Source of the DNA: an uncultured Rubrobacteraceae bacterium
Lineage (GTDB): Bacteria; Actinomycetota; Rubrobacteria; Rubrobacterales; Rubrobacteraceae
Assembly: GCA_902806095.1 (NCBI GenBank)
Contig: CADCVF010000072.1
Location: forward strand, 1 to 61,631
Length of the DNA: 61,631 nucleotides
Reading direction: 5' to 3'
Shown here: one piece after another, positions 1 to 61,631 of the stretch
How the letters are laid out: each line of letters begins with the position of its first letter
Numbering within the stretch: position 1 is the first letter of the stretch
Notes under the pieces: model-generated
The model's input: only the letters and a program-made list of their open reading frames with translations
Database searches by the model: none
Told to the model about the DNA's origin: nothing
Program-made: the position numbers and the translations under genes

Positions 1-488
1 CGATCTCAAGCGGCTCATAGCGGCCGGCACCGCTACCGCCCGCAAGCTCACCCACGCCCGCATCTTACTGAAGGCCGATGAGGCTCAGGAGGGTCCTGGC
101 TGGGTCGACGAGGAGGTCGCCGATGCCGTGGAGGTGAGCCAGCCGAGCGTCTGTAGGGTGCGCAAGCAGTACTTCGAGGAAGGCCTCCAGGCGGCCCTAA
201 ACCGGCGTCCGCCCAACCGCCAGTACCACCGCAAGCTCGATGGGGAGCAGGAGGCACGTCTCTGGTGGCGCTCGCCTGTAGCGAGCCACCCAAGGGCCAA
301 GCCCGCTGGAGTCTGCGCCTGCTCGCCGACAGGATGGTGGAGCTCGAGATCGTGGAGGAGATCTCCTACCAGATCGTTAGAAGGACCCTCAAAAAAACGA
401 GCTTAAGCCCCACCTGAAGAAGCAGTGGTCGATCCCGCCCGAAGCTAACGCCGAGTTCGTCTGGCGCATGGAGGACGTGCTCGAGGTT
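1..488 (+). mobile_element. IS630-family transposase fragment, frameshifted
   Basis: This is the N-terminal part of an IS630-type transposase whose start lies before the window. It has a helix-turn-helix segment (VEVSQPSVCRVRKQYFEEG) and then the conserved stretches ARWSLRLLADRMVELEIVEE and LKPHLKKQWSIPPEANAEFV. The protein is spread over three frames: a shift near 258-265 and another at the A7C run at 391-398. It stops after the block VLEVYTRPHD, where intact family members continue into the DDE catalytic core, so no transposition activity is expected. From about 489 the reading frame carries unrelated sequence. The A7C run resembles a -1 slippery site, but because the copy has a second lesion and is truncated, decay is the simpler explanation. 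Confidence 0.75.
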
Positions 489-767
489 TACACCCGCCCC
501 CACGATCGGGTCTCACCAGAGAGTCAGGAGCGGATGCGCGAGTACTACGAGGAGAGCATCCAACGCTACACGGCGGGTCTCCAAGCCGGCGGCACGACCG
601 AGGAGTACGCCAAGAGCTCCGGAGACTGGCGCGACTGGCGGCGCGAACTGCTCGCGGCCGAGCGCGAAGCCCTCTTATCCTTGCGCGACGCGGGCGAGAT
701 CAGTCCGGAAGTGATGCGCCGCATCGAGAGGGACCTTGATCTGCAGGAGTCGCGCCTCGGGGGATAG
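489..767 (+). pseudogene. C-terminal fragment of a Na+/H+ antiporter (CPA1-like)
   Basis: The frame that begins in the transposase remnant continues into a charged helical tail with RRELLAAEREALLSLRDAG followed by MRRIERDLDLQESRL. I recognise this as the cytoplasmic C-terminal tail common in actinobacterial NhaP/CPA1 cation:proton antiporters. None of the membrane domain is present, so it cannot transport. The junction with the IS630 sequence is near 489-500, which suggests deletion or recombination between an insertion element and an antiporter gene. The family assignment comes from memory of the tail motif and has not been searched. Confidence 0.55.
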
Positions 768-1064
768 TGGGGCATCGTCGCCGATACCGAAGCCGGTCGG
801 CAGTTGAGGGAGTTGGCCGAAGGTGAGGACCGCCAAAAGGAGGCTTGGGAGTGGCAGGCGAGCATGCTCTGGGAGCGCTCCGAGGAACGCCTTGTGCGCC
901 TCTTTGCGTCCGATGCCCTCTCGCGCTTTGCGGACGAACGCCACTACCCGGGGGTCGTCGGTTACATGGATTGGCTCGAAGGCAAGCCCGCACGCGTTAC
1001 CGCACACTTCTCGAGGAGGAGTTTGCCAGCCTGCAAGGGTGAGCGGCCCAAGAATCCGCACTAG
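768..1064 (+). pseudogene. Hypothetical protein remnant
   Basis: An acidic helical reading frame follows directly after the antiporter fragment, with a possible TTG start at 804. It contains WEWQASMLWERSEERLVRLF and DWLEGKPARVTAH. Near 1000 the plausible coding frame appears to move: the alternative frame reads LLEEEFASLQG and stops at 1042, while the open frame runs on to 1064 with a less natural tail. Codon use is GC-rich at third positions. I do not recognise the family. It is most likely a further piece of the rearranged sequence around the insertion element. Confidence 0.3.
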
Positions 1065-1729
1065 GGGATCGGATCTTTTCGCGCTTTGCCTCCCGTACGC
1101 GTGGCGGGAGAAAGTGGTGCGACCGGCGAGGAAGATCTGAGTGGCTGTGATGGGCGTGAGAAGAGAGGCCTTCCGGGAGGATCAGGTCCGTGGGTATCCG
1201 TCGCTCCCCGGAGGCGTCCGTCCCGCGTGCAGGTGCGTGGAGACCGGCACCGGAATCTGAGAGCGGAGAACGCAGTTATGCTCCTCGACCATCCGGTCAG
1301 GATCGAGCGCCCGGGCCGCAAGCTTGCGGCTGGCGACCGTATTATTGAAGACCGAGCACTCGTCGGCGTCGAGCATCGTACGCCCCTGAACGGGTGCGTC
1401 GTCGGCACCTCCTAGCCGAGGAGCGCCATTACGCACCGAAACTTAGCCGACGGACCATGTACTACAATACACACCCTGGCCGCTCTCCACGGGTCCTGGT
1501 AGCTTCGCGCCGCCGACGTCCGAGCGGATGCGGGATGTTGACACATATGGTGCTAAGGCATATGCTTTCGGGCAACGTGATCTTGATAGGCCGTGATCGG
1601 CGGTGGCCGACGCGTTGGCTATCGGCCTCGCCGATTGAAGGCCGAGGGTAGCTCGGCGGGCTGCGGGCCAACCGGGACGGGCTCCCGTGCAGACTCGACG
1701 GCTTCGGCGAGCGTCCCGAAAGGAGAGAA
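1065..1729. other. Intergenic stretch without a convincing gene
   Basis: Open frames exist on both strands between 1086 and 1436, but none has a ribosome binding site or a recognisable domain. The right part holds the predicted promoter and a leader of about 160 bases for the multi-PAS kinase. Confidence 0.4.
1538..1566 (+). promoter_or_regulatory. Sigma-70-type promoter upstream of the multi-PAS kinase
   Basis: A perfect TTGACA (-35, 1538-1543) is separated by exactly 17 bases from TATGCT (-10, 1561-1566). It is the best promoter match in this gap and points toward the kinase starting at 1730, leaving a 5' leader of about 155 bases. Confidence 0.6.
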
Positions 1730-4700
1730 GTGAGCGTTACTGGTCCCGACAATGCGACGTCCGGGCGTCCTCCCCGAACTCCGGAACACCCGGGCGCGTT
1801 CTCGGAGCCGACCGTGGAGGGCGTCTTCCTCGTCGACCCGAGGGGACACTGCACATTTGTCAGCGACTCGGTGGGCCGGATGCTCGGTTATGAGCCCGAG
1901 GAGCTGTTGGGCGCGGACGTGCGCAAACTCGGATGCCACGCCTGCCGAGACGAAGCTCTCCGACCCGAAGACCTGTGCCCCGTACACCGGACGCTGAAGA
2001 CCGGAGAGGCCCACCGGGCGGGGCGCGCCGTCTTTCGGCGCAAGGACGGGACCACCCTTTACGCCGAGTGCACCTCCCAACCCGTCATCGAGGGCGGCGA
2101 GGCTCGGGGCGCGGCCGTTACCGTCGTGGACTCGAGCGAGCGCGGGCGGGCCGAAGATGCCCTGTCTCGTTACGCGGCCATTTTGGAAGCGACGACCGAC
2201 TTCGTCGGCATGGCCGACGTCGACGGGCGAGTGCTCTACGTCAACCGGGCCGGGCGCGAGATGGTGGGCGCCGGAGAGGACGAAGATCTGTCGCGCACGG
2301 CGGTAGCCGACTATCATCCGCGGTGGGCCGCCGAGGTCGTACTCGGGGAGGGCATCCCGACCGCCCTGCGCGAGGGATCGTGGAGCGGCGAGACGGCGTT
2401 GCTCTCGCGCGACGGAAAGGAGACGCCCGTCTCGCAGGTGATCCTCGCCCACAGGGGCCCCGACGGAGAGGTCCGTTTCCTCTCCACCACCGCCCGCGAC
2501 GTGACGGACCTCAAGCGCGCGCAGGACGAGTTGGCTCAAAGCCGACGGATGTTCGAGAGCATCGCGGAGGCCACGCCCGACCTACTCTACGTGTCGGAGC
2601 TGGCAGGAGGCCGCAACGTTTACGCGAACCGGCAGGCCGAGCGAATCCTGGGCTACGACCAGGAGCAGCTCGCGGCGTTCGGGGGCAGCGTCAACGACGA
2701 GCTACTGCACCCGGAGGACAAAGCGCGCGCCCTGGCCAACTGGACCGGCCTGGCGAGCCTGGGGGACGGAGAGGTCCAGGAGCACGAGTTCCGGGCTCGC
2801 CACGCCGACGGGCGCTACCGCTGGCTGCGCGCGCGCAACGTTGTCTTAGCTCGGACGGGGGACGGCCGTCCTCGGCGCGTGCTGGGGGTGGCGCAAGACG
2901 TGACCGAACGCAAGCGGGCCGAGGAGGAGCGCGAGCGGCTGCTCGAGGAGTCCGAGGGACGCGCGGCCGAGCTGGACGCCGTGATCCGCAGCATACCCGA
3001 TGCGGTCTACGTGGGGGACGAGACTGGCATCAAGGTGTGCAACGACGCGGCCCTGGAGATGCTGGGGTTCAAGAGCGTCGCCGAGCTAAACGAGGGCATC
3101 CCCCTCCTCGCCGACAGGCTCCAGAACCGCTTCGCCGCCACCGGGCGGCGCATCCCCCCGGAGGAGGAACCTTTCGTGCGGGCCTTGAGGGGAGAGACGG
3201 TCGACGAGGAGGTGATCGCGCGCCACCTCAAGACAGGGCGCGATGTAGTTGTGAGGTGCGCGGCCGCGCCGATCTTCGTCGAAGGAAGGATCGTAGGCGC
3301 GGTAGCCGTCAACACCGACATAACCGAGCACAAGCTGAGCGAGGAGCGGCTCCGCCACTCGGCCCGCCTGCTCGAGAACGTACAGGATGCGGTCATCGCC
3401 ACGGACGAGCGATTCGTCGTGACGGCGTGGAACGAAGGTGCGAAGGAGATGTACGGTTGGACAGCCGATGAGGTGCTGGGTCGCTACGTCGGGGAGGTCA
3501 TCGGTGCGGAGCTCACCGAGGAACAAAGGGCCGAGGCACGCCGGGAGCTGAACGAGACGGGCCGGTCCCGCAACGAGCTAATCACCCACCGTAAAGACGG
3601 CGCGGCCGTCTACGTCGAAGGGGTCACCGCTACCGTACGCGGAGATCACGGTCGGATCACCGGCTACCTGAGCATCAATCGGGACGTGACCGAGCGCAAG
3701 GAGGCCGAGGAGGCGCTGCAAGAATCCCATCGGCGCACCGAAGACATACTGGAAAGCTTCACCGACGCCTTCTTCGCCGTAGACCGCGAGTGGCGCTTCA
3801 CCTACGTTAACGAGCGGGCGTTGCGCCGGATGCGAAGAGCGAAGGGCGAGGAGTTGAAGGGCGAGGAGGTCCTTGGGGAAAACCTGTGGGAAGAGTTTCC
3901 CGGGCTCGTGGGCACCGTGTTCGACCGGAAATACCACGAAGCCATGCGCGGGCAGGAGACCGCGGAGTTCGAGGCCCATTACCCACCGGCCGACACGTGG
4001 TTCGAGGTGCATGCCTACCCCTCCGAGGAGGGCTTTTCCGTCTACTTCCAGGACATAACCGGGCGCAAGCGAGCGGAGAAAGAATTGCGCGACAGCGAAG
4101 AACGCTTCCAAGCGCTCGCCACAGCCACGTTCGAAGGGATCGCGGTCCACGAGGACGGGGTGATGGTCGAGGCGAACGACGCCTTGGCCGAGATGTTCGG
4201 GTACGACCCGCCGGAGGTGATTGGCGAGTCTGCCCTGACACTGGCTGCGCCCGAGTCACGCGAGCTTATACGCAAGAACATAGCCTCGGGATACGAGGCG
4301 CCCTACGAAGCCGTGGGGCAGAGAAAGGACGGCACGCGCTTCGAGGTGGAGATCCGCGGTCGGCCCTTCGAGTATAAGGGCCGCCTCGTGCGCGCTACAG
4401 CCATAAGGGATATCAGTGAGCGCAAAAGGGTCGAGGACGAACTCAAGAACAGCGAGAAACGATTCCGGGCATTCTTCGAGACGGCGGCGGTCGGGGCGGC
4501 CCAGACCGATCCCGCTACCGGACGCTTTATAAATGTAAACCAGAGCCTCTGCCGAATCGTCGGCTACGAGAGGGAAGAACTGCTCTCCATGGGGTTCTCC
4601 GAGATAACGCACCCGGACGACCTGGCGCGCGACCTGACAGGTCTTTCGCGGCTGCTACGGGGCGAGATCGGTGAGTACGTCGCCGAGAAAAGGTACATGC

Positions 4701-5437
4701 GGAAAGATGGGCGGACCGTGTGGGGACTGCTCGCCGTTTCTTTGGTGCGAGACGCCTACGGACAGCCCCTGCAAACCGTCGCGATTACTCAAGACATATC
4801 CGAGCGCAAGCGCGTCGAGGAGGAGCTCTTGGAGATCCGGGAGGGGGAGCGCCGGCGGATAGCCCGAGACCTGCACGACGTGGTGCTCCAGGACCTGGCC
4901 GCGGCGCTACAAGCGGTGCAGGCCACCCGGATACGATCCGCGGAGCCGCACGAAGAGCTTGACCAGGCGGCCGACACGCTCAGACGCACGGCCCGCAGTC
5001 TGCGCAACGTCGTCCACGACCTGCGGCTCGAGGAAGGGCAGCCGTTCACCCGGGCCGTGGAGGCCCCGGTGATGGAGCTCGACCGCCAGCTCGCGCCGGC
5101 CTGCAAGGTGAGCCTCGAGGTGGAGAGCGGTTTCCCGCTGCAACTGCCGAGGAAGGTGGAGGTCGAGCTGCTGCGGATCGTCCAGGAGGCGCTCGCCAAC
5201 GCCCGCCGCCACTCGGGTGCCGGGCGGATCGCCGTGGCCTTGTCGTCGGAGGAGGGGTGGGTCGGGATCGAGATTTCCGACGACGGCGGTGGCTTCGACC
5301 CGGCCGCGGTCGAGGGCTCGAGCTTCGGCCTCTCGGGGATGGAGGAGCGGGCGCGCTCGCTCGGCTCAAGGCTCGAGGTGAGCAGCGCGTTGGGCGAGGG
5401 GACCAGGGTGAGCGTGAAGGTGCCCGCGAAGCCCTAG
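1730..5437 (+). CDS. Eight-PAS sensor histidine kinase (HisKA_3 family)
   Basis: This is a soluble NarX/DesK-type sensor kinase of 1235 residues with no membrane segment, so it should sense a cytoplasmic signal. Eight PAS modules follow one another at about residues 28-140, 146-262, 268-395, 412-531, 540-655, 668-778, 788-898 and 905-1027. Most end in the DITERK-type linker. The dimerisation and phosphoacceptor motif RRRIARDLHDVV lies near 1040-1050, with the His in RDLHD. The HATPase has its N box in EALANARRHSG (about 1153) and G1 in DDGGGFDP (about 1183). PAS 1 carries a Cys cluster, GCHACRDEALRPEDLCP. The GTG start has GGAGAG just upstream. The convergent NarL-type regulator overlaps its stop codon and is the obvious partner. 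Confidence 0.95.
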   Translation: MSVTGPDNATSGRPPRTPEHPGAFSEPTVEGVFLVDPRGHCTFVSDSVGRMLGYEPEELLGADVRKLGCHACRDEALRPEDLCPVHRTLKTGEAHRAGRAVFRRKDGTTLYAECTSQPVIEGGEARGAAVTVVDSSERGRAEDALSRYAAILEATTDFVGMADVDGRVLYVNRAGREMVGAGEDEDLSRTAVADYHPRWAAEVVLGEGIPTALREGSWSGETALLSRDGKETPVSQVILAHRGPDGEVRFLSTTARDVTDLKRAQDELAQSRRMFESIAEATPDLLYVSELAGGRNVYANRQAERILGYDQEQLAAFGGSVNDELLHPEDKARALANWTGLASLGDGEVQEHEFRARHADGRYRWLRARNVVLARTGDGRPRRVLGVAQDVTERKRAEEERERLLEESEGRAAELDAVIRSIPDAVYVGDETGIKVCNDAALEMLGFKSVAELNEGIPLLADRLQNRFAATGRRIPPEEEPFVRALRGETVDEEVIARHLKTGRDVVVRCAAAPIFVEGRIVGAVAVNTDITEHKLSEERLRHSARLLENVQDAVIATDERFVVTAWNEGAKEMYGWTADEVLGRYVGEVIGAELTEEQRAEARRELNETGRSRNELITHRKDGAAVYVEGVTATVRGDHGRITGYLSINRDVTERKEAEEALQESHRRTEDILESFTDAFFAVDREWRFTYVNERALRRMRRAKGEELKGEEVLGENLWEEFPGLVGTVFDRKYHEAMRGQETAEFEAHYPPADTWFEVHAYPSEEGFSVYFQDITGRKRAEKELRDSEERFQALATATFEGIAVHEDGVMVEANDALAEMFGYDPPEVIGESALTLAAPESRELIRKNIASGYEAPYEAVGQRKDGTRFEVEIRGRPFEYKGRLVRATAIRDISERKRVEDELKNSEKRFRAFFETAAVGAAQTDPATGRFINVNQSLCRIVGYEREELLSMGFSEITHPDDLARDLTGLSRLLRGEIGEYVAEKRYMRKDGRTVWGLLAVSLVRDAYGQPLQTVAITQDISERKRVEEELLEIREGERRRIARDLHDVVLQDLAAALQAVQATRIRSAEPHEELDQAADTLRRTARSLRNVVHDLRLEEGQPFTRAVEAPVMELDRQLAPACKVSLEVESGFPLQLPRKVEVELLRIVQEALANARRHSGAGRIAVALSSEEGWVGIEISDDGGGFDPAAVEGSSFGLSGMEERARSLGSRLEVSSALGEGTRVSVKVPAKP

Positions 5438-6114
5438 GGAGATCCGGGGTTGAGGTCCCCCAGGTCCACAAGCCCCTTGCTGATGGCGTAGAGGACGGCC
5501 TGCGTGCGGTCGAAGACGTGGAGCTTGGCGTAGATGTTAGAGGCGTGATTGCGCACGGTCTTTTCCGTGATGCCGAGGTCGCGGGCTATCTCCTTGTTGT
5601 TCTTGCCCCGGGCGAACGCCCTCACGATCTCGAACTCCCTGTCGGTCAAGGGCGCTGCGATGTTCCGGTGCTCGGGACGGATGCCCTCGAAGGTCGACAG
5701 CATCTTCTCGGCGACCTCGGGGGCCATGATGGTGTCTCCGGCGTGGACCGCGCGGATCGCGCGCGAGAGGTCTTCGGGGGTGCAGTCTTTGAGGATGTAC
5801 CCCCTCGCCCCGGCCTTGATGCCCTGGAAGACGTGGGCGTCGTCGGCGTGGACCGTGAGGATGAGGATCTTGACCCTCGGCGAGAGGTCCCGGATCTTCC
5901 GCGTGGCGCTCAACCCGTCCACGTGCGGCATGGAGAGGTCCATGAGCGCCACATCGGGCTCCTGTTCCAGGCACAGCGAGACGGCCTCTTCGCCGTCGTG
6001 CGCCTCGCCGACGACCTCCATGTCGGGCTGGGCGTCGATGACCCTGGCCAGCATACTCGCGAAGAGCCGCTGATCGTCGACGACCATGACGCGTATGGTG
6101 TCCGCGCCGCTCAG
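5434..6114 (-). CDS. NarL/FixJ-type response regulator
   Basis: The protein has an N-terminal receiver domain (VMVVDDQRLFASML, phospho-acceptor Asp in VALMDLSMP, Lys in GYILKD) and a C-terminal LuxR-type DNA-binding domain (LTDREFEIVRAFARGKNNKE, then ITEKTVRNHASNIYAKL). It should bind DNA after phosphorylation by a HisKA_3 kinase, most simply the convergent multi-PAS kinase. The start is uncertain. A CTG at 6114 sits 6 bases after GAGGAGGG, ATG 6087 is only three residues before the VDDQ motif and has no ribosome site, and the frame is open back to 6231. I give the CTG position as the best-supported one. The stop shares bases with the kinase stop. Confidence 0.92.
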   Translation of the reverse strand: MSGADTIRVMVVDDQRLFASMLARVIDAQPDMEVVGEAHDGEEAVSLCLEQEPDVALMDLSMPHVDGLSATRKIRDLSPRVKILILTVHADDAHVFQGIKAGARGYILKDCTPEDLSRAIRAVHAGDTIMAPEVAEKMLSTFEGIRPEHRNIAAPLTDREFEIVRAFARGKNNKEIARDLGITEKTVRNHASNIYAKLHVFDRTQAVLYAISKGLVDLGDLNPGSP

Positions 6115-6757
6115 GACCTGCCCTCCTCGTCGATTTTGTCGCTCCACCCATCTTGACACGCGGGGCGTACGAAATCGAGGCCGGCGTCCCATGGAGGGGG
6201 GAATATGAACGCCGGCCTTGCCAAGAATCATTGTCCCCCGAAAAGCCTGCCATGCCCATCGGCCTCTTGTCCGCCCGTGGCCGGGACATCCGACCCATAA
6301 AGCGCCCCAGCGTGCACCGTGACCGGTCCCGCGGGGCGCGCGAGGGCGCGACCCCTGGCGACCGTTGACACGAGGTTCTCGTTCGCCGGGTGTTCCGTCC
6401 CGGTCGCCGGATGCTCGTGGTGGACCGGGACGGGTGTCCGTCAGACGGTGGTCGCGGCTGGGCGGGCGTCCCGCGGTCTTTTGGGCAATTCGTCACGATC
6501 GGTCTCGGAGACCTTACGCAGGTGGGCGCGGGCACGCTACAGTTGGTCCGGGCGGCCCTGGCTCCAGACCGAATAGGAGGGACTCGGCCCGCCCCGGGAC
6601 GACGTTCGAGAGGAGGTTATAGGGTGCCGAAAGGAAGGTTCCATCCGGACCATGGGATTGTCGCTCGTGGAACAGTGCCCGGTGGAGACGACGCGGGGAG
6701 GGTCGGAGCGTCTTTCCTTCCGGGCCGAAAGGATAATGTCTCCTCCGTCCCCGGTCC
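6115..6757. other. Intergenic stretch without a recognisable gene
   Basis: It separates the response regulator from the GGDEF gene. Several open frames occur on both strands, but none has a domain I recognise or a good ribosome site. It should hold the promoters of both flanking, divergently transcribed genes. No clear -35/-10 pair stands out. Confidence 0.4.
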
Positions 6758-8185
6758 GTGACCATGGCCGGGGGGCCGCTCGGAAGGGGGCGAAGATCGC
6801 AGAGGATCCCGGTCGAAGACGAGGAGGATCGTTCGCGGTCCACGCACGACGCACGAGGGGAGAGAATTCGGGATGAGCGACGCAGACGTAGTGGAGCGTA
6901 CCCTTCGTATGGCGGGCCCGCCGGTGAGGCTCCATACCTCTTGGCCGACCACCACCGTCGTTTGGGTACCGACGGAGGTGTTGCACGAGGTCGCACCGAG
7001 GGGGGCGTGCCCGACGGACGGTGCCCCTCCGCATTCGAGGTGGCAAATGCGCGGGAGGAGGTTGGCTCGACACTAGGCGTCGACAACGGCGAGCCGCCTG
7101 GTACCGGCACGGGCTTTCGCCTTGCGAGCGCGATCCTGGAGGACGTTACCGAAGCGGTACTGGTGACCAAGGCGAGACCGACTCGGGCGCAGGAACAGGA
7201 AATAGTATACGCCAACGGGGCCTTCACCGACCTTACGGGGTACTCCCCAGAAGAGCTAGTAGGAGGCACGCCGCGCATAATCCTGGGGCCCCGAACGGAG
7301 CCATCCCGGCTGCGGGAGATCGAGGCCGCGCTCCACGAGAGCAAGCCAGTTAGGGTCGAGCTGTGCTGCTACCGTAAAGACGGCACAGCGTTCTGGAACG
7401 GACTCTCCGTCTCGCCGGTGCGCGATGGTCGCGGAGAAGTCGCCAACTTCGTGTGGATCCAGAGGGATACGACCGAGCGCAAGGTCACTGAGAAGCGACT
7501 GGCCGCGGAGGCCTTTCGGGATCACTTGACGGGGTTGCCGAACCGTACACTACTCGCGGACGCCCTCCGGCGTGCTCTGGATCACAGTGAGCGTTTTGGT
7601 CGTCGGGTCGCGGTGCTGTTCGCCGACCTGGACGACTTCAAGGGCGTGAACGACGCCCTCGGGCACGTCGTCGGGGATCAAGTGCTCGTGGCGGTGGCGA
7701 GACGTCTCAACAGGGCCCTCAGGGCTGGGGATACCGCCGCGCGGTTCGGGGGAGACGAGTTCGTCCTCGTTCTGGGGGACCTGGCTGAGGCACGCGAGGC
7801 GATCGAGGTCGTGGAGCGTATCGAGGAAAGGTTGCGGGCCCCGTTTCGCATCGGGAGCCTCGAGATATCCGTGGACGCAAGCGTGGGTATCGCCCTCAGC
7901 GACGGGTCGGGGAGAGGCTCGGCGGAAGACCTAGTGCGCGCCGCGGATGCGGCCATGTACGAGGCCAAGCGTAGGAACAAAGGCCGCCGGAGGTTCGACG
8001 ACGCCCCGCCGGGGGGTTCGACCGAGTGCCGAGTACGGCTCGGTCAGCGAGGGCTTACGGGCATCGACGTCGGGGGGCTTCGGACCGGCGCTTCCGCGTT
8101 GCCCCTCCTACGGGACGCTGACCTGAGAGGGGATCGACGGATCCGGGTGGATGACCCATCCGGCGAAGGCAAGGGGCTTGGGTGA
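6758..8185 (+). CDS. PAS-GGDEF diguanylate cyclase
   Basis: It probably makes cyclic di-GMP. A PAS domain (about residues 122-245; IVYANGAFTDLTGYSPEELVGG, ending RDTTERK) is followed by a GGDEF domain (about 250-415) with DHLTGLPNRTLL, FADLDDFKGVND and an intact signature RFGGDEF. RAGD lies five residues before GGDEF, matching the RxxD inhibitory I-site, so product feedback is expected. No EAL domain or membrane segment is seen. The first 120 residues are low-complexity and Arg-rich. A different frame starting at 6873 (ATG after GAGGGGAGAG) looks like a more natural beginning, so either the true start lies further in or a frameshift separates the original N-terminus. The stop overlaps the next start (GTGA). 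Confidence 0.85.
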   Translation: MTMAGGPLGRGRRSQRIPVEDEEDRSRSTHDARGERIRDERRRRSGAYPSYGGPAGEAPYLLADHHRRLGTDGGVARGRTEGGVPDGRCPSAFEVANAREEVGSTLGVDNGEPPGTGTGFRLASAILEDVTEAVLVTKARPTRAQEQEIVYANGAFTDLTGYSPEELVGGTPRIILGPRTEPSRLREIEAALHESKPVRVELCCYRKDGTAFWNGLSVSPVRDGRGEVANFVWIQRDTTERKVTEKRLAAEAFRDHLTGLPNRTLLADALRRALDHSERFGRRVAVLFADLDDFKGVNDALGHVVGDQVLVAVARRLNRALRAGDTAARFGGDEFVLVLGDLAEAREAIEVVERIEERLRAPFRIGSLEISVDASVGIALSDGSGRGSAEDLVRAADAAMYEAKRRNKGRRRFDDAPPGGSTECRVRLGQRGLTGIDVGGLRTGASALPLLRDADLRGDRRIRVDDPSGEGKGLG

Positions 8186-8445
8186 GGTCAGAGGACGCAC
8201 GACCGGGTGTGCAGGTCAGGGTCCTGGACGCGGCAAAGCGGGGCGGCAGGGGGCGCATCGGCACGATAGAGCACACCTACGGCCATCTCAGCTATCGGGC
8301 GATGGAGGTGCGCTTCGAGGACGGGAGCGCGGAGCTGTATTGGTATTACGAGCTGGAGCGAATCGAGGAGTGTGCGGACAGCGCGAAGGGCAAGCAGGGG
8401 AGCAGGAGACCCTCGCCGTCGAGCGCTCGGAACCGAAATCGGTAA
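8182..8445 (+). CDS. Small SH3/KOW-like hypothetical protein
   Basis: This 87-residue soluble protein starts with GTG overlapping the stop of the diguanylate cyclase gene, so the two are probably translationally coupled. The core reads VQVRVLDAAKRGGRGRIGTI followed by MEVRFEDGSAELYWYYELE. Alternating short beta strands around Gly-rich turns suggest an SH3 or KOW-like barrel. The C-terminal 20 residues are polar and low-complexity. I do not recognise a named family. Coupling suggests a role near cyclic di-GMP signalling, but that is inference. Confidence 0.6.
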   Translation: MRSEDARPGVQVRVLDAAKRGGRGRIGTIEHTYGHLSYRAMEVRFEDGSAELYWYYELERIEECADSAKGKQGSRRPSPSSARNRNR

Positions 8446-8595
8446 GCGTCTGCGGGGTTGGGGGCGAAGAACATCGATAGGTGCGGCGGAGAAACCGGTA
8501 GACCCGGGAGAGCGGTCCCCGCTCGGCACTCGCAGCGTTCCGTCTGGACGGCGAGGCCACGACCGCGCCCATCCGAGGCGTCGCTCTCCGGGCGC

Positions 8596-8967
8596 ATGCC
8601 GCCTGCCGAACGGGTTCCGGAACCGGCACACGTACCATACTGGCTGATCTTCGGACGAGAGCGATGCGCGGCCACACCCCTGATCGTCGGCCGGATCGAC
8701 GACCAAGGGATTCTCCCGGTCTTCGGTTGCGAGGAAGAAGCCATCTCGTTTCTCCGGCACGCGGATTTCGGAGGCGAGTGGCGGGTCAGCAAAACCTCCG
8801 CCAGGGAAATCGTCTCGTGGCTTCGCGGGAAGCCCGCGAAAGTAGGACGGATCGCGCTCGATCCGCCGCCTGACCCGGACATCCGTTGGGTGTTGGAGCT
8901 GGTGAGCGTCGAGCGCGAAGAGTTCGTCAGATCGATCACGGGCTCGCAGGAGGGTCCCCCTCGTTGA
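8596..8967 (+). CDS. Hypothetical protein
   Basis: The 123-residue product contains YWLIFGRERCAATPLIVGRI, then FGCEEEAISFLRHADFGGEW and VLELVSVEREEFV, a plausible soluble alpha/beta fold. The frame is open upstream to a TTG at 8458, but that extension is low-complexity and Arg/Pro-rich, so I prefer the ATG at 8596. No strong ribosome site marks either start. I do not recognise the family. Confidence 0.5.
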   Translation: MPPAERVPEPAHVPYWLIFGRERCAATPLIVGRIDDQGILPVFGCEEEAISFLRHADFGGEWRVSKTSAREIVSWLRGKPAKVGRIALDPPPDPDIRWVLELVSVEREEFVRSITGSQEGPPR

Positions 8968-8994
8968 TTCGTTACCGACACGCCGTTTGCCGCC

Positions 8995-9159
8995 TTGAGG
9001 ATCAGGCATGCCCTCAACCCGGCTTCCGTGGCTGGATTTATCGCCGAGAAGGTCCTGGAAGTCGCCAACGGGTTAGAGGTGGACCCCGTGCCGGGCGAGA
9101 GGTTGTACGCGGTCCTCGGCGGCGGGTTCTTGACCAATCAACCCGAGGACGAGTGCTAG
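8995..9159 (+). CDS. Short hypothetical frame, possibly a gene fragment
   Basis: A 54-codon frame from TTG reads RHALNPASVAGFIAEKVLEV and then GERLYAVLGGGFLTNQPEDE. The composition looks protein-like, with a helix followed by a Gly-rich turn. It may be the end of a decayed gene rather than a functional peptide. It lies between the unknown gene at 8596 and the broken MFS gene. No clear ribosome site is visible. Confidence 0.25.
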   Translation: MRIRHALNPASVAGFIAEKVLEVANGLEVDPVPGERLYAVLGGGFLTNQPEDEC

Positions 9160-9168
9160 GTACGGTCG

Positions 9169-9692
9169 GTGGCGGAGCAAGGGCTTGCCATCGCGGATCG
9201 CACCCCGATCTTCGCGCTGCTCTCGGCCGAAGCCGTCTTGCAGGTGGGCAACATGATGACCATCGTCGCGGGGCCGTGGTTCGTCCTTCAGACCACCGGC
9301 AGCGCCGCCAAGACGGGCCTCGTCAGCGCGGCTCTCGTGCTCGGGTCGGTCTTACCGGCGGTGGTCGGAGGTCCTCTCGTCGACCGGATGGGGTTCAAGC
9401 GCGCCAGCATCTTCGCTGATCTGGCGAGCGAGGCTGCGGTTGCCTCGGTCCCGTTGCTCTACCTGGCAGGAGTTCTCACCCTCTGGCAACTCCTCGTGCC
9501 CGCGCTCGCGCGCATGGGGCGATGAGCAGGGAGCGGGCGAACTCGGTCGTCCGCATCGGTTCGCTCGTGTGGCCCCTCTTGGCCGGGTTCCTCATCGCGC
9601 TGGTCGGGGCGTCGAACGTTTTGTTCGTGGACGCCGACACCTTCACGGCCTCGGCGACGATCGTCGCGCTCGGCGTGCCTAAGCGCGCGGGA
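9169..9692 (+). pseudogene. MFS transporter, internally deleted and frameshifted
   Basis: The first frame (9169-9525) carries four hydrophobic segments of a Major Facilitator Superfamily transporter, with the loop GGPLVDRMGFKRA between segments 2 and 3 typical of the family. It ends after segment 4. The next frame (from 9522) opens with RERANSVVRIGSLVWPLLAG and continues through one more segment to about 9692, corresponding to the middle of the same family. The normal 12-segment protein of about 400 residues is therefore missing its loop region, the shift lies near 9520, and the C-terminal half is absent. Transport is not expected. Confidence 0.7.
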
Positions 9693-10139
9693 CGCGAGGC
9701 GACGGTTGCGGCGGCGGACGAACGAGGCTACGCGTCCGACTTGGCGCTCGGTGTGCCTGCCTGGGCGTACCTGGAGTTAGGGGACGAAGGTCGCGCCGAG
9801 GAGGTGGTGCAGGAGGGTATCGAGCGGGCCAGGGCGCAGGGAAACAGGCTGGCGCTGGTGGAGTTGCTAAGGGTGCGCAGCATGGTGCTGGTCAGGCGGC
9901 GCAGAGCGGATGAGGCGGAGGGCGTCTTCCAGGAGGCGGTATCCGTTGCCCGATTGTTGCGCTACCCGTACGCCGAGGCGCGCTCTCTCTACGAGTGGGG
10001 CTTGATGCAGACCGGCAGGCCGGAGACAAAGCAGGGTTGGGACCGGCTCGAGGAGGCCGCCGAGATCTTCCGGAGATTGGAATCGCGGCCGTACCTCGAA
10101 CTGGCTCAGAAGGCGATGGCAGGGCTAGGGCCAGGCTGA
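9693..10139 (+). pseudogene. TPR-rich C-terminal fragment of a large regulator
   Basis: The frame of the second MFS piece runs on without a break into about 148 residues of helical tetratricopeptide-like repeats (GDEGRAEEVVQEGIERARAQ, RADEAEGVFQEAVSVARLL, WDRLEEAAEIFRRLESRPYL). This resembles the C-terminal part of LuxR/SARP-type ATPase regulators or adenylate-cyclase-like TPR proteins. No ATPase or DNA-binding part is present. It appears to be a chance fusion produced by deletion, with the junction at about 9690. Confidence 0.55.
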
Positions 10140-10456
10140 ACCCTTGCGTATTCACCCTATCTCCACGCTGTCACGCGAACTCCAACGCGAGTCGGTTGCA
10201 GATGCGGGGCTCTGCGGAATTGTCTGGCGTTCGAAATTCACACGTGGGTGATCGATCCTTGCTGACCGGACGAGATCCCGCCACTCAATACTGCCTCCCC
10301 ACGTTTCGTAGTCGACGGCGCGGACGCACGGTCACCGTATACCCCGGTGCTAGCCGTAATCTCGAACATAAACTTTGGAGAACTCCCTTCCACGCACTCG
10401 GGTGAACAAACCTTCGGCACAAGCACAGCGCCCCGCTAGGTATTAGTCTTGGCGTA
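10140..10456. other. Intergenic stretch with one copy of a dispersed motif
   Basis: No gene is visible. It holds CACGCACTCGGGTGAACAA at 10391-10409, which recurs exactly at 58661-58679 and in part at 59036-59049. Confidence 0.4.
10391..10409 (+). repeat. Dispersed 19-bp motif, copy 1
   Basis: CACGCACTCGGGTGAACAA is identical to the copy at 58661-58679. Both copies also share AACTCCC a few bases upstream. All copies lie in gene-poor, decayed sequence. Confidence 0.5.
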
Positions 10457-11119
10457 GTGAGCAGCAGTACGGCCAAAAAGATCATAGGGTGGATTGGGAA
10501 GGCGCTCCTGGGGTTGATCGTCGCCCTCCTGGCCCTCGCCGTCGTCGGGGCGATCTACCAAGCCATCGCCACAGAGCGTGCCGAGCGAGCTCATCCTCCG
10601 CCCGGTGAGATGGTCGCCATGGTGGGCCACGAGTTACACGTCAACTGCATTGGCCAGAGCAGTCCGACCGTGATCTTGGAGTCTGGATTGGGCAATATGT
10701 CGGCCGATTGGGCCAACGTGCAGCAGGGGGCCGCCAAGACCACGCGCGTGTGCGCCTACGACCGGGCGGGGATGGGCTGGAGTGAGCCGGGCCCGGAACC
10801 CCGGGACGCCAGGCAAATCTCTGGCGAAATGCACGCCTTGCTCGCCAAAGCTGGTATCGAAAGTCCTTACGTGCTGGTTGGCCATTCGACCGGCGGCCTG
10901 TACGCGCGGACGTACGCCGACCGGCGCCCCGACGAGGTGGCGGGCGTGGTCCTGGTCGACTCGTCGCATCCAGAGCAGTTCACACGCTCAGCGGAGGGGC
11001 GCAAGTACTACGAACCCTTCCTCACATTCCCTGTAGAAGGCGTTTACCTCGCCGTACTCTTGCGGGTCGTTGGTAGAGACGACAACACCAGTCGGGGGAG
11101 TCTCGCAGGTAACCGTTAG
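10457..11119 (+). CDS. Alpha/beta hydrolase, C-terminally truncated
   Basis: The N-terminus has a membrane anchor (about residues 8-35: LLGLIVALLALAVVGAIY), then an alpha/beta hydrolase core with the oxyanion region ESGLGNMSADW, the strand YDRAGMGWSEPGP and the nucleophile elbow VGHSTGGLYAR (Ser in GHSTG). After SSHPEQFTRSAEGRKYYEP the sequence stops resembling the family. The last 30 residues lie over the opposite-strand gene, and the catalytic Asp and His, normally 80 to 120 residues further on, are missing. The start is GTG. The protein is probably inactive, formed by a recombination that joined it to the 3' end of the small secreted gene. Confidence 0.68.
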   Translation: MSSSTAKKIIGWIGKALLGLIVALLALAVVGAIYQAIATERAERAHPPPGEMVAMVGHELHVNCIGQSSPTVILESGLGNMSADWANVQQGAAKTTRVCAYDRAGMGWSEPGPEPRDARQISGEMHALLAKAGIESPYVLVGHSTGGLYARTYADRRPDEVAGVVLVDSSHPEQFTRSAEGRKYYEPFLTFPVEGVYLAVLLRVVGRDDNTSRGSLAGNR

Positions 11120-11212
11120 CGTCGGCGGTGCGGCAAGCGCCGGCAAGGCGACTGTAAGAACTAGCGCCACCACAACTATAGCCGTCGTCACCAGCAAGAT
11201 GATGCGCCTCAT
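10988..11212 (-). CDS. Small secreted protein, probably truncated at its 3' end
   Basis: From the ATG at 11212 (AAGGTGG five bases upstream) the product has a clear signal peptide (MRRIILLVTTAIVVVALVL, cleavage after ALPALAA). The short mature part contains TLTVTCETPPTGVVVSTNDP. The last codons overlap the truncated hydrolase in the opposite direction, so the natural C-terminus is probably lost. I do not recognise a family. A GC-rich inverted repeat lies in the upstream leader. Confidence 0.5.
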   Translation of the reverse strand: MRRIILLVTTAIVVVALVLTVALPALAAPPTLTVTCETPPTGVVVSTNDPQEYGEVNAFYRECEEGFVVLAPLR

Positions 11213-11234
11213 AAGGGCCACCTTCTGAGTAGAG

Positions 11235-11260
11235 GGCGGGGCTCAACCCCCGCCGGGTTT
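11235..11260 (+). terminator. GC-rich hairpin with short T run
   Basis: GGCGGGG and CCCCGCC form a 7-bp stem around a 6-base loop, followed by GGGTTTT on the plus strand. It could end plus-strand transcription from the hydrolase. On the minus strand it lies in the leader of the small secreted gene. Confidence 0.45.
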
Positions 11261-11583
11261 TCCGTCGCGACAACAATAGCAATCGGCGATGAATACCCAA
11301 TGAGTTGTCGCCCCGTCCTGGGCCGTGTCCCTGGCAACGTACTTCGGCTCTTGCGGCCCCTTTAGGATTTTCGATCTGTTATAGACGAGAGCCCTTGGGG
11401 CGTCCTATACTTGCATCGCGGGTGCTATCCTGCCGACGGCCTGGAGCACCGTCCTGACAGTTGGGACACTTGCGTTGGACGTTATCGGAGGTAGCAGCCC
11501 ATACCCAACGACGCGACGGTTTCGTCGAGGCTAAGATTGGTGGGGTGCGCTCATTGACGGGAGCATAGGCGAGGAATGAACAG
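11261..11583. other. Intergenic stretch
   Basis: It separates the small secreted gene from the TPP enzyme and should contain two divergent promoters. I see no gene and no strong promoter match. Confidence 0.35.
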
Positions 11584-13128
11584 ATGAACGGGGCGGAAAG
11601 CTTAGTCAAGACGTTGGCCAGCGCGGGAGTGGACGTCTGCTTCGCCAACCCGGGCACTTCGGAGATGCACTTCGTTGCGGCCCTCGATCAGCTCGGGGAT
11701 ATGCGATGCGTGCTCGGGCTGTTCGAGGGCGTTGTGACGGGCGCGGCCGACGGCTATGCGCGCATGGCGGACAGGCCGGCTTCGACCCTTCTGCATTTGG
11801 GGCCAGGTCTCGCCAACGGGCTCGCCAACGTGCACAACGCCCGGCGCGCCAACACGCCGATGGTCAACGTCGTCGGCGACCACGCGACTTACCACAAGGA
11901 GTACGACGCGCCGCTCACCTCCGACATCGAGGGCGCCGCGCGACCCTTCTCAGACTGGGTCCGGACGTCAGCCGACTCTCGCTCGGTCGCGCGCGACGGC
12001 GCAGATGCCGTGGCCGCGGCGATGGCCCCGCCTGGTCGGGTCGCGACCCTGATCGTCCCAGCCGACGCCTTCTGGAACGAGGCGGACGGGCCGGCACCGT
12101 TGCCCCCCGTCGAGGCTCGCGCGCCGGCCGCTCCCGAGGCAATCTCTGATGTTGCTCGGGCCTTGCGCTCCGGCGAGCCCACGGTCTTGTTTATGGGCGG
12201 CCATGCCCTGCGCGAACCGGGCCTGACTCTGGCGGGTCGCATCGCCGCGAAGACTGGCGCGCGCCTGCTCGCGCAGACGCTCAACGCGCGGGTGGAACGT
12301 GGGGCAGGGCGGGTCGCCGTCGACTTCCTCCCTTACCCGGTCGACGCCGCCCTTGCGACCCTCGCCGACGCGCGCCACCTCGTACTGGTCGGTTCCGACG
12401 CTCCGGTCGCCTTCTTCGCTTACCCGGACAAGCCGAGCGTGCTGAGCCCGCCACAATGCGAGACCCACACGCTCGCCACGCCAGGCGAGGACATCGTGGG
12501 GGCACTGGAGGCACTCGCCGAAGAGCTCGGCGCGTCCCAGAATGCCCCCGTCCAGGCACGAGAGAAGTACCCACTACCCTCGGGTGAAGAGATCACGCCA
12601 GAGGCGGCCGCCGCAGCCATCGGGTCCCTACTTCCGGAAGGCGCGATCGTCGTCGACGAGGCGCTCACCGCCGCCGCTGCTTTCATGTCGCGAACGAGGG
12701 GCGCGGCCCCGCACGACTGCCTACAGGTCACCGGAGGTGCTATCGGTATCGGACTGCCGCTCGCCACCGGGGCGGCGGTCGCTTGCCCGGATCGCAAGGT
12801 GATCTGCCTGCAGGCCGACGGCAGCGCGATGTACACCGTGCAGGCCCTATGGACACAGGCGCGCGAGGGTCTCGACGTCACCACGCTATTGCTGAACAAT
12901 CGCTCCTACGCGATCCTCAAACAGGAACTGGCAAACGTCGGCCCGGGCGATGCCGGGCGCAGGGCACTCGACATGATGGAGCTCGATCGGCCGGCACTTA
13001 ACTGGGTCGGCCTCGCCCGCAGCATGGGTGTGGAGGCTGAGCGCGCCAAGACTATGGAGGAGCTCGAGCGTGAGCTCGCCGCCGGTCTGCGCTCCGAGGG
13101 CCCATATCTGATCGATCTCGTACTGTAG
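11584..13128 (+). CDS. Acetolactate synthase-like TPP-dependent decarboxylase
   Basis: This 514-residue enzyme belongs to the benzoylformate decarboxylase / acetolactate synthase large-subunit group. The N-terminal PYR domain has the activating Glu in FEGVVTGAADGYARM and the block LLHLGPGLANGLAN. The middle domain is Rossmann-like. The C-terminal PP domain has the TPP/Mg motif as QADGSAMYTVQALW running to LLLNNRSYAILKQEL. The usual GDG of the motif is ADG here. No small regulatory subunit gene is adjacent, so a catabolic 2-oxoacid decarboxylase is at least as likely as a biosynthetic acetolactate synthase. The ATG at 11584 matches the family N-terminus. It stands alone. Confidence 0.88.
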   Translation: MNGAESLVKTLASAGVDVCFANPGTSEMHFVAALDQLGDMRCVLGLFEGVVTGAADGYARMADRPASTLLHLGPGLANGLANVHNARRANTPMVNVVGDHATYHKEYDAPLTSDIEGAARPFSDWVRTSADSRSVARDGADAVAAAMAPPGRVATLIVPADAFWNEADGPAPLPPVEARAPAAPEAISDVARALRSGEPTVLFMGGHALREPGLTLAGRIAAKTGARLLAQTLNARVERGAGRVAVDFLPYPVDAALATLADARHLVLVGSDAPVAFFAYPDKPSVLSPPQCETHTLATPGEDIVGALEALAEELGASQNAPVQAREKYPLPSGEEITPEAAAAAIGSLLPEGAIVVDEALTAAAAFMSRTRGAAPHDCLQVTGGAIGIGLPLATGAAVACPDRKVICLQADGSAMYTVQALWTQAREGLDVTTLLLNNRSYAILKQELANVGPGDAGRRALDMMELDRPALNWVGLARSMGVEAERAKTMEELERELAAGLRSEGPYLIDLVL

Positions 13129-13485
13129 CAGCGCCGAGCCTACAACCGCCCCCGAGAAAGTGCTCCGCTAAACGAAGCCTGGGGGAGGCCAAGTGGCGCA
13201 CGCGGTCCTCGCATAAAGGAAAGTCCACGACCGCCAACCGACCCAGAAACAATCGACCCTCGTGTGCCGGGATCTGTATGCCTATGGTAGTAACGATCTA
13301 CGAACCGCGCTTTGACGGGGTTCTCGCAAGATTTCTGAGGTTGCGCTACGTCCAGAAGCTGCTATTGTTTCGCCTGTGACATAAGGAACCGCCAACCAGG
13401 GCGGGTTAGACACCAAAAACCAGTGTTCTGGTTAGATGCAAAGCGAGCCGCACAAGCTCCACGGGAGACTAAGGCAGGCAATCGA
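13129..13485. other. Intergenic stretch upstream of the RTX-sortase pair
   Basis: No gene is seen. AACCAG-tgtt-CTGGTT forms a short hairpin near 13418-13434. TTGCGC, a 16-base gap and TATTGT near 13343-13370 could be a weak promoter. Confidence 0.35.
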
Positions 13486-14457
13486 ATGAATCGACTGTAC
13501 ATCTTGCTCACAGTGATGGTATTTATGGTCGGAGCGCTCTTCTCTGGGCACCAAGCTCTGGCTAAGGTCCTAACCGGCACCGACGACAACGATACGCTCC
13601 TCGGGACCGACGGGGAGGACCGCCTCAAGGGACGCGAAGGGGTGGATCGCCTCAAGGGACGCGCCGGGGCTGACCGCCTCAAGGGCAATAGTGGCAACGA
13701 TCGCCTCTGGGGTGGCCTAGGCAACGATAAGATCATGCCCGGCAAAGGCAACGATAAGGTGTACGCTGGCGCCGGAGCCGACCGTATCTACCTGCGCGAC
13801 ACTGACGAGGTGGATCTCATAGATTGCGGGGCCGGCTTCGACAAGGTCGAGACCATGCACCGCGACGACAAGGCCAAGAAAAACTGCGAGAGAACCCCCG
13901 GCGCTCGCCGGGATGATGGCGGAGCTACGGGCACCACCAGCACTAGCACCACGGGCACTACTACAGGTACGACAACAGGAGCGACGGGTACCACCACAGG
14001 TACGACAACGGGCACTACGTCAACCACTGTCACCACTCCAGGTACGACAGGAACAACGACGGGTACGACTACCAGCACCACAGGTACCACCACAGGTACC
14101 ACCACAGGTACCACCACAGGTACCACCACAGGTACCACCGGCACTACCATAGTCTCGAGCCCGACGGCGAGCGCAAGCGCAAGCCCAACCGCAGATACGA
14201 CAACGGGAACGACGAATACTACAGGCACCACTACGGGTACTGCGGACACCACCGGCACCACGGGCGCGGCGACGACCGGTGCAACCACCAAAGGCGATAC
14301 CACCCCGGCTAAGGACGACGTGATTCGCGACACGATCCCCGAGGGTCAGGAACTACCCAACACCGGTGGCCTCTCCGTGCTTGTCTCGGCGGTGGCGCTG
14401 CTGGCGTTGCTCATCAGCGGGGCGGCCGTTGGACTGTCGTTCATGCGCCGGCGGTAA
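13486..14457 (+). CDS. LPxTG-anchored RTX-type calcium-binding surface protein
   Basis: The 323-residue protein begins with a signal peptide ([19 protein letters not shown], ending HQALA). It continues with about five nonapeptide-type repeats of the hemolysin calcium-binding kind ([43 protein letters not shown]). A long Thr/Gly linker made of TTGT units spans about residues 150-265. The C-terminus is a complete sorting signal: LPNTGG, about 20 hydrophobic residues, then MRRR. Sortase should therefore attach it to peptidoglycan, with the linker as a wall-spanning stalk and calcium folding the head. I chose the ATG at 13486 because the frame upstream of it is not signal-like. The next gene, 28 bases on, is a sortase. 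Confidence 0.88.
14077..14136 (+). repeat. Five perfect tandem copies of a 12-bp unit
   Basis: ACCACAGGTACC is repeated five times without mismatch inside the linker of the RTX-type protein, each copy encoding Thr-Thr-Gly-Thr. Because the unit is a multiple of three, copy-number change would alter linker length without breaking the frame. More diverged copies extend on both sides (13945-14260). Confidence 0.9.
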
Positions 14458-14485
14458 CACTCAACATACGAGGGAAGGCAGCCGG

Positions 14486-15412
14486 GTGTTTAGGGAAGTC
14501 CCGCTCCTCAAGGTGGGTGTGATCTTGATGGCGTTCGCCCTTGCCCTCGTGATCGCCGCGGTGGTGGTGAGCGTAACTGTAGGCAGCGATCTTCAGCAGA
14601 TGGTCACAGCAGAGGCTGCCACCAAGTCCCCTGGCCAAGCGCCGGGCACCTCCTCCGGCCAGGAAGGGAGTGCGACCAGGAAGTCATCTAGCGAGAAGGA
14701 TTCCCCGCCTCATTCTTCTCGAGAGGAGCCGCTGGCGTACGGCTCGTCCTCCGGTGGGCCGGTGGGGCAACACAAGGAGGAAGCCGAAACCCCGAAATCT
14801 CAGCCCGAAATGCCTCAACCGGCGGGCCAGCGAACTCCTTCTGAAGCACCCTCTGAGCCGGTGTCCCGACCACACAAGTACCAACCTCAGCCACAAGAGC
14901 AACCACTGCCGGGCGCGGAACAAAGGGGCTGGCCCGAGCCCACCCGAGGAGAGCTGAAGAGCGCCAAAGGAGAACGTCACTACGAACTACTTCCCGGAGC
15001 CATAATGGGCCTCACCATAGAAGCGATGGGTGTCTATGATGTCCCCGTCTTCGACTCCGACGGCCGCTGGGCGCTGGCCAACGGGGTCGCCCATAACCCA
15101 CAGACCTCCCTGCCGTGGTCACCTACGGCTCAGAGGAACGTCTACCTGGCGGGACACCGCATGGGGTTTCGGGAAACCTGGAGCCGTATGATCTTCTACA
15201 ACCTCCCCAAGCTGGATACAGGAGATGAGGTGCTCCTCAAAGACCGGGCCGGTAGGTCCTACAGATACCGCGTTAGCGAGGTTTTCATAGCTGATCCAAA
15301 AGACGTGTGGGTGATGGGGCAGGTGAGGGGGAGGGACATGGTGACGTTGCAGACCTGCACCCCCTATCCCACCTTCGAGAAGCGCCTGATAGTGCGCGCC
15401 GACCGGGTCTAA
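14486..15412 (+). CDS. Class E-like sortase
   Basis: The 308-residue enzyme is a membrane-anchored transpeptidase. A hydrophobic segment lies at about residues 8-32, followed by a Pro/Ser/Glu-rich spacer to about residue 155 and the sortase barrel. The catalytic triad is visible as His in LAGHR (224), Cys in LQTCTPYP (291) and Arg in EKRLIVRA (300). LQTCTPYP is typical of actinobacterial class D/E enzymes. The GTG start at 14486 follows GAGGGAAGG. Upstream frame sequence overlaps the RTX gene and is not used. The preceding gene encodes an LPNTG protein, its likely substrate, and the two are probably one transcription unit. Confidence 0.9.
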   Translation: MFREVPLLKVGVILMAFALALVIAAVVVSVTVGSDLQQMVTAEAATKSPGQAPGTSSGQEGSATRKSSSEKDSPPHSSREEPLAYGSSSGGPVGQHKEEAETPKSQPEMPQPAGQRTPSEAPSEPVSRPHKYQPQPQEQPLPGAEQRGWPEPTRGELKSAKGERHYELLPGAIMGLTIEAMGVYDVPVFDSDGRWALANGVAHNPQTSLPWSPTAQRNVYLAGHRMGFRETWSRMIFYNLPKLDTGDEVLLKDRAGRSYRYRVSEVFIADPKDVWVMGQVRGRDMVTLQTCTPYPTFEKRLIVRADRV

Positions 15413-15523
15413 TCACGACTTTCGGCATCGCTGCATAACCCCGATCAATTCGAACATCACGAAGTGCTAGGGGAGAGGAGTGTTCCCGCCTCAAGATTCC
15501 GTGCCCCTCGATCCTCGCGGCGA

Positions 15524-16339
15524 CTAGCGCCCTCCGAACACCGTGGTGTACATCGTTGAGACGTCATCGTACTCCTGGTAGGTGCCGGATCGCGCCCCTA
15601 CGCCCACCTCCTCGAACTCCCCTCTCAATATGTTCTCCCTGTGGCCCTCGCTGTGCATGAGCCCTGTGAAAAGGTGCTCGGGGGTATCCTCGTCGTTGCC
15701 GTCGCCTCCCATTGCGATGTTCTCCCCTAGCATGTGGTAGTCGCCCGGTTCGGAACTGTAATGACCCTTGCGCCGTAGCTGATCTATAACCGTCACACCA
15801 CCTGGCGTGTAGTGTGAGAAGTAGTTTCTGTTCAACATGTCTTGAGAGCGAGCACGGGCCGCTGTGGTAAGAACGGAGGACAGACACAAGGGCCCAAGTC
15901 CGCGGGCGATCCTCGTCTCATTGTGTAGATCAAACATCTCTTTCTCCGCGACGTTCAGGGCGAAGGTGCCGCTATCACAAGTCCGCACGTAAACCAACGT
16001 AGAAGTATCGGCCGGTGGTTTGTCTCCATGTATCCAGGACCCGCTGCGTTGTGGAGCCGCGCTTGTGGCGTGCGCGGTTTGCGCCTGCACACTCAGCGGC
16101 CGGGCTGCGCTGGGCGATTTGCCTACCGGCTCTTTCTGGGACGTCGCATCGGGCGGCTCGCGCTTCAGTTCTCCGATTGGCGTCGCGAGGCGAACGCCCA
16201 CAGGAGCATTGAGCCGTGCTGTTTGCCCTTGCCCATCATGACGCATCGCATATGCTGCAACAGCCCCCGTGAAGGATAGCGCGACGAAAAGAAGCACCAC
16301 GCCGACCATCAACAACGCGCCCCCACGCAACTTGATCAT
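15524..16339 (-). CDS. Membrane-anchored CAP/SCP-domain protein
   Basis: The 271-residue protein starts with a membrane anchor or signal segment (LLMVGVVLLFVALSFTGAVA), has a polar linker to about residue 130, and then a CAP (SCP/PR-1-like) domain. Domain features are EKEMFDLHNETRIARGLGPL, RSQDMLNRNYFSHYTPGG, GENIAMGG and FTGLMHSEGHRENIL, with the paired His and Glu of the CAP cavity. It should act outside the membrane; bacterial CAP proteins are often found on the cell surface, but a reaction cannot be assigned. The start at 16339 has AAGGGG close upstream. The gene converges on the sortase gene. Confidence 0.88.
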   Translation of the reverse strand: MIKLRGGALLMVGVVLLFVALSFTGAVAAYAMRHDGQGQTARLNAPVGVRLATPIGELKREPPDATSQKEPVGKSPSAARPLSVQAQTAHATSAAPQRSGSWIHGDKPPADTSTLVYVRTCDSGTFALNVAEKEMFDLHNETRIARGLGPLCLSSVLTTAARARSQDMLNRNYFSHYTPGGVTVIDQLRRKGHYSSEPGDYHMLGENIAMGGDGNDEDTPEHLFTGLMHSEGHRENILRGEFEEVGVGARSGTYQEYDDVSTMYTTVFGGR

Positions 16340-16578
16340 TTCCCCTTCAGCGCCGGCATTCCCTCGGTCCCTCGGCAGATGTCGTAGCTCCCCTGCTCGT
16401 CGTACCCGACCGAGTAGACCCGCTCGCGTTCCGCTTGGGTGTTGGTCGGTGCGGGCTCCATCCTCTCCCCGATTCGACAGATCTAGGCACATACTAGCGC
16501 ACGAGATTGCCAGGTGCTAGCGACCGCCTCATTCGCTGCGTGCACAGCCTCTAGGCATGGCGGAGAGGTTACGGGTTG

Positions 16579-16695
16579 ATGCTCGAGGATGACAGCGAGT
16601 CGTTCAGGCTACCGCTTGCGATCGTGCTGGAACGCGAACCGGACCTCGAGGTGACCGACCAGGCGTGGGCGCCTTCAAGCCTCGGAAGGATCTAG
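16579..16695 (+). pseudogene. Receiver-domain remnant of a response regulator
   Basis: A 38-codon frame reads MLEDDSESFRLPLAIVLERE and then PDLEVTDQ. This matches the opening of NarL-type receiver domains (the ADDH/LFREGL/LEREPDLEVVGEA pattern), with substitutions in the acidic pocket, and ends at a stop soon after. The phospho-acceptor Asp and the DNA-binding domain are missing. It is a short degraded trace. Confidence 0.4.
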
Positions 16696-16995
16696 CTCGA
16701 CCCCGTTACCGAAATTTTTGGGGTGCCTCCGGATCCAGGATGCCACGTCTCGCTGCGGCGCGCATCAGACCACGTGCTCATCTACCAGAACACGCAGGTC
16801 TTCTAGCGCTTCGCGCATGATCCGAAATCTGTCCTCCTGGTCCTCTAGGAACGGATGGAAGATCAGTGTCAGGTGCCCACCATCCCGGACGGTGCTCTGC
16901 AGTGTCATGCTCAAAGTCCGCCGAAAACTGATCGTTCCGTCGCTGTCCGACCCGGTTTTGACGACAGTCTGAGTCGCACATCGATTGCTTGGCAA
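16692..16995 (-). pseudogene. C-terminal remnant of a polysaccharide deacetylase
   Basis: The minus strand reads GGHLTLIFHPFLEDQEDRF and MREALEDLRVL. After a frameshift at about 16770 it continues as CAPQRDVASWIRRHPKNFG. The order 'TLxFHPF ... LxxLL ... W ... VAxW' is the usual end of NodB-type polysaccharide deacetylases. The catalytic N-terminal half is absent. It lies just outside the divergently oriented rph control region. Confidence 0.45.
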
Positions 16996-17135
16996 GACGT
17001 GTAAGTACTCGAAAGCATATTAATGGTTTCAGCAATGTGATTAGTTTCGAGGGAGGGGCCGAGGTGTTACGAGGTGTCTGCGTACCGCCGTACGCCGCCG
17101 CTTCGCGAGGAGGTTGTCCGTCCACAGCGGACGGC

Positions 17136-17169
17136 AAGTGGAAAGAAGAGTACCCACTCCTTTCCACTT
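17136..17169. promoter_or_regulatory. Perfect 10-bp inverted repeat upstream of rph
   Basis: AAGTGGAAAG and CTTTCCACTT are exact reverse complements separated by 14 bases. The site is 20 bases upstream of the RAE-like palindrome. It could be a regulator site or a terminator for the decayed genes to its left. A shorter repeat, CCGTCC-acagc-GGACGG, lies just before it. Confidence 0.45.
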
Positions 17170-17188
17170 CCAGTATATAGCGAACCGG

Positions 17189-17224
17189 GGGGCTTGCGTC
17201 AAGCCCCGGGTCGTGCCGCATAAT
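17189..17224 (+). promoter_or_regulatory. Rifamycin-associated element (RAE)-like palindrome with promoter
   Basis: GGGGCTTG-CGT-CAAGCCCC (17189-17207) is a perfect 8+3+8 inverted repeat, 19 bp in all. It closely resembles the rifamycin-associated element described upstream of rifamycin-inactivating genes in actinobacteria. TTGCGT inside the palindrome (17194-17199) could serve as a -35 for CATAAT (17219-17224), with a 19-base gap, so the element would overlap the promoter. The gene it precedes encodes a rifampicin phosphotransferase. Confidence 0.7.
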
Positions 17225-17361
17225 GCCGGCCGAAGCCAGAACCTACGGTAATGGGAGTAGCGAAATGCGTGTGTTGTCGACGTATGAGTCGCACGGGGAC
17301 GTCGAACCGATGGTGGCACTCGCGGCGACATTCTTTCGAGAACGCACAAAGGAGGGAGCGG

Positions 17362-20013
17362 ATGGGCTGCTACGTGTTGGGTTTCCAGGAGATCGACCAG
17401 ACGCAGGTCGCGGTCGTTGGCGGCAAGGGCGCGCACCTGGGGGAGCTTTCGCGGATCGAAGGCCTCCGCGTGCCGGCTGGCTTTTGCGTGACGACGGACG
17501 CCTTCCAGCGGATCATGGCGGAAGCGCCGTCGATCGACGATCGGCTCGATCGGCTGTCGCGCCTGAAGTCGGACGACCGGCAGGCGATCCGCGCGCTCAG
17601 CGCGGAGATCCGCCAGACCCTCGAAGGGGTCGCCATCCCTGACCATCTGGCGGCGGAGATTACCCGCCCGCTCGCCCGGCTCGGCGAGCAAGCCGCCTAC
17701 GCCGTCCGATCCAGTGCGACGGCGGAGGACTTGCCGACGGCCTCCTTCGCGGGCCAGCAGGACACGTACCTGAATGTCGTGGGGCCGGCGGTGATCCTCC
17801 GGCACGTCAGCCGGTGCTGGGCCTCGCTCTTCACCGAGCGGGCCGTGACCTACCGCCTGCGGAACGGCTTGCACCACCGGAAGGTCCACATGGCCGTGGT
17901 CGTGCAGCGGATGGTCTTCCCGCAGGCGGCCGGCATCCTTTTCACAGCCGACCCCGTCACCGGCAACCGGAAGGTCGCCTCCGTGGAGGCCAGCTTCGGC
18001 CTCGGCGAGGCCCTGGCCTCCGGCTTGGTGAACGCGGACGTCTACAAGGTGCGGGACGGTGAGGTCGTCGCCAAGGCGGTTGCCACCAAGCAGCTTGCCA
18101 TCCACGCCTCGCCGGCAGGCGGGACGCAGGAGCAGGCGCTCGAGCCGGAGCGGCAGGAGCAGCCAGCGCTGACGGATGCGCAGGTCGTGCGGCTCGCCCA
18201 GCTGGGCCGGCGGATCGAAGCGCACTTCGGCCGCCCCCAGGACATCGAATGGTGCCTGGTCGACGATGGCTTCCAGTTCGTGCAGAGCCGGCCGATCACC
18301 ACGCTGTTCCCCATCCCCGCGTCCGGCGACCGAGAGAACCATGTCTACGTCTCCGTCGGTCATCAGCAGATGATGACCGACCCGATGAAACCCCTGGGAC
18401 TCTCCTTCTGGCAGATGACGACCCCGCGGCCCATGGCCGAGGCCGGCGGGAGGCTGTTCGTCGACGTCACCCGGGCCCTGGGTTCGCCGGCGAGCCGCGC
18501 GGGCCTCCTGGAGATCCTGGGGAAATCCGATCCGCTGATCAGGGACGCGCTGCAGACCATTCTCGATCGCGGCGACTTCATCCGGTCGCTCCCGGACGAG
18601 GGGCCCGGCGGGGCGCCGGCGGGCGGCGCGCCAGCCCCGATCGAGACCGATCCGGCCATCGTCGCCGAGCTGATCGGGCGCAGCCAGGCCTCCATCGCCG
18701 CCTTGAAGCGCGACATCCCGACGAAGTCCGGATCGGCGCTGCTCGACTTCATCCTGGCGGACATCCAGGAGCTGAGGCGGATCCTGTTCGATCCGCAGAG
18801 CCATCAGGTGATCATGGCGGCGATGGAGGCCACCTGGTGGCTCAACGAGCAGCTGCAGACGTGGCTGGGCGAGAAGAACGCGGCCGACACGCTCACGCAG
18901 TCCGTCCCCCACAACGTCACGTCGGAGATGGGGCTGGCGCTCCTGGACGTCGCGGACGTAATCCGCCCGCATCCGGACGTGGTGGCTTTTCTGCAGCACG
19001 TCGAGGACGAGGGCTTCCTGGACGAGCTGCCCAAGCTCGCGGGCGGGCGGGAAGCGCGAGACGCCATCCGGGCCTACCTCGAGAAGTACGGCATGCGCTG
19101 CGTCGGCGAAATCGACATCACGAGGCCGCGTTGGAGCGAACGCCCCACCATGCTCGTGCCCATGATCCTCGGCAACATCAAGAACTTCGAGCCGGGCGCC
19201 GGCGAGCGGCGCTTCGAGCAAGGGCGGCAGGAGGCCTGGAAGAAGGAACAGGAGCTGCTGGAGCGCTTGCGGGCCTTGCCGGACGGGGAGCGGAAGGCCG
19301 AAGAGGCCAAGCGGATGATCGACCGGGTCCGGACCTTCATCGGGTACCGGGAGTATCCGAAGTACGGTATGGTCAGCCGCTACTTCGTTTACAAGCTGGC
19401 CTTGTTGGAAGAAGCCGAGCGCCTCGTGCAGGCCCACGTGCTTCGTGAGAAGGAAGACATCTTCTACCTCACGTTCCAGGAGCTCCGAGACGTCGTGCGC
19501 ACGAACCAAGTGGATGACCAGCTCATCCGCCAGCGCAAGGACGCGTTAAGGTCGTATCAAGCGCTCACGCCGCCCCGGGTGCTCACGTCGGATGGCGAGG
19601 TCATCGCCGGGACGTACCGACGCGACGATTTGCCGGCCGGCGCGCTGGTCGGCTTACCGGTTTCGGCCGGCACCATCGAGGGGCGGGCCCGCGTCATCCT
19701 GGACATGGCGGAGGCCGATCTCGAAGCGGGCGATATCCTGGTCACCACCTACACAGACCCCAGCTGGACGCCCCTGTTCGTCGCGATCAAGGGCCTGGTG
19801 ACAGAGGTGGGGGGCCTGATGACCCATGGCGCGGTGATCGCACGGGAGTACGGCTTGCCGGCCGTCGTGGGGGTGGAGCATGCCACCCGGCTGATCCGGG
19901 ATGGGCAGCGGATCCGCGTGCACGGAACGGACGGTTACGTCGAGATCCTGCCCTCGTGCGCAGCAGACTGGTCAGCTAGTCTAGCCGTAGCCGACCGGGC
20001 CGGGGTATCATGA
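17362..20013 (+). CDS. rph: Rifampicin phosphotransferase
   Basis: This 883-residue PEP-synthase-like enzyme transfers the beta-phosphate of ATP to rifampicin, inactivating it. The N-terminal ATP-grasp domain opens with GGKGAHLGELSRIEGLRVP, the typical Rph and PEP synthase start. It includes VRSSATAEDLPTASFAGQQ and ADPVTGNRKVASVEASFGL. A central helical rifampicin-binding region follows (about 350-760). The C-terminal swivelling His domain carries GGLMTHGAVIAREYGLPAVV with the catalytic His at residue 822, and the ending VHGTDGYVEIL is Rph-like. ATG 17362 has GGAGGGAG seven bases upstream; the longer frame from 17251 lacks this and does not match family N-termini. The RAE-like palindrome upstream supports the assignment over PEP synthase and suggests rifamycin induction. 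Confidence 0.93.
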   Translation: MGCYVLGFQEIDQTQVAVVGGKGAHLGELSRIEGLRVPAGFCVTTDAFQRIMAEAPSIDDRLDRLSRLKSDDRQAIRALSAEIRQTLEGVAIPDHLAAEITRPLARLGEQAAYAVRSSATAEDLPTASFAGQQDTYLNVVGPAVILRHVSRCWASLFTERAVTYRLRNGLHHRKVHMAVVVQRMVFPQAAGILFTADPVTGNRKVASVEASFGLGEALASGLVNADVYKVRDGEVVAKAVATKQLAIHASPAGGTQEQALEPERQEQPALTDAQVVRLAQLGRRIEAHFGRPQDIEWCLVDDGFQFVQSRPITTLFPIPASGDRENHVYVSVGHQQMMTDPMKPLGLSFWQMTTPRPMAEAGGRLFVDVTRALGSPASRAGLLEILGKSDPLIRDALQTILDRGDFIRSLPDEGPGGAPAGGAPAPIETDPAIVAELIGRSQASIAALKRDIPTKSGSALLDFILADIQELRRILFDPQSHQVIMAAMEATWWLNEQLQTWLGEKNAADTLTQSVPHNVTSEMGLALLDVADVIRPHPDVVAFLQHVEDEGFLDELPKLAGGREARDAIRAYLEKYGMRCVGEIDITRPRWSERPTMLVPMILGNIKNFEPGAGERRFEQGRQEAWKKEQELLERLRALPDGERKAEEAKRMIDRVRTFIGYREYPKYGMVSRYFVYKLALLEEAERLVQAHVLREKEDIFYLTFQELRDVVRTNQVDDQLIRQRKDALRSYQALTPPRVLTSDGEVIAGTYRRDDLPAGALVGLPVSAGTIEGRARVILDMAEADLEAGDILVTTYTDPSWTPLFVAIKGLVTEVGGLMTHGAVIAREYGLPAVVGVEHATRLIRDGQRIRVHGTDGYVEILPSCAADWSASLAVADRAGVS

Positions 20014-20066
20014 TCGGATGTCCAGGCCCGCAACCTGTATCCTTCTCTAGAGAACGAGGAGTACTC

Positions 20067-20171
20067 ATGTATCTGGCCACCGACTACATCCACCCCACGT
20101 CCCACAGGGGCCGTCGTCCGGGGACAGGCACGCAAGACCTCCACAAGGCGGTCGACAGTCTGATTCGGTAG
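20067..20171 (+). CDS. Possible 34-residue peptide gene
   Basis: An ATG preceded by GAGGAG (six bases away) opens a 34-codon frame starting MYLATDYIHPTSHRGRRPG and ending DSLIR. It lies between rph and the RTX-type gene, 18 bases before the latter's start, so it may be translated from the same leader. No known family. The good ribosome site is the main support. Confidence 0.3.
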   Translation: MYLATDYIHPTSHRGRRPGTGTQDLHKAVDSLIR

Positions 20172-20189
20172 AGCGGAGGAAGGAGAGGT

Positions 20190-20702
20190 ATGAACAGAGT
20201 AGCGAAAACCTTGGGTCTAGTGGCGATCCTGCTGACCCTAGCGAGCGGAACCGCCTGGGCCGTTATCGAATGCACGGCGGGTAGCGCGTGTCGGGGGACG
20301 GACGGGCCCAATACGATGTACGGCTCGGGTAACGAGGACCGCATCTACGGGAAGGACGGAGCGGACGTTATCGACGCGACGGGCGGGTTTGACGAGCTCT
20401 ACGGTGGGGACGGAAACGACGCGGGGCTCTACGGCGGGAACGGACGGGACCTGGTGCAGGGCGGCGCCGGGGAGGATAAGGCTATAGGGGGTTCCGGCGC
20501 CGACACGATGCGTGGGGGCAATGGACGGGATGAACTCTGGGGAGAAGGAGCCGCCGACACGCTCGACGGCGGTCCCGACAATGACATACTGCACAGTTCC
20601 CGCGACGGGAAGGCGCGCAACACGGTGGGCGGTGGACGCGGGTTCGACATCTGTTACGTCGATAAGAACGACCGGGTGAAAGGCTGCGAGCGGAAGTACT
20701 GA
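20190..20702 (+). CDS. Secreted RTX-type calcium-binding protein
   Basis: The 170-residue product has a signal peptide (MNRVAKTLGLVAILLTLASG, cleaved after AWA). A run of about seven Gly/Asp-rich nonapeptide repeats of the hemolysin type follows (GSGNEDRIYGKDGADVI, GGDGNDAGLYGGNGRDL, GGNGRDELWGEGAADTL), which should form a calcium-bound beta-roll. The end, GGGRGFDICYVDKNDRVKGC, provides two Cys that could pair. There is no sorting signal or C-terminal anchor, so it is probably released. The ATG follows AGGAAGGAGAGGT. It resembles the head of the LPNTG protein at 13486. Confidence 0.87.
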   Translation: MNRVAKTLGLVAILLTLASGTAWAVIECTAGSACRGTDGPNTMYGSGNEDRIYGKDGADVIDATGGFDELYGGDGNDAGLYGGNGRDLVQGGAGEDKAIGGSGADTMRGGNGRDELWGEGAADTLDGGPDNDILHSSRDGKARNTVGGGRGFDICYVDKNDRVKGCERKY

Positions 20703-21153
20703 CCGAACAAGGGTAGCGCCGGTAGGGGTATGATCCACCCAACCTCTTGGAAGAGGCGTTCTCGGATGTTCGCAACGCCTAGCGCAGCCGGGGATCTATC
20801 GGCGCTGCATGATAAGTGGTCCCGAACGCAGACGGGAGGTGTTGTCGAGAGCGGTAAGAGAGTAGTCTGGCAGCAGTCACTCGACCGGGTCCTACGGGTC
20901 CCAGGCTCTGCACTTTGGGGGATGTGTTCAAGAGGCTGTCCTCCGGTGAACCCTTTCTACCCTCGCAGCAGGGAAAGTCTTAAAGGTCCTTCAACCTCCA
21001 TTAACAACGCTTAAAGGCAAGAATGTTAGGGTTAGTAGTGCATAGTCCGGTCGGGGCTTCCCCCCTCCGTCTCGGCCGGACTCTCTTACCAACCTGGCCG
21101 GCGCTTGACGCCGTGGTGACCGTCCTCTCCTTGTAAGCTTGGATCTCCTGTCG
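20703..21153. other. Intergenic stretch with a terminator-like hairpin
   Basis: No gene is visible. AGTCCGG (21044-21050) pairs with CCGGACT (21076-21082), and the loop carries a second GGGG/CCCC pairing. It lies between convergent genes and could act in both directions. Confidence 0.4.
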
Positions 21154-22182
21154 TTACCTAAGAGTGATGTTGTCAGCCGACGTACTGACGCCGGGTCCGA
21201 GCTTTATGAGGTCTCCGTTCATGGTGTTGTTTTCGACCTCGACATTCTTGGTGTCTGGCCTGTCGGAACGTCCAGAGTCGGTGATACGGATCCCGAGGTC
21301 ATCCTCATTTCCGCCGAAGGTGTTGTTAGCAACATAGGAGTTGCAAGCGTCGTGTATCGAGACGCCGCCGCGCACTGTCTCCGAACCGTTGTTCTGGATG
21401 ATGTTATACGTTGCGCTGAATTCGGCGCCGGAGCATTCTGTACGCTCGAACCTTACGCCAGCCCGGCCGTTGTTAGAAAGAACGTTGTCATGCACGTTGA
21501 AAGAACCTACGGTGGTGTCACTCATGAGCACGTCGCCCCAGAGCCCGTGTCCCAGATTGTCATGCACGTAATTGTGCCCGGCCTCGTACTCCTTTATCCC
21601 CTTCACCCCAGCGGCGATGACGCCGAGGGCTCGGAGGTCGGTGGTGTTGCTGTCGATCTCGTTGTAGAGGATGTGACCGCGAGCGTTTGTGATACCAGCC
21701 GCCCCGTTGTGGTGAATACGGTTGAACTCAATCAGGGTCTCATCGTCGCCAGAGCCGGCAGCTATGGCCGACCCGCCGCCGGAGCGGCCTTTGAAGTCAG
21801 CGCCGGAGATATCGAGCCACCTAATAACGTTGTCACCCCTGAGGGCTATAAGGCTCTCGAGGTCGGCCCCGTTGACGAGCTTCGTGGTGGGGTCGGGGTC
21901 GGTAGCCGGTCCAACCCTCCTCCATATACCCTCAGCGCCCCTAAGCTCGTCGCCCACCTTCAGGATGATCAGGTCGTTGACCTGATAGGTGGCGTTCGGG
22001 GCGAGCTGGAAAGCCGTAGCCGTGGTAGCAGAATCGGAGTTCACAACGTTGGCAAGGTTCGCGTGCGCCGGGACGTTGACCACGCGGGTGGCTGCTGCCT
22101 CCACCTTGGTGGAGGAGAAAGTGAATATTGCCAGGCACGCCACAAGGGCGGACACGAACACGAGTGTTAAAAGTTTCTGCAT
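21154..22182 (-). CDS. Secreted right-handed beta-helix protein
   Basis: The 342-residue protein has a signal peptide (MQKLLTLVFVSALVACLAIF, cleavage near VEA). Its body is made of beta-helix coils with pectate-lyase-type Asn ladders: IEFNRIHHNGAAGITN, YVHDNLGHGLWGDVLM, FNVHDNVLSNNGRAGVRFE, NIIQNNGSETVRGGVSIHD. The N-terminal part (LANVVNSDSATTATAFQLAP) resembles the region before such folds. It probably binds or cleaves an extracellular polysaccharide; no catalytic residues can be assigned with confidence. The ATG at 22182 has AAGGAGGGGT directly upstream, so the longer frame to 22266 is not used. Confidence 0.87.
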   Translation of the reverse strand: MQKLLTLVFVSALVACLAIFTFSSTKVEAAATRVVNVPAHANLANVVNSDSATTATAFQLAPNATYQVNDLIILKVGDELRGAEGIWRRVGPATDPDPTTKLVNGADLESLIALRGDNVIRWLDISGADFKGRSGGGSAIAAGSGDDETLIEFNRIHHNGAAGITNARGHILYNEIDSNTTDLRALGVIAAGVKGIKEYEAGHNYVHDNLGHGLWGDVLMSDTTVGSFNVHDNVLSNNGRAGVRFERTECSGAEFSATYNIIQNNGSETVRGGVSIHDACNSYVANNTFGGNEDDLGIRITDSGRSDRPDTKNVEVENNTMNGDLIKLGPGVSTSADNITLR

Positions 22183-22246
22183 ACCCCTCCTTACCGGTTG
22201 ACCGGAATGTCGGCCCCGGAGTCCCTTCCAAGACGTAACGGTTACA

Positions 22247-22460
22247 TCATACTCGCCTGAATACATTCAAGAATTTGAGTTCCCGGCTGCTTTGATACAT
22301 GGTGGCGTTGACGATGGATGTACCGGCAGCCTTGACGTCGAAGTTCTCACCCTCGACGAGTGGGGCTACGTCTGCCCCTCTGCTCGCTCCACTGTCGTCC
22401 CGACAAGCGCAAACAGTGCCAGCGACGGCACCAGCAGGATTAAACGCCCCTCGACACCAC
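22247..22460 (-). pseudogene. Remnant of a secreted carbohydrate-binding protein
   Basis: After AAGGAGGGGGT and a GTG the minus strand should encode a signal peptide, but the frame is broken: LILLVPSLALFALVGTTVER lies in one frame and ends at a stop, and APLVEGENFDVKAAGTSIVN followed by MYQSSRELKF lies in another. The second piece resembles the first strand of CBM6/CBM35-type modules (VEGENFD...GTSVVND). Only the first 70 or so residues remain, directly upstream of the beta-helix gene. Confidence 0.38.
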
Positions 22461-22572
22461 CCCCTCCTTATTCTTCAAGATGACCTAGTATGACATAATC
22501 CGCACACTTTGTGAACAGGAGCGAGAAGATGGGCCGAGGCTGCTAGAGAGACCCCGACCCTCTCACCGTGGC

Positions 22573-23031
22573 TTATTGATACTGTTGCTGAGAAGGTGGC
22601 GGTGGCTCAGGAGCTGAGCCGGAAGGTGAGTCTGCAGCTGAGCCGGCCTCCGAACCAGACTCACTACGTGCCTCAAGACCTGACTTACTACCGGCCTCAG
22701 AACCTGACTTATCACTAACCCCAGAAACTGACTCACTAATTGCCTCCGAATCAGACTTACTACTATCCTCAGGAACCTCAGGACCTGACTTACTACCAGC
22801 CTCAGAACCTGACTCCCCGATAGCCTCAGATACTGACTTACCAATAACTTCGGGAACTGACTTACTAATAGCCTCAGGAAGGGAGGTGCCAAGAGAGTGT
22901 ACGTTCGCGATGAGCGGCGTCACCCTGGGCACAAAGATGCCGAAGTACAATAAAACGTTGATGGTCAAGGCGACCACCCCAACGACGAGCACGACCATCG
23001 GCTTGTTCAGCGCCTGCTCTAACCTACTCAC
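22573..23031 (-). CDS. Single-pass membrane protein with octapeptide repeats
   Basis: The 152-residue protein has one membrane segment (about residues 12-34: MVVLVVGVVALTINVLLYFG). A polar tail made of about nine degenerate eight-residue repeats of the form S-K/E-S-x-S-E-A-x follows (SKSVPEVI, GKSVSEAI, GESGSEAG, SKSGPEVP, DKSGSEAG). It ends in a Pro/Gln-rich tip. The repeats correspond to 24-bp DNA units. The tail is probably unstructured or a flexible stalk. I know no family for it. The start is GTG with a weak ribosome site. Confidence 0.6.
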   Translation of the reverse strand: MSRLEQALNKPMVVLVVGVVALTINVLLYFGIFVPRVTPLIANVHSLGTSLPEAISKSVPEVIGKSVSEAIGESGSEAGSKSGPEVPEDSSKSDSEAISESVSGVSDKSGSEAGSKSGLEARSESGSEAGSAADSPSGSAPEPPPPSQQQYQ

Positions 23032-23366
23032 TTAATTGGGCACCACCTTACTCTAGCCTTCCAAGGGCACAATCATAACGCAAGATCGCGAAGCCTGGCT
23101 CCAGAACCGCCGTTGTCCGGAGAAACCTCACACATATACCTGGCGAGCCAGGCAGCCTCCTGCCTACTCATAGCGCTTGCACCTTGCTTCTTCGGGCTTC
23201 ACTGTTTCGTCACGAACCGGAGACGCCAACGGTGTAGGATGGGGCGAGTGAGTAGGCAGAGACGATACCGACCGCTCACAGATGAAGGGTGAATCGACGG
23301 TGAACCTGGCAGAACACCTCTTCGAGTGGGTACTCCACCAGAAACTACGAAGCCCCGGCGTCTGAG
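23032..23366. other. Intergenic stretch
   Basis: It separates two divergent genes and should hold their promoters. GCCTGGC-tc-GCCAGGC near 23140 is a short palindrome. A 27-codon frame at 23282-23365 ends two bases before the phosphatase start but has no ribosome site. Confidence 0.35.
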
Positions 23367-25748
23367 GTGAGACGATCCGATGTCGGCTTGGCGGCGCTGC
23401 GGTCCGGGCTCACCCGCTTCGGGCGCTACCTGCGACGCGGAACTGCAGCCTACGGTGTGCTGCTCATAGCACTCCTCCTGACCGTCATCGCCTGGTACTA
23501 CGTGCGCCAGACCGTCGAAGTGCAGAACCGCGCCCGTTTCGAGGAGAGCACCCAGGCCACCCAGGAGGCCCTGGAGCGCCGCACCAAAGCCTACCTCGAC
23601 GCGATGTTCGGCGCCCGCGGCCTGTTCTACGCCTCCGACTCGGTCACCCAGGAGGATTGGAGCGACTACGTCAAGGGCATCGAGCCAGCCAGCCGCTTCG
23701 AGGGTCTACAAGCCCTGGGCTACGCCCAGAGGGTGGATCCCGAGGACAGAGAGTCTTTCATGCGCAAGTCTCGGGACGAGGGGCTGCCAGGGATGCGGCC
23801 TGATCTGGACCCCGGTGGGGAGCGTTCGGCGTATTTCCCCCTAACCTACGTAGCTCCCATTGGCGAGGCCAACCAGAGCATGCTCGACTACGATTTCTAT
23901 GCTGAGGATGCGCATAGGGAGCCTATGGACCTGGCGCGCGATAGCGGAGAGCCGCGGGCTACAAACATGGTCTACGTACTGAGTGAGGCCCACCCTGACG
24001 ACATAGCTAATCTCGCCTTACGACGGGGTTTTGTCGTCTACCTCCCGATCTACCAAGAGAGGGAGCCGCTAGGGAGTGTCGGTGAGCGTCGGCGCGCGCT
24101 CAGAGGGTTCATCGTCGGATCGTTCGTAAGCGACGAGCTACTCGATGGGATTTTCAAGGGATCCTTCGACCCAGCGATAGATTTCGAGGCCTACGACGGC
24201 GGGAGCATAGCCTCGAGCCCACTGCTCTACGATCGCGACGGCATAAGACGCGACGAGAAGAAGAGAAATTCGTTCCTCTTCTTCAAAGAGACCCAAATAA
24301 GGGTGGCCGGACGCGTGTGGACGCTGTACTTTACTACGCTGCCGGCTTTCGAGGAGGGGGCCGAGAGCAACCTGCCTCCCTTCGTGCTTGCGAGCGGCCT
24401 TATGTTGAGCCTGCTGATCTTCGGTATCACCTTGATGGTGGTGCGCAGCCGCTCTAGAGCTGAGATCTACAGCGAAGACTTGGAGGTGGCCAACAAGGAG
24501 CTGGAGAGCTTCTACAACTCGGTCGAGCAGGAACTAGGGACGGCGCGGAGCATCCAGCACGCCCTGCTCCCCAAGGACTTGCCCAAGCTCGATGGCTGGA
24601 AGATAGCCTACCACTACCAACCCGCACGGGAGGTTGGTGGCGACTTCTACGATTTCCTTCCTTTGGACGGGGGTCGTATTGGGCTCGTCATCGGCGACGT
24701 CTCAGGCAAGGGTATTGCGGCGGCCCTGGTGATGGCCAACACCCAGAGCGTGCTTCGTGCTATCGCCCGAAGAGGAAACATCGCCCCAGGGCGGGTATTG
24801 GCGGAGGCCAACGAGGTGCTATATGCGTACATCCCGGCCGGCACGTTCGTCACCTGCTTCTATGGCGTCCTCGATCCGGAGAGTGGCCGGCTCCTCTACG
24901 CCAACGCCGGCCACGACCCCCCCTATATGCAGCGGGCCGGCGACGCACAGGAGCTAATAGCGAGGGGGATGCCACTCGGTTTGATGCCCGGCATGCCATA
25001 CGAGGAAAAAGAGGCCGATCTCGCCGCGGGGGACGATCTCCTGTTCTACAGCGATGGGCTGGTAGAGGCTCACGACTCTGAAGGCGAGATGTTCGGCTTC
25101 CCGCGCCTTCGAGATCTGGTCATGGTCCAGAGTGCCGGAAGCGGCGAGGAGCTCGTCGACTTTCTACTGGCCGAGCTGACCCGCTTCACGGGCGAGGACT
25201 CCGAGCAGGAGGACGACATAACCCTGGTCACCCTGGAGAGATCCAGGGCTGGCATCAAGGATCGCAAGACCCAGGTGCAACCGTATGCGACGGATAGTGA
25301 CGGCGACAGGCGAGCCCTCGCGGACTTCACCCTTCCTAGCGAGCCGGGCAACGAACGCCTGGCGATGGAGAAGGTCGCCGAGGCGGTGAACGAACTCGGT
25401 CTTTCCGGACGACGCCTGGATAGGCTCAAGACCGCTGTGGCCGAGGCGACGATGAACGCCATGGAGCACGGCAACAGGTACGATCCCAAAGTCCCCGTCA
25501 GGATCCAAATCTGGCTCCTGAAGGAACGCTTGTTGGTGCGCATCATCGACCGGGGGAGCGGTCCTCTACCGAGTCCGACAGCGATTGGACCGGACCTGCA
25601 GGCCAAGCTGGGGGGTACGCAGACGGCGCGGGGTTGGGGTCTGTTCCTGATCGAGCGCATGGTCGATGAGGTCCGCGTCTCGGGAAACCCGGATCATCAC
25701 ACCGTCGAACTGGTAATGCGCCTGGAAGCAGGCAAAGATGCCAGCTAA
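23367..25748 (+). CDS. CHASE-sensor SpoIIE-type phosphatase with anti-sigma ATPase domain
   Basis: This 793-residue protein links an extracellular sensor to partner-switching control. TM1 is at about residues 29-48. A CHASE domain follows to about 330 (SDSVTQEDWSDYVKGIEP, YFPLTYVAPIGEAN, GFVVYLPIYQ), then TM2 at about 338-360. The SpoIIE/RsbU PP2C domain spans about 385-630, with metal residues in REVGGDFYDFLPL, IGDVSGKGI, YANAGHDPP and EQEDDITLVTL. The C-terminal HATPase_c_2 domain (about 660-790) has VAEATMNAMEHGN and IDRGSG, as in RsbW-type anti-sigma kinases. One protein thus holds both the phosphatase and the opposing kinase-like module. The start is GTG. Confidence 0.95.
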   Translation: MRRSDVGLAALRSGLTRFGRYLRRGTAAYGVLLIALLLTVIAWYYVRQTVEVQNRARFEESTQATQEALERRTKAYLDAMFGARGLFYASDSVTQEDWSDYVKGIEPASRFEGLQALGYAQRVDPEDRESFMRKSRDEGLPGMRPDLDPGGERSAYFPLTYVAPIGEANQSMLDYDFYAEDAHREPMDLARDSGEPRATNMVYVLSEAHPDDIANLALRRGFVVYLPIYQEREPLGSVGERRRALRGFIVGSFVSDELLDGIFKGSFDPAIDFEAYDGGSIASSPLLYDRDGIRRDEKKRNSFLFFKETQIRVAGRVWTLYFTTLPAFEEGAESNLPPFVLASGLMLSLLIFGITLMVVRSRSRAEIYSEDLEVANKELESFYNSVEQELGTARSIQHALLPKDLPKLDGWKIAYHYQPAREVGGDFYDFLPLDGGRIGLVIGDVSGKGIAAALVMANTQSVLRAIARRGNIAPGRVLAEANEVLYAYIPAGTFVTCFYGVLDPESGRLLYANAGHDPPYMQRAGDAQELIARGMPLGLMPGMPYEEKEADLAAGDDLLFYSDGLVEAHDSEGEMFGFPRLRDLVMVQSAGSGEELVDFLLAELTRFTGEDSEQEDDITLVTLERSRAGIKDRKTQVQPYATDSDGDRRALADFTLPSEPGNERLAMEKVAEAVNELGLSGRRLDRLKTAVAEATMNAMEHGNRYDPKVPVRIQIWLLKERLLVRIIDRGSGPLPSPTAIGPDLQAKLGGTQTARGWGLFLIERMVDEVRVSGNPDHHTVELVMRLEAGKDAS

Positions 25749-25878
25749 ACACTTAAGGACGAGCGGGCTAGCTGCAAGCTTCTCCTGAGAAACGGTGTCC
25801 TGGGAAGTTCGTGCCGGTAATTTTGTGGCCTCTAGAGTCCGTACGCCACCAGGATCATTTGCTCGTGGCGGTCCGCGA

Positions 25879-26187
25879 TCACGGCTCTGGATGCGTCAAT
25901 CGTGCGTGGTAGACCTCATACCTCTCGACTTCTGTGACCGTGCCTTCGGTGACTTCGGCACCGAAGACTCGAAACCAGTGCGAGGCCTCGTCGGTGGCAT
26001 GCATCTTTTGCTCGTCTTCCCACAGGCTCACTACGAGCATCTTGCCGCCCTCCGGGTTGCCAAGGAGCAAGAGGCCACTGTAACCAATCTGCATCCTGAG
26101 CGCCGGAATCACATGCTCTTCGATCTCACGGTGTCCCTGTTGGAGTCGCTCCGGACGTACGTCGAACTGGGTTACCCGCGCGAACAT
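25879..26187 (-). CDS. Antibiotic biosynthesis monooxygenase (ABM)-domain protein, copy 1
   Basis: The 102-residue protein is a ferredoxin-like ABM monomer: MFARVTQFDVRPERLQQG, GYSGLLLLGNPEGGKMLVV, SLWEDEQKMHATDEASHWF. Such proteins act as small dimeric monooxygenases or heme- or quinone-handling proteins; the substrate here is unknown. The ATG at 26187 is preceded by GGTGGGG, and the frame upstream of it is Arg-rich and not conserved. It converges on the CHASE phosphatase gene. A paralogue at 30018 has the same arrangement and a similar upstream region. Confidence 0.8.
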   Translation of the reverse strand: MFARVTQFDVRPERLQQGHREIEEHVIPALRMQIGYSGLLLLGNPEGGKMLVVSLWEDEQKMHATDEASHWFRVFGAEVTEGTVTEVERYEVYHARLTHPEP

Positions 26188-26396
26188 GGCCCCACCGCCT
26201 TTCCACCTTGATCCCTGGCCCCTCCCATTATGGCGTACTTTTTGGATGCGTGTATGGGGATCTCGTCGGTTCAAGCTCCTGGAGTGGGACGTGCGCTGAC
26301 AACTTTGCGATCGCGATCGACCTTCACGCCCGGTACGAGATCGCACTTCAGTCTAGTAAGCTCCGACGCTATTTCCGGAGGTTACAAACAGGATCG

Positions 26397-28223
26397 TTAG
26401 TCGGCCAGCTCCAGCTGCTCGACCCTCTCCCTGAGATCTTGGATCTGCGCGGCCTGGGTCGTCAACAGGGTGGCTAACAGGAGTTCATGGGCGGCCTCCA
26501 TCGGCCCGAGGTCGACATCGCTAGCCGCAGAACGTCCATGCACCCTGCGTCCGTGGACTCTGCGTCCATGCACCCTGCGTCCGTGCACCCTTCGAGTCTG
26601 CCCTCCTACCGACCTGACGGCACTCTCCGCGTCGAGCCGGCCGTATCCGTAGAGGCGACTGTGGCCCTGCTCATCGTACTTGCCGCCTCCCGGATCGATC
26701 TGCTCGCAAGAGATCCGCAGAACATCCTTCACCTGGTCCCTGGAGAGCGACGGATTGCAGGATAGCACCAGAGCCGCCACGCCCGCCGCACCCGGACAGG
26801 CGCTCGAGGTCCCGCCGAAAGAATTCGTGTAGTCGTTGTTACTGTAGCCGGGTCTCCCCGTGCGATCGGTGGTCCAGATCCCCGGCGTCAGCGGCACAGG
26901 ACGATTCTCCTTGGGATACTCGAAGTCGTTGCTAGGAAAGGCGCAAAATACAGCGTTTCCGAAATCACTGTAGACACTGCGCACACTCCGGTCGTTGGAG
27001 GCGGCGACGGCCAGTACTCTTTCGTAGCTGGCATACCCATCATTGTCCACGCTCTCGTTGCCGTTGCCGGCCGCGAATAACACCACACAGCCCTTGCCGC
27101 CTCGACCACGGCTAACCGCGTAGTCGAGGGCCAACCGTGTGCTGTCGGGCAGGGGAGCTACCGCCTTATGAAGAGGATCGTCGGGCTTCCACCACCTCCC
27201 GTCTGCGGGACCCCAACTACACGAGATGACATCCGCGCCGTTCTCCGCAGCCCAGTAGAAGGCATTCGCTTCCTCCTGAGATCCTAGTTGTGACATCATC
27301 CGTATTGGCATGAGCTTTGCCCGAGGCGCCACGCCGGAGGCCCCGAACCTTCCGTCGGCGCAAGCCACGCCCGCACAGGCGGTACCGTGATTCTCATCGC
27401 GACCACCGGGGCGGGGATCTGCGTCGTTTGCGGTGGTGTCTCGAGGTGCGACGAGCTTGCCCGGGCTGGAGAACTCGTCATGATCTATATCGGTTCCCGT
27501 GTCGATGATGGCTATTGTGGCGCCTTCACCTTCGGTGATGGTGTGGGCGGCTTCGACATTCGCGCTGGCGTTGACCCACTGGCCACCGATCGTGGTCGAC
27601 TTGAGATGCCACTGCTGCGGGGAAATGGTGCGTTGAGCCAGACGCCGCACCAGTTCGGGATTGCAATACTCGACGTCTTTACGCTCCAGCAATCTGTTTG
27701 CGATAACGAAGACTTCCTGGCCCGACCCTTCCGGGGCAGCGACGAAGTACGCGTTGGTAGCGTAAGGAAGTTCTTGTTTGACACTCAAGCCTTCTGCACG
27801 CAGAACCTCCAAACATTGTCCCCGCTTCTTGTCGTCGAGGAACTTGATAAACAGGTTCTCGGTGTAGACCACCGGCTCGCCGGTCTCCTCATCCACCAAC
27901 ACGCGGCCAGCGAAACGCGTGGCCGGGGATTCGTGCAATTTCCGCCGCACTTCTTCCATGGCACCTGACGACTGTTCGGGACGACGATAGACTTCTACGC
28001 CGACCTGTGGAAAGCTCAAGACAGACTCCATGTCGTCCAGAAGTGCGGCTTCAGGGGGCGTAACAGGCCCTTCCCGAAGCGACCTGCCACGGCGTGCGCG
28101 TACCGCCACCAGGGCAGGGTCGACCTTGAACGTGACCGTCTCGCCATTCTCGCCGCCGTACGTGACCTCCCGCGTGATGTCTTCCATTTGCAGCCACACC
28201 CCCATTCCCAAAAAGAGCTCCAT
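26397..28223 (-). CDS. Subtilisin-like serine protease (S8) with C-terminal coiled coil
   Basis: The protease domain has the triad Asp241 (IIDTGTDID), His279 (ENHGTACAG) and Ser473 (FGGTSSACPGAAG), with oxyanion Asn387 in AAGNGN. The first 200 residues include a fervidolysin-like propeptide region (TENLFIKFLDDKKRG, YFVAAPEGSGQEVFVIANRL). No signal peptide is visible, which is unusual for a subtilase, so it may act inside the cell or use another route. After the catalytic domain four VHGRR-type pentapeptides lead to a 34-residue helix (LLLATLLTTQAAQIQDLRER) likely to oligomerise. The start may be 28223 or an internal Met at 28187. TTGACA lies at 28246-28251 on the coding strand. It sits between two phosphatase/ABM modules. 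Confidence 0.93.
   Translation of the reverse strand: MELFLGMGVWLQMEDITREVTYGGENGETVTFKVDPALVAVRARRGRSLREGPVTPPEAALLDDMESVLSFPQVGVEVYRRPEQSSGAMEEVRRKLHESPATRFAGRVLVDEETGEPVVYTENLFIKFLDDKKRGQCLEVLRAEGLSVKQELPYATNAYFVAAPEGSGQEVFVIANRLLERKDVEYCNPELVRRLAQRTISPQQWHLKSTTIGGQWVNASANVEAAHTITEGEGATIAIIDTGTDIDHDEFSSPGKLVAPRDTTANDADPRPGGRDENHGTACAGVACADGRFGASGVAPRAKLMPIRMMSQLGSQEEANAFYWAAENGADVISCSWGPADGRWWKPDDPLHKAVAPLPDSTRLALDYAVSRGRGGKGCVVLFAAGNGNESVDNDGYASYERVLAVAASNDRSVRSVYSDFGNAVFCAFPSNDFEYPKENRPVPLTPGIWTTDRTGRPGYSNNDYTNSFGGTSSACPGAAGVAALVLSCNPSLSRDQVKDVLRISCEQIDPGGGKYDEQGHSRLYGYGRLDAESAVRSVGGQTRRVHGRRVHGRRVHGRRVHGRSAASDVDLGPMEAAHELLLATLLTTQAAQIQDLRERVEQLELAD
26533..26592 (-). repeat. Four 15-bp tandem repeats encoding pentapeptides
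   Basis: Four units close to CGTCCATGCACCCTG (plus strand) follow one another in the linker of the subtilase. Units 1 and 3 are identical; units 2 and 4 differ at a few bases. Each encodes a basic pentapeptide, R-V-H-G-R in phase. Confidence 0.9.
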
Positions 28224-28572
28224 AAAGGAACCAGTGTCCGAACCATGTCAATAGTAACAGAGCCCGATGAATCCTCGATGAATATCGAATGAATCAGCGT
28301 GCAAGCGGAAAGAAATGATGGGCGCACCTTCATCTTTGGAGCGATGTGCAGAGGCGTCGACCCACCGCGTACCGCGGATTCAGCCAAGAGCGAACAAGAA
28401 ATGCTGAATGCTGACCAGCTGAAATGCTTGCAAAGCGGGCCTGTTCTCTTTGCAACCCTCGCGGCTGTCGCCTGCTTCGAGGGTGCCCGAGATCATCGTA
28501 GGTTGTACCATGGTCTGGCTCCGACTAATCCTGCCGCGGAGAGCAGCTTTGGCACAAGGAGGACGAGGTTCT
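28224..28572. other. Intergenic stretch between subtilase and SnoaL-SpoIIE gene
   Basis: No gene is seen. It holds divergent promoters, including TTGACA on the minus strand (28246-28251), and a partial copy of the GCTGAC-rich repeat near 28402-28436. Confidence 0.4.
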
Positions 28573-29727
28573 GTGTCGGTGGAAGAGAACAAGGCGCTGG
28601 TTCGCCGCTTCCTGGAGGAGCAGGCCAGGGGGAACCTGGGCGTGATCGACGAGCTGCTCAGCCCGGATTTCGTCGATCGCGGCCTGCTTCCCGGGCAAGG
28701 TCCGACCCGCGAGGACTTCAAGCGGGCCGTAACTGAGATCCTCGAGGCTTTCTCTATCATCAGCTTCACCATCGAGGAGCAGATCGCCGAAGGCGACACG
28801 GTCGTCACCAAGTACTCGGAGAGAAGCGTGATCAGGGGCGAGTTCGCCGGCTTACCCCCTACAGGAACGGAAGAGAACTTCGAAGGCATCTACATCCACC
28901 GCATCTCAGAAGGCAAGATCACCGAGGAGTGGAGCCAGGCGAACACGCTACACACGACGCTGGAGCGGCTTGAGCAGGAGATGAGCGAGCGCGAACGAGT
29001 CGAGCAGGAGCTCAGGGTGGCACAGCGTATTCAGCATGCCTTGCTCCCGAGGAACTTGCCCGAGCTCGAGGGTTGGGAGATTACCCACGCCTACCGGCCT
29101 GCACGAGAGGTCGGCGGCGACTTCTACGACTTCCTCCCCTTATCGGAAGGCCGTTTGGGCCTCATCATAGGCGACGTCTCCGGCAAGGGGATACCTGCGG
29201 CACTGGTGATGGCCAATACCCAGAGCGTACTCCGTGCCATCGCCCGAAGGGGGGACATCGCTCCAGGGCTGGTGCTGGCAGAGGCAAACGAAGTCCTCTT
29301 TACATACCTCCCGCCAAACATGTTCGCCACCTGCTTCTACGCCGTCCTCGACCCTGCGGAAGGTCGGCTGCGATACGCCAACGCCGGCCACAACCTACCG
29401 TGCTGCTGGCACGAGGGTGTGGCGACCGAACTCAGGGCGAGCGGGATGCCCCTTGGCCTCATGCCAGCCATGGACTACGAGGAGAAGGAGAGAACCCTCG
29501 TCCCGGGAGATGGCGTGCTCCTCTACAGCGATGGATTGGTCGAGGCCCACGACCCGCAGCGTGAGATGTTCGGTACTTCACGAATGGTGGAGTTTGTTGG
29601 TGCCAACCCGGGAAAGACGACGTTGATCGCTTCTCTGCTGGCCGAGTTGAGGCAGTTCGCCGGAGAAGGGTGGGAGCAAGAAGATGACATTACTTTGTTG
29701 ACCCTCCAGAGACATCGGTCCTCGTAA
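28573..29727 (+). CDS. SnoaL-like/SpoIIE-type phosphatase fusion
   Basis: The 384-residue protein joins a SnoaL/ester-cyclase-type alpha+beta barrel (about residues 1-135: ENKALVRRFLEEQARGNLGV, GPTREDFKRAVTEILEAF, EEQIAEGDTVVTKY) to a SpoIIE PP2C domain (about 150-384). The linker is a short coiled coil (LERLEQEMSERERVEQEL). Metal-site motifs are intact: REVGGDFYDFLPL, IGDVSGKGI, YANAGHN, EQEDDITLLTL. It has no membrane segment and no anti-sigma ATPase domain, unlike its paralogue at 23367. The SnoaL-like part may bind a small molecule and control dephosphorylation of an anti-anti-sigma factor; that is inference. GTG 28573 follows AAGGAGGA by about nine bases. Confidence 0.93.
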   Translation: MSVEENKALVRRFLEEQARGNLGVIDELLSPDFVDRGLLPGQGPTREDFKRAVTEILEAFSIISFTIEEQIAEGDTVVTKYSERSVIRGEFAGLPPTGTEENFEGIYIHRISEGKITEEWSQANTLHTTLERLEQEMSERERVEQELRVAQRIQHALLPRNLPELEGWEITHAYRPAREVGGDFYDFLPLSEGRLGLIIGDVSGKGIPAALVMANTQSVLRAIARRGDIAPGLVLAEANEVLFTYLPPNMFATCFYAVLDPAEGRLRYANAGHNLPCCWHEGVATELRASGMPLGLMPAMDYEEKERTLVPGDGVLLYSDGLVEAHDPQREMFGTSRMVEFVGANPGKTTLIASLLAELRQFAGEGWEQEDDITLLTLQRHRSS

Positions 29728-30018
29728 CACTTTTCGCACGACTCTAGAGACGGTGGTACTGTAGAGTGTTGTTATGATGCCCGCCTCGGGCCCGAAGACT
29801 AGAAACCAGTGCGAGGCCTCGTCGGTGGCCCGCATCTCTTGCTCCTCCTCCCACAGCGTTACCGAGAGCATCTTGCCGCTCTCTCGGTTGCCGAGGAGCA
29901 GGACGCCACTATAACCAACCTGCATCCTGAACGCCGGGAGGACGTGCTCTTCGATCTCACAGTGTCCCTGTTGCAGGTGCTCGGGGCTTACGTCGAACTT
30001 GTTTACCCGCGCGAACAT
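29578..30018 (-). CDS. ABM-domain protein, copy 2, probably frameshifted at its end
   Basis: The first 80 residues match the ABM protein at 25879-26187 almost position for position (MFARVNKFDVSPEHLQQG, GYSGVLLLGNRESGKML, LWEEEQEMRATDEASHWF). After FGPEAG the frame loses similarity and runs 150 bases into the end of the convergent phosphatase gene, stopping at 29578. A one-base shift would end the protein at about 29744, before the overlap and at the length of the paralogue. A frameshift mutation or sequence error is therefore likely. The ATG has GGTGG upstream. Function as for copy 1, if active. Confidence 0.6.
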   Translation of the reverse strand: MFARVNKFDVSPEHLQQGHCEIEEHVLPAFRMQVGYSGVLLLGNRESGKMLSVTLWEEEQEMRATDEASHWFLVFGPEAGIITTLYSTTVSRVVRKVLRGPMSLEGQQSNVIFLLPPFSGELPQLGQQRSDQRRLSRVGTNKLHHS

Positions 30019-30453
30019 GGCCCCACCACCTTTCCTCCTTGAGGGATGGACTCGCCCATTGTGTCGCAATCCTTGGGTGCATGCATAGGGTAACTGCGGC
30101 GCGGCCGCGGTGCGTCGTCCCAGACTGCTTGTGGAAGGTGTTCATTGTGCTTGCACGCCCCGTCGCGAGAGCGTGCTGCACAACGATGCGCGGTACGTGG
30201 ACAAAGGGCCGCGGGGAGGATGGGGAGAACGCGGCCCTTCCTTGCCTTGTAAGGGGAACTGACCAGCTTCCCCACGTCCGATCTGCGAGGCGGCAGGCGT
30301 GAGTGCCCTACTCTGATGATCGAGACGGCCGCGTAACTCGCCCAGGGAGGGTGATGTCCGCAGACAACCTTGCTTCGAGGCTTGATCTTCGCGCTCGGTA
30401 TGGGCAAACGCGTAGCTGAAGCGCTGATCAGCGCGGGTAGAGGAATGGGTCCT
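30019..30453. other. Intergenic stretch with hairpins
   Basis: No gene is visible. The part next to 30018 resembles the upstream region of the first ABM gene. AAGGGCCGCG (30204-30213) and CGCGGCCCTT (30230-30239) form a perfect 10-bp stem. Confidence 0.4.
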
Positions 30454-30461
30454 CTACCCGC
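30421..30461 (-). terminator. Hairpin overlapping the stop codon of the M15-like gene
   Basis: GCGGGTAGAGGA (30433-30444) and TCCTCTACCCGC (30450-30461) are exact complements with a 5-base loop. The stop codon of the minus-strand gene lies inside one arm. The next 14 bases (30421-30434) are the perfect palindrome GCGCTGATCAGCGC. There is no T run, as is common in GC-rich genomes. Confidence 0.5.
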
Positions 30462-31140
30462 TGTCATTCATGTAACCGATGTGGATGTGATCCCTGTGCA
30501 GCCCGAGTTGGTCGGGGGCCAGGACCCAGCCCTTCTTGCGCCCATACCCCAATGCTTTAGTCCACCTTGGCGGCCCTATTGTCTGATCGGGCCTCCGCCC
30601 AGGTGGAATGTCGGCGAGGATCTCGCCTATCTCCAGAACATTCTGGTCCGTAGCGTTGCCTTCGACAGGCTTACCGTCCACCCACCACACGTCAGCGGCC
30701 CTGCCAAAGTAATGGGTATTGCGCAGACCACCGGCCTTGCCGTAACCCTCGGGTATCCGTGGGCCGTCCTCGACGCCAGGCAGGAAGTAGTGGCCCTCTT
30801 TGAAGGTCTGGATACAGATCCTGTGCTCCCGGCTAAGGAGCCATAGCGTGGCTATAAGACGCTGGTCGACGATGCCTCGCTCCAGATCCCTCACCGCCTG
30901 TGAAGTTGCTCCGAAGTTCGGGCTCTCGAGGAGCCTGCGCACCGCGGTGCTACCGGATCCGGCGTCATCACCTTTCAGTGAACCCAGATCCCGTATTCCT
31001 CCGCCTACGCCAGGGGGGCATGCAGGGGTGAGATCCACCTCCTTCAAACTCCCACAAGCGGTGAGCAACACGATACCAAACAGCAAGACGGCACCTGCTA
31101 TCGCCCGCCAGAACCACAGAATCATCGAGCACTGTCGCAC
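30454..31140 (-). CDS. Lipoprotein with M15-like peptidase motifs
   Basis: The 228-residue protein has a lipoprotein signal (hydrophobic segment to about residue 27, lipobox LTAC), so it should be lipid-anchored outside the membrane. The C-terminal half has zinc-ligand motifs like those of M15/VanY-type D,D-peptidases: HYFGRAADVWW (His and Asp seven apart) and HRDHIHIGY. The first half (TAVRRLLESPNFGATSQAVRDLE) is helical. It may trim peptidoglycan cross-bridges, or be a related protein with altered activity. The ATG at 31140 gives a normal signal. A strong hairpin covers the 3' end. Confidence 0.8.
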   Translation of the reverse strand: MRQCSMILWFWRAIAGAVLLFGIVLLTACGSLKEVDLTPACPPGVGGGIRDLGSLKGDDAGSGSTAVRRLLESPNFGATSQAVRDLERGIVDQRLIATLWLLSREHRICIQTFKEGHYFLPGVEDGPRIPEGYGKAGGLRNTHYFGRAADVWWVDGKPVEGNATDQNVLEIGEILADIPPGRRPDQTIGPPRWTKALGYGRKKGWVLAPDQLGLHRDHIHIGYMNDSG

Positions 31141-31210
31141 CCCACCATATTATGCCGTGCGAAGCCAAGAAGATGTGTCAAATCCACAAACAATGTGCAA
31201 TAAAGTGCCG

Positions 31211-31282
31211 ACTAGCTGACATGCTGACGAGCGAAGGCCTTAAAGGCCTGAGCGTGCTGACATGCTGACTAGCTAAAATGCT
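31211..31282. repeat. GCTGAC-rich intergenic repeat with hairpin
   Basis: Direct repeats of GCTGACATGCTGAC flank a perfect hairpin, AGGCCTT-A-AAGGCCT, with GAGCG and AGCGTGCTGAC next to the core. The same outer words with different cores recur at 32614, 47705 and 48812. Confidence 0.7.
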
Positions 31283-31355
31283 AAAGAACTGCCCTGGCTG
31301 TCGGACCGACTTCATCGTGCTAGGCTGGCACAAACGACCAGTTAGGGAGGACCTT

Positions 31356-32414
31356 ATGCAATATCGTAGGCTAGGACGTTCTGGGCTCTTCGTCTCTACC
31401 CTGACCCTCGGCACGATGACGTTCGGCGGACAGGGCGGCTTCAGCAAGGTCGGCTCTACAGACGTCGCCGGGGCAAGTAGGCAGGTGGACATGTGCCTTG
31501 ACGCCGGGATCAACCTCTTCGACACGGCGAATATCTACTCTGGAGGTGAGTCCGAGGAGATACTCGGGAAGGCGATCTCGGGCCGGCGAGACGACTTGCT
31601 GCTTGCGACGAAGGTCCGCATGCCTGCTGGAGAAGGCCCCAACGATACAGGACTCTCGCGGCACCACATTATCCGCCAGTGCGAGGAAAGTCTCAAACGA
31701 CTCGGCACCGACTACATCGATCTCTACCAGGTCCACGAGTGGGACGGCCTCACCCCGCTAGAGGAGACTCTGGAGGCGTTGGACACCCTCGTCAAGAGTG
31801 GCAAGGTACGCTATATAGGATCGTCCAACTATTCAGGCTGGCAGTTGATGAAGGCGCTCGGCATCTCCGAGAGGCTCGGGCTGCAGCGCTACGTCAGCCA
31901 GCAGATTCACTACACGCTGCAGGCGCGAGAGGCCGAGTACGAGTTGGTGCCACTCGCCATAGACCAGGAGTGCCCCATCCTCGTGTGGAGTCCTCTTGCC
32001 GGTGGCCTGCTATCAGGCAAGTACAGGCGCGACAAGGACGCTTCGGAAGGGCGGCACGTAGAAGGCTGGGATGAGCCTCCCGTCCACGACACCGACAAGC
32101 TCTACGACACTGTGGACGTGCTCGTCGAGATAGCGGACGGACGCAGCGTATCCGCAGCACAGGTGGCCCTCGCGTGGCTGCTCGGAAGACCGGGTGTGGC
32201 CTCGGTCATAGTCGGCGCCCGGACCGACGAACAGCTAGCCGACAACCTCGAGGCCGCCGGGCTCGAGCTCTCAGAAGAAGAGCGCAGAAGCCTCGATGAC
32301 GTGAGCGCCCCGCCGCTGATCTACCCGTTCTGGCACCAGGCCAAGACAGCCTCAGACCGTCTCGGACCGGCCGACCTGTCGCTCCTCGGTCCGCATCTGA
32401 ACGATGGGTCCTGA
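31356..32414 (+). CDS. Aldo/keto reductase
   Basis: The 352-residue NADPH-dependent TIM-barrel oxidoreductase has the tetrad Asp and Tyr in LFDTANIYSGGESEEILG, Lys in LLATKVRMP and His in LYQVHEWDG. The cofactor region is VGARTDEQLADNLEAAGLEL. It resembles the AKR11/AKR12 (YdjG/IolS-like) group, so the substrate is probably an aldehyde or ketose but cannot be told. ATG 31356 follows AGGGAGGA; the frame upstream to 31278 overlaps the repeat and is not conserved. It appears to be a single-gene unit bounded by repeats. Confidence 0.92.
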   Translation: MQYRRLGRSGLFVSTLTLGTMTFGGQGGFSKVGSTDVAGASRQVDMCLDAGINLFDTANIYSGGESEEILGKAISGRRDDLLLATKVRMPAGEGPNDTGLSRHHIIRQCEESLKRLGTDYIDLYQVHEWDGLTPLEETLEALDTLVKSGKVRYIGSSNYSGWQLMKALGISERLGLQRYVSQQIHYTLQAREAEYELVPLAIDQECPILVWSPLAGGLLSGKYRRDKDASEGRHVEGWDEPPVHDTDKLYDTVDVLVEIADGRSVSAAQVALAWLLGRPGVASVIVGARTDEQLADNLEAAGLELSEEERRSLDDVSAPPLIYPFWHQAKTASDRLGPADLSLLGPHLNDGS

Positions 32415-32613
32415 CCACGTACGCCAACACACCAGGGGAAACATAGGAAAAAGTTCCCAGGGCCACCTTGTGGAACCATGCCGCCGCCAGGTGATTCGCA
32501 AGGATATCGATACCGAGTCCGTTACAGAGGGACCGCGTTCGGCTGCGCGGGCACACAGGGAACCCTCCCGTACACCATCCTCGCGCAAGCAGAAACCCAG
32601 TAGCGAAAACAAG

Positions 32614-32665
32614 AAGCTGACATGCTGACAAGCGCCCGACAGGGCGCGTGCTGAAGTGCTTGCAC
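32614..32665. repeat. GCTGAC-rich intergenic repeat
   Basis: AGCTGACATGCTGACAAGC leads into the hairpin GCGCCC-gaca-GGGCGC and then GTGCTGAAGTGCTTGC. It lies between the convergent aldo/keto reductase and PASTA-kinase genes and could also serve as their terminator. Confidence 0.65.
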
Positions 32666-32693
32666 AGAGGTGCAAACCCCTATGCAACCCCCT

Positions 32694-34220
32694 CTAGAAG
32701 CTTGCGGTCGTCTCTGCCGGAGATCCGATGCTGGTCGTGAGGTAGACGTAAGAACCGCGCTCCAGCATACTCCCCGCCTGCGGATCCTGACTCGCGATCA
32801 CGCCAGCAGGTACGGTCTCACTAAAGACTTCCCTTACACCACCTAGTGGGAGACCCGCCCGCTCCAACTCACCCTCAGCCTCCGAGTAAGTGAGGCCGAC
32901 CAGGTCAGGTACTCTAGCCACCTGCGGTCCTTCACCGACTGTAAGCATGATCTTCGATCCCACCCTTGCCTCGTTTCCGCCGGCTACCGACTGCTTCAGA
33001 ACTCTGCCGGCACCCCCCTCGGGGCTCTCTCGAAGCCTGACCTCGACCTGGAAGCCTGCCTTGCCGAGTCGCTTTCGTGCCTCTCGCTCGGAGAGGTCTT
33101 TCACCGAGGGAACTTCTACTTCCTCGTGTCCGGCACGCGCTCGTTCGGACGTTTGTGGTGAGTCCCCGACACTGCCTCCCAGTACGTCGGGGATGCCATC
33201 ACGAAGCAGGCTATAGCCGCCGATCCCGAGCGCGGCGACCAGTACGGCGAACGTCGAAAGGAACCACAATACCCTCCTCCGGCGTGTACCTAGGCGGCTA
33301 CCGGTGGCAACGCCAGACGCAGGCAGTTTGAGGATCTGTGTTCCCACATCCGCCGGGGCCGTAGTGCTCGGCTCGTTCGGGGAGGAGACTGCCGGGGGCA
33401 GCCCGGCGCGTACCCGCCCGAGGTCCTCCATGAGCTTGTCCGCACTCCCATAACGCTCGTGTGGGTCCGTAGCAAGAAGCCTCATGACGATGGCGTCCAT
33501 GCCTTCCGGAACCTCGGGGTTTAGCTCACTCGAACGAGACGGCGGCCCGCCAGTATGCTCCGCAGCCACATCCGCCGGAGCGATGACGTCGAACGGCACT
33601 CTACCGGTAAGCGTTTCGTAGAGAACTACACCCAACGAGTAGAGATCGCTTTCGGGCCCGACCCGCTCGCCCGCCGCCTGCTCGGGGGACATGTACTTTA
33701 CGCTGCCGAGAATGTCGCCGGTATGGGAGATCGTGGTCGATTCGACGGCCCGCGCTATGCCAAAGTCCGCGACCTTTATGTGCGCCGAGCCAGCGATAAG
33801 GATGTTGCGCGGTTTGACGTCGCGGTGGATGATGCCGCGTTTGTGCGCAGCTTGCAAAGCCTCAGCGACCTGCAGACCCACCTCCGCCGCCGTTCCTGGC
33901 GAAAGTCTTCCCTCGTTCTTGATCCTGTCCCCGAGATCACCCTCGGGTACGTACTCCATCACTATGTAATAGGTGCCGTCTTCAGCTTCTCCCCAATCGA
34001 AAATGGGGACGATGTAGCGGTTGACGAGGGCTGCGGCGCTCTTTGCCTCGCGCCTGAAGCGCTCGACGAATTCCTCGTCTCGGGCGTAGCGGGCCTTCAA
34101 CAGCTTGATCGCGACGTGTCGATCCAGGACCTTGTCGTATGCCAAATAAACGTCGGCCATGCCCCCGCTGCCGGCCAGGGCTCGTAGCTGGTACCGATTA
34201 TCGATGAGGGTTCTTTCCAC
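32694..34220 (-). CDS. pknB: Ser/Thr protein kinase with two PASTA domains
   Basis: This membrane kinase has the order kinase, linker, membrane segment, PASTA, PASTA. Kinase motifs are GSGGMADVYLAYD (P loop), VAIKLLKARY (Lys), IIHRDVKPRNIL (catalytic loop) and VADFGIARA (DFG). The membrane segment is VLWFLSTFAVLVAALGIGGY. The PASTA domains (VPSVKDLSEREARKRLGKAG and VPDLVGLTYSEAEGELERAG) lie outside and bind muropeptide-like ligands in this family. Most relatives have three or four PASTA units, so two is short. I place the start at GTG 34220 because family members begin ERTLIDNRY. The frame is open to ATG 34325, which has AGGG upstream. It stands alone, without the usual pbpA/rodA/pstP neighbours. 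Confidence 0.93.
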   Translation of the reverse strand: MERTLIDNRYQLRALAGSGGMADVYLAYDKVLDRHVAIKLLKARYARDEEFVERFRREAKSAAALVNRYIVPIFDWGEAEDGTYYIVMEYVPEGDLGDRIKNEGRLSPGTAAEVGLQVAEALQAAHKRGIIHRDVKPRNILIAGSAHIKVADFGIARAVESTTISHTGDILGSVKYMSPEQAAGERVGPESDLYSLGVVLYETLTGRVPFDVIAPADVAAEHTGGPPSRSSELNPEVPEGMDAIVMRLLATDPHERYGSADKLMEDLGRVRAGLPPAVSSPNEPSTTAPADVGTQILKLPASGVATGSRLGTRRRRVLWFLSTFAVLVAALGIGGYSLLRDGIPDVLGGSVGDSPQTSERARAGHEEVEVPSVKDLSEREARKRLGKAGFQVEVRLRESPEGGAGRVLKQSVAGGNEARVGSKIMLTVGEGPQVARVPDLVGLTYSEAEGELERAGLPLGGVREVFSETVPAGVIASQDPQAGSMLERGSYVYLTTSIGSPAETTASF

Positions 34221-34433
34221 ACGACCGATTGTATCCGTCGGGGCTTGCGTTGTAACGCCAGAGGTCTCATCCCGGATCCAAGGCGTGTATGCCACCTCCA
34301 GGTTAGTACTTGTGAGTGTGAACATGGCACCCTACCGTCCCTGGCAATCTACCGCACCAACAGATAAATCCTTCCGTGTAGGCGAACTCAAAGCAATCAT
34401 CTCTCTGTAGAAACCAACAGCTGACCAGCTAAT

Positions 34434-35057
34434 CTAGCTAAACCTCCTGCGCGCGACGACGGCGTCAACAACGAGCATGACGAACCACGTCAAGATGGCC
34501 AGGCTCACGCTAAAGAAAGAAATGACGATGGAGAGCAAGAAGATGGCCGGTATGGTGAGGCCCCGGATAACGAAGTAGCGTACTGTGGCGGGGTCCTGGG
34601 GCTCGTCCAGCAGCCGGTCGTTTCTCGCAGAGTACCAGTGTATAGCCGTCAAGAGCAGCCTGCCAACGGCGAGGGTGGCAGCGTAGATAGCCACCGGCAG
34701 CTGGTGGTCGCCGAATTCGCCGAGGAGCGAGGTGGGGAAGGGTACGAACGCAACTACCATAAGAAACAGGAAGTTGAGATACAAGAGGATACGGTCGTAG
34801 CCCCTAATGGACCGGAATATGCTGTGGTGAATCATCCAGAACGCACTTATCACGAGGAAACTCAAGAAGTAGCCAAAATAGCTTGGCCAGAGCGAGAGCA
34901 GTGCGCCGGGCAATCTGCTGTCCACCATATTCTCCGGTATGTCGGGCACCCGTATGTCGAGGACCAAGAGTGTTATGGCGATTGCGAACACACCGTCGCT
35001 CAGGTTGACGATGCGGTCCCTGTCTTTTCGGGTTTCATTCTCATTTGGTCTGAGCAT
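34434..35057 (-). CDS. TMEM175-family potassium channel (DUF1211)
   Basis: The 207-residue membrane protein starts with the family signature LSDGVFAIAITLLVLDIRVP in the first membrane helix. About five more hydrophobic segments follow. Bacterial members form tetrameric K+-conducting channels with one six-helix unit per chain, unlike the two-repeat animal protein. The Phe before Ser-Asp in the usual FSDG motif is Leu here. ATG 35057 has GGAGGT six bases upstream, so the longer frame to 35156 is not used. Single gene. Confidence 0.85.
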   Translation of the reverse strand: MLRPNENETRKDRDRIVNLSDGVFAIAITLLVLDIRVPDIPENMVDSRLPGALLSLWPSYFGYFLSFLVISAFWMIHHSIFRSIRGYDRILLYLNFLFLMVVAFVPFPTSLLGEFGDHQLPVAIYAATLAVGRLLLTAIHWYSARNDRLLDEPQDPATVRYFVIRGLTIPAIFLLSIVISFFSVSLAILTWFVMLVVDAVVARRRFS

Positions 35058-35447
35058 TCGCTTACCTCCATCCGAGTGTGTTCGGTCGGCGAGTCGAAAC
35101 AATAGCCATGGCCACACTGCGTCCGCGCTACGGCATGTGGATGACGGCCCACCCACGCTGAACGCGCATCTCGGCCTTCCGCAAGCATCGTCTCTTGCCC
35201 AGCATCCGCATGATCACTTTTCCGCCGAGTACACGCTGCGCGAGCACGACTCACACTCCCTTGCTCACAACACATCCGTCATTCCCGCGCAAGCGGGAAT
35301 CCGTGGCGGCAGGCGTTCCGTGCCTCCAGGAGGAATCTACTCGATTGTGTATGATACCTTCAGCCTGATGCCCGATACCTGTGCACGCAACGCTTGCTAT
35401 ATTACCAGGGAGGAGGCTGTCGGCGGGTCCATCGAGAGGATGAAGGA
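35058..35447. other. Intergenic stretch with a palindromic repeat
   Basis: No gene is seen apart from a shadow frame. It contains the hairpin at 35281-35300 and the promoter region of the LuxR-ATPase gene. Confidence 0.4.
35281..35300. repeat. ATTCCCGC...GCGGGAAT palindromic repeat
   Basis: ATTCCCGC-gcaa-GCGGGAAT is a perfect stem-loop. The sequence CGTCATTCCCGCG-AAGCGGGAATCC is a repeat found in many bacterial genomes, similar to Neisseria dRS3 elements, where it serves as an insertion target. This is the only copy I see in the window. Confidence 0.55.
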
Positions 35448-37753
35448 GTGAACCGGCCGCAGAACAACCTCCCACTCCAGCTTACCGGCCTCGTCGGGCG
35501 CGAACGGGAGATCTCAGAGGTCGAGAGGCTGCTTAGAAACACCCGCCTGCTCACCCTCACCGGTCCGGGGGGTTCGGGCAAGACGCGTCTCGCCCTGGCT
35601 GGCGCTTGGGGGTTGGTGGACGAGTACGAGGACGGGACGTGGCTGGTAGAGTTGGCCCCGCTCTCCGACCCCGAGCTCGTCCCCCAGGTCGTAGCCTCCG
35701 TCCTCTCTGTGCGGGAGGCGCCGGGGACCACGCTCGTGGACACGGTGCGCGCCCACCTCCAAGCCCGAGAGGCCCTCCTAGTCTTGGACAACTGCGAGCA
35801 CCTCGGGGAGGCGTGCACCTCCCTCGCGAGGGCGTTGCTCCGTGCCTGCCCGGACCTGAGAGTCCTCGCCACCAGCCGGGAGGCACTGGGGGTGGAGGGA
35901 GAGACCCTCTTCGACGTGCCCCCGCTCTCGTTGCCCGACCCCGCCGCCCGCCGGCCGCAGGCGGCCTCTCGGAGTACGAGGCCGCGAGACTGTTCGTCGA
36001 GCGGACGAGGGCCGTCAGGCCAGGCTTTGAGGCCACGGAGCGAGACGCGCTGGCCATAGCACAGATCTGCCACCGCCTCGACGGGATGCCTTTGGCCATA
36101 GAGCTAGCGGCGGCCAGGGCCAGGGCGCTCTCCGTCGAGCAGATCTCCGAGAGGCTCGAGGACTCCTTCGCCCTGCTCTCGGGGCGCGACAGGCCGACCA
36201 TTGCCCACCACGGGACGCTCCTGGCGACGATGGACTGGAGTTATGATCTGCTCTCGGAAGAGGAGAAGATCCTGTTCGGGAGGCTTTCCGTGTTCGCAGG
36301 AGGCTTCACGCTGGAGGCGGCGGAGGAGGTGTGCGGAGGACGGAGCATCGGGGAGGGCGAGGTGCTTGACCTCCTCACCTCGCTGGTGGACAAGTCGCTT
36401 GTAGCGTTCGAGGAGCGGGATGGGGAGGCCCGCTACGGTATGCTGGTGACGATCAGGCAGTACGCCTCGGGGAAGCTGGAAGAGTCGGGCGAGGCAAGCG
36501 AGGCGCGGGGCAAGCACGCGGCTTGGTTCCTCGGGCTGGCCGAACGAGCTTGGCCCCACCTCAAGGGACGCGGGCAGCTGGAGTGGCTGGGACGTCTCGA
36601 AACGGAGCACGAGAACCTGCGCTCCGCCATGCGATTTCTGCTGGAGGAAGACGAGATGCAAGAGGCCGTACGGCTCGCGTGGGCGCTGTGGCTGTTCTGG
36701 TACTTGCACGGGCATCAGGCCGAGGGCTACCGCTACGCCGGAGAGTTGCTTGGTAAGAAGGAGGCCCTCCCGGCCGTCGCGCGGGCCAGGGCGCTCATCG
36801 TCAGGGGCAACATGTCTTACGGGCGGGAGGGCGTCGAAGGGACGAGGCGGCTGTTCGAAGAGGCCGCCTCCGTGTCCAGGCAAACGGGGGACAACATAGA
36901 CCTGGCGATAGCGCTGGCCGGGGTGGGCGTGACGGCCATGCAACAGGACGACATGCAACGGGCGACCGCGCTCTTCGAGGAGGTCCTTAGGCTCTACCGC
37001 CAGGAGGATGACGAGTGGGGTGTAAGCTACGCGCTGGTGCACCTCGGGATGGCGCCCTTGGGCAGGGGCGACCACGAGGAGGCCGCGCGCTACTTCGAGG
37101 AGGCGCTGGAGATCTCCCGTAAGATCGGCTACAGGCTCTTCGGGTACATCTCGTTGTACAACCTGGCGCTGTCTTCGCGCGTGCGGGGCGACCGCGAACG
37201 GGCCGAGGCCCTGTACGCAGAGGGACTCGAACTCGCCGCGGAGGCGGGCGACAGGGCGAACGCCGCGTACTGCCTGGAGGGACTCGCGGGTCTTTTCGCC
37301 GAGGGGAACGAGCCCGAGCGGGCGGCGCGCCTGTACGGGGCCTCGGAGGCACTGCTCGAGGCCGCCGGGGCGCCCCTCTACGCCCACGCCCAGGACCGCG
37401 CCATCCACGAAGAGGCGATCGGGGCCTTGCGTTTGCGCCTCGGCGAGGGGGACTTCAGGACGGCGTGGGCCGAAGGGAGGGCGATGCCCCTGAAACGGGC
37501 CGTCGAGTACGCCCTGCACGAACCGGAGAAGCCGCTGACCGAGATCGCACTCGCCTTCCCCGCGGGCCTGAGCGCCCGAGAGGTAGAGGTGCTGCGCCTC
37601 GTAGCCCGCGGCATGACCAATTCCCAGATAGCACAGGAGCTCTACGTGAGCCCGAGCACCGTAAACGGGCATCTCACCCCCGCCTACCGCAAGACCGGCT
37701 CCTTCGGCCGCGCGGAGGCCGCCCGCTTCGCCTCCGAGCACGACCTGGCCTAG
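35448..37753 (+). pseudogene. LuxR-type ATPase transcriptional regulator, frameshifted
   Basis: The gene would encode a regulator of about 770 residues in the ATPase-TPR-LuxR arrangement. The first frame (35448 to about 35950) has GLVGREREISEVERLL, Walker A GPGGSGKTRLAL and Walker B LLVLDNCEHLG. Near 35945-35965, in a GC-rich run of CCG/GCC, the coding frame shifts by one base and continues as GGLSEYEAARLFVERTRAVR through TPR-like repeats. The C-terminal LuxR helix-turn-helix is LSAREVEVLRLVARGMTNSQ then SPSTVNGHL. All motifs are intact on both sides, so a recent mutation or a sequencing error is likely. The start is GTG, with AGAGGA about eight bases before. The target genes are unknown. Confidence 0.85.
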
Positions 37754-37877
37754 CGCGCGGCGCCCCGGCCCGCTCCCCTTGGAAGGCGATCCTCCTCGCG
37801 CGTCGGGCGGACCTAACTATAGGCGGATGGCACTTAACCGTGTGCGTAACGCATCTACCTAGTCCCCTACCCTGACA

Positions 37878-37916
37878 AACGGCTACCCCGAACGGCTACT
37901 TCTAACGATGTAGCCC
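37878..37916 (+). promoter_or_regulatory. Three 13-bp direct repeats upstream of the SnoaL-like gene
   Basis: AACGGCTACCCCG, AACGGCTACTTCT and AACGATGTAGCCC follow head to tail. The first nine bases of the first two units are identical. The array ends 75 bases before the gene start, where an activator binding site would be expected. Confidence 0.4.
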
Positions 37917-37991
37917 CCTCTCGCGCGCCCTAAGCTCGTCCCAAGGCAAGAAAGCGAGCCCCGGAGGAGGGGCGGAGAGGAGGAACCTAAC

Positions 37992-38384
37992 GTGATGGAG
38001 GAAACCGTCAAGGGGGGTTTGGACTTCGGGGCTTTGCGCGGAGCCATAGAGCGGCGTGACCCCGACGCGCAGCTCGCCTTCTACGCCGAGGGCGCGGAGC
38101 TGCGCGTGCGCCACGCGGCGCTCCCCGAGGGCAAGGCCTTCGAGCTGAAGGGCAGGGCGCAGATCGAGCGGTATTTGCGCGCCGCCTGCGCGCAGGAGAT
38201 GGAGTGCGCGCTCGAGGCTGCCTTCGGCGGGCAGGGCGTCGCGTTCGTCGAGGCGTTGCGCTACCCGGACGGGACCCGCGTCCGGGTCCGGACGGTGCTG
38301 GAGGTGGCTGGCTGCCTGATCTTGCGCCAGACGAGCGTGGTCGAGCGCGCCCGAAGCGACGACTCAATAGGGGGTGAGCGCTGA
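37992..38384 (+). CDS. SnoaL/NTF2-like protein
   Basis: The 130-residue protein has the cone-shaped NTF2-like pattern: an N-terminal helix pair (FGALRGAIERRDPDAQLAFY), AEGAELRVRHAALPEG, a central helix (GRAQIERYLRAACAQEMECA) and long strands (AFVEALRYPDGTRVRVRTVL, EVAGCLILRQTSVVER). Such proteins bind hydrophobic small molecules or act as isomerases and hydratases; no catalytic residues can be assigned. The GTG at 37992 is eight bases after GGAGG; an ATG follows at once. It precedes a secreted beta-helix gene with 71 bases between. Confidence 0.7.
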   Translation: MMEETVKGGLDFGALRGAIERRDPDAQLAFYAEGAELRVRHAALPEGKAFELKGRAQIERYLRAACAQEMECALEAAFGGQGVAFVEALRYPDGTRVRVRTVLEVAGCLILRQTSVVERARSDDSIGGER

Positions 38385-38455
38385 GGTCTCCTAAGAGCAC
38401 GAAGCAGCAAGCAGGCAAGCAGCGAGGACACAGGAAGACGAAACAGAAAGGAGCA

Positions 38456-40126
38456 ATGACCGCACAGACGAACACGAGGGAACGGGTCGGGAAGATCGGG
38501 AAGACGAAGGCGCTGGCGGCGGGGCTGCTGGTGGCGGCAATGATGGCGGCAGGCATTCTGGCTGCGAGCCCCTCCCACGCTGCAACCACCTTTACCGTGA
38601 ACTCAACAGCCGACGCCCCTGACGCCTTCACCACCTCAAATACCTGCGACACCGACGTATTCACGGGTGGGGACCAGTGCTCCTTGAGGGCTGCCATCCA
38701 GCAGGCCAACGCCACAGCAGGAGCAGACACCATAAACTTCGCCATCCCAGGGACTGGCGTAAAGACCATAGCCGTGGGTGCTACTGGCTTGGGCACGCTT
38801 CCCACCATAACCGATCCGGTGAGCATAAGCGGCTACACCCAGACAGGGGCTTCCCCCAATACTCTGGGCACGGGCAACAACGCCGTCCTGAAGATAGAGC
38901 TCTCAGGCAACGGCGCGACCGGGACCGGGCTGGGGATCACCGCCGTCAATGGCGTCAGCGTGATCAAGGGTCTCGCTATAAACCGCTTCGGAGAAGGCAT
39001 CGACATATTCGGCGACACCGTAGGCAACCGCATCGAGGGCAACTACATAGGCACCGACAAGAGCGGTACCAAAAGCCTCCCCAACGGCGACGGATTCTTC
39101 GGCTGCTCGGCCGTCCTCATCACTGACTCCTTCGGAAACACGGTGGGCGGTACGACGGGCGGGGCGCGCAACCTCATCTCCGCCAACGCCTCCGACGGCG
39201 TGGGGATATTCGGCGACTCGCAGAACAACAAGGTGCTTGGCAACCGCATCGGCATCACGGCCAACGGCACAGGTGCTCTCGGCAACGGCGAGGCCGGCGT
39301 GCTTGTGCAGGGCTTTAACAACCTCGTCGGGGACGGCACCTCGGCGGGATCTAACACCATAGCCTTCAACGGCGAAGACGGGGTACAGGTGCAATCCGGT
39401 GCCAGAAACGCGATCTCGCGCAACTCCATCTTCTCCAACGCCTTCCTGGGCATAGACCTCCAAGGCGGCTTCGAGGACGCTCAAGGCAACACCGCAAACG
39501 ACCCAGGCGACGTGGACTCGGGTCCTAACGGCCTGCAGAACAAGCCGCTCATCACCTCCGCCAAGACCTCATCTACCAAGACAACCATAACCGGCAAGCT
39601 CCAAAGCCGTCCCAACTCGGGCTACACTATCGAGTTCTTCTCCAACCCCAGCGGGAACGAAGGCAAGAAGTACTTAGGAGAGAAGTCGATCGTCAACACC
39701 GACCCCTCAGGCAACGCCTCATTCACCTTCTCAACGAGCACCAGGGTCGCGGTGGGGCAGACGATCACCGCCATGGCACGGTCCGTAAACCTAGACGCTT
39801 CCTTCGGAGACACCTCGGAGTTCTCCGCCCCTAAGAGTGTCGGCAAGGCCTCCCTCTCAGCCCTCTCGCCTGAGACGACCAAGCTCTCAGGTCCCTCAGG
39901 CTCCACCAACAGCCCCACTGCCCACTTCAAGTTCGCCTCACCTAACCCAGAGGCTACCTTCGAGTGCAGCCTGGATGGAGGAGCATACTACGAGTGTTCA
40001 TCCCCTGAGAACATCAACCTCCTCTCCGATGGCAGGCACATCTTTCTGGTTAGGGCCATAGACGCAGAAGGCAGTGCGGATGCGAGCCCAGCAGAGTGGG
40101 TATGGGCGGTGGATAGGAGGAAGTAG
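38456..40126 (+). CDS. Secreted CSLREAI-type beta-helix protein
   Basis: The 556-residue exoprotein has a signal peptide (about residues 18-42: LAAGLLVAAMMAAGILAAS, cleavage after SHA). The block TFTVNSTADAPD followed by GGDQCSLRAAIQQANA matches the CSLREAI motif near the N-terminus of many bacterial surface beta-helix proteins. A right-handed beta-helix follows (GNRIEGNYIGTDKSGT, NKVLGNRIGITANGT, NAISRNSIFSNAFLGID). A beta-sandwich (about 365-460) and a final Ig-like unit (ECSLDGGAYYECSSPEN) come next. There is no LPxTG or membrane anchor. It may be an adhesin or bind polysaccharide. The ATG follows AAAGGAG. Confidence 0.9.
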   Translation: MTAQTNTRERVGKIGKTKALAAGLLVAAMMAAGILAASPSHAATTFTVNSTADAPDAFTTSNTCDTDVFTGGDQCSLRAAIQQANATAGADTINFAIPGTGVKTIAVGATGLGTLPTITDPVSISGYTQTGASPNTLGTGNNAVLKIELSGNGATGTGLGITAVNGVSVIKGLAINRFGEGIDIFGDTVGNRIEGNYIGTDKSGTKSLPNGDGFFGCSAVLITDSFGNTVGGTTGGARNLISANASDGVGIFGDSQNNKVLGNRIGITANGTGALGNGEAGVLVQGFNNLVGDGTSAGSNTIAFNGEDGVQVQSGARNAISRNSIFSNAFLGIDLQGGFEDAQGNTANDPGDVDSGPNGLQNKPLITSAKTSSTKTTITGKLQSRPNSGYTIEFFSNPSGNEGKKYLGEKSIVNTDPSGNASFTFSTSTRVAVGQTITAMARSVNLDASFGDTSEFSAPKSVGKASLSALSPETTKLSGPSGSTNSPTAHFKFASPNPEATFECSLDGGAYYECSSPENINLLSDGRHIFLVRAIDAEGSADASPAEWVWAVDRRK

Positions 40127-40148
40127 CCTACAGGGCAAGTAGATCTAC

Positions 40149-40178
40149 TACGGGGCGGGGCCACGGCCTCGCCCCGTA
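40149..40178 (+). terminator. Strong GC-rich hairpin after the beta-helix gene
   Basis: TACGGGGCGGGGCC and GGCCTCGCCCCGTA pair at 13 of 14 positions around a very short loop, 23 bases after the stop codon. There is no long T run. Confidence 0.6.
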
Positions 40179-40328
40179 GAGAGAATCATCGGGTCGGGGT
40201 ATCTAGCAGCCTCGGCCCATCTCCTTCTTGCCCCTGTTCACAAACGCCACAACACTCCCTCAGTGTCGTTCGCGAGGTAAGCACTGACGAGCGGTTGCGG
40301 CACCTACTCACGTTGAAGTGCTGACATA

Positions 40329-41663
40329 CTAGAACTGTAGCAGATGCTCTCTCTGAGCTTCGAACATCTCCTCGAACAACTTTCTGGCATCTGGCCCGCT
40401 ACCAACCAGGGGATCGTTCAAAAAGGCGCGGAAAGCCAGGTCCTTATCTCCCGTCAAACCGGCCTGCACGATAGCCTCCTGATTGAACACGTGTGGATGC
40501 ACGAGCGCGGCCACCGGTGGGGGAAGTTCCCCGAAGACAATGCCTGAAGCGCCGGCGCCGTTGAGCGCGCCGTAGGTCTCCACGACTGCCCCTGGCGGCA
40601 GGTCCCTGACCTGGCCGGCGTTCGGCAGGTTTACGATGTTTACGGAGTCCTTGCCGGTCCACATGGCCGCCATGATGTCGGAGATCTCTTCCCGCGAGCG
40701 CCCGGTCGGGATGGGCTCGTCGCCCCTGACCATACGCTTCACGCTCTCCTTGTCTGCGGCGAGCCGTTCCCTCCTGACGTCTACTGTTGTCACCCTGAGG
40801 TCGAGCCTCTCCCGCTCCTCTTCGTCCCGGAGGTAACCAGGGAGGAACTCGCACACGTGGCGGTCGCCAGCCGCAGGCAGATACCCGTAGAGCCGGCACA
40901 GCTCGGTACGGAAGCCCCACGTGTTCGTAAAGGGGTCGGTGTCCCCGTCGGCACCCGAAAGGGAGATCTCACGCGCCTCACCGCCGGAGATCCTGCGGAA
41001 CGCCTCGCCCGTAACGTCGCGCCCGTGCACCGAGACATCCGTAACCCAGATAAAGTGGTTGACCCCGGCCACCTTGACGTTGATGGACTCCTCGGACACA
41101 TCGAACATCTTAGAGAGCATGCCGAGGGTGCTGAATAGCTCGTGGCAGAGGCCGACGGCCTTGATGGATGTGGCTTTGGTGACGGCCCTGGTTAGAACAG
41201 TAAGAGGGTTTGTGAGGTTCAACAGTACGGCATGGGGGCAATGTACCTCCATCGCGCGTGCGATCTCGACGACCACAGGGATGTTCCGCAGGCCGCGAAA
41301 GAGACCGCCGGGCCCAACGGTATCGCCAACGGTCTGCACCACCCCGTATCGGGCGGGGATCTCCAGGTCCAATGCCGTAGCATCAAGTCCCCCGGTCGAG
41401 ATGCTCAAGACTACGAAATCAGCCCCCTCGAGGGCCTCCTCGAGGCTCAGCGTCTTCTCCAGCTTCAGGTCGGTTTGCGCCACATCAAGGGCTCTCGTTC
41501 CCCATTGGTAGATATCCTGGAGCGCATCAGCGTTGATGTCGTGCAGGACCAGAGAGCCCCCGCGTAACGCTTCGTTCAAGGCGACGTCCTGAATGATCTT
41601 GGGTCCCCACTGATAACTTCCGCCACCCACAAACGCTATCTTTGGCCCGCTGCGCCCTTCCAC
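40329..41663 (-). CDS. Glycoside hydrolase family 4 (alpha-glucosidase/galacturonidase type)
   Basis: The 444-residue enzyme is an NAD+- and metal-dependent GH4 glycosidase. The Rossmann start is IAFVGGGSYQWGPKIIQDVA. The metal and substrate motifs are NLTNP, GLCHELF (Cys ligand) and GVNHFIW (His ligand). These enzymes cleave by an oxidation-elimination route and may accept alpha-glucosides, galactosides or galacturonides. The divergent uronate operon makes an alpha-galacturonidase or glucuronidase role attractive. GTG 41663 follows GGAGGAGGAAGAG; the open frame to 41798 is Arg/Ser-rich and not conserved. The 270-bp divergent gap suggests shared control. Confidence 0.92.
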   Translation of the reverse strand: MEGRSGPKIAFVGGGSYQWGPKIIQDVALNEALRGGSLVLHDINADALQDIYQWGTRALDVAQTDLKLEKTLSLEEALEGADFVVLSISTGGLDATALDLEIPARYGVVQTVGDTVGPGGLFRGLRNIPVVVEIARAMEVHCPHAVLLNLTNPLTVLTRAVTKATSIKAVGLCHELFSTLGMLSKMFDVSEESINVKVAGVNHFIWVTDVSVHGRDVTGEAFRRISGGEAREISLSGADGDTDPFTNTWGFRTELCRLYGYLPAAGDRHVCEFLPGYLRDEEERERLDLRVTTVDVRRERLAADKESVKRMVRGDEPIPTGRSREEISDIMAAMWTGKDSVNIVNLPNAGQVRDLPPGAVVETYGALNGAGASGIVFGELPPPVAALVHPHVFNQEAIVQAGLTGDKDLAFRAFLNDPLVGSGPDARKLFEEMFEAQREHLLQF

Positions 41664-41933
41664 CTCTTCCTCCTCCAGACCCGCTGATAGGTGCCGAAAG
41701 TTATGATAGCGTACCTGTGAGTAGTAACGCTTCGCTGGGCTGCTCTCGCCGGGGCTGACGACCTTGAGGGTACCCAAGTACGATATCGTCGCCAGCACGG
41801 CCAGGATGCTTCTCGACCGTAGACGCGGCCGCAGCGGGGAGAGCGAGGTCTTGCTCGGGCCCGAGCTGATCGTACGCTAGCGCGCACAGAGAATACACGA
41901 TCCGTCCCAATCAAACAGAGGGAGAGGGGATAG
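41664..41933. promoter_or_regulatory. Divergent control region of the uronate locus
   Basis: This 270-bp gap drives GH4 leftward and the oxidoreductase operon rightward. TTGCTC, a 16-base gap and TACGCT lie at about 41853-41880 on the plus strand. GGGTACCC near 41768 is a short palindrome that could be an operator core. No regulator gene is adjacent. Confidence 0.35.
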
Positions 41934-43022
41934 ATGACCGTCGAAAAGCTGCGTTTCGGGATCTTGGGTTGCGGCGTTATCGGCCCGCACCACGCGCGGG
42001 CAATCTCCGGCCTACAGAGTGCGGAGCTAGTGGCAGTGGCCGATGTCGTCCCAGAACTGGCAGAGGAGCTGGCCGATGAGCACGGGTGCTCCCATTACGC
42101 CAGCCTCGAAGAGATGCTTTCGGGCCTGGATCTCGACGCCGTGTGCGTATGCACCCCTAGCGGCATGCACGCCGAGGGTGCCATAGAGGCGCTCGAGGCG
42201 GGCAAGGACGTCGTCATCGAAAAGCCCGTCGACGTCTCGCTAGAGGCGGCCGACCGGCTGATCGAGGTTCAGCGTGCCACGGGCAGGAGGGTCGCCGTCG
42301 TAAGCCAGCACCGCTTCGACGCGGCCACGCAGGCCGTTCATGAGGCCCTCACCAAAGGAGAGTTCGGCCGCCTCACCTCTGGGTCAGCCGACGTGCGGTG
42401 GTGGAGGTCGCAGTCTTACTACGACTCTGGTGGCTGGCGTGGCACCTGGGAGCTCGATGGTGGGGGAGCCTTGATCAACCAGGCCATCCACAGCATCGAT
42501 CTCCTGCAGTGGTTGATGGGCCCCGTAGTAGAAGTTACCGCCTACGCAGGCCTGCTCGCCCACGAGAAGATCGAGGTCGAAGACACAGCAGTAGCCATCT
42601 TGAAGTTCGCAAACGGAACCCTCGGCACCATCGTCGCGACCACGGCGGCATACCCTGGTCTCACGACCAGGATCGTCGTGCACGGGGATAGGGGATCCGC
42701 CATCATCGACGACGATGAACTGAGCTACTTCCACGCCGCCAGTGAGGGACAGGAAGGAGACGCCTACGGCGCGGGCGGAGGCGAGAACCAGGCCGAACAG
42801 GTGATGCAGCACTATGGCGAGGCGGCGTCCGGGCCTGGCGCCGGTGCCGACCCTGCTAGCCTCTCCATGGCGCACCGCGACCAGATCCAGGACTTCGTCG
42901 AGGCCGTAAGAGAGGGCCGCGAGCCGCTCGTGAACCTCGAAGAAGGACGCAGACCGCTCGCTACGATCCAGGGTATCTACGAGTCGGCCCGTACCGGCGG
43001 ACCCGTACGTATCGAGGAATAG
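41934..43022 (+). CDS. Gfo/Idh/MocA-family oxidoreductase
   Basis: The 362-residue NAD(P)-dependent dehydrogenase has the Rossmann start RFGILGCGVIGPHHARAISG, the family motif VVIEKPVDVSLEAADRL (Lys of EKP) and the C-terminal alpha/beta domain with GGGALINQAIHSIDLLQWLMG (His of IHSID). Family members oxidise or reduce sugars, inositols and uronates; its place at the head of the uronate operon suggests a sugar or sugar-acid substrate. GGGAGAGGGG lies before the ATG. The gene divergent from it is the GH4 enzyme, and GH4 and Gfo/Idh/MocA genes are often paired. Confidence 0.92.
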   Translation: MTVEKLRFGILGCGVIGPHHARAISGLQSAELVAVADVVPELAEELADEHGCSHYASLEEMLSGLDLDAVCVCTPSGMHAEGAIEALEAGKDVVIEKPVDVSLEAADRLIEVQRATGRRVAVVSQHRFDAATQAVHEALTKGEFGRLTSGSADVRWWRSQSYYDSGGWRGTWELDGGGALINQAIHSIDLLQWLMGPVVEVTAYAGLLAHEKIEVEDTAVAILKFANGTLGTIVATTAAYPGLTTRIVVHGDRGSAIIDDDELSYFHAASEGQEGDAYGAGGGENQAEQVMQHYGEAASGPGAGADPASLSMAHRDQIQDFVEAVREGREPLVNLEEGRRPLATIQGIYESARTGGPVRIEE

Positions 43023-43086
43023 AACACGCAGGGACGGTTCTCTCGCAGCGGGTTGAGGGCTGCCCCATGGAAAGGGGTAATGACAC

Positions 43087-43917
43087 GTGTGGACGTTGAC
43101 GGGATTCGCAGATGAGATCTCTCCCGAGCTTGACGAGCAACTCGAGACGCTCGCGGAGGAATCGATAAGCTACATGGAGCTGCGCAGCGTATGGAACACC
43201 AACGTGCTCGACCTTACGGATGAGGAACTTGACAGGATAAGATCGAGGATCGCTGAGATCGGCATCAGGATATCGTCCATTGGCTCCCCGATAGGCAAGG
43301 TGCCAGTAACTGACCCTTTCGGGCCGCACCTGGAGCGTTTCAGGCGCGCGCTGCACGCCGGCGATGTCATGGAAGCGCCTTACATCCGCGTCTTCTCGTT
43401 CTTCATTCCAGAAGGGCAGGAACCTGCTAAGTATCGGGAAGAGGTACTCGAACGGATGGGGGTCATGGCCGCAGAAGCGGAGGATGCCGGCGTCACGCTA
43501 CTGCACGAGAACGAGAAGGAGATCTACGGCGACGTACCTAACCGCTGCGTGGACATACTCACCTGTGTCGGCTCGCCGGCCCTGCGGGCGGCGTGGGACG
43601 CCGCCAACTTCGTGCAGTGCGGCGTCACCCATCCCTATAAGGAGGGATACGCGTCGTTGCGGCCCTACATAGAGTACGTGCACGTGAAGGATGCCCTCTC
43701 AGGCTCGGGCAAGGTCGTTCCTGCGGGTGAAGGAGATGGGCAGTTGCCCGAGACTCTCTCTGCGCTGCGCGCCTCCGGCTTCGACGGCTTCTTCTCACTC
43801 GAACCACATCTCGCATCCTCAGGCACGTACTCGGGCTTCAGCGGCCCCGAGTTGTTCAGCAAGGCCACAAGGGCCCTCAAAGAACTACTACGCAAACAGG
43901 AGATCGAATGGGCCTGA
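43087..43917 (+). CDS. Sugar phosphate isomerase/epimerase (TIM barrel)
   Basis: The 276-residue protein belongs to the xylose-isomerase-like AP-endonuclease-2 fold: TGFADEISPELDEQLETL, YMELRSVWNTNVLDLTDEEL, a metal-ligand Glu in VTLLHENEKEIYGD, and the C-terminal ligands in YVHVKDAL and FFSLEPHL. It probably isomerises or epimerises a keto-sugar made or used by the neighbouring dehydrogenase; the exact substrate is unknown. The start is GTG with AAAGGGG upstream. The last ten bases overlap the uxaE start. Confidence 0.88.
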   Translation: MWTLTGFADEISPELDEQLETLAEESISYMELRSVWNTNVLDLTDEELDRIRSRIAEIGIRISSIGSPIGKVPVTDPFGPHLERFRRALHAGDVMEAPYIRVFSFFIPEGQEPAKYREEVLERMGVMAAEAEDAGVTLLHENEKEIYGDVPNRCVDILTCVGSPALRAAWDAANFVQCGVTHPYKEGYASLRPYIEYVHVKDALSGSGKVVPAGEGDGQLPETLSALRASGFDGFFSLEPHLASSGTYSGFSGPELFSKATRALKELLRKQEIEWA

Positions 43918-45410
43918 CACAGAATACGGCCACAAGACTCCTTGCCCTGAACGGCCTGGACGTTATCCCAAACTCTGCCGTAACCGTCGAGGGCACAGAG
44001 GCCGGCCTTGTAGGATCCGGCCCGAGGGTTGCGGTCCTGGTACCGTCGGGATCCCGGGTCCTCTCAGGTTTCGAGGGGGAGACCAGCGCCACAGGCGACC
44101 ATACGCTCCTTATCGGCCCGACGAGCGCGGCCAACCTGGAAGCCTTGCGCGACCTCATGCCCTGGCTGCGCCCGCGACTACTGGGAAAGCGCACGTCTGC
44201 GGGCTTCGGCGACAGGCTCGGCCTCGCCACCCCTGGCCACGTCAGGGCCCTGCGCGCCGCCGGAGGAGACCTCGCCCCCATCTTCGCCCAGCAGTCCATA
44301 AGAGAGATGGAGCGTACGGGCAGGAGTCCTCAGGAGGTCCTCGACGACGCAACGTGGGGCGCCTGCGCCGAAGGCTGGCAAGAGGGATTCGGGGCTGACG
44401 CCGACCATCTCAAGACGGACGAAGACGTAGACGCCTGCGTCGCCGCCGGTTACAGCTTCTTTACGTTCGATCCAGGAGAGTACGTCGATGATGGGGCCGA
44501 GGCCGCCGGCGCTTCAGCACTGCACGCAGCACTCGATGACCTGCCGTGGCAGGACCTCGAAGACCTTCCGGCTGACCTGAAGAGACGCTACCTCGACCAC
44601 GAGTTCGAGGCTGATGGGCACGAGGTCGGCTTCGATGAACTCTCCCTCACGCTGGCGGCCGTCAAGTACGGTGCCGCCGTGGCCCACGTGGTGCGTCTCT
44701 ACCGCCACCTCCAGGCTGCGATGGGGGAGAGGGACTTCGAGGTCGAGGTCTCCGTGGACGAGACCGAGAGCCCGACGACCCACGCCCAGCACGTGTACAT
44801 AGCTACGGAGTTGCGGCGTCTCGGGGTCAGGTGGGTGAGCCTGGCCCCGCGCTACGTCGGACGCTTCGAGAAGGGCGTCGACTACATAGGCGACGTCACG
44901 GAGTTCGAGGAGGACATAAAGGTCCACGCCGCCATCGCCCGGACTGTCTCTCCCGAAGAACCTTACAAACTGAGCCTGCACTCAGGCTCGGACAAGTTCT
45001 CCGTCTACCCAGCCTTCGTCCGGCAGACGCGAGGACTCGCCCACCTCAAGACCGCTGGCACGAGCTACCTGGAGGCACTACGCACCGTGGCCGCGCTCGA
45101 CTCCGACTTCTTCCGAAGGATCTACGATTTCGCCCGCGGACGCTACGAGGAGGATAGGGCGAGCTACCACGTCTCGGCAAGGTTGGACCGCGCCCCCGTC
45201 GCCGACAGCGACGCACAGCTTCCTGCCCTGCTCGAGCAGTTCGATGCCAGGGAGATACTGCACGTTACCTTCGGGTCGGTGTTGAAGGAGGCAAGCTTCC
45301 GCGACCGCCTCCTGGGACTGCTGCGCGAGCATCCCGATCACTACGCCGCAGACCTCGAAAGGCATTTCCTGCGACACCTCGAGCCCTTTGCGAACGGAGG
45401 AACCCGATGA
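43908..45410 (+). CDS. uxaE: Tagaturonate epimerase
   Basis: The 500-residue protein matches the UxaE type first described in Thermotoga, which converts D-tagaturonate to D-fructuronate and so replaces the reductase/dehydratase route of UxaB and UxaA. Recognisable blocks are DHLKTDEDVDACVAAGYSFF, FTFDPGEYVDD, VSVDETESPTTHAQHVYI, RWVSLAPRYVGRFEKGVDYI and YKLSLHSGSDKFSVYP. The start overlaps the isomerase gene by ten bases and the stop overlaps the uxaC start (ATGA), so the three are probably translationally coupled. Confidence 0.88.
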   Translation: MGLTQNTATRLLALNGLDVIPNSAVTVEGTEAGLVGSGPRVAVLVPSGSRVLSGFEGETSATGDHTLLIGPTSAANLEALRDLMPWLRPRLLGKRTSAGFGDRLGLATPGHVRALRAAGGDLAPIFAQQSIREMERTGRSPQEVLDDATWGACAEGWQEGFGADADHLKTDEDVDACVAAGYSFFTFDPGEYVDDGAEAAGASALHAALDDLPWQDLEDLPADLKRRYLDHEFEADGHEVGFDELSLTLAAVKYGAAVAHVVRLYRHLQAAMGERDFEVEVSVDETESPTTHAQHVYIATELRRLGVRWVSLAPRYVGRFEKGVDYIGDVTEFEEDIKVHAAIARTVSPEEPYKLSLHSGSDKFSVYPAFVRQTRGLAHLKTAGTSYLEALRTVAALDSDFFRRIYDFARGRYEEDRASYHVSARLDRAPVADSDAQLPALLEQFDAREILHVTFGSVLKEASFRDRLLGLLREHPDHYAADLERHFLRHLEPFANGGTR

Positions 45411-46849
45411 GCAAGCCCTGGACGCTCGACCCTGACAGGCTCTTCGACGCGAATCCGGCCAGGCGCTCTGTGGCCAGGAGCCTCTACACGGAGGTCGAGA
45501 ACCTGCCGATAGTCGGGCCGCACGGCCACGTACCCCCGGCGCTGCTCGCAGAGCAGGATGCCACCCTCGGGACGCCGGCCGATCTCTTTATCATCCCAGA
45601 CCACTACGTCTTTAGGATGCTCTACAGCCAGGGGGTCCCGATCGAGGACCTCGGCGTGCCGACAGTCGACGGCACCCCCGTAGAGAAGGACCACAGGCGT
45701 ATCTGGCAGCGCTTCTGCGAGAACTTCCACCTGTTCCGCGCGACCCCGACGGGCCTCTGGCTCACAGACGAGCTCGTCAACGTCTTCGGCGTCACCGAGA
45801 GACCGACGGGAGAGAACGCGCAGAGGATCTACGACCATCTCCAGGAGAAGCTGGCGAGCCCCGAGTACGCCCCGCGGGCCCTCTTCGAGACCTTCGGCGT
45901 CGAGATACTGTGTACGACCGACGCCGCGACAGACACGCTGGATCATCACGCCACGCTGCGTGCGGAGGGCTGGGGCGGTAGGGTACTGCCCACCTTCAGG
46001 CCCGACGCCGTCACCGATCTCTCCACGGCCGGCTGGCGGGACAACATAGGCCTCCTCTCGCAGGCTTCTGGCATCGACGTCGTCGACTACCGCTCCTTCC
46101 TTGACGCTCTGCAGGAGCGGCGCTCCTTCTTCAAGGAGATGGGGGCTGTCGCAACGGACCACAGCGCAACCACGCCCCACACCGAACGCCTGTCAGAGAC
46201 GGAAGCGCAGGAGATCTTCGCCCGTGCCCTCTCGGGAGAGTCCAGCGCTGAGGACGCCGCGAGGTTCACGGCCAACGTGCTGGTCGAGATGGCGGACATG
46301 AGCGCCGAAGACGGTCTGGTAATGCAGCTGCACGCGGGCAGCCTCCGCAACCATAACAGGGCGGTGCACAGGCGGTTCGGACTCGACGCAGGCGCGGACA
46401 TCCCCATAGCGGCCGACTGGACGCGGGGCCTGCGGGGCCTCCTCGAAGAGCGGGGCAACGATCCGCGCTTCCGCCTCGTCGTGTTCGGCCTGGACGAGGC
46501 CGCGTACTCCAGGGAACTGGCGCCGCTCGCCGGGCACTATCCGGCCCTGCTCCTCGGGGCGCCGTGGTGGTTCTTAGACAGCCCGCTCGGCATGCGGCGA
46601 TACCTCGACACGGTGATTGAGACAGCAGGCCTCTACAACACGGCTGGCTTCAACGATGACACCCGCGCGTTCGCGAGCATACCGTCCCGCCACGACGTGT
46701 GGAGGCGCATAACCTGCGACTGGCTCGCGGGGATGGTCGTTACAGGCGTTGTGGACGGAGAAGAAGCCGGCGATATGGCGCGCGAGTTCGCCTACGGACT
46801 CGCAAAGAGAGCCTACGGGTTCCACAGAGAGCCCTTGGACAGGGCGTAA
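45407..46849 (+). CDS. uxaC: Uronate (glucuronate) isomerase
   Basis: The 480-residue amidohydrolase-fold enzyme converts D-galacturonate to D-tagaturonate and D-glucuronate to D-fructuronate. Family landmarks are the metal motif VGPHGHVPP near the N-terminus, LFETFGVEILCTTDAATDTL, VMQLHAGSLRNHNRAVHRRF, and the C-terminal MRRYLDTVIETAGLYNTAGF and FASIPSRHDVWRR. The length is usual for UxaC. It starts inside the uxaE stop. Its product from galacturonate is the substrate of UxaE, so the two steps are encoded side by side. Confidence 0.95.
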   Translation: MSKPWTLDPDRLFDANPARRSVARSLYTEVENLPIVGPHGHVPPALLAEQDATLGTPADLFIIPDHYVFRMLYSQGVPIEDLGVPTVDGTPVEKDHRRIWQRFCENFHLFRATPTGLWLTDELVNVFGVTERPTGENAQRIYDHLQEKLASPEYAPRALFETFGVEILCTTDAATDTLDHHATLRAEGWGGRVLPTFRPDAVTDLSTAGWRDNIGLLSQASGIDVVDYRSFLDALQERRSFFKEMGAVATDHSATTPHTERLSETEAQEIFARALSGESSAEDAARFTANVLVEMADMSAEDGLVMQLHAGSLRNHNRAVHRRFGLDAGADIPIAADWTRGLRGLLEERGNDPRFRLVVFGLDEAAYSRELAPLAGHYPALLLGAPWWFLDSPLGMRRYLDTVIETAGLYNTAGFNDDTRAFASIPSRHDVWRRITCDWLAGMVVTGVVDGEEAGDMAREFAYGLAKRAYGFHREPLDRA

Positions 46850-46860
46850 GGAGGAGAGCC

Positions 46861-47700
46861 GTGGAACAGAGATCGATACAGGATCTCTTCTCCCTCACGG
46901 GAAAGGTTGCCGTCGTCACAGGCGCGACAGGGGTCCTCGGTGGTGAGATGGCCCGCTCCCTCGCCCGCAGCGGCGCCAGGGTGGCCGTGCTCGGCCGTCG
47001 CGAGGAGAAGGCCAACAGGGTCGCCGGAGAGATAGAGGTGGCGGGTGGGGAATCATTGGCTCTTCCAGCCGACGTCCTAGACAATGACCAGCTCGAAGAC
47101 GCCAGAGATGCTCTGCTCGAGCGCTGGGGCAGGATAGATATCCTCGTAAACGCGGCCGGCGGGAACGTACCGGAAGCAACCCTCACTGACGACGTTGGTG
47201 TCTTCGACCTGCCGGAGAAGGCCTTGCGGCAGGTCATGGACCTAAACTTCCTCGGGACGCTGCTGCCCTGCCAGGTCTTCGGCGCGGCCATGGTCGAGGG
47301 TAGTGAGGAGCCCGATGGCTGTATCGTGAACATCTCTTCCATGGCTGCTTCCAGGACCCTGACCAACGTGGTCGGCTACTCGGCCGCCAAGGCCGCCGTC
47401 GACAACTTCACCCGCTGGCTCGCCGTCGAGCTCGCGCGCAGCCACGGTCCTGGCCTCAGGGTCAACGCTATAGCGCCAGGTTTCTTTATAGGGGAGCAGA
47501 ACAGAGACTTGTTGCTCGACGAAGACGGTAGCCCATCACAAAGGGGACAGACCATAATCGAGCACACCCCGGCGGGTCGCTTCGGGGAACCAGACGAGTT
47601 GGGAGGAACCCTGATCTGGCTCTGCAGCAATGCCTCCGCCTTCGTCAACGGAATCGTCGTGCCCGTAGACGGCGGCTTCTCCGCCTTCAGCGGAGTGTGA
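46861..47700 (+). CDS. SDR oxidoreductase, probable D-mannonate oxidoreductase
   Basis: The 279-residue short-chain dehydrogenase has the cofactor motif VTGATGVLGGEMARSLARSG, NAAGGNVPEATL, the catalytic Ser in NISSMAASR and YSAAK (Tyr and Lys). The end, VDGGFSAFSGV, is typical of SDRs assigned as D-mannonate oxidoreductases (fructuronate reductases). The place after uxaE and uxaC supports reduction of fructuronate to mannonate. GTG 46861 lies seven bases after GGAGGAG, 11 bases from the uxaC stop; the frame upstream overlaps uxaC and is not used. The operon ends here at a repeat. Confidence 0.88.
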   Translation: MEQRSIQDLFSLTGKVAVVTGATGVLGGEMARSLARSGARVAVLGRREEKANRVAGEIEVAGGESLALPADVLDNDQLEDARDALLERWGRIDILVNAAGGNVPEATLTDDVGVFDLPEKALRQVMDLNFLGTLLPCQVFGAAMVEGSEEPDGCIVNISSMAASRTLTNVVGYSAAKAAVDNFTRWLAVELARSHGPGLRVNAIAPGFFIGEQNRDLLLDEDGSPSQRGQTIIEHTPAGRFGEPDELGGTLIWLCSNASAFVNGIVVPVDGGFSAFSGV

Positions 47701-47704
47701 AGTA

Positions 47705-47833
47705 GCACCTCAGCACGGCGCCTGCGGCGCCTTGTCAGCACGCCTGCGAAGCGCCGTGCTGACAAGCGGAGGCCGAAAGGCCGAAGCGTGCTGACAAGCT
47801 GACAAGCGAAGCCCGAAGGGCGCAGCGTGCTAG
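47705..47833. repeat. GCTGAC-rich intergenic repeats, two or more units
   Basis: Units of CGTGCTGACAAGC alternate with hairpins GGCC-GAAA-GGCC and GCCC-GAA-GGGC; an inverted copy (CTTGTCAGCACG) comes first. The array fills the gap between the SDR and LCP genes and touches the first GTG of the LCP frame. Confidence 0.7.
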
Positions 47834-47844
47834 ACTCCCTGTGG

Positions 47845-48807
47845 ATGAGGGAATTCCAGGGGTACACCAGAGAACGCAAGGGCATACGCCGCACCCGCCG
47901 GTGGATGTGGTCGCTACCTGTCTTGCTCGTCGCCGTGATTTTGGGCTTCGAGGTCCTCGCGGGCCCGGTCTCGATTCAAAGTCTCACGCGGGCCTCGCAA
48001 CTCGACCCTGGCAATGTCGACACCTCCCCTAGCGACTGGGTCGAGAGGATGTTCGGTGGGGAAACCGAGATCACAGACGGGCCGCTCAACGTGCTCGTGC
48101 TTGGCGTGGACACGAGGCCTGACAGCGAGGAGATGGGGAGCCGCACGGATACCATCATGCTCGTGCGGGTGGTGCCCAGGACGGGAGACGTCAAGCTGCT
48201 CTCTGTGCCGCGGGACCTCCTCGTCGAAGTGGAACCAGGAGGAAAGGACAGAATCAACTCAGCCTACAACTACGGCGGCGTCGATGAGACGATCGACGCG
48301 CTGGAGAACTACTCGGGAGTACCCGTACACCATTACGCCACCATCGATTTCGACGGTTTCGAGAGGGTCATCGACGCGATGGGGGGGGTCAGGGTCGACG
48401 TTGGGGAAGGGCAGTTCCCCGAGAAGTGGCGCATGGGGGAAGACGTGCAGAGACTAAACGGCCACAAAGCCCTGATCTACGCTAGATACAGAGGCACCCC
48501 AGGAGCCGACCTCGACCGTATGCAGCGCCAGCGGGAGCTCGTGGCCGCCCTCCGCAGCGATGCCCTGAGGTGGCACACCGTAAAGACACTACCCGAGATC
48601 ATGAGAGTCATGGACGAGAACGTACAGACTGACCTGGATCTCGGCGGAGCCATCACCCTCGGTCAGGTCCTCATTCGCAGAGGAAGGCACGCCGAGATGA
48701 CCTCCCAACAACTCAAAGGCACCCCGGAGACCCTCTCCGACGGAGACGAAGTCCTCATACCCGACGATGACGCAAACCAGGCAATCCTCCACGATTTCCG
48801 CCACTAA
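47845..48807 (+). CDS. LytR-CpsA-Psr (LCP) family wall-polymer ligase
   Basis: The 320-residue membrane enzyme should attach teichoic-acid-like or other glycopolymers to peptidoglycan. A single membrane segment lies at about residues 22-42 (WSLPVLLVAVILGFEVLAG). The LCP core has NVLVLGVDTRPDSEEMGSRT, DTIMLVRVVP, LLSVPRDLLVEVE, RINSAYNYGG and LIYARYRGTPGADLDRMQRQ, covering the Arg and Asp residues that hold the polyprenyl pyrophosphate. I place the start at ATG 47845 because the earlier GTG (47827) lies in the intergenic repeat. No ribosome site is strong for either. Confidence 0.92.
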   Translation: MREFQGYTRERKGIRRTRRWMWSLPVLLVAVILGFEVLAGPVSIQSLTRASQLDPGNVDTSPSDWVERMFGGETEITDGPLNVLVLGVDTRPDSEEMGSRTDTIMLVRVVPRTGDVKLLSVPRDLLVEVEPGGKDRINSAYNYGGVDETIDALENYSGVPVHHYATIDFDGFERVIDAMGGVRVDVGEGQFPEKWRMGEDVQRLNGHKALIYARYRGTPGADLDRMQRQRELVAALRSDALRWHTVKTLPEIMRVMDENVQTDLDLGGAITLGQVLIRRGRHAEMTSQQLKGTPETLSDGDEVLIPDDDANQAILHDFRH

Positions 48808-48811
48808 AGCT

Positions 48812-48965
48812 AGTCAGCCAGTCAGCACGCCGCCAGGCTTCGCCAGGCGGCTTGTCAGCACTTCAGCTTTCGGATGCGCAGGTCCTGGCTGACAAGCGAA
48901 GGCGAAGCAGGAGCGTGCTGACATGCTGACAAGCGGAGGCCGAAGGCCGGAGCGTGCTGAAATGT
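48812..48965. repeat. GCTGAC-rich intergenic repeats, several units
   Basis: The array has an inverted portion (GTCAGCACGCCGCC...GGCGGCTTGTCAGCAC) and direct portions (GCTGACAAGCGAAGGCG and GCTGACATGCTGACAAGCGG with core GGCCGAAGGCC). It fills the gap between the LCP gene and tRNA-Leu. Confidence 0.7.
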
Positions 48966-49042
48966 ACGCTTTGCTTTCAGCAAAGCGCTTACGCCTATAG
49001 CGTAATGGGTCGGGGGCCCGAGGGCAGCGATTGGGCGGCTGG

Positions 49043-49048
49043 TATAAT
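49043..49048 (+). promoter_or_regulatory. -10 box upstream of tRNA-Leu
   Basis: A perfect TATAAT lies 22 bases before the tRNA 5' end. No matching -35 is evident at the usual distance. Confidence 0.45.
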
Positions 49049-49069
49049 CCGCCGCAGGTCCTACGGCGA

Positions 49070-49150
49070 GCGAGAGTGGTGGAATGGTAGACACGCTAGA
49101 TTTAGGATCTAGTGCCTCACGGCGTGCGGGTTCAAATCCCGCCTCTCGCA
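49070..49150 (+). tRNA. tRNA-Leu (anticodon UAG)
   Basis: The acceptor arms GCGAGAG and CTCTCGC pair fully. The anticodon stem is CTAGA/TCTAG with loop TTTAGGA, giving anticodon TAG for CUA codons. The T arm is GCGGG-TTCAAAT-CCCGC. A long variable arm (about TGCCTCACGGCGT) is expected for a class II tRNA. The 3' CCA is not encoded. It lies 43 bases before tig. Confidence 0.95.
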
Positions 49151-49192
49151 CATCGCCGCCCGCGGCGGGCCGGTCAAGAGGAACTGGAGGGT

Positions 49193-50593
49193 ATGACGGC
49201 TAACGTAACGAGACTCGAGGAGAACAAGGTCAGGCTCGACATCGAGGTGACCCCCGAGACGGTCAGGCAGGGTGTCGAGGCCAAGATCAAGGAACTCGGC
49301 CGGCAGGTCAGGGTACCTGGTTTCCGCCCCGGCAAGGCGCCGCGGCGGGTGATCGAGAACCGGCTCGGACGCGACTACATCTACATGGAGGCCCTCCAGG
49401 AGCAGCTTCCAGGCTGGTACTCACAGGCCGTCGTCGAGACCGACGTTCGCCCAATAGACCAGCCTGAGATCCACTTCGACGACCCGCTGGATGAGGAGGA
49501 GGGCTTCAAGTTCTCGGCCACCGTGGAGGTGCGGCCAGAAGCCAGGCTCGGCGACTATAAAGGCGTCGAGGTCCCGAGGCGCGAGGTCGAGATCTCGGCG
49601 GAGGACGTCGAGGACAGGATCGAGGAGATGCAAGCCCAGTTCGCCACCCTGGCCGCCGTCGAGGGGAGGTCGGTCCAGGAGGGAGACTTCGTGATCCTTG
49701 ACTTCAAGGGCGAGAGGCTGGCCGGAGGGCCGCTGGAGGGCGCCGAGGCCGAGGACTATTTGCTCGAGATCGGGGGCGGCGAGCTCCTGCCGGATTTCGA
49801 GGAGAACATCGTCGGGATGAACGCTAACGAACGCAAGCAGTTCGGCGTCACCTTTCCGATGGACTATGACGAGGAGTCGCTCAGGGGCCAGTCTGTACTC
49901 TTCAACGTGCATGTCAAGGAGGTCAAAGAGCGCGACCTGCCGCCCCTGGACGACGAGTTCGTCAAGGAGGCGAGCGAGTTTGATACCCTCGACGAGCTGC
50001 GCAGCGCCGTAAGAGAGCAGCTCGAGGCCACAGCCGAGCAGAGCGTGGACGGCGAGTTTCGTGGGCGCGTGCTCGACGTCGTTGCCGAAGGCGGCGAGGT
50101 CGATGTCCCCGAGGTCATGGTGCACGAGAAGGCCCACGAGATGGTCGAGAGCTTCGAGCGGAGCATCAGGTCGCAGGGGATGGACCCGGAGCAGTACTAC
50201 CAGCTCGCAGGCACAGACCATGCAGCGTTCGAGGAGCGTGTTACCCCCGATGCCGAGGACACCGTAAGGAAGGAGCTGGTGCTCGACGCCGTCGCCACGG
50301 CCGAGGGTATCGTGGCCGACGAAGAGGAGGTCATGCACGAGATCTCCCACCTCGCCGAAGGCTCTGAAAGGAGTCCCGAGGAGATCGCCCAGACCCTTCG
50401 CAACAACGGTACATACGCGATGCTGGAAGAGGAGATCTCACGCCAGAAGGCCCTGGATTTCCTGGTCGAGAACGCGGTGCCTGTCCCTATGCCTGATGAA
50501 GAGACGGAAGAAGCAGAACAAGAATCAATCGATGAGGAAGTGCCGGTAGAGGCCAGGGCCGGCGCGACAGAGAACGAAGAACGAGAGGAATAG
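49193..50593 (+). CDS. tig: Trigger factor
   Basis: This ribosome-bound chaperone and peptidyl-prolyl isomerase has 466 residues. The N-terminal ribosome-binding domain holds the signature [19 protein letters not shown]. The FKBP-like domain follows ([38 protein letters not shown]). The helical C-terminal chaperone arms end in an acidic tail rich in Glu ([14 protein letters not shown]). The ATG follows GGAGGG. It heads the tig-clpP-clpX block, an order conserved in many bacteria, with clpP two bases after its stop. Confidence 0.96.
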
Positions 50594-50595
50594 GA

Positions 50596-51195
50596 ATGAG
50601 CTACGGTATAGACAACGTCATCCCCTACGTTATAGAGCAGAGCCCGCGTGGGGAGCGGGCCATGGACATCTACTCGCGGCTGTTGAAGGACCGCATCATC
50701 TTCCTCGGGACCCCCGTCGATGACCAGGTGGCCAACGCCATAATGGCGCAGCTGCTGCACCTGGAGAGCGAGGATCCCGAGCAGGACATCAACCTCTACA
50801 TCAACTCCCCCGGCGGCAGTGTCACGGCCGGGCTTGCGATCTACGACACCATGCAGTTCGTCAAGCCCGACATCTCCACGACGGCCCTCGGCATGGCCGC
50901 CTCGATGGGGGCCTTCCTGCTCGCAGCGGGCGCGAAGGACAAAAGAAACGCCCTGCCGAACACGCGCATACTGTTGCACCAGCCGAGTGTCGGCGGGCTC
51001 GCCGGCCAGGCCTCCGACGTGGAGATCCACGCCAAAGAGCTCATCATGACCAAGCGCCGCCTCAACGAGATCCTCGCCGCCAACACGGGGCAGGATTACG
51101 ATAGGATCGAGCGCGACACAGACCGCGACTACATAATGGGTCCCGAAGAGGGAATCGAGTACGGCGTTATCGACAACATCGTCAGGAACCACTAG
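50596..51195 (+). CDS. clpP: ATP-dependent Clp protease proteolytic subunit
   Basis: The 199-residue serine peptidase forms the ClpP barrel. It has Ser103 in [12 protein letters not shown], His128 in [10 protein letters not shown] and the Asp of the ERDTDRD motif. The glycine-rich strand [12 protein letters not shown] and the N-terminal axial loop region ([20 protein letters not shown]) are normal. It follows tig by two bases and precedes clpX by 46, so the peptidase and its unfoldase are likely made together. Confidence 0.97.
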
Positions 51196-51241
51196 AGGTT
51201 CCTGGGGCCATCGGTAGAGATGTCGAGGAGGACCTAAAGGC

Positions 51242-52484
<1,243 letters not shown>

Positions 52485-52504
<20 letters not shown>

Positions 52505-55064
52505 AAACTCCTTGAGTAGCGCACAGATACCAAAAACCTACGACCACCGCGCCGTCGAGGACCGCTGGTACGCAGAGTGGGAGCGCCGCGGGGCGTTCGA
52601 GGCAGACCCGAACCCCGAAAAAGAGCCCTATTGCATAGTCGTACCGCCATCTAACGTCACAGGCGCCCTGCACATGGGCCACGCGCTAAACGGCTCCATA
52701 CAGGACACGCTCATCCGGCGCGCCAGGATGAAGGGCTACGAGACCTTGTGGCTCCCTGGCGTCGACCACGCCTCCATAGCGGTCCAGAACGTCGTCGAGC
52801 GCAAGCTCATGCGCGAAGAGGGCAAGTCGCGGTGGGACCTCGGGCGCGAGGCCTTCGTCGAACGCTGCCGCGAGTTCGCCCTGGTAACAAGGGAGCAGAT
52901 CCTCGGCCAGTACAAGCGGCTCGGCGCCTCACTAGACTGGCGCCGCCTCCGCTACACCATGGACGACGACTATGTCGACGCGGTACTGACAGCCTTTATC
53001 CGGTTGTACGAGGAGGGTTTGATCTACCGCGGCAACCGCATCACCAACTGGTGCCCTCACGACCGCTCGGCCATCTCGGACCTCGAGGTCTACTACGAGG
53101 ACGTGGAGGGCAAGCTCTACGGCATTCGCTACCCCTTCGTTGATGGCAAGGGCCCCGGTCCCGACGGAGAGGACTACGCCCAGGTCTTCTCCACGCGTCC
53201 AGAGACGATGCTCGGTGACGTTGCGCTCGTCGTCAACCCTGAGGACAAGCGTTATCTGAACCTCGTAGGCCGCAGGGTCGAGGTGCCTTTTGTCGAGCGG
53301 GAGATAGAGGTCTTCGCCGACGAGCACGTAGACCCCGAGTTCGGTACCGGTGTACTCAAGGTTACCCCGGCGCATGACCCGAACGACTTCGATATTGGCC
53401 AGAGGCTCGGCTTCGACCCCGTAAACGTCATGAACCCTGACGGCACGATCAACGGCGCAGGCGGTCCATTCCAAGGGATGAGCCGCGAGGAGGCCCGCGA
53501 GGCGGTCGTGGAGGAGCTGAACGGATTGAAGCTCCTCGGCGGCGTCCGCCCCTACGCTTTCAGGGTCGGGCATTGCGACAGGTGCGGGGCGGTCATCGAG
53601 CCGTGGCTCTCTGAGCAGTGGTGGTGTTCGATGAGGCCGCTCGCAGAGCCAGCCATCGAGGCGCTGAAGAAGGGTGAGATCATGGTCTACCCCGACTCCT
53701 GGCGGCGCGAGACCATCAGGTGGCTCGAGAACATCCGCGACTGGAACGTCTCCAGGCAGCTGTGGTGGGGGCAGCGCATACCCGTGTGGTACGGCGCTGA
53801 CGGGGAGGTCGTTGCCTCCAAAGAGTCGCCGGGTGAGGGTTTCGAGCAGGACCCCGACGTGTTCGACACCTGGTTCTCCAGCGGCCTCTGGCCCATCGCG
53901 ACCCTGGGGTGGCCCGACGAAGGCGCGGAAGACCTGCGCTACTTCTACCCGACCGACCTCCTCTCGACGGCGCGTGAGATAATGTACCTCTGGGTGGCGC
54001 GCATGATCATGATGGGCCTGCATTTCGAGGAGAAGATCCCCTTCGATAAGGTCAACGTCCACTCCATCGTGCTCGCCGAGGATGGGACGAAGATGAGCCG
54101 GTCCAAGGGCAACACCATAGACCCCCTGCAGCTACTCGACGAGTACGGCACCGACGCCGTGCGCTTCGGCCTCCTCTACCAGTCCTCGACCCAGGACTTC
54201 CCCTACTCTCGTGAGCGGGCCGAGATGGGCAGGGCCTTCGTCACAAAGCTGTGGAACGCCATGCGTTTCGTGCTCGCCTACCCCGAGTCAGAGGAACATG
54301 GAGACCTCTCGCCTTCTGACCGTTGGATCCTCTCTGAGTTCGACCGCACGGTAAGGGAGTACGATGCCTTCCTCGAGGAATGCGAGTTCTCGGAGGCGAT
54401 GCGCCGGATCTACTCCTTCGCCTGGAACCAGTTCGCCGACTGGTACATCGAGATAGCGAAGGCAGCCCCATCTCCTGCAACACCACGCGTCCTGCGCGAG
54501 GTCTTCCTCGGCATCCTCAAGCTCCTGCATCCTGTCATGCCCTTCGCTACAGAGGAGATGGCACAGATTATGGGCGAAGAGGCACTGCTCGCGATGCAAA
54601 GCTTCCCCGAGCCTGACCCCGCGCGCGAGGACGAGGAGGCCGACAGGCTGCTCGACCGTACCAAGCGGGCTGTCTCGGCGGTCCGCTCGTTCAGGGCCGA
54701 GTCGAAAGTGGATGGCGAGCTCGAAGGGCTCGTGCCGCAGGGCATCGACGATGGCGTCTTCGTCGCGCTGGCCGGGGTCAGACCCGTTGAGGCCGGAGAT
54801 GGCGCGAGCCGGGCTTCTCTGCCAGCGGGGGACTTGGTCGTGGAGCTCCTGCTCTCCGACGAGTTGCGCCGCGGCGAGATAGAACGTCTGAGGCGCGAGA
54901 TCTCACGCGCCGAGCAGGAAGTGGCGCGCGCAAAGGGCAAGCTCTCCAACGAGAAGTTCGTGACCAACGCGCCGGAGAGGGTCGTCGCCGGGGAGCGCGA
55001 GAAGCTAGACGTCAACTCCAGGATGCTAGAGGCGCTCTCCCGCCGTCTCGACGACTACGTCTAG
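52485..55064 (+). CDS. valS: Valine-tRNA ligase
   Basis: The 859-residue class I synthetase charges tRNA-Val. The HIGH motif is [12 protein letters not shown] and the KMSKS motif is [14 protein letters not shown]. The editing domain lies between about 190 and 340 ([31 protein letters not shown]). The anticodon-binding domain (about 590-740) is followed by a C-terminal coiled coil ([20 protein letters not shown]) typical of ValRS. The start overlaps clpX; a TTG at 52512 is an alternative. It is about 19 bases from folC, as in many genomes where valS and folC are neighbours. Confidence 0.96.
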
Positions 55065-55082
55065 GAGCCGAACGTTCCTACC

Positions 55083-56309
55083 ATGACCTCTTTCACGCAG
55101 GTCTGTGCCGAGTTGGACCGCCGCAGGCACCTCACCCTCGGGTTCGAGCGGATAGAAGCCCTCCTCACAGCTATGGGCCACCCCGAGCATGACCTTCCTG
55201 GCATCGTGCAGGTCGTCGGCACGAACGGCAAGGGCACTACGGCCCTGACTCTCGCGGCGGCTCTTCAGGAGGTGGGGTATCCGTCGGGCGCATTCCTCTC
55301 ACCGCACGTCCTCTCCTACACGGAACGCGTGGTGCTCCGCGGCAGCCGGGTCTCAGAGGAAGAATTCGCCGCCGCGATGGGCGAGACCATGGAGCTTGCG
55401 GACAGAAAGGGCATCCCCGCCTCGCAGTTCGAGCTACTTACCGCAGGCGCGCTCGGAATGTTCGCGTCGGCTGGGCTGTCGTGGGCCATACTGGAGGCCG
55501 GCCTCGGCGCGCGCCACGACGCCACCTCGGTCGTCGGACCCGACGCCGTGGTGCTAACCAACGTCTCCATCGACCACACCGAGCACCTGGGTGAGACGGT
55601 CGAAGAGATAGCCGAAGAGAAGCTCGCCAGCCTGAAGCCCGGCGCGACCCTGTTTCTCGGTACGGACGAAGGGCGAATCGTCGACCTCGCGCACACTACG
55701 TGTCGCCGGCTCGGGGCGAGGTTGGTTCTTCCGGGCGAAGCCAGCGAAAACATGCCCTTCCCTGGTCTCGCGCCGTACACGGAGGGCGACCTGCGCCTGG
55801 GGCTCGCGGTAGCCGAGTCACTGCTCGAAACGAGCCTCCCCGCCGAGGTGATGGAGAAGGTCGCCCTGGATATCGGAAAAGCGCTTCCTGGAAGGTTCGA
55901 GGTACACGAGGTCGCAGGCGTCCCCGTGGTGGTCGACGGGGGGCACAACGCGGCGGGGCTCTCGGCGGCGCTAACCGGTATGCGCGTCGCGTACGGCGAG
56001 CGCCCGTTTGGCGTCGTCTTCGGCGTCTTGCGAGAGAAGGACGTCGCAAGTATGCTTGCCGGGTTGAAGAGAGAAGCCAACGCTATCGTACTGACGCGTC
56101 CTGAGAGCGAGAGGGCCGCCGACCCGGCGGAGGTGGATCTCCTGCACGAACCCCTCGACCGCAATGAGAGGAGAGCCCTGGTAGTGGCGGACCCTGTGGA
56201 GGCCCTAGGCGCCGCCGTAGAGGCGGTAAGAGAGATGGCAGGGGTGGTGCTCGTTACCGGATCCCTCGCCACAGCGGCCCCGGTATTGCGGTGGTTGCGT
56301 GAAGCGTAA
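55083..56309 (+). CDS. folC: Folylpolyglutamate/dihydrofolate synthase
   Basis: The 408-residue Mur-ligase-fold enzyme adds glutamate to dihydropteroate or folates with ATP. It has the P loop VVGTNGKGTTALTLAA, the folate loop GAFLSPHVLSYTERVVL, the metal and phosphate region WAILEAGLGARHDATSVVGP and TNVSIDHTEHLG, and the C-terminal domain starting VVVDGGHNAAGLSAAL. Length and motif order are normal. The stop overlaps the start of a 33-residue membrane peptide gene. Confidence 0.94.
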   Translation: MTSFTQVCAELDRRRHLTLGFERIEALLTAMGHPEHDLPGIVQVVGTNGKGTTALTLAAALQEVGYPSGAFLSPHVLSYTERVVLRGSRVSEEEFAAAMGETMELADRKGIPASQFELLTAGALGMFASAGLSWAILEAGLGARHDATSVVGPDAVVLTNVSIDHTEHLGETVEEIAEEKLASLKPGATLFLGTDEGRIVDLAHTTCRRLGARLVLPGEASENMPFPGLAPYTEGDLRLGLAVAESLLETSLPAEVMEKVALDIGKALPGRFEVHEVAGVPVVVDGGHNAAGLSAALTGMRVAYGERPFGVVFGVLREKDVASMLAGLKREANAIVLTRPESERAADPAEVDLLHEPLDRNERRALVVADPVEALGAAVEAVREMAGVVLVTGSLATAAPVLRWLREA

Positions 56310-56400
56310 GGGCGCCAGGCAGCTCATCGTCCTTCTCGCTGTGGTCGCCGTGGTCTCCTTTGTGGCCGGCTACTTCGTGATGCTAAGGTTTATCGGATGA
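56299..56400 (+). CDS. 33-residue single-pass membrane peptide
   Basis: A GTG inside the end of folC opens a 33-codon frame: MKRKGARQLI, then VLLAVVAVVSFVAGYFVMLR, then FIG. It has a basic N-terminus, one membrane helix and a very short tail. The start overlaps folC by 11 bases and the stop overlaps the next start (ATGA), so it is placed for translational coupling on both sides. That arrangement and the composition argue for a real gene. The function is unknown. Confidence 0.6.
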   Translation: MKRKGARQLIVLLAVVAVVSFVAGYFVMLRFIG

Positions 56401-56891
56401 GATCCTTGCTCGCATTCCAGCAGGACCCTGACCCGTTCCAGATCATCTCCAACTTCCTGGAGAGCCCGATCCTGAGGATCTCGGGCCAGCTCGTGCTCCT
56501 GCTTTTCGTCGTACTCTGGGTCTCCCTCGTGTACTGGACCTACGCGGACGCCTCCAGGCGCGGGGCCATGAGCGTCCTCTGGGGTTTCGTCGCCTTCATC
56601 TTTCCGTACTTCGGCACCCTGGTCTACCTCATCGTACGCCCCCCCGAGTACCTGGAAGACTCTCGCGAACGCGAGCTGGAGCTGGCCGTGCTAGAGCGCG
56701 AGCTCAAAAACAATGTCCTTCTGTGCCCCAACTGCCGCAACCTGGTCGAGAGAGACTACCTGATCTGCCCTTCGTGCACCTGGGAACTCAAGAAATCTTG
56801 CGTAAATTGCGACAAACCGCTCAACACGGAGTGGCGGACGTGTCCTTACTGCGGCACAGACCAGCGCAGCGGTAAGACCAAAGTCAGTTAA
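56397..56891 (+). CDS. Membrane protein with two zinc ribbons
   Basis: The 164-residue protein has two hydrophobic segments (about residues 30-50, LVLLLFVVLWVSLVYW, and 60-80, VLWGFVAFIFPYFGTLVYLI) with PLDc_N-like character. An acidic helix follows, then two zinc ribbons: LCPNCRNLVERDYLICPSC and SCVNCDKPLNTEWRTCPYC. All eight Cys are present. The ribbons are probably cytoplasmic. Such proteins are common in actinobacteria but their role is unknown. It is coupled to the small membrane peptide and followed by ndk 30 bases later. Confidence 0.8.
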   Translation: MRSLLAFQQDPDPFQIISNFLESPILRISGQLVLLLFVVLWVSLVYWTYADASRRGAMSVLWGFVAFIFPYFGTLVYLIVRPPEYLEDSRERELELAVLERELKNNVLLCPNCRNLVERDYLICPSCTWELKKSCVNCDKPLNTEWRTCPYCGTDQRSGKTKVS

Positions 56892-56921
56892 CAAGTACAT
56901 GATCAGATAGAGGAGAAGTGA

Positions 56922-57323
56922 ATGGAACAGACGCTCGTACTAGTCAAGGGTGACGGTGTGCGCCGCAAGCTCGTCGGTGAGATCATCCGCCGCATCGAAG
57001 GCAGGGGTCTGGATATCGCGGACATGAAGCTGATGGACGTCAGCACGGAGCTCGCAGAAGAACACTACGCCGAGCACCGCGAGAAGCCGTTCTTCGACGA
57101 GCTGGTCGAGTTCATCACCGCGACACCCGTGGTCGCCATGAGGATAAGGGGCGAAGGCGCGATCAAGGCCATGAGAACCCTCATGGGGGCCACGAACCCC
57201 GCCGACGCGGCGCCTGGAACGATCAGGGGCGACCTCGCCCTCAGTATGCCGGATAACCTCGTCCACGGCTCCGACTCGCCCGAAAGCGCAGAGAGGGAGC
57301 TCGGGCTCTTCTTCGGCACTTGA
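56922..57323 (+). CDS. ndk: Nucleoside diphosphate kinase
   Basis: The 133-residue enzyme transfers the gamma phosphate of ATP to NDPs through a phospho-His. The active-site His115 lies in [15 protein letters not shown], and the family blocks [20 protein letters not shown] and [19 protein letters not shown] are intact. The usual KPDGV near the N-terminus is KGDGV here. An AGAGGAGAAGTGA ribosome site precedes the ATG. The stop overlaps the TTG start of maf. Confidence 0.96.
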
Positions 57324-57901
57324 AAGGATTACGCCTCGTCCTTGCCTCGGAGTCTGCCAGGCGCATGGACCTGCTCGATACCGCAGGCTACGAGTTTGAG
57401 GCCGTAAAGAGCGGCTTCCCCGAGCTGATGCTCGAAGATCCCGTAGAGACCGTAAAGTCCAACGCAGAGGGCAAAGCACTCGCAGTCGCGAGAGACCCCG
57501 ACACCGTCGTGCTCGCTGCCGATACCATCGTCTATGTGCCTGACCTTCCAAAGGGCGTCCGTATCCTCGGACAGGCCACAGAAGCAGAAGAGGTCGGGCG
57601 GTTTATCGGCTACTTGCAGGGCCGCACGCACGAGGTCCACTCGGGCGTCGCCGTCGCAACGGGAGATGGTCTCACCTCCCGCCACGCCGTGACCAGGGTG
57701 CGCATGCGTACCCTCGACCCCGCCGAGATCGAGTCCTACGTCCGCCACGGGGAGGGCGTCGGTAAGGCAGGAGGATACGCCGTGCAAGGACGGGCCGCAT
57801 CTTTCGTCGAGTGGATCGGGGGCGACTACACCAACGTCGTCGGACTGCCACTCGCCCTCACAAGCAGAATGCTAACCAACGCAGGAATCCCACACCCATG
57901 A
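57320..57901 (+). CDS. maf: Maf-family nucleotide pyrophosphatase
   Basis: The 193-residue protein hydrolyses non-canonical or modified nucleoside triphosphates to monophosphates. Landmarks are [20 protein letters not shown] (usually LASxSPRRxxLL; here SESARR), [19 protein letters not shown] (catalytic Asp), [12 protein letters not shown] and [31 protein letters not shown]. The start is TTG, overlapping the ndk stop. It ends the long housekeeping run. Confidence 0.93.
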
Positions 57902-57938
57902 ACCACCGGACCCTGACACCGCGGTTTACCCTAAGGGG

Positions 57939-57952
57939 CGGTTCGCGAACCG
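57939..57952. terminator. 14-bp palindrome between convergent genes
   Basis: CGGTTCGCGAACCG is a perfect palindrome lying between the ends of maf and the minus-strand unknown gene. It may be part of a bidirectional terminator. It has no T run. Confidence 0.3.
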
Positions 57953-57964
57953 GCCAATCTACAG

Positions 57965-58378
57965 CTAAGCTCGGCCGAGGAGTTCCTCCAGGTAAGCACC
58001 GAACCGCTCGATGCTCCACACCTGCTGCTGGGGGGTGTCCGGATCGAGCGCCACGTATTGCACGTCCAAGGACACTGTCTCCATCACCCCGATGAGGGAC
58101 TCTGGGGCAAAGACGGGAAACCGCAGTTCGGCCCCTTCTACGGTGGTCCCTGCCATCTGCAGCTCGTATTCGAAGGCCGCCTCTAGCTCCTGCCTGCTAC
58201 CCGAGCTCTCACCCTCGGGCAAGAAGCCTTCCATGAAAATGTCCAGGGCCAACCTGGAGGTGAACAGGAACAAGGCCTCCACCGTGGTGATCCCCGTTAT
58301 ACGACTCACCGCCTCGGTGACCGGCGCCTCGTCGAGGAGCAGCTCGCCCGGACGGGCCTCTATCGCCAAAAACCTCAT
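57965..58378 (-). CDS. Hypothetical acidic protein
   Basis: The 137-residue soluble, acidic protein reads EARPGELLLDEAPVTEAVSR, TVEALFLFTSRLALDIFMEG, LEAAFEYELQMAGTTVEGAE, SLDVQYVALDPDTPQQQVWS. It has a mixed alpha/beta pattern without membrane segments or metal motifs. I do not recognise the family. Codon use is coding-like. An alternative frame upstream (from GTG near 58445) also looks protein-like, so the N-terminus may have been shifted. Confidence 0.55.
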   Translation of the reverse strand: MRFLAIEARPGELLLDEAPVTEAVSRITGITTVEALFLFTSRLALDIFMEGFLPEGESSGSRQELEAAFEYELQMAGTTVEGAELRFPVFAPESLIGVMETVSLDVQYVALDPDTPQQQVWSIERFGAYLEELLGRA

Positions 58379-59056
58379 CCCGTGCGAGCGCTCGAACGTC
58401 GAAGTTGCCCCTCCATCGTGGGCCGTACGCTAGCGTCGTCGACACGATCGGTCAAGCAGGAACCTCCGAGAACCCCGTACGGACGAACTTCTGAAAACTC
58501 ATTCTACAGCATCACTTAACTCCGATTTACTCTGCGGCCTTGGCTCATGATACCTTTCGCCCAGCTCTTTGGGGTTTTTCTGACATTCTCGCTCTCTCAT
58601 GCACGCGCCGAGCAGTGGTTGGCAGGTCTTTGCGCGTAAGTGATGCCGTAGGGCAACTCCCACGCACTCGGGTGAACAAGGCCGCCTTGGTGTCCGTATA
58701 TACGGGTAAGCACCTCTTCGAGGCTTGGTGAAGGAAAAATGAGATCTGTTGGGACAACCGCCGAGCCCCGAAGAGGCGGACCTCGGGCCTCTTAGATCCC
58801 TATACCACTGCAGTACGATCCAATAACATAAGTGAAGTGGTTACAGTAGAAGCGATCCTGACGGCAGAACATGTGAACATACTTCCGAGAACGATTCAGC
58901 GTGTTGAAGGGCGTCCTTGGTGCCCGCTTTCACCCCAGATCGGAGACCAATTGCAGCGAATTTGGAGCGTTTCGAGCCCGATTTGCGGGCGTAATCAGTT
59001 CGGTGGCGCCTTCTTGAACAGGCTGGATTCTTCCCCGCACTCGGGTGAATAAGGCG
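58379..59056. other. Intergenic stretch of decayed sequence with dispersed motif copies
   Basis: No gene with a recognisable domain is present; base composition is less GC-rich than in the housekeeping block. Copies of the CACGCACTCGGGTGAACAA motif lie at 58661-58679 (exact) and 59036-59049 (partial). Confidence 0.4.
58661..58679 (+). repeat. Dispersed 19-bp motif, copy 2
   Basis: Identical to 10391-10409, with AACTCC directly upstream in both. A shorter version, CGCACTCGGGTGAA, lies at 59036-59049. Confidence 0.5.
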
Positions 59057-60021
59057 CTAGTCTGAGTGCGCGTCCTTCTTCGAGGCTGTATCGGGTCGTA
59101 ACCACAGAGAGACGTGAGCCGGTTGCATGGTTTCCCTCACCACCTTAACGATCTCGTTGTTCAGCGCCCGAAGATCGGTCTCGTCCCGCAGGGTGGCGGA
59201 GAAAGCTTCCAGGGTCTTTCTAGCGTCGTACTTGTTGCGGTAGAAGCGGCGGTCCACGAAGGACTGTATGCGCCTTCTTAGGGGGTTGAACAGCGCGGCG
59301 ATCAGGAGGGTGGAGGCCACGACCGCGAGGGTGGATTCCTGGCCGGTGAGTGAGACCAAGACACGCTGCGATATGACGATGCCGCCGAAGTAGAGTACCA
59401 CGAGTATGGCGGTAAGCGCGCCGTAGACGAGCGTGCGGTTTATGATGAGGTCGATCTCGTAGAGGCGGTAGCGCAAGATGGCTATGCCCATAGAGACGGG
59501 AATGCTCACTACGCCCACCACCAGCCGCCGCCGTTGCAGCATAAGCGAACCATTTGATCTGCTGGCGTTCCACAACAAGAGCCCCTCAACCGGCTTGTAG
59601 ACGTTGGGCAGGCCTCCGATGCCGAGCGGGTTGTGGATCAGGCCCAAACCGATGTTGATCTCCCCGGAGAGAGCGCCGCCATGGTCGTTGCCAACGAGAT
59701 CGCCAGCACACTGAACCACACGAACCACCTCCAGCGAGCGCTCGGCAACCGTCCGTTTGGGAACAGAAGGACCAACAGCGCACCCAGGCCGAGTTCTGGG
59801 ACGAAGAGCCAGGAGCATACCCAGGCCGCTGCTTCGCCCGCCGGCAGCGATTCAGGCTCTGCCAGGAGCGCGTAGATCGCGTACTCGGCCACAAAATTGA
59901 CCGCCGCGAACAACAATCCCACCACGCAGAAAATAGACCAGGCGAGCAGGCCAAAGGTGCCGGCGCTCGGCGCACCGATGCTTCGCTCTCGATACTCCCG
60001 TTCCCTTGCCCCTTTTCGCAC
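59057..60021 (-). pseudogene. Sensor-type multi-helix membrane protein with multiple frameshifts
   Basis: The pieces, read from 60021 leftward, are a first part with two membrane segments ([40 protein letters not shown]) in one frame, a second part ([20 protein letters not shown]) in another, a third ([15 protein letters not shown]) in a third frame, and then [20 protein letters not shown] through [20 protein letters not shown] to [16 protein letters not shown]. At least three shifts separate them. The ending is a known membrane-proximal segment that in intact relatives precedes sensor kinase domains or stands alone. It has no kinase domain here. It is a clear pseudogene. Confidence 0.8.
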
Positions 60022-60139
60022 AACACCACTCTACACCAAATACCTTCCCTCAAACACCACTTGGCGTACATAATGAAACGCGGTGGCATGGGGTCGCGCC
60101 CCGTAGCTTTGGTGGCAATGGGAAAGAACGCGACCCCAT

Positions 60140-60454
60140 TTACCGATCCTCCTCCGTCCCCGGGGGCACCATCGGGACCTTGCCCGGGGTCACGTCCGAA
60201 ATCTCCGCCGGGGCGCCGTACTCCTCGATCAACTCCGCCGCCCGTCCCGGGGAGGGGACCTTGCGCGCGTACACCTTCATGTTCAGCTCTTCGTCGTTGA
60301 GCTCGAACACCGTCTCTGTGCCCAAGAGCTTCTCGGTGGTCCGGATGGCGTACCTGCCGGACTCGCCAACCGTCCCTTCCTCCCCGGGAGTGTGCTTCCC
60401 CCGTATCGTCCAGCCGGCCGCCTCGAAGATCTGCGTTGCCCCTCTGTCGGTCAT
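60140..60454 (-). CDS. Hypothetical protein of 104 residues
   Basis: From ATG 60454 (AGGAGG nine bases upstream) the product reads TDRGATQIFEAAGWTIRGKH, YAIRTTEKLLGTETVFELND, LNMKVYARKVPSPGRAAELI and EEYGAPAEISDVTPGKVPMV. It is soluble and mixed alpha/beta, without Cys or membrane segments. I do not recognise the family. Three AACATT hexamers lie upstream (60588-60620). The good ribosome site supports it as a real gene. Confidence 0.65.
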   Translation of the reverse strand: MTDRGATQIFEAAGWTIRGKHTPGEEGTVGESGRYAIRTTEKLLGTETVFELNDEELNMKVYARKVPSPGRAAELIEEYGAPAEISDVTPGKVPMVPPGTEEDR

Positions 60455-60797
60455 GTGGTGCCTCCTCGATTTCCTCGACCTCGCATTCGCGGACTCGACC
60501 CGCCTCCCAGCGCCACAAAAAGCCTGGTCGGTGGCCCACGCTCGGCTGCCCGTTACCGTACCGCTCGCGCACCGAGCACGTTAAACCAACATTGTAGGCC
60601 ACCAACATTAAGCGAACATTAGAGTCGTGCGCAAAAAGAGGCCGGGACACCTCTGCTCTACAGCTAGGATACTCCGGCATAAGCACTCACCTTCACCGCA
60701 GCATCGGCTGCCACCCCGCTGACTTCAGGAGCTTTTTTGCGAAGGTCTCGGCGGCGCAGCCTGCTGGCCGGCGGGCACGGCGAACGCCCACCAGCTC
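60455..60797. other. Intergenic stretch with three AACATT hexamers
   Basis: AACATT occurs at 60588-60593, 60604-60609 and 60615-60620, upstream of the minus-strand unknown gene. On the minus strand TACAAT overlaps the first copy and could be a -10 box. No gene is seen. Confidence 0.35.
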
Positions 60798-60985
60798 ATG
60801 AACCGCTCTGACGCGCCCTGTACCTACCTTGTCTACGGCAGCCGGGCGGTACCCGACGTCACCCATTACCGCGACCGGGGAGAGATCCTGCACGACTCCG
60901 ACGACCGATCGTGGCAGCTGCAGCACACCGACGGGACCCTGATCGAGGGAGTGCGGCGAGCGTCGGACACGCCAGGACCGACACC
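60798..60985 (+). CDS. Uncertain short coding fragment
   Basis: An ATG opens a frame reading CTYLVYGSRAVPDVTHYRDR and DRSWQLQHTDGTLIEGVRRA. After about 60985 it runs over the opposite-strand DUF4115-like gene and turns Arg/Pro-rich, so only the first 60 codons are plausible. No ribosome site or family is recognised. It may be a truncated gene or a chance frame. Confidence 0.25.
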
Positions 60986-60990
60986 GATCC

Positions 60991-61425
60991 TTACTCGGGC
61001 TGCGCCGCGAACTCGCGGGTCAAGACCTCCCCATCGGCCCCCAAGGTGCCCAGATCGCGGCCGTCGACCTGCGCCTCCACAGCGCCGGCGTTGCCGGTCC
61101 AGATGCTCAACGAGTCGCGCCCCTCGAAAGATCGCGAGAAACCGGGCTCGGCGATTCGCTCGTAGGCGACCGCGCCGTCGGTCCTGATCTTCAACCACGA
61201 GGGGGAGCCGCTTACGCGCACCGTCGCTCGGACGCTGTCCTCGGTGGTCTTCTCCGCCCCGGCAGCGTCTTTGCCACTTGAGTTCGCGCTCGCCGGTTCG
61301 GACCGCGCCGACGCCAGAGAGTCGGCCGTCGGTGGGAGCAGGCGACTGTAACGGTAGTATAGGGAACCGTCGACGACCAAGACGAGCGCCAACGCGACGA
61401 GCACGACCTTCGACGTATTCGACAT
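60991..61425 (-). CDS. Exported DUF4115-like protein
   Basis: The 144-residue protein has an N-terminal membrane anchor (MSNTSKVVLVALALVLVVDG), a Ser/Ala-rich linker and a C-terminal beta domain (TVRVSGSPSWLKIRTDGAVA, EPGFSRSFEGRDSLSIWTGN, VDGRDLGTLGADGEVLTREF). The domain matches the DUF4115 fold found at the end of RodZ-type proteins, here without the cytoplasmic helix-turn-helix part. It may act in the envelope. ATG 61425 follows AGGAGGTTACTCGAG, a good ribosome site. Confidence 0.68.
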   Translation of the reverse strand: MSNTSKVVLVALALVLVVDGSLYYRYSRLLPPTADSLASARSEPASANSSGKDAAGAEKTTEDSVRATVRVSGSPSWLKIRTDGAVAYERIAEPGFSRSFEGRDSLSIWTGNAGAVEAQVDGRDLGTLGADGEVLTREFAAQPE

Positions 61426-61631
61426 CTCGAGTAACCTCCTGAGCGGGCGTCGTCCCCTATTTCTACCCGGCGTGGGTTACACGGGGGCAACGCCCGGATA
61501 ACGGTATGGCAACGGTCCGGGAAGAAGCGCCAAGAAGCCGCCTCGTGGCCCGAGAAGTTATCCGAAGTCGAGCAGGAGCATCCATGACTACCTGCGTTTG
61601 GTCGCGAAGGCCTGGACGATGGCGGAGCTAA

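Follow-up and report, generated by a model that had tools for sequence, protein, structure and literature searches.

A gene pair of Rubrobacteraceae that probably joins variable surface proteins to one sortase clade through a shared extended sorting signal, here with an RTX head

A surface-protein gene (P0001) and a sortase gene (P0002) adjoin in the genome of an uncultured Rubrobacteraceae bacterium, and this pairing of substrate and sortase is real and conserved in relatives. With moderate confidence, we read the pair as a wall-anchoring cassette with a swappable head and a lineage-specific extended sorting signal, the head being of the RTX type here; the neighbor is probably not the only substrate of the sortase. 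The window analyzed is one whole contig of 61,631 nucleotides, from a genome of 3.83 Mb in 85 contigs.

The surface protein and its sortase

P0001 occupies positions 13486 to 14457 of the forward strand (323 amino acids; coordinates exact) and has an ortholog, 70% identical over residues 1-322, on contig C328 of genome G017. Its translation, read by eye, begins with a predicted Sec signal peptide (residues 1-26, ending ...HQALA; 13486-13563), which leads into the RTX head (13564-13905) with about eight nonapeptide-like units, also counted by eye, and then a two-cysteine segment, DCGAGFD...NCE. The head belongs to the RTX family, PF00353 being found in three stretches at 64.4 bits (cut-off 23; E 8.5e-18); its single-sequence fold was uninformative (mean pLDDT 45). 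Next come a Thr-rich stalk (residues 146-276; 13921-14313), with 74 Thr and 24 Gly among 131 residues, and the extension preceding LPxTG (14314-14352), identified from the alignment of substrate tails as the conserved part of the extended signal. The sorting signal proper (14353-14454) consists of LPNTGG, starting at residue 290, a hydrophobic stretch, and an RRR tail; the LPxTG model TIGR01167 gives P0001 13.1 bits, below its cut-off of 15.9, with motif, hydrophobic stretch, and basic tail all there.

A gap of 28 bp separates the two genes, and AGGGAAGG precedes the GTG start of P0002. The sortase gene (14486-15412, forward strand; 308 amino acids) belongs to what we call clade A and falls squarely in the sortase superfamily (PF04203, 98.4 bits against a cut-off of 26.6; E 3.2e-28). 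An N-terminal hydrophobic stretch, seen by eye, and a long Pro/Glu/Ser-rich linker precede the catalytic domain, in which alignment places the catalytic His224 (codon 15155-15157), Cys291 (15356-15358, in LQTC), and Arg300 (15383-15385, in KRLIV), all on the forward strand; these three columns are invariant in all 33 rows of the sortase alignment, A1. The architecture described in an earlier note on this DNA, an RTX protein with signal peptide, Thr-Gly stalk, and LPNTG signal followed within 30 bp by a sortase with intact His, Cys, and Arg, is borne out.

Conservation of the pairing

Because the gene order recurs in relatives, the arrangement of P0001 and P0002 is not a matter of chance. Clade A was delimited by the best match to P0002, which scores 183-380 bits in 23 family genomes (with the window's own, 24 of 39) and at most 122 bits, outside the clade, in the remaining 15; family genomes carry 3 to 23 sortase matches each. 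Pairing was counted over 34 clade A hits, with the gene frames around the sortases of relatives read directly; the hits lie in 30 loci, of which 29 belong to relatives and one is on contig C73 of the window's own genome. A sorting-signal gene lies directly upstream in 24 of the 34, 17 recognized by pattern and 7 by reading (LA or LS signals, or a frame overrunning the signal), and the loci read hold one or two such genes upstream of the sortase. Among these 24, the sortase at G022 C1:129914 is interrupted by an in-frame stop. As for the others, the hit in L075 is the rear copy of a tandem, L021 and L086 have a decayed-looking open reading frame (ORF) upstream, L072 and two hits in L080 lie at or behind a contig edge, and L076 lies behind masked DNA; no sorting-signal gene stands upstream of the clade A sortase in L090, L094, and L095.

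At the clade A sortase of C73 (L021; G000 C73:8792-9915), the short upstream ORF resembles DCSQVQ..QVNACLG-type substrates without the LPxTG, as does a similar one in G017 (L086), and looks like a decayed substrate. A small head of this kind (like DCSQVQ...IAQELNISQSQVNACLG) recurs in LPxTG proteins of L069, L079, L085, L091, L093, L071, L073, and L211; a Pfam scan of its carrier in L069 returned no family.

Named records give a similar picture. The scan with alignment A1 found 78 loci (the scan with P0002 alone matched nothing), from Rubrobacter and Rubrobacteraceae, some labeled just Actinobacteria or Actinomycetota. A sorting-signal gene stands upstream of 18 of 25 clade A sortases versus 1 of 67 others, the single case being the same tandem copy (L075); counted in either direction, the figures are 18 of 25 versus 3 of 67. 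R. marinus SCSIO 52915 is among the species with a linked pair (L116). This count sought L[PASG]xTG-type signals alone, such that other signal types beside the 67 would be missed. Upstream room of at least 1 kb was available for 20 of the 25 and 60 of the 67. The counts of 24/34 and 18/25 overlap, since many genomes stand in both collections.

A shared extended sorting signal

Most linked substrates share an extended signal, approximately V(I/L)xx(T/S)(I/V)Px(K/D)x-L(P/A/S)xTGG, on heads that vary: of six scanned, two carry DUF11 and four have no family over cut-off, and the head in the window is RTX. In 27 linked rows the motif starts with LP (21), LA (4), or LS (2), and [TS][IV]P, judged by eye, stands 6-7 residues ahead of the L in 19 and is missing from 8. 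The strict extension pattern occurs in 16 of 25 linked tails versus 4 of 19 unlinked ones, the latter being those fetched by the searches rather than a full census. These four carriers belong to G017 (two), G007, and G003, all of them clade A genomes. Three others of the 19 come near the pattern: C54 of the window's own genome (with TIS), a protein of G035 that resembles the linked substrate there, and a protein of G023. The last adjoins what looks like the start of a sortase, truncated at the contig edge, and so is perhaps linked itself.

The signal is distributed with the clade. A profile of the extended signal built from linked substrates (A2; threshold E <= 1e-9) detects the signal in 22 of the 24 family genomes with clade A versus 0 of the 15 others (Fisher's p 5e-9, kinship ignored); the two missed are G030, masked upstream, and G038, at a contig edge. 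Because A2 was trained on linked substrates, its presence in clade A genomes is partly by construction, and the independent evidence lies in the zero outside the clade and in the carriers that are not linked. Across a phylum sample of 296 genomes with at least 27 family members, A2 matches at least 14, all Rubrobacteraceae among the matches listed.

Other sortases and anchor proteins of the genome

The genome itself carries ten sortases, among them the nearest paralogue of P0002 (C73; same clade, 45% identical). Beside the nine others, no sorting-signal gene was seen in the roughly 3.5 to 5 kb read on each side, and a six-frame scan there gave three weak strings, unlike sorting signals. Two proteins, P0001 and C54, have A2 matches that reach far into the extension; C54 is a second LPNTG protein, its extended signal almost that of P0001, with no sortase within the 10 kb read. 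The body of C54 shares 76% identity (157 amino acids) with the linked substrate found in G018 and 47% (337 amino acids) with one in G007. Exclusivity of P0002 for P0001 fails because of the ten sortases and unlinked C54; and since both the signal and the body of C54 are homologous to those of linked substrates, P0002 probably acts on two substrates or more, serving other proteins besides P0001. In turn, P0001 could also be anchored by C73 or by the eight other sortases.

Further anchor candidates of this genome have no extension (C27, LPPTGG; C39, LPDTGG; C1, LADTGG; C37, LGETGG) and may be substrates of other sortases. The search pattern, LPxTGG followed by basic residues, gave 24 raw matches (nested ones recounted) versus 14 in the backward control, and for this reason was used just for spotting candidates.

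Of the "dedicated" sortase envisaged in the earlier note, the conserved pair survives and the exclusivity does not. That note had also named two findings that would speak against it, many lone LPxTG substrates or a pair absent from relatives; LPxTG proteins without an adjoining sortase do occur, and the pairing is conserved.

A broader proposal, which we advance tentatively, is that Rubrobacteraceae wire one sortase clade privately. The enzyme would read some ten residues ahead of LPxTG, and any head with the tail V-I/L-x-x-T-I/V-P-x-K/D-x-L-P/A/S-x-T-G-G would be routed to it, linked or not; the RTX protein would then be one recent rider. The main alternative is that the substrates may have their C-terminal segment in common through descent rather than through recognition. 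Its fuller form, rather unlikely in our view, is that P0002 is linked but generic, accepting any LPxTG, that several of the ten sortases anchor P0001, and that the extension is inherited with no recognition role. Such a sortase would sit well with the number of sortases, with extension-free LPxTG proteins like C27 and C39 in the same genome, and with the eight linked rows devoid of [TS][IV]P, but less well with an extension that stands on different heads, is confined to clade A genomes when found in strict form on unlinked proteins (4 of 4), and reaches the A2 threshold in none of the family genomes lacking the clade.

The class of the sortase

The earlier note had described the sortase as class E-like, a label rejected here, as the class E cut-off is far off, class C is nearer by sequence, and every class cut-off (140-165 bits) is missed. 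NCBIfam models give P0002 81.6-82.6 bits for class C (NF033745; cut-off 160), 47.3-48.6 for class E (NF033747; cut-off 160), and 41.5-44.1 for class D; a profile search of solved structures gives 68.8 bits for class C 2xwg, 26.3 for SrtE1, and 19.9 for SrtF. The residue after the conserved His, presumably the class E Tyr position, is not Tyr in any of the 33 A1 rows. A phmmer search with the C69 sortase, made to bring up class E alignments, gave none. Class F was considered and dropped at those 19.9 bits for Corynebacterium diphtheriae SrtF (5uus), despite a structural Z of 16.8. Judged by sequence, clade A sortases are best called unassigned, nearest to class C.

Should P0002 nonetheless be a pilus-type (class C) polymerase, it would make homopolymers of its substrate instead of anchoring single molecules; we find this quite improbable. 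The predicted structure (mean pLDDT 88, pTM 0.83) does return class C sortases and a C. diphtheriae pilus-type sortase in the first rows of Foldseek, and class C is nearest by sequence, but VIA-align places class C and class E about level (3re9, Z 18.7; 5cuw, Z 18.1, rmsd 1.5 over 129), the class cut-off is missed by a wide interval, and the upstream genes of the loci read number one or two with sorting signals. The lid of a class C enzyme, presumably expected ahead of the catalytic domain, would fall in the part of the model that has low confidence (residues 1-30, pLDDT 52-57).

The RTX head and its neighbors

Full-length RTX-stalk-LPNTG proteins occur in at least 2 of 39 family genomes among the matches listed, the window's and that of G017 C328, with no sortase in the 9 kb read around the latter. 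A conserved pair of RTX-LPxTG protein and sortase finds no support in this distribution. The sortase ortholog of G017 (64% identical) has a TTG-stalk LPNTG gene upstream, its head lost at the contig end.

RTX proteins as such are common in Rubrobacteraceae (P0001 matches at E <= 1e-10 in 28 of 39 family genomes) and occur in at least nine phylum genomes outside the family, such that finding RTX in a Gram-positive is no surprise as such. Anchoring is the rarer feature. At E <= 1e-14 the phylum search gave at least 17 RTX places in at least 14 of 246 genomes, and an LPxTG end in the window's alone among the matches listed; of 34 other readable RTX loci in the own genome and family (35 tried), that of G017 alone has one. 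Rarer RTX-LPxTG cases may escape both searches. L227 and L031, flagged as such, were rejected, having LGGTG strings inside the repeats.

RTX stretches lie at some 13 other places of the own genome (E <= 0.02), and the family has further RTX proteins with cysteine segments like that of P0001. Genome G022 has an RTX gene without an anchor between two of its cassettes, and a further RTX stretch close to a third. It is plausible that a local RTX protein was fused to an anchor cassette, and the calcium-binding part of P0001 is unusual and probably recent. A second calcium-type rider is the unlinked protein at L205:448-981 (G017 C426), whose extended signal ends in LAPTGG and whose Excalibur calcium-binding domain scores 23.8 bits (cut-off 22).

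Downstream in the window, the gene at 20190-20702 encodes an RTX protein with a signal-like N-terminus, no anchor, and a Cys-containing end segment like others in the family. An 822-amino-acid ORF at 17041-19509 on the reverse strand looks like the antisense shadow of a PPDK/PEP-utilizer gene (17251-20013; PF01326, PF00391). No type I transporter gene was recognized by eye among the ORFs of 10000-24000, and the C-terminus of P0001 is a sorting signal.

The suggestion that P0001 works in a calcium-dependent surface complex with a CAP protein (15524) and the RTX protein at 20190 is highly improbable: the three genes do lie close together, the CAP and RTX domains are present, both proteins have signal- or anchor-like N-termini (by eye), and RTX stretches occur near clade A sortases at two G022 loci, but the CAP gene is on the opposite strand and has no homologue in 29 related sortase loci, RTX genes occur in 2 of those 29 (G022 alone), and RTX is found at many other places of the genome.

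A working model of the cassette

By analogy with known families, P0001 would leave the cell via Sec, and its RTX head would fold outside with calcium, kept off the membrane by the Thr-rich stalk. Membrane-tethered P0002 would then recognize the extended signal V-I-x-x-T-I-P-x4-LPNTGG, cleave between Thr and Gly by means of Cys291, and hand P0001 to an acceptor in the cell wall. The same enzyme may also anchor C54 in trans, the relatives of C54 being sortase-linked substrates elsewhere. The cassette is widespread in Rubrobacteraceae; its substrate head varies from species to species and is RTX in the window.

Substrate-to-sortase routing is mostly explained by differences within the five-residue motif. 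If clade A does read a longer signal, this would add a second layer of sortase specificity and provide a new address tag. In the open-access literature searched, we found no report on Rubrobacter sortases or their substrates and no paper combining RTX, LPXTG, sortase, actinobacteria, and calcium binding; for an extended motif ahead of LPXTG, the sole match concerns protein labeling.

Comparison with known systems

Class C (pilin) sortases are the best sequence match to P0002, in solved structures and in NCBIfam, and the P0002 gene adjoins an LPxTG substrate; however, P0002 reaches about half the class cut-off, and no pilin cluster was recognized. The class E enzymes SrtE1 and SrtE2 of Streptomyces, which anchor chaplins, are likewise actinobacterial wall-anchoring sortases of similar fold (5cuw). 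Class E is described (PMC5148588) by its use of LAxTG and by a Tyr conserved in the beta3/beta4 loop, with SrtE1 able to take Pro or Ala; P0001 carries LPNTG, and the class E score of P0002 is 48.6 against 160.

P0001 shares its calcium-binding nonapeptide repeats with other RTX (PF00353) proteins. Gram-negative RTX exoproteins are reported to be secreted, as a rule, by type I systems (PMC3034196), whereas P0001 combines a signal peptide at its N-terminus with a two-Cys segment and a sorting signal.

Gene linkage can also be compared. Actinoplanes has its sortases and substrates at separate loci (PMC13251363), such that linkage is not general among actinobacteria. The SrtB-AbpA pair of oral streptococci comes closer (PMC4974636): there, a single sortase gene accompanies that of a single substrate, whose sorting signal is distinct. 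It differs in sortase class and in signal; and in Rubrobacteraceae the heads vary and unlinked carriers of the signal exist.

Follow-up and report, generated by a model that had tools for sequence, protein, structure and literature searches.

Two neighbouring gene pairs in a Rubrobacteraceae genome, each made up of a SpoIIE-type phosphatase gene and a convergent gene for a small protein of the ABM fold, are not simply two copies of one duplicated module, with gene conversion as an alternative account of the gap in synonymous divergence (dS) between their parts. We consider it probable, if far from certain, that the arrangement arose through local expansion of an ABM gene family accompanied by decay, and we favour this account over a selected circuit, an old module modified by gene conversion, and pure chance. 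The two phosphatases are most likely paralogous stress phosphatases that would feed a single partner-switching pathway.

Organization of the locus

The window, the whole stretch of 61,631 nucleotides analysed here, is part of contig C72; the genome measures 3.83 Mb, and among the genomes compared its close relatives belong to Rubrobacteraceae. Positions 23367 to 30018 hold, in order, SpoIIE1 (+ strand), ABM1 (-), a subtilase (-), SpoIIE2 (+) and ABM2 (-), with SpoIIE1 standing tail-to-tail with ABM1, SpoIIE2 tail-to-tail with ABM2, and the subtilase separating the pairs. On the basis of Pfam matches and motifs, SpoIIE1 (23367..25748, + strand; 793 aa) combines a CHASE sensor (E 3e-39), a SpoIIE (PP2C) phosphatase (1.7e-53) and an RsbW-like HATPase_c_2 domain (7.5e-21), whereas SpoIIE2 (28573..29727, + strand; ~384 aa) joins a SnoaL-like domain (2e-22) to a SpoIIE phosphatase (1.6e-52) and has no ATPase. 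Both phosphatase domains score far above the curated cut-off of 25 bits on PF07228 (181.9 bits for SpoIIE1 and 178.7 for SpoIIE2), and both translations contain GGDFYDF, GDVSGKG, SDGLVEA and EDDITL; the catalytic motifs, whose conserved aspartates we take to be metal-binding, are thus intact. The ATPase domain of SpoIIE1 reaches 74.9 bits (cut-off 27.4) and includes the N-box EATMNAMEHGN, and it falls below the equivalog cut-offs for RsbW/SpoIIAB. The SpoIIE2 reading frame is open from 28450; AAGGAGG stands ~10 nt 5' of a GTG at 28573, which on this sequence is the more likely start.

The intervening subtilase (26397..28223, - strand; Peptidase_S8, E 1.1e-42 in Pfam) is mycosin-like, yet well below the mycosin family cut-off, and we do not count it as belonging to the SpoIIE/ABM pair. 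Its inclusion in a duplicated unit was considered and rejected, as no second subtilase copy adjoins ABM2; the gene standing in that place is a 228 aa ORF with no Pfam matches. Towards its 3' end (26530-26600) the subtilase gene contains a ~15 bp tandem repeat that gives rise to a repeated HGRRV in the protein.

Several further features of the surroundings were observed. The G+C content is ~0.58-0.62 between 20000 and 36000, lower than the 0.65-0.68 over the window's opening 10 kb, and on this ground the stretch is possibly younger or acquired. A low-complexity ORF at 22573-23031 repeats units of the SKSGSEA type, with direct repeats 70-76% identical. A dispersed repeat of ~85 bp with short palindromes (AAGCGGAGGCCGAAAGGCCGAAGCGTGCTGACAAG...) occurs at 47745-47831, at 48875-48958 and at about 31215-31276, one copy thus lying ~1.2 kb from ABM2; at least 58 matches are spread through the genome on many contigs, a count based on scoring 40 of 236 candidates, and the repeat is REP- or MITE-like, with no Rfam match at its sites. 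Neither terminators nor structured elements found support in the convergent intergenic regions, whose z-scores were -0.96 and +1.14, and a promoter scan placed no site in the ABM upstream blocks, finding one site in 4.9 kb where 1.2 were expected.

Unequal ages of the ABM and SpoIIE copies

The DNA of ABM1 (25879..26187, - strand) and ABM2 (29779..30018, - strand) shares a block of 305 bp that is 82% identical and comprises 233 bp of coding sequence together with 72 bp upstream of the ATG. The upstream segments (26188..26259 for ABM1, including its ribosome-binding region, and 30019..30090 for ABM2, both on the - strand) align without gaps at 53 of 72 identical positions. The alignment score is 49; 2000 shuffles gave a mean of 15.0 (sd 2.2, maximum 25), and no other gene start in the window scored above 22. 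This shared DNA points to descent rather than coincidence. Synonymous divergence between ABM1 and ABM2 is ~0.33-0.41, as against 1.37, a value near saturation, between the SpoIIE domains, and identity at third codon positions differs likewise (59 of 76 for ABM, 122 of 240 for SpoIIE; Fisher p 3e-5), which argues that the ABM and SpoIIE copies diverged at different times. Either the copying of ABM with its upstream DNA is younger than the split of the SpoIIE genes, or the ABM genes have stayed alike through gene conversion.

The SpoIIE domains themselves are 74% identical in DNA over 579 bp, and the 3' end that adjoins ABM is no more alike between the copies than the remainder of the domain. 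SpoIIE1 and SpoIIE2 form one clade with a SnoaL-SpoIIE protein of another genus (L088 of genome G008; support 100/98). Within it, SpoIIE2 and L088 appear as sisters with support of 83/76, and the AU test does not reject a tree that joins SpoIIE1 to SpoIIE2 instead (p 0.10), so that SpoIIE2 tends to group with the protein of the other genus no less well than with SpoIIE1. An earlier note on this DNA had described a SpoIIE phosphatase followed by a convergent ABM gene twice around a subtilase, a difference in sensor and ATPase domains between the phosphatases, and similar DNA upstream of both ABM genes; domains, coordinates and alignments bear out all of these observations. Its further claim of one module copied twice is at odds with the dS values given above and with a third pair, described below, whose SpoIIE gene belongs to another clade.

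A third pair and a private ABM family

A third tail-to-tail pair was identified on contig C46 of the same genome, where an ABM gene (74074-74271, + strand) that has lost its 5' part faces a SpoIIE fragment (74442-74681, - strand) reduced to approximately its final 70 codons and interrupted by an in-frame TAG; judged from its sequence, the pair is a decayed remnant. The DNA of this fragment shares 82% identity with L092, 75% with the genome's own SpoIIE gene on contig C35, 73% with SpoIIE1 and 68% with SpoIIE2, and the fragment belongs to the core GAF-SpoIIE clade, not to that of the window SpoIIE genes. No conserved synteny was found between the C46 locus and SpoIIE loci elsewhere. An isolated SpoIIE 3' fragment of ~60 codons is also present on contig C39 (29521-29703), with no ABM gene nearby, and SpoIIE genes of this genome would thus appear to have decayed to 3' remnants more than once.

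The four ABM copies of this genome, two in the window and one each on C46 and contig C21, constitute a single clade (support 95/82) that was found in this genome only. At least three of the four stand behind SpoIIE genes, and these are of three different descents; two of the three SpoIIE-adjoining copies, ABM2 and the C46 ABM, are damaged. The C21 gene was considered as a fourth pair and rejected: its downstream neighbour is a 2TM-like gene, with no SpoIIE. On the upstream side the contig breaks off. Members of the clade share an SHWFRVF-like stretch, with the variants AHWFRAF and SHWLRIF in the C21 and C46 copies, respectively.

Fold and fate of the ABM proteins

With 102 aa, ABM1 scores 22.3 bits on PF03992, marginally below the curated cut-off of 23.1. 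Its AlphaFold2 model (mean pLDDT 92.7) has the ABM-type ferredoxin-like fold and matches 1iuj, 3e8o, YgiN, MhuD and SnoaB in the PDB, with TT1380 (1iuj; Foldseek E 2.5e-5) and DR_2100 (3e8o) nearest; as modelled, ABM1 clearly adopts the ABM fold despite its sub-cut-off Pfam score. Heme-degrading ABM proteins of the IsdG/MhuD type presumably require an Asn near residue 7, a Trp, and a His ~9-10 residues past the Trp. In paralog alignments ABM1 shows Q7, W56, T65 and D66, with H70 as the single paralog-conserved His, and a heme-degrading role was rejected because these residues misfit the assumed triad positions in the sequence alignment. ABM1 thus shares the fold of MhuD and SnoaB, but in its clade the heme-degrading Asn and His and the residues of SnoaB-type oxygenases were not seen at the expected places, which leaves an enzymatic role of ABM1 uncertain.

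ABM2 has no Pfam match by its own sequence and is recognized by its homology to ABM1 residues 1 to ~77-80 (74% identity over residues 1-84). The homology block stops abruptly at ABM1 codon 77, leaving ABM2 without a counterpart of the last ~25 codons, and the frame continues as unrelated sequence to 29578, antisense over the 3' end of SpoIIE2. Since the final beta strand of the ABM1 model (residues 83-91) falls in the missing part, ABM2 is probably non-functional at present. The part that survives does not look long neglected at the sequence level: the branch lengths of ABM1 and ABM2 are equal (0.15 each) and changes are concentrated in third codon positions, which suggests that ABM2 was constrained for most of its life.

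Distribution of SpoIIE/ABM pairs in other genomes

Across 39 genomes of the family, the coordinates of 113 SpoIIE matches were compared with those of 177 ABM matches listed. Most of the listed ABM genes have no SpoIIE neighbour; 5 of the 177 lie within 1 kb of one, and all five pairs are convergent, three in the genome studied here and one each in the sister genomes G002 and G003 of genus g3. By chance, 0.5 such pairs would be expected among the listed matches in any orientation and ~0.12 in the convergent one, given per-genome means of ~4.5 listed ABM matches and 3 SpoIIE genes; the genome studied here has 8 and 10, respectively. Two independent convergent events correspond to p ~0.007, a value weakened by the window pair being the discovery case, so that fresh evidence for the pairing consists of the g3 pairs and C46 only. 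In the g3 pairs, both the ABM and the SpoIIE gene belong to clades other than those seen here. The phosphatase of G003 (L136:8917-11919; G002 counterpart L137:7228-10415) comprises LOV-like PAS, GAF and SpoIIE domains, as scanned in G003; its gene is divergent from an Fe/Mn superoxide dismutase gene and convergent with ABM, which makes the locus a candidate for responses to light or oxidative stress.

Searches beyond the family added no further pairs: a scan of ~85,000 species returned 33 loci of this ABM group, with a SpoIIE pair at one, on the same G003 contig, and a phylum search found SpoIIE adjoining only the present and the G003 loci among 25 ABM loci checked. The commonest neighbours of ABM genes in the family are SnoaL genes (5 of 119 scanned neighbours), with five SnoaL/ABM pairs no more than 1 kb apart where 0.9 would be expected (p 0.002), a signal that is only modest, though commoner than that of SpoIIE with ABM. 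In general, the ABM-SpoIIE association is rare, recurrent and weakly supported.

Partner switching and relationship to known systems

A complete partner-switch operon is present on C35 and encodes a GAF-SpoIIE protein, an RsbW-like protein and two STAS proteins. It shares the phosphatase family with the window genes, and its RsbW-like ATPase is 63% identical to the fused domain of SpoIIE1, but its components are separate genes, its sensor is GAF, and no ABM gene adjoins it. Only three STAS genes were found in the genome, two on C35 and one on contig C59, none near the window genes. Going by their families, SpoIIE1 and SpoIIE2 would dephosphorylate STAS anti-anti-sigma proteins, which the RsbW-like domain of SpoIIE1 may phosphorylate, and the STAS proteins of C35 and C59 are the likely partners. 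The two phosphatases would then act as additional input arms to the C35 pathway, one extracytoplasmic through CHASE and the other through a SnoaL-type domain presumed to sense a ligand.

All parts of the locus are known families. Rv1364c, which we take to combine a sensor, a SpoIIE phosphatase and an anti-sigma ATPase, is among the PDB matches of the SpoIIE2 phosphatase domain. Like this RsbU/SpoIIE-type protein with its fused RsbW-like domain (PDB 3ke6), SpoIIE1 unites sensor, phosphatase and anti-sigma ATPase in one chain, but it senses through CHASE and has no STAS domain, and SpoIIE2 has neither ATPase nor STAS. Fusions of SnoaL to SpoIIE were found on three contigs of this genome (C72, C82 and C19) and in three others (G007:C238, G008:C357 and G017:C249). 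In the G017 protein the SnoaL domain is 69% identical to that of SpoIIE2, with a SpoIIE domain only 62% identical to that of SpoIIE1, a sequence pattern that hints at domain exchange. NTF2-like SnoaL_2 domains are also fused to the ECF sigma factors ECF41 and ECF56, where they are thought to be regulatory (PMC7730460); these fusions provide a precedent for SnoaL as a built-in regulator of transcription-stress proteins, the partner in SpoIIE2 being a SpoIIE phosphatase. The literature searched, which omits most subscription journals, contained no SpoIIE-ABM pairing, no SnoaL-SpoIIE fusion and no partner switching in Rubrobacter; for pairing and fusion, this silence is not proof of novelty.

Discussion

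Under local expansion with decay, ABM stands apart from the phosphatases as one of a private four-copy family, with convergent transcription, and reached its positions behind SpoIIE genes through repeated copying or recombination on a local scale rather than through a single duplication of a fixed cassette; its copies would be decaying, as the loss of the ABM2 3' end and the C46 remnant suggest. We infer no obligate functional link between ABM and SpoIIE. Some observations pull the other way: that three of four ABM paralogs stand behind SpoIIE genes of different lineages is hard to obtain by random dispersal and could reflect selection for the pairing, an independent convergent pair exists in g3, and the dS gap could have arisen from gene conversion between the ABM genes after a true duplication of the module. 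An old single SpoIIE-ABM duplication of this kind would explain the identical order and orientation of copies 3.8 kb apart and the likeness reaching 72 bp upstream of ABM, and a sister relationship of the two SpoIIE genes is compatible with the AU test. We nevertheless think it rather improbable, given the approximately fourfold difference in synonymous divergence, the C46 SpoIIE gene of another clade, an ABM-adjoining SpoIIE 3' end that is no more conserved than the rest, and the need to add replacement of the sensor in one phosphatase. Accidental adjacency of two gene families that are both multi-copy in Rubrobacteraceae predicts some pairs, and for g3 alone, where the probability of at least one such pair is ~0.12, it is possible; for the genome studied here, with its three pairs, the convergence of all five listed pairs and upstream DNA indicative of descent, it is disfavoured, and as a general explanation it is scarcely credible.

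A functional module, in which ABM removes or makes a small molecule (a quinone, an aromatic or a reactive product) read by the SpoIIE sensor and selection keeps the pair together, is unlikely in our estimation. It would accommodate the uniformly convergent pairs in two independent lineages, the superoxide dismutase gene beside the g3 pair, SnoaL, the sensor domain of SpoIIE2, as the commonest ABM neighbour, and the conservation of ABM2 and its upstream region before truncation; tail-to-tail transcription could add antisense coupling. However, the genes, being convergent, are not co-transcribed, hardly any of the genomes that carry this ABM group have the pair, damage affects two of the three copies here, ABM1 was not found to have the residues of heme-degrading or SnoaB-type enzymes, and the discovery case contributes no fresh evidence. 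The link of ABM to the phosphatases or a sigma factor proposed in the earlier note fares poorly for similar reasons, including the many family ABM genes with no SpoIIE neighbour. Of its suggested oxidative-stress role, a hint survives in the g3 superoxide dismutase gene, with nothing beyond g3. The genome search it called for did reveal SpoIIE/ABM neighbours elsewhere, in G002 and G003, and the upstream likeness exceeded chance, so that neither outcome it named as refuting came about; its statement that the pairing was previously undescribed agrees with the literature searched.

Together these results illustrate that an apparent duplicated module can combine parts of different age, and they document a sensor design that recurs in Rubrobacteraceae, the fusion of SnoaL to SpoIIE, which parallels the SnoaL-fused ECF sigma factors. 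A bolder proposal, which we regard as a long shot, is that ABM is an enzyme acting on small molecules, or a carrier of ligands, dedicated to SpoIIE proteins that sense through SnoaL, CHASE or LOV domains, and that convergent pairing has been selected in Rubrobacteraceae as a stress circuit on two or more independent occasions. If true, small ABM proteins, a large family whose members are for the most part uncharacterised, would be connected with general-stress signalling, and one could begin to guess which signals their ligands convey.
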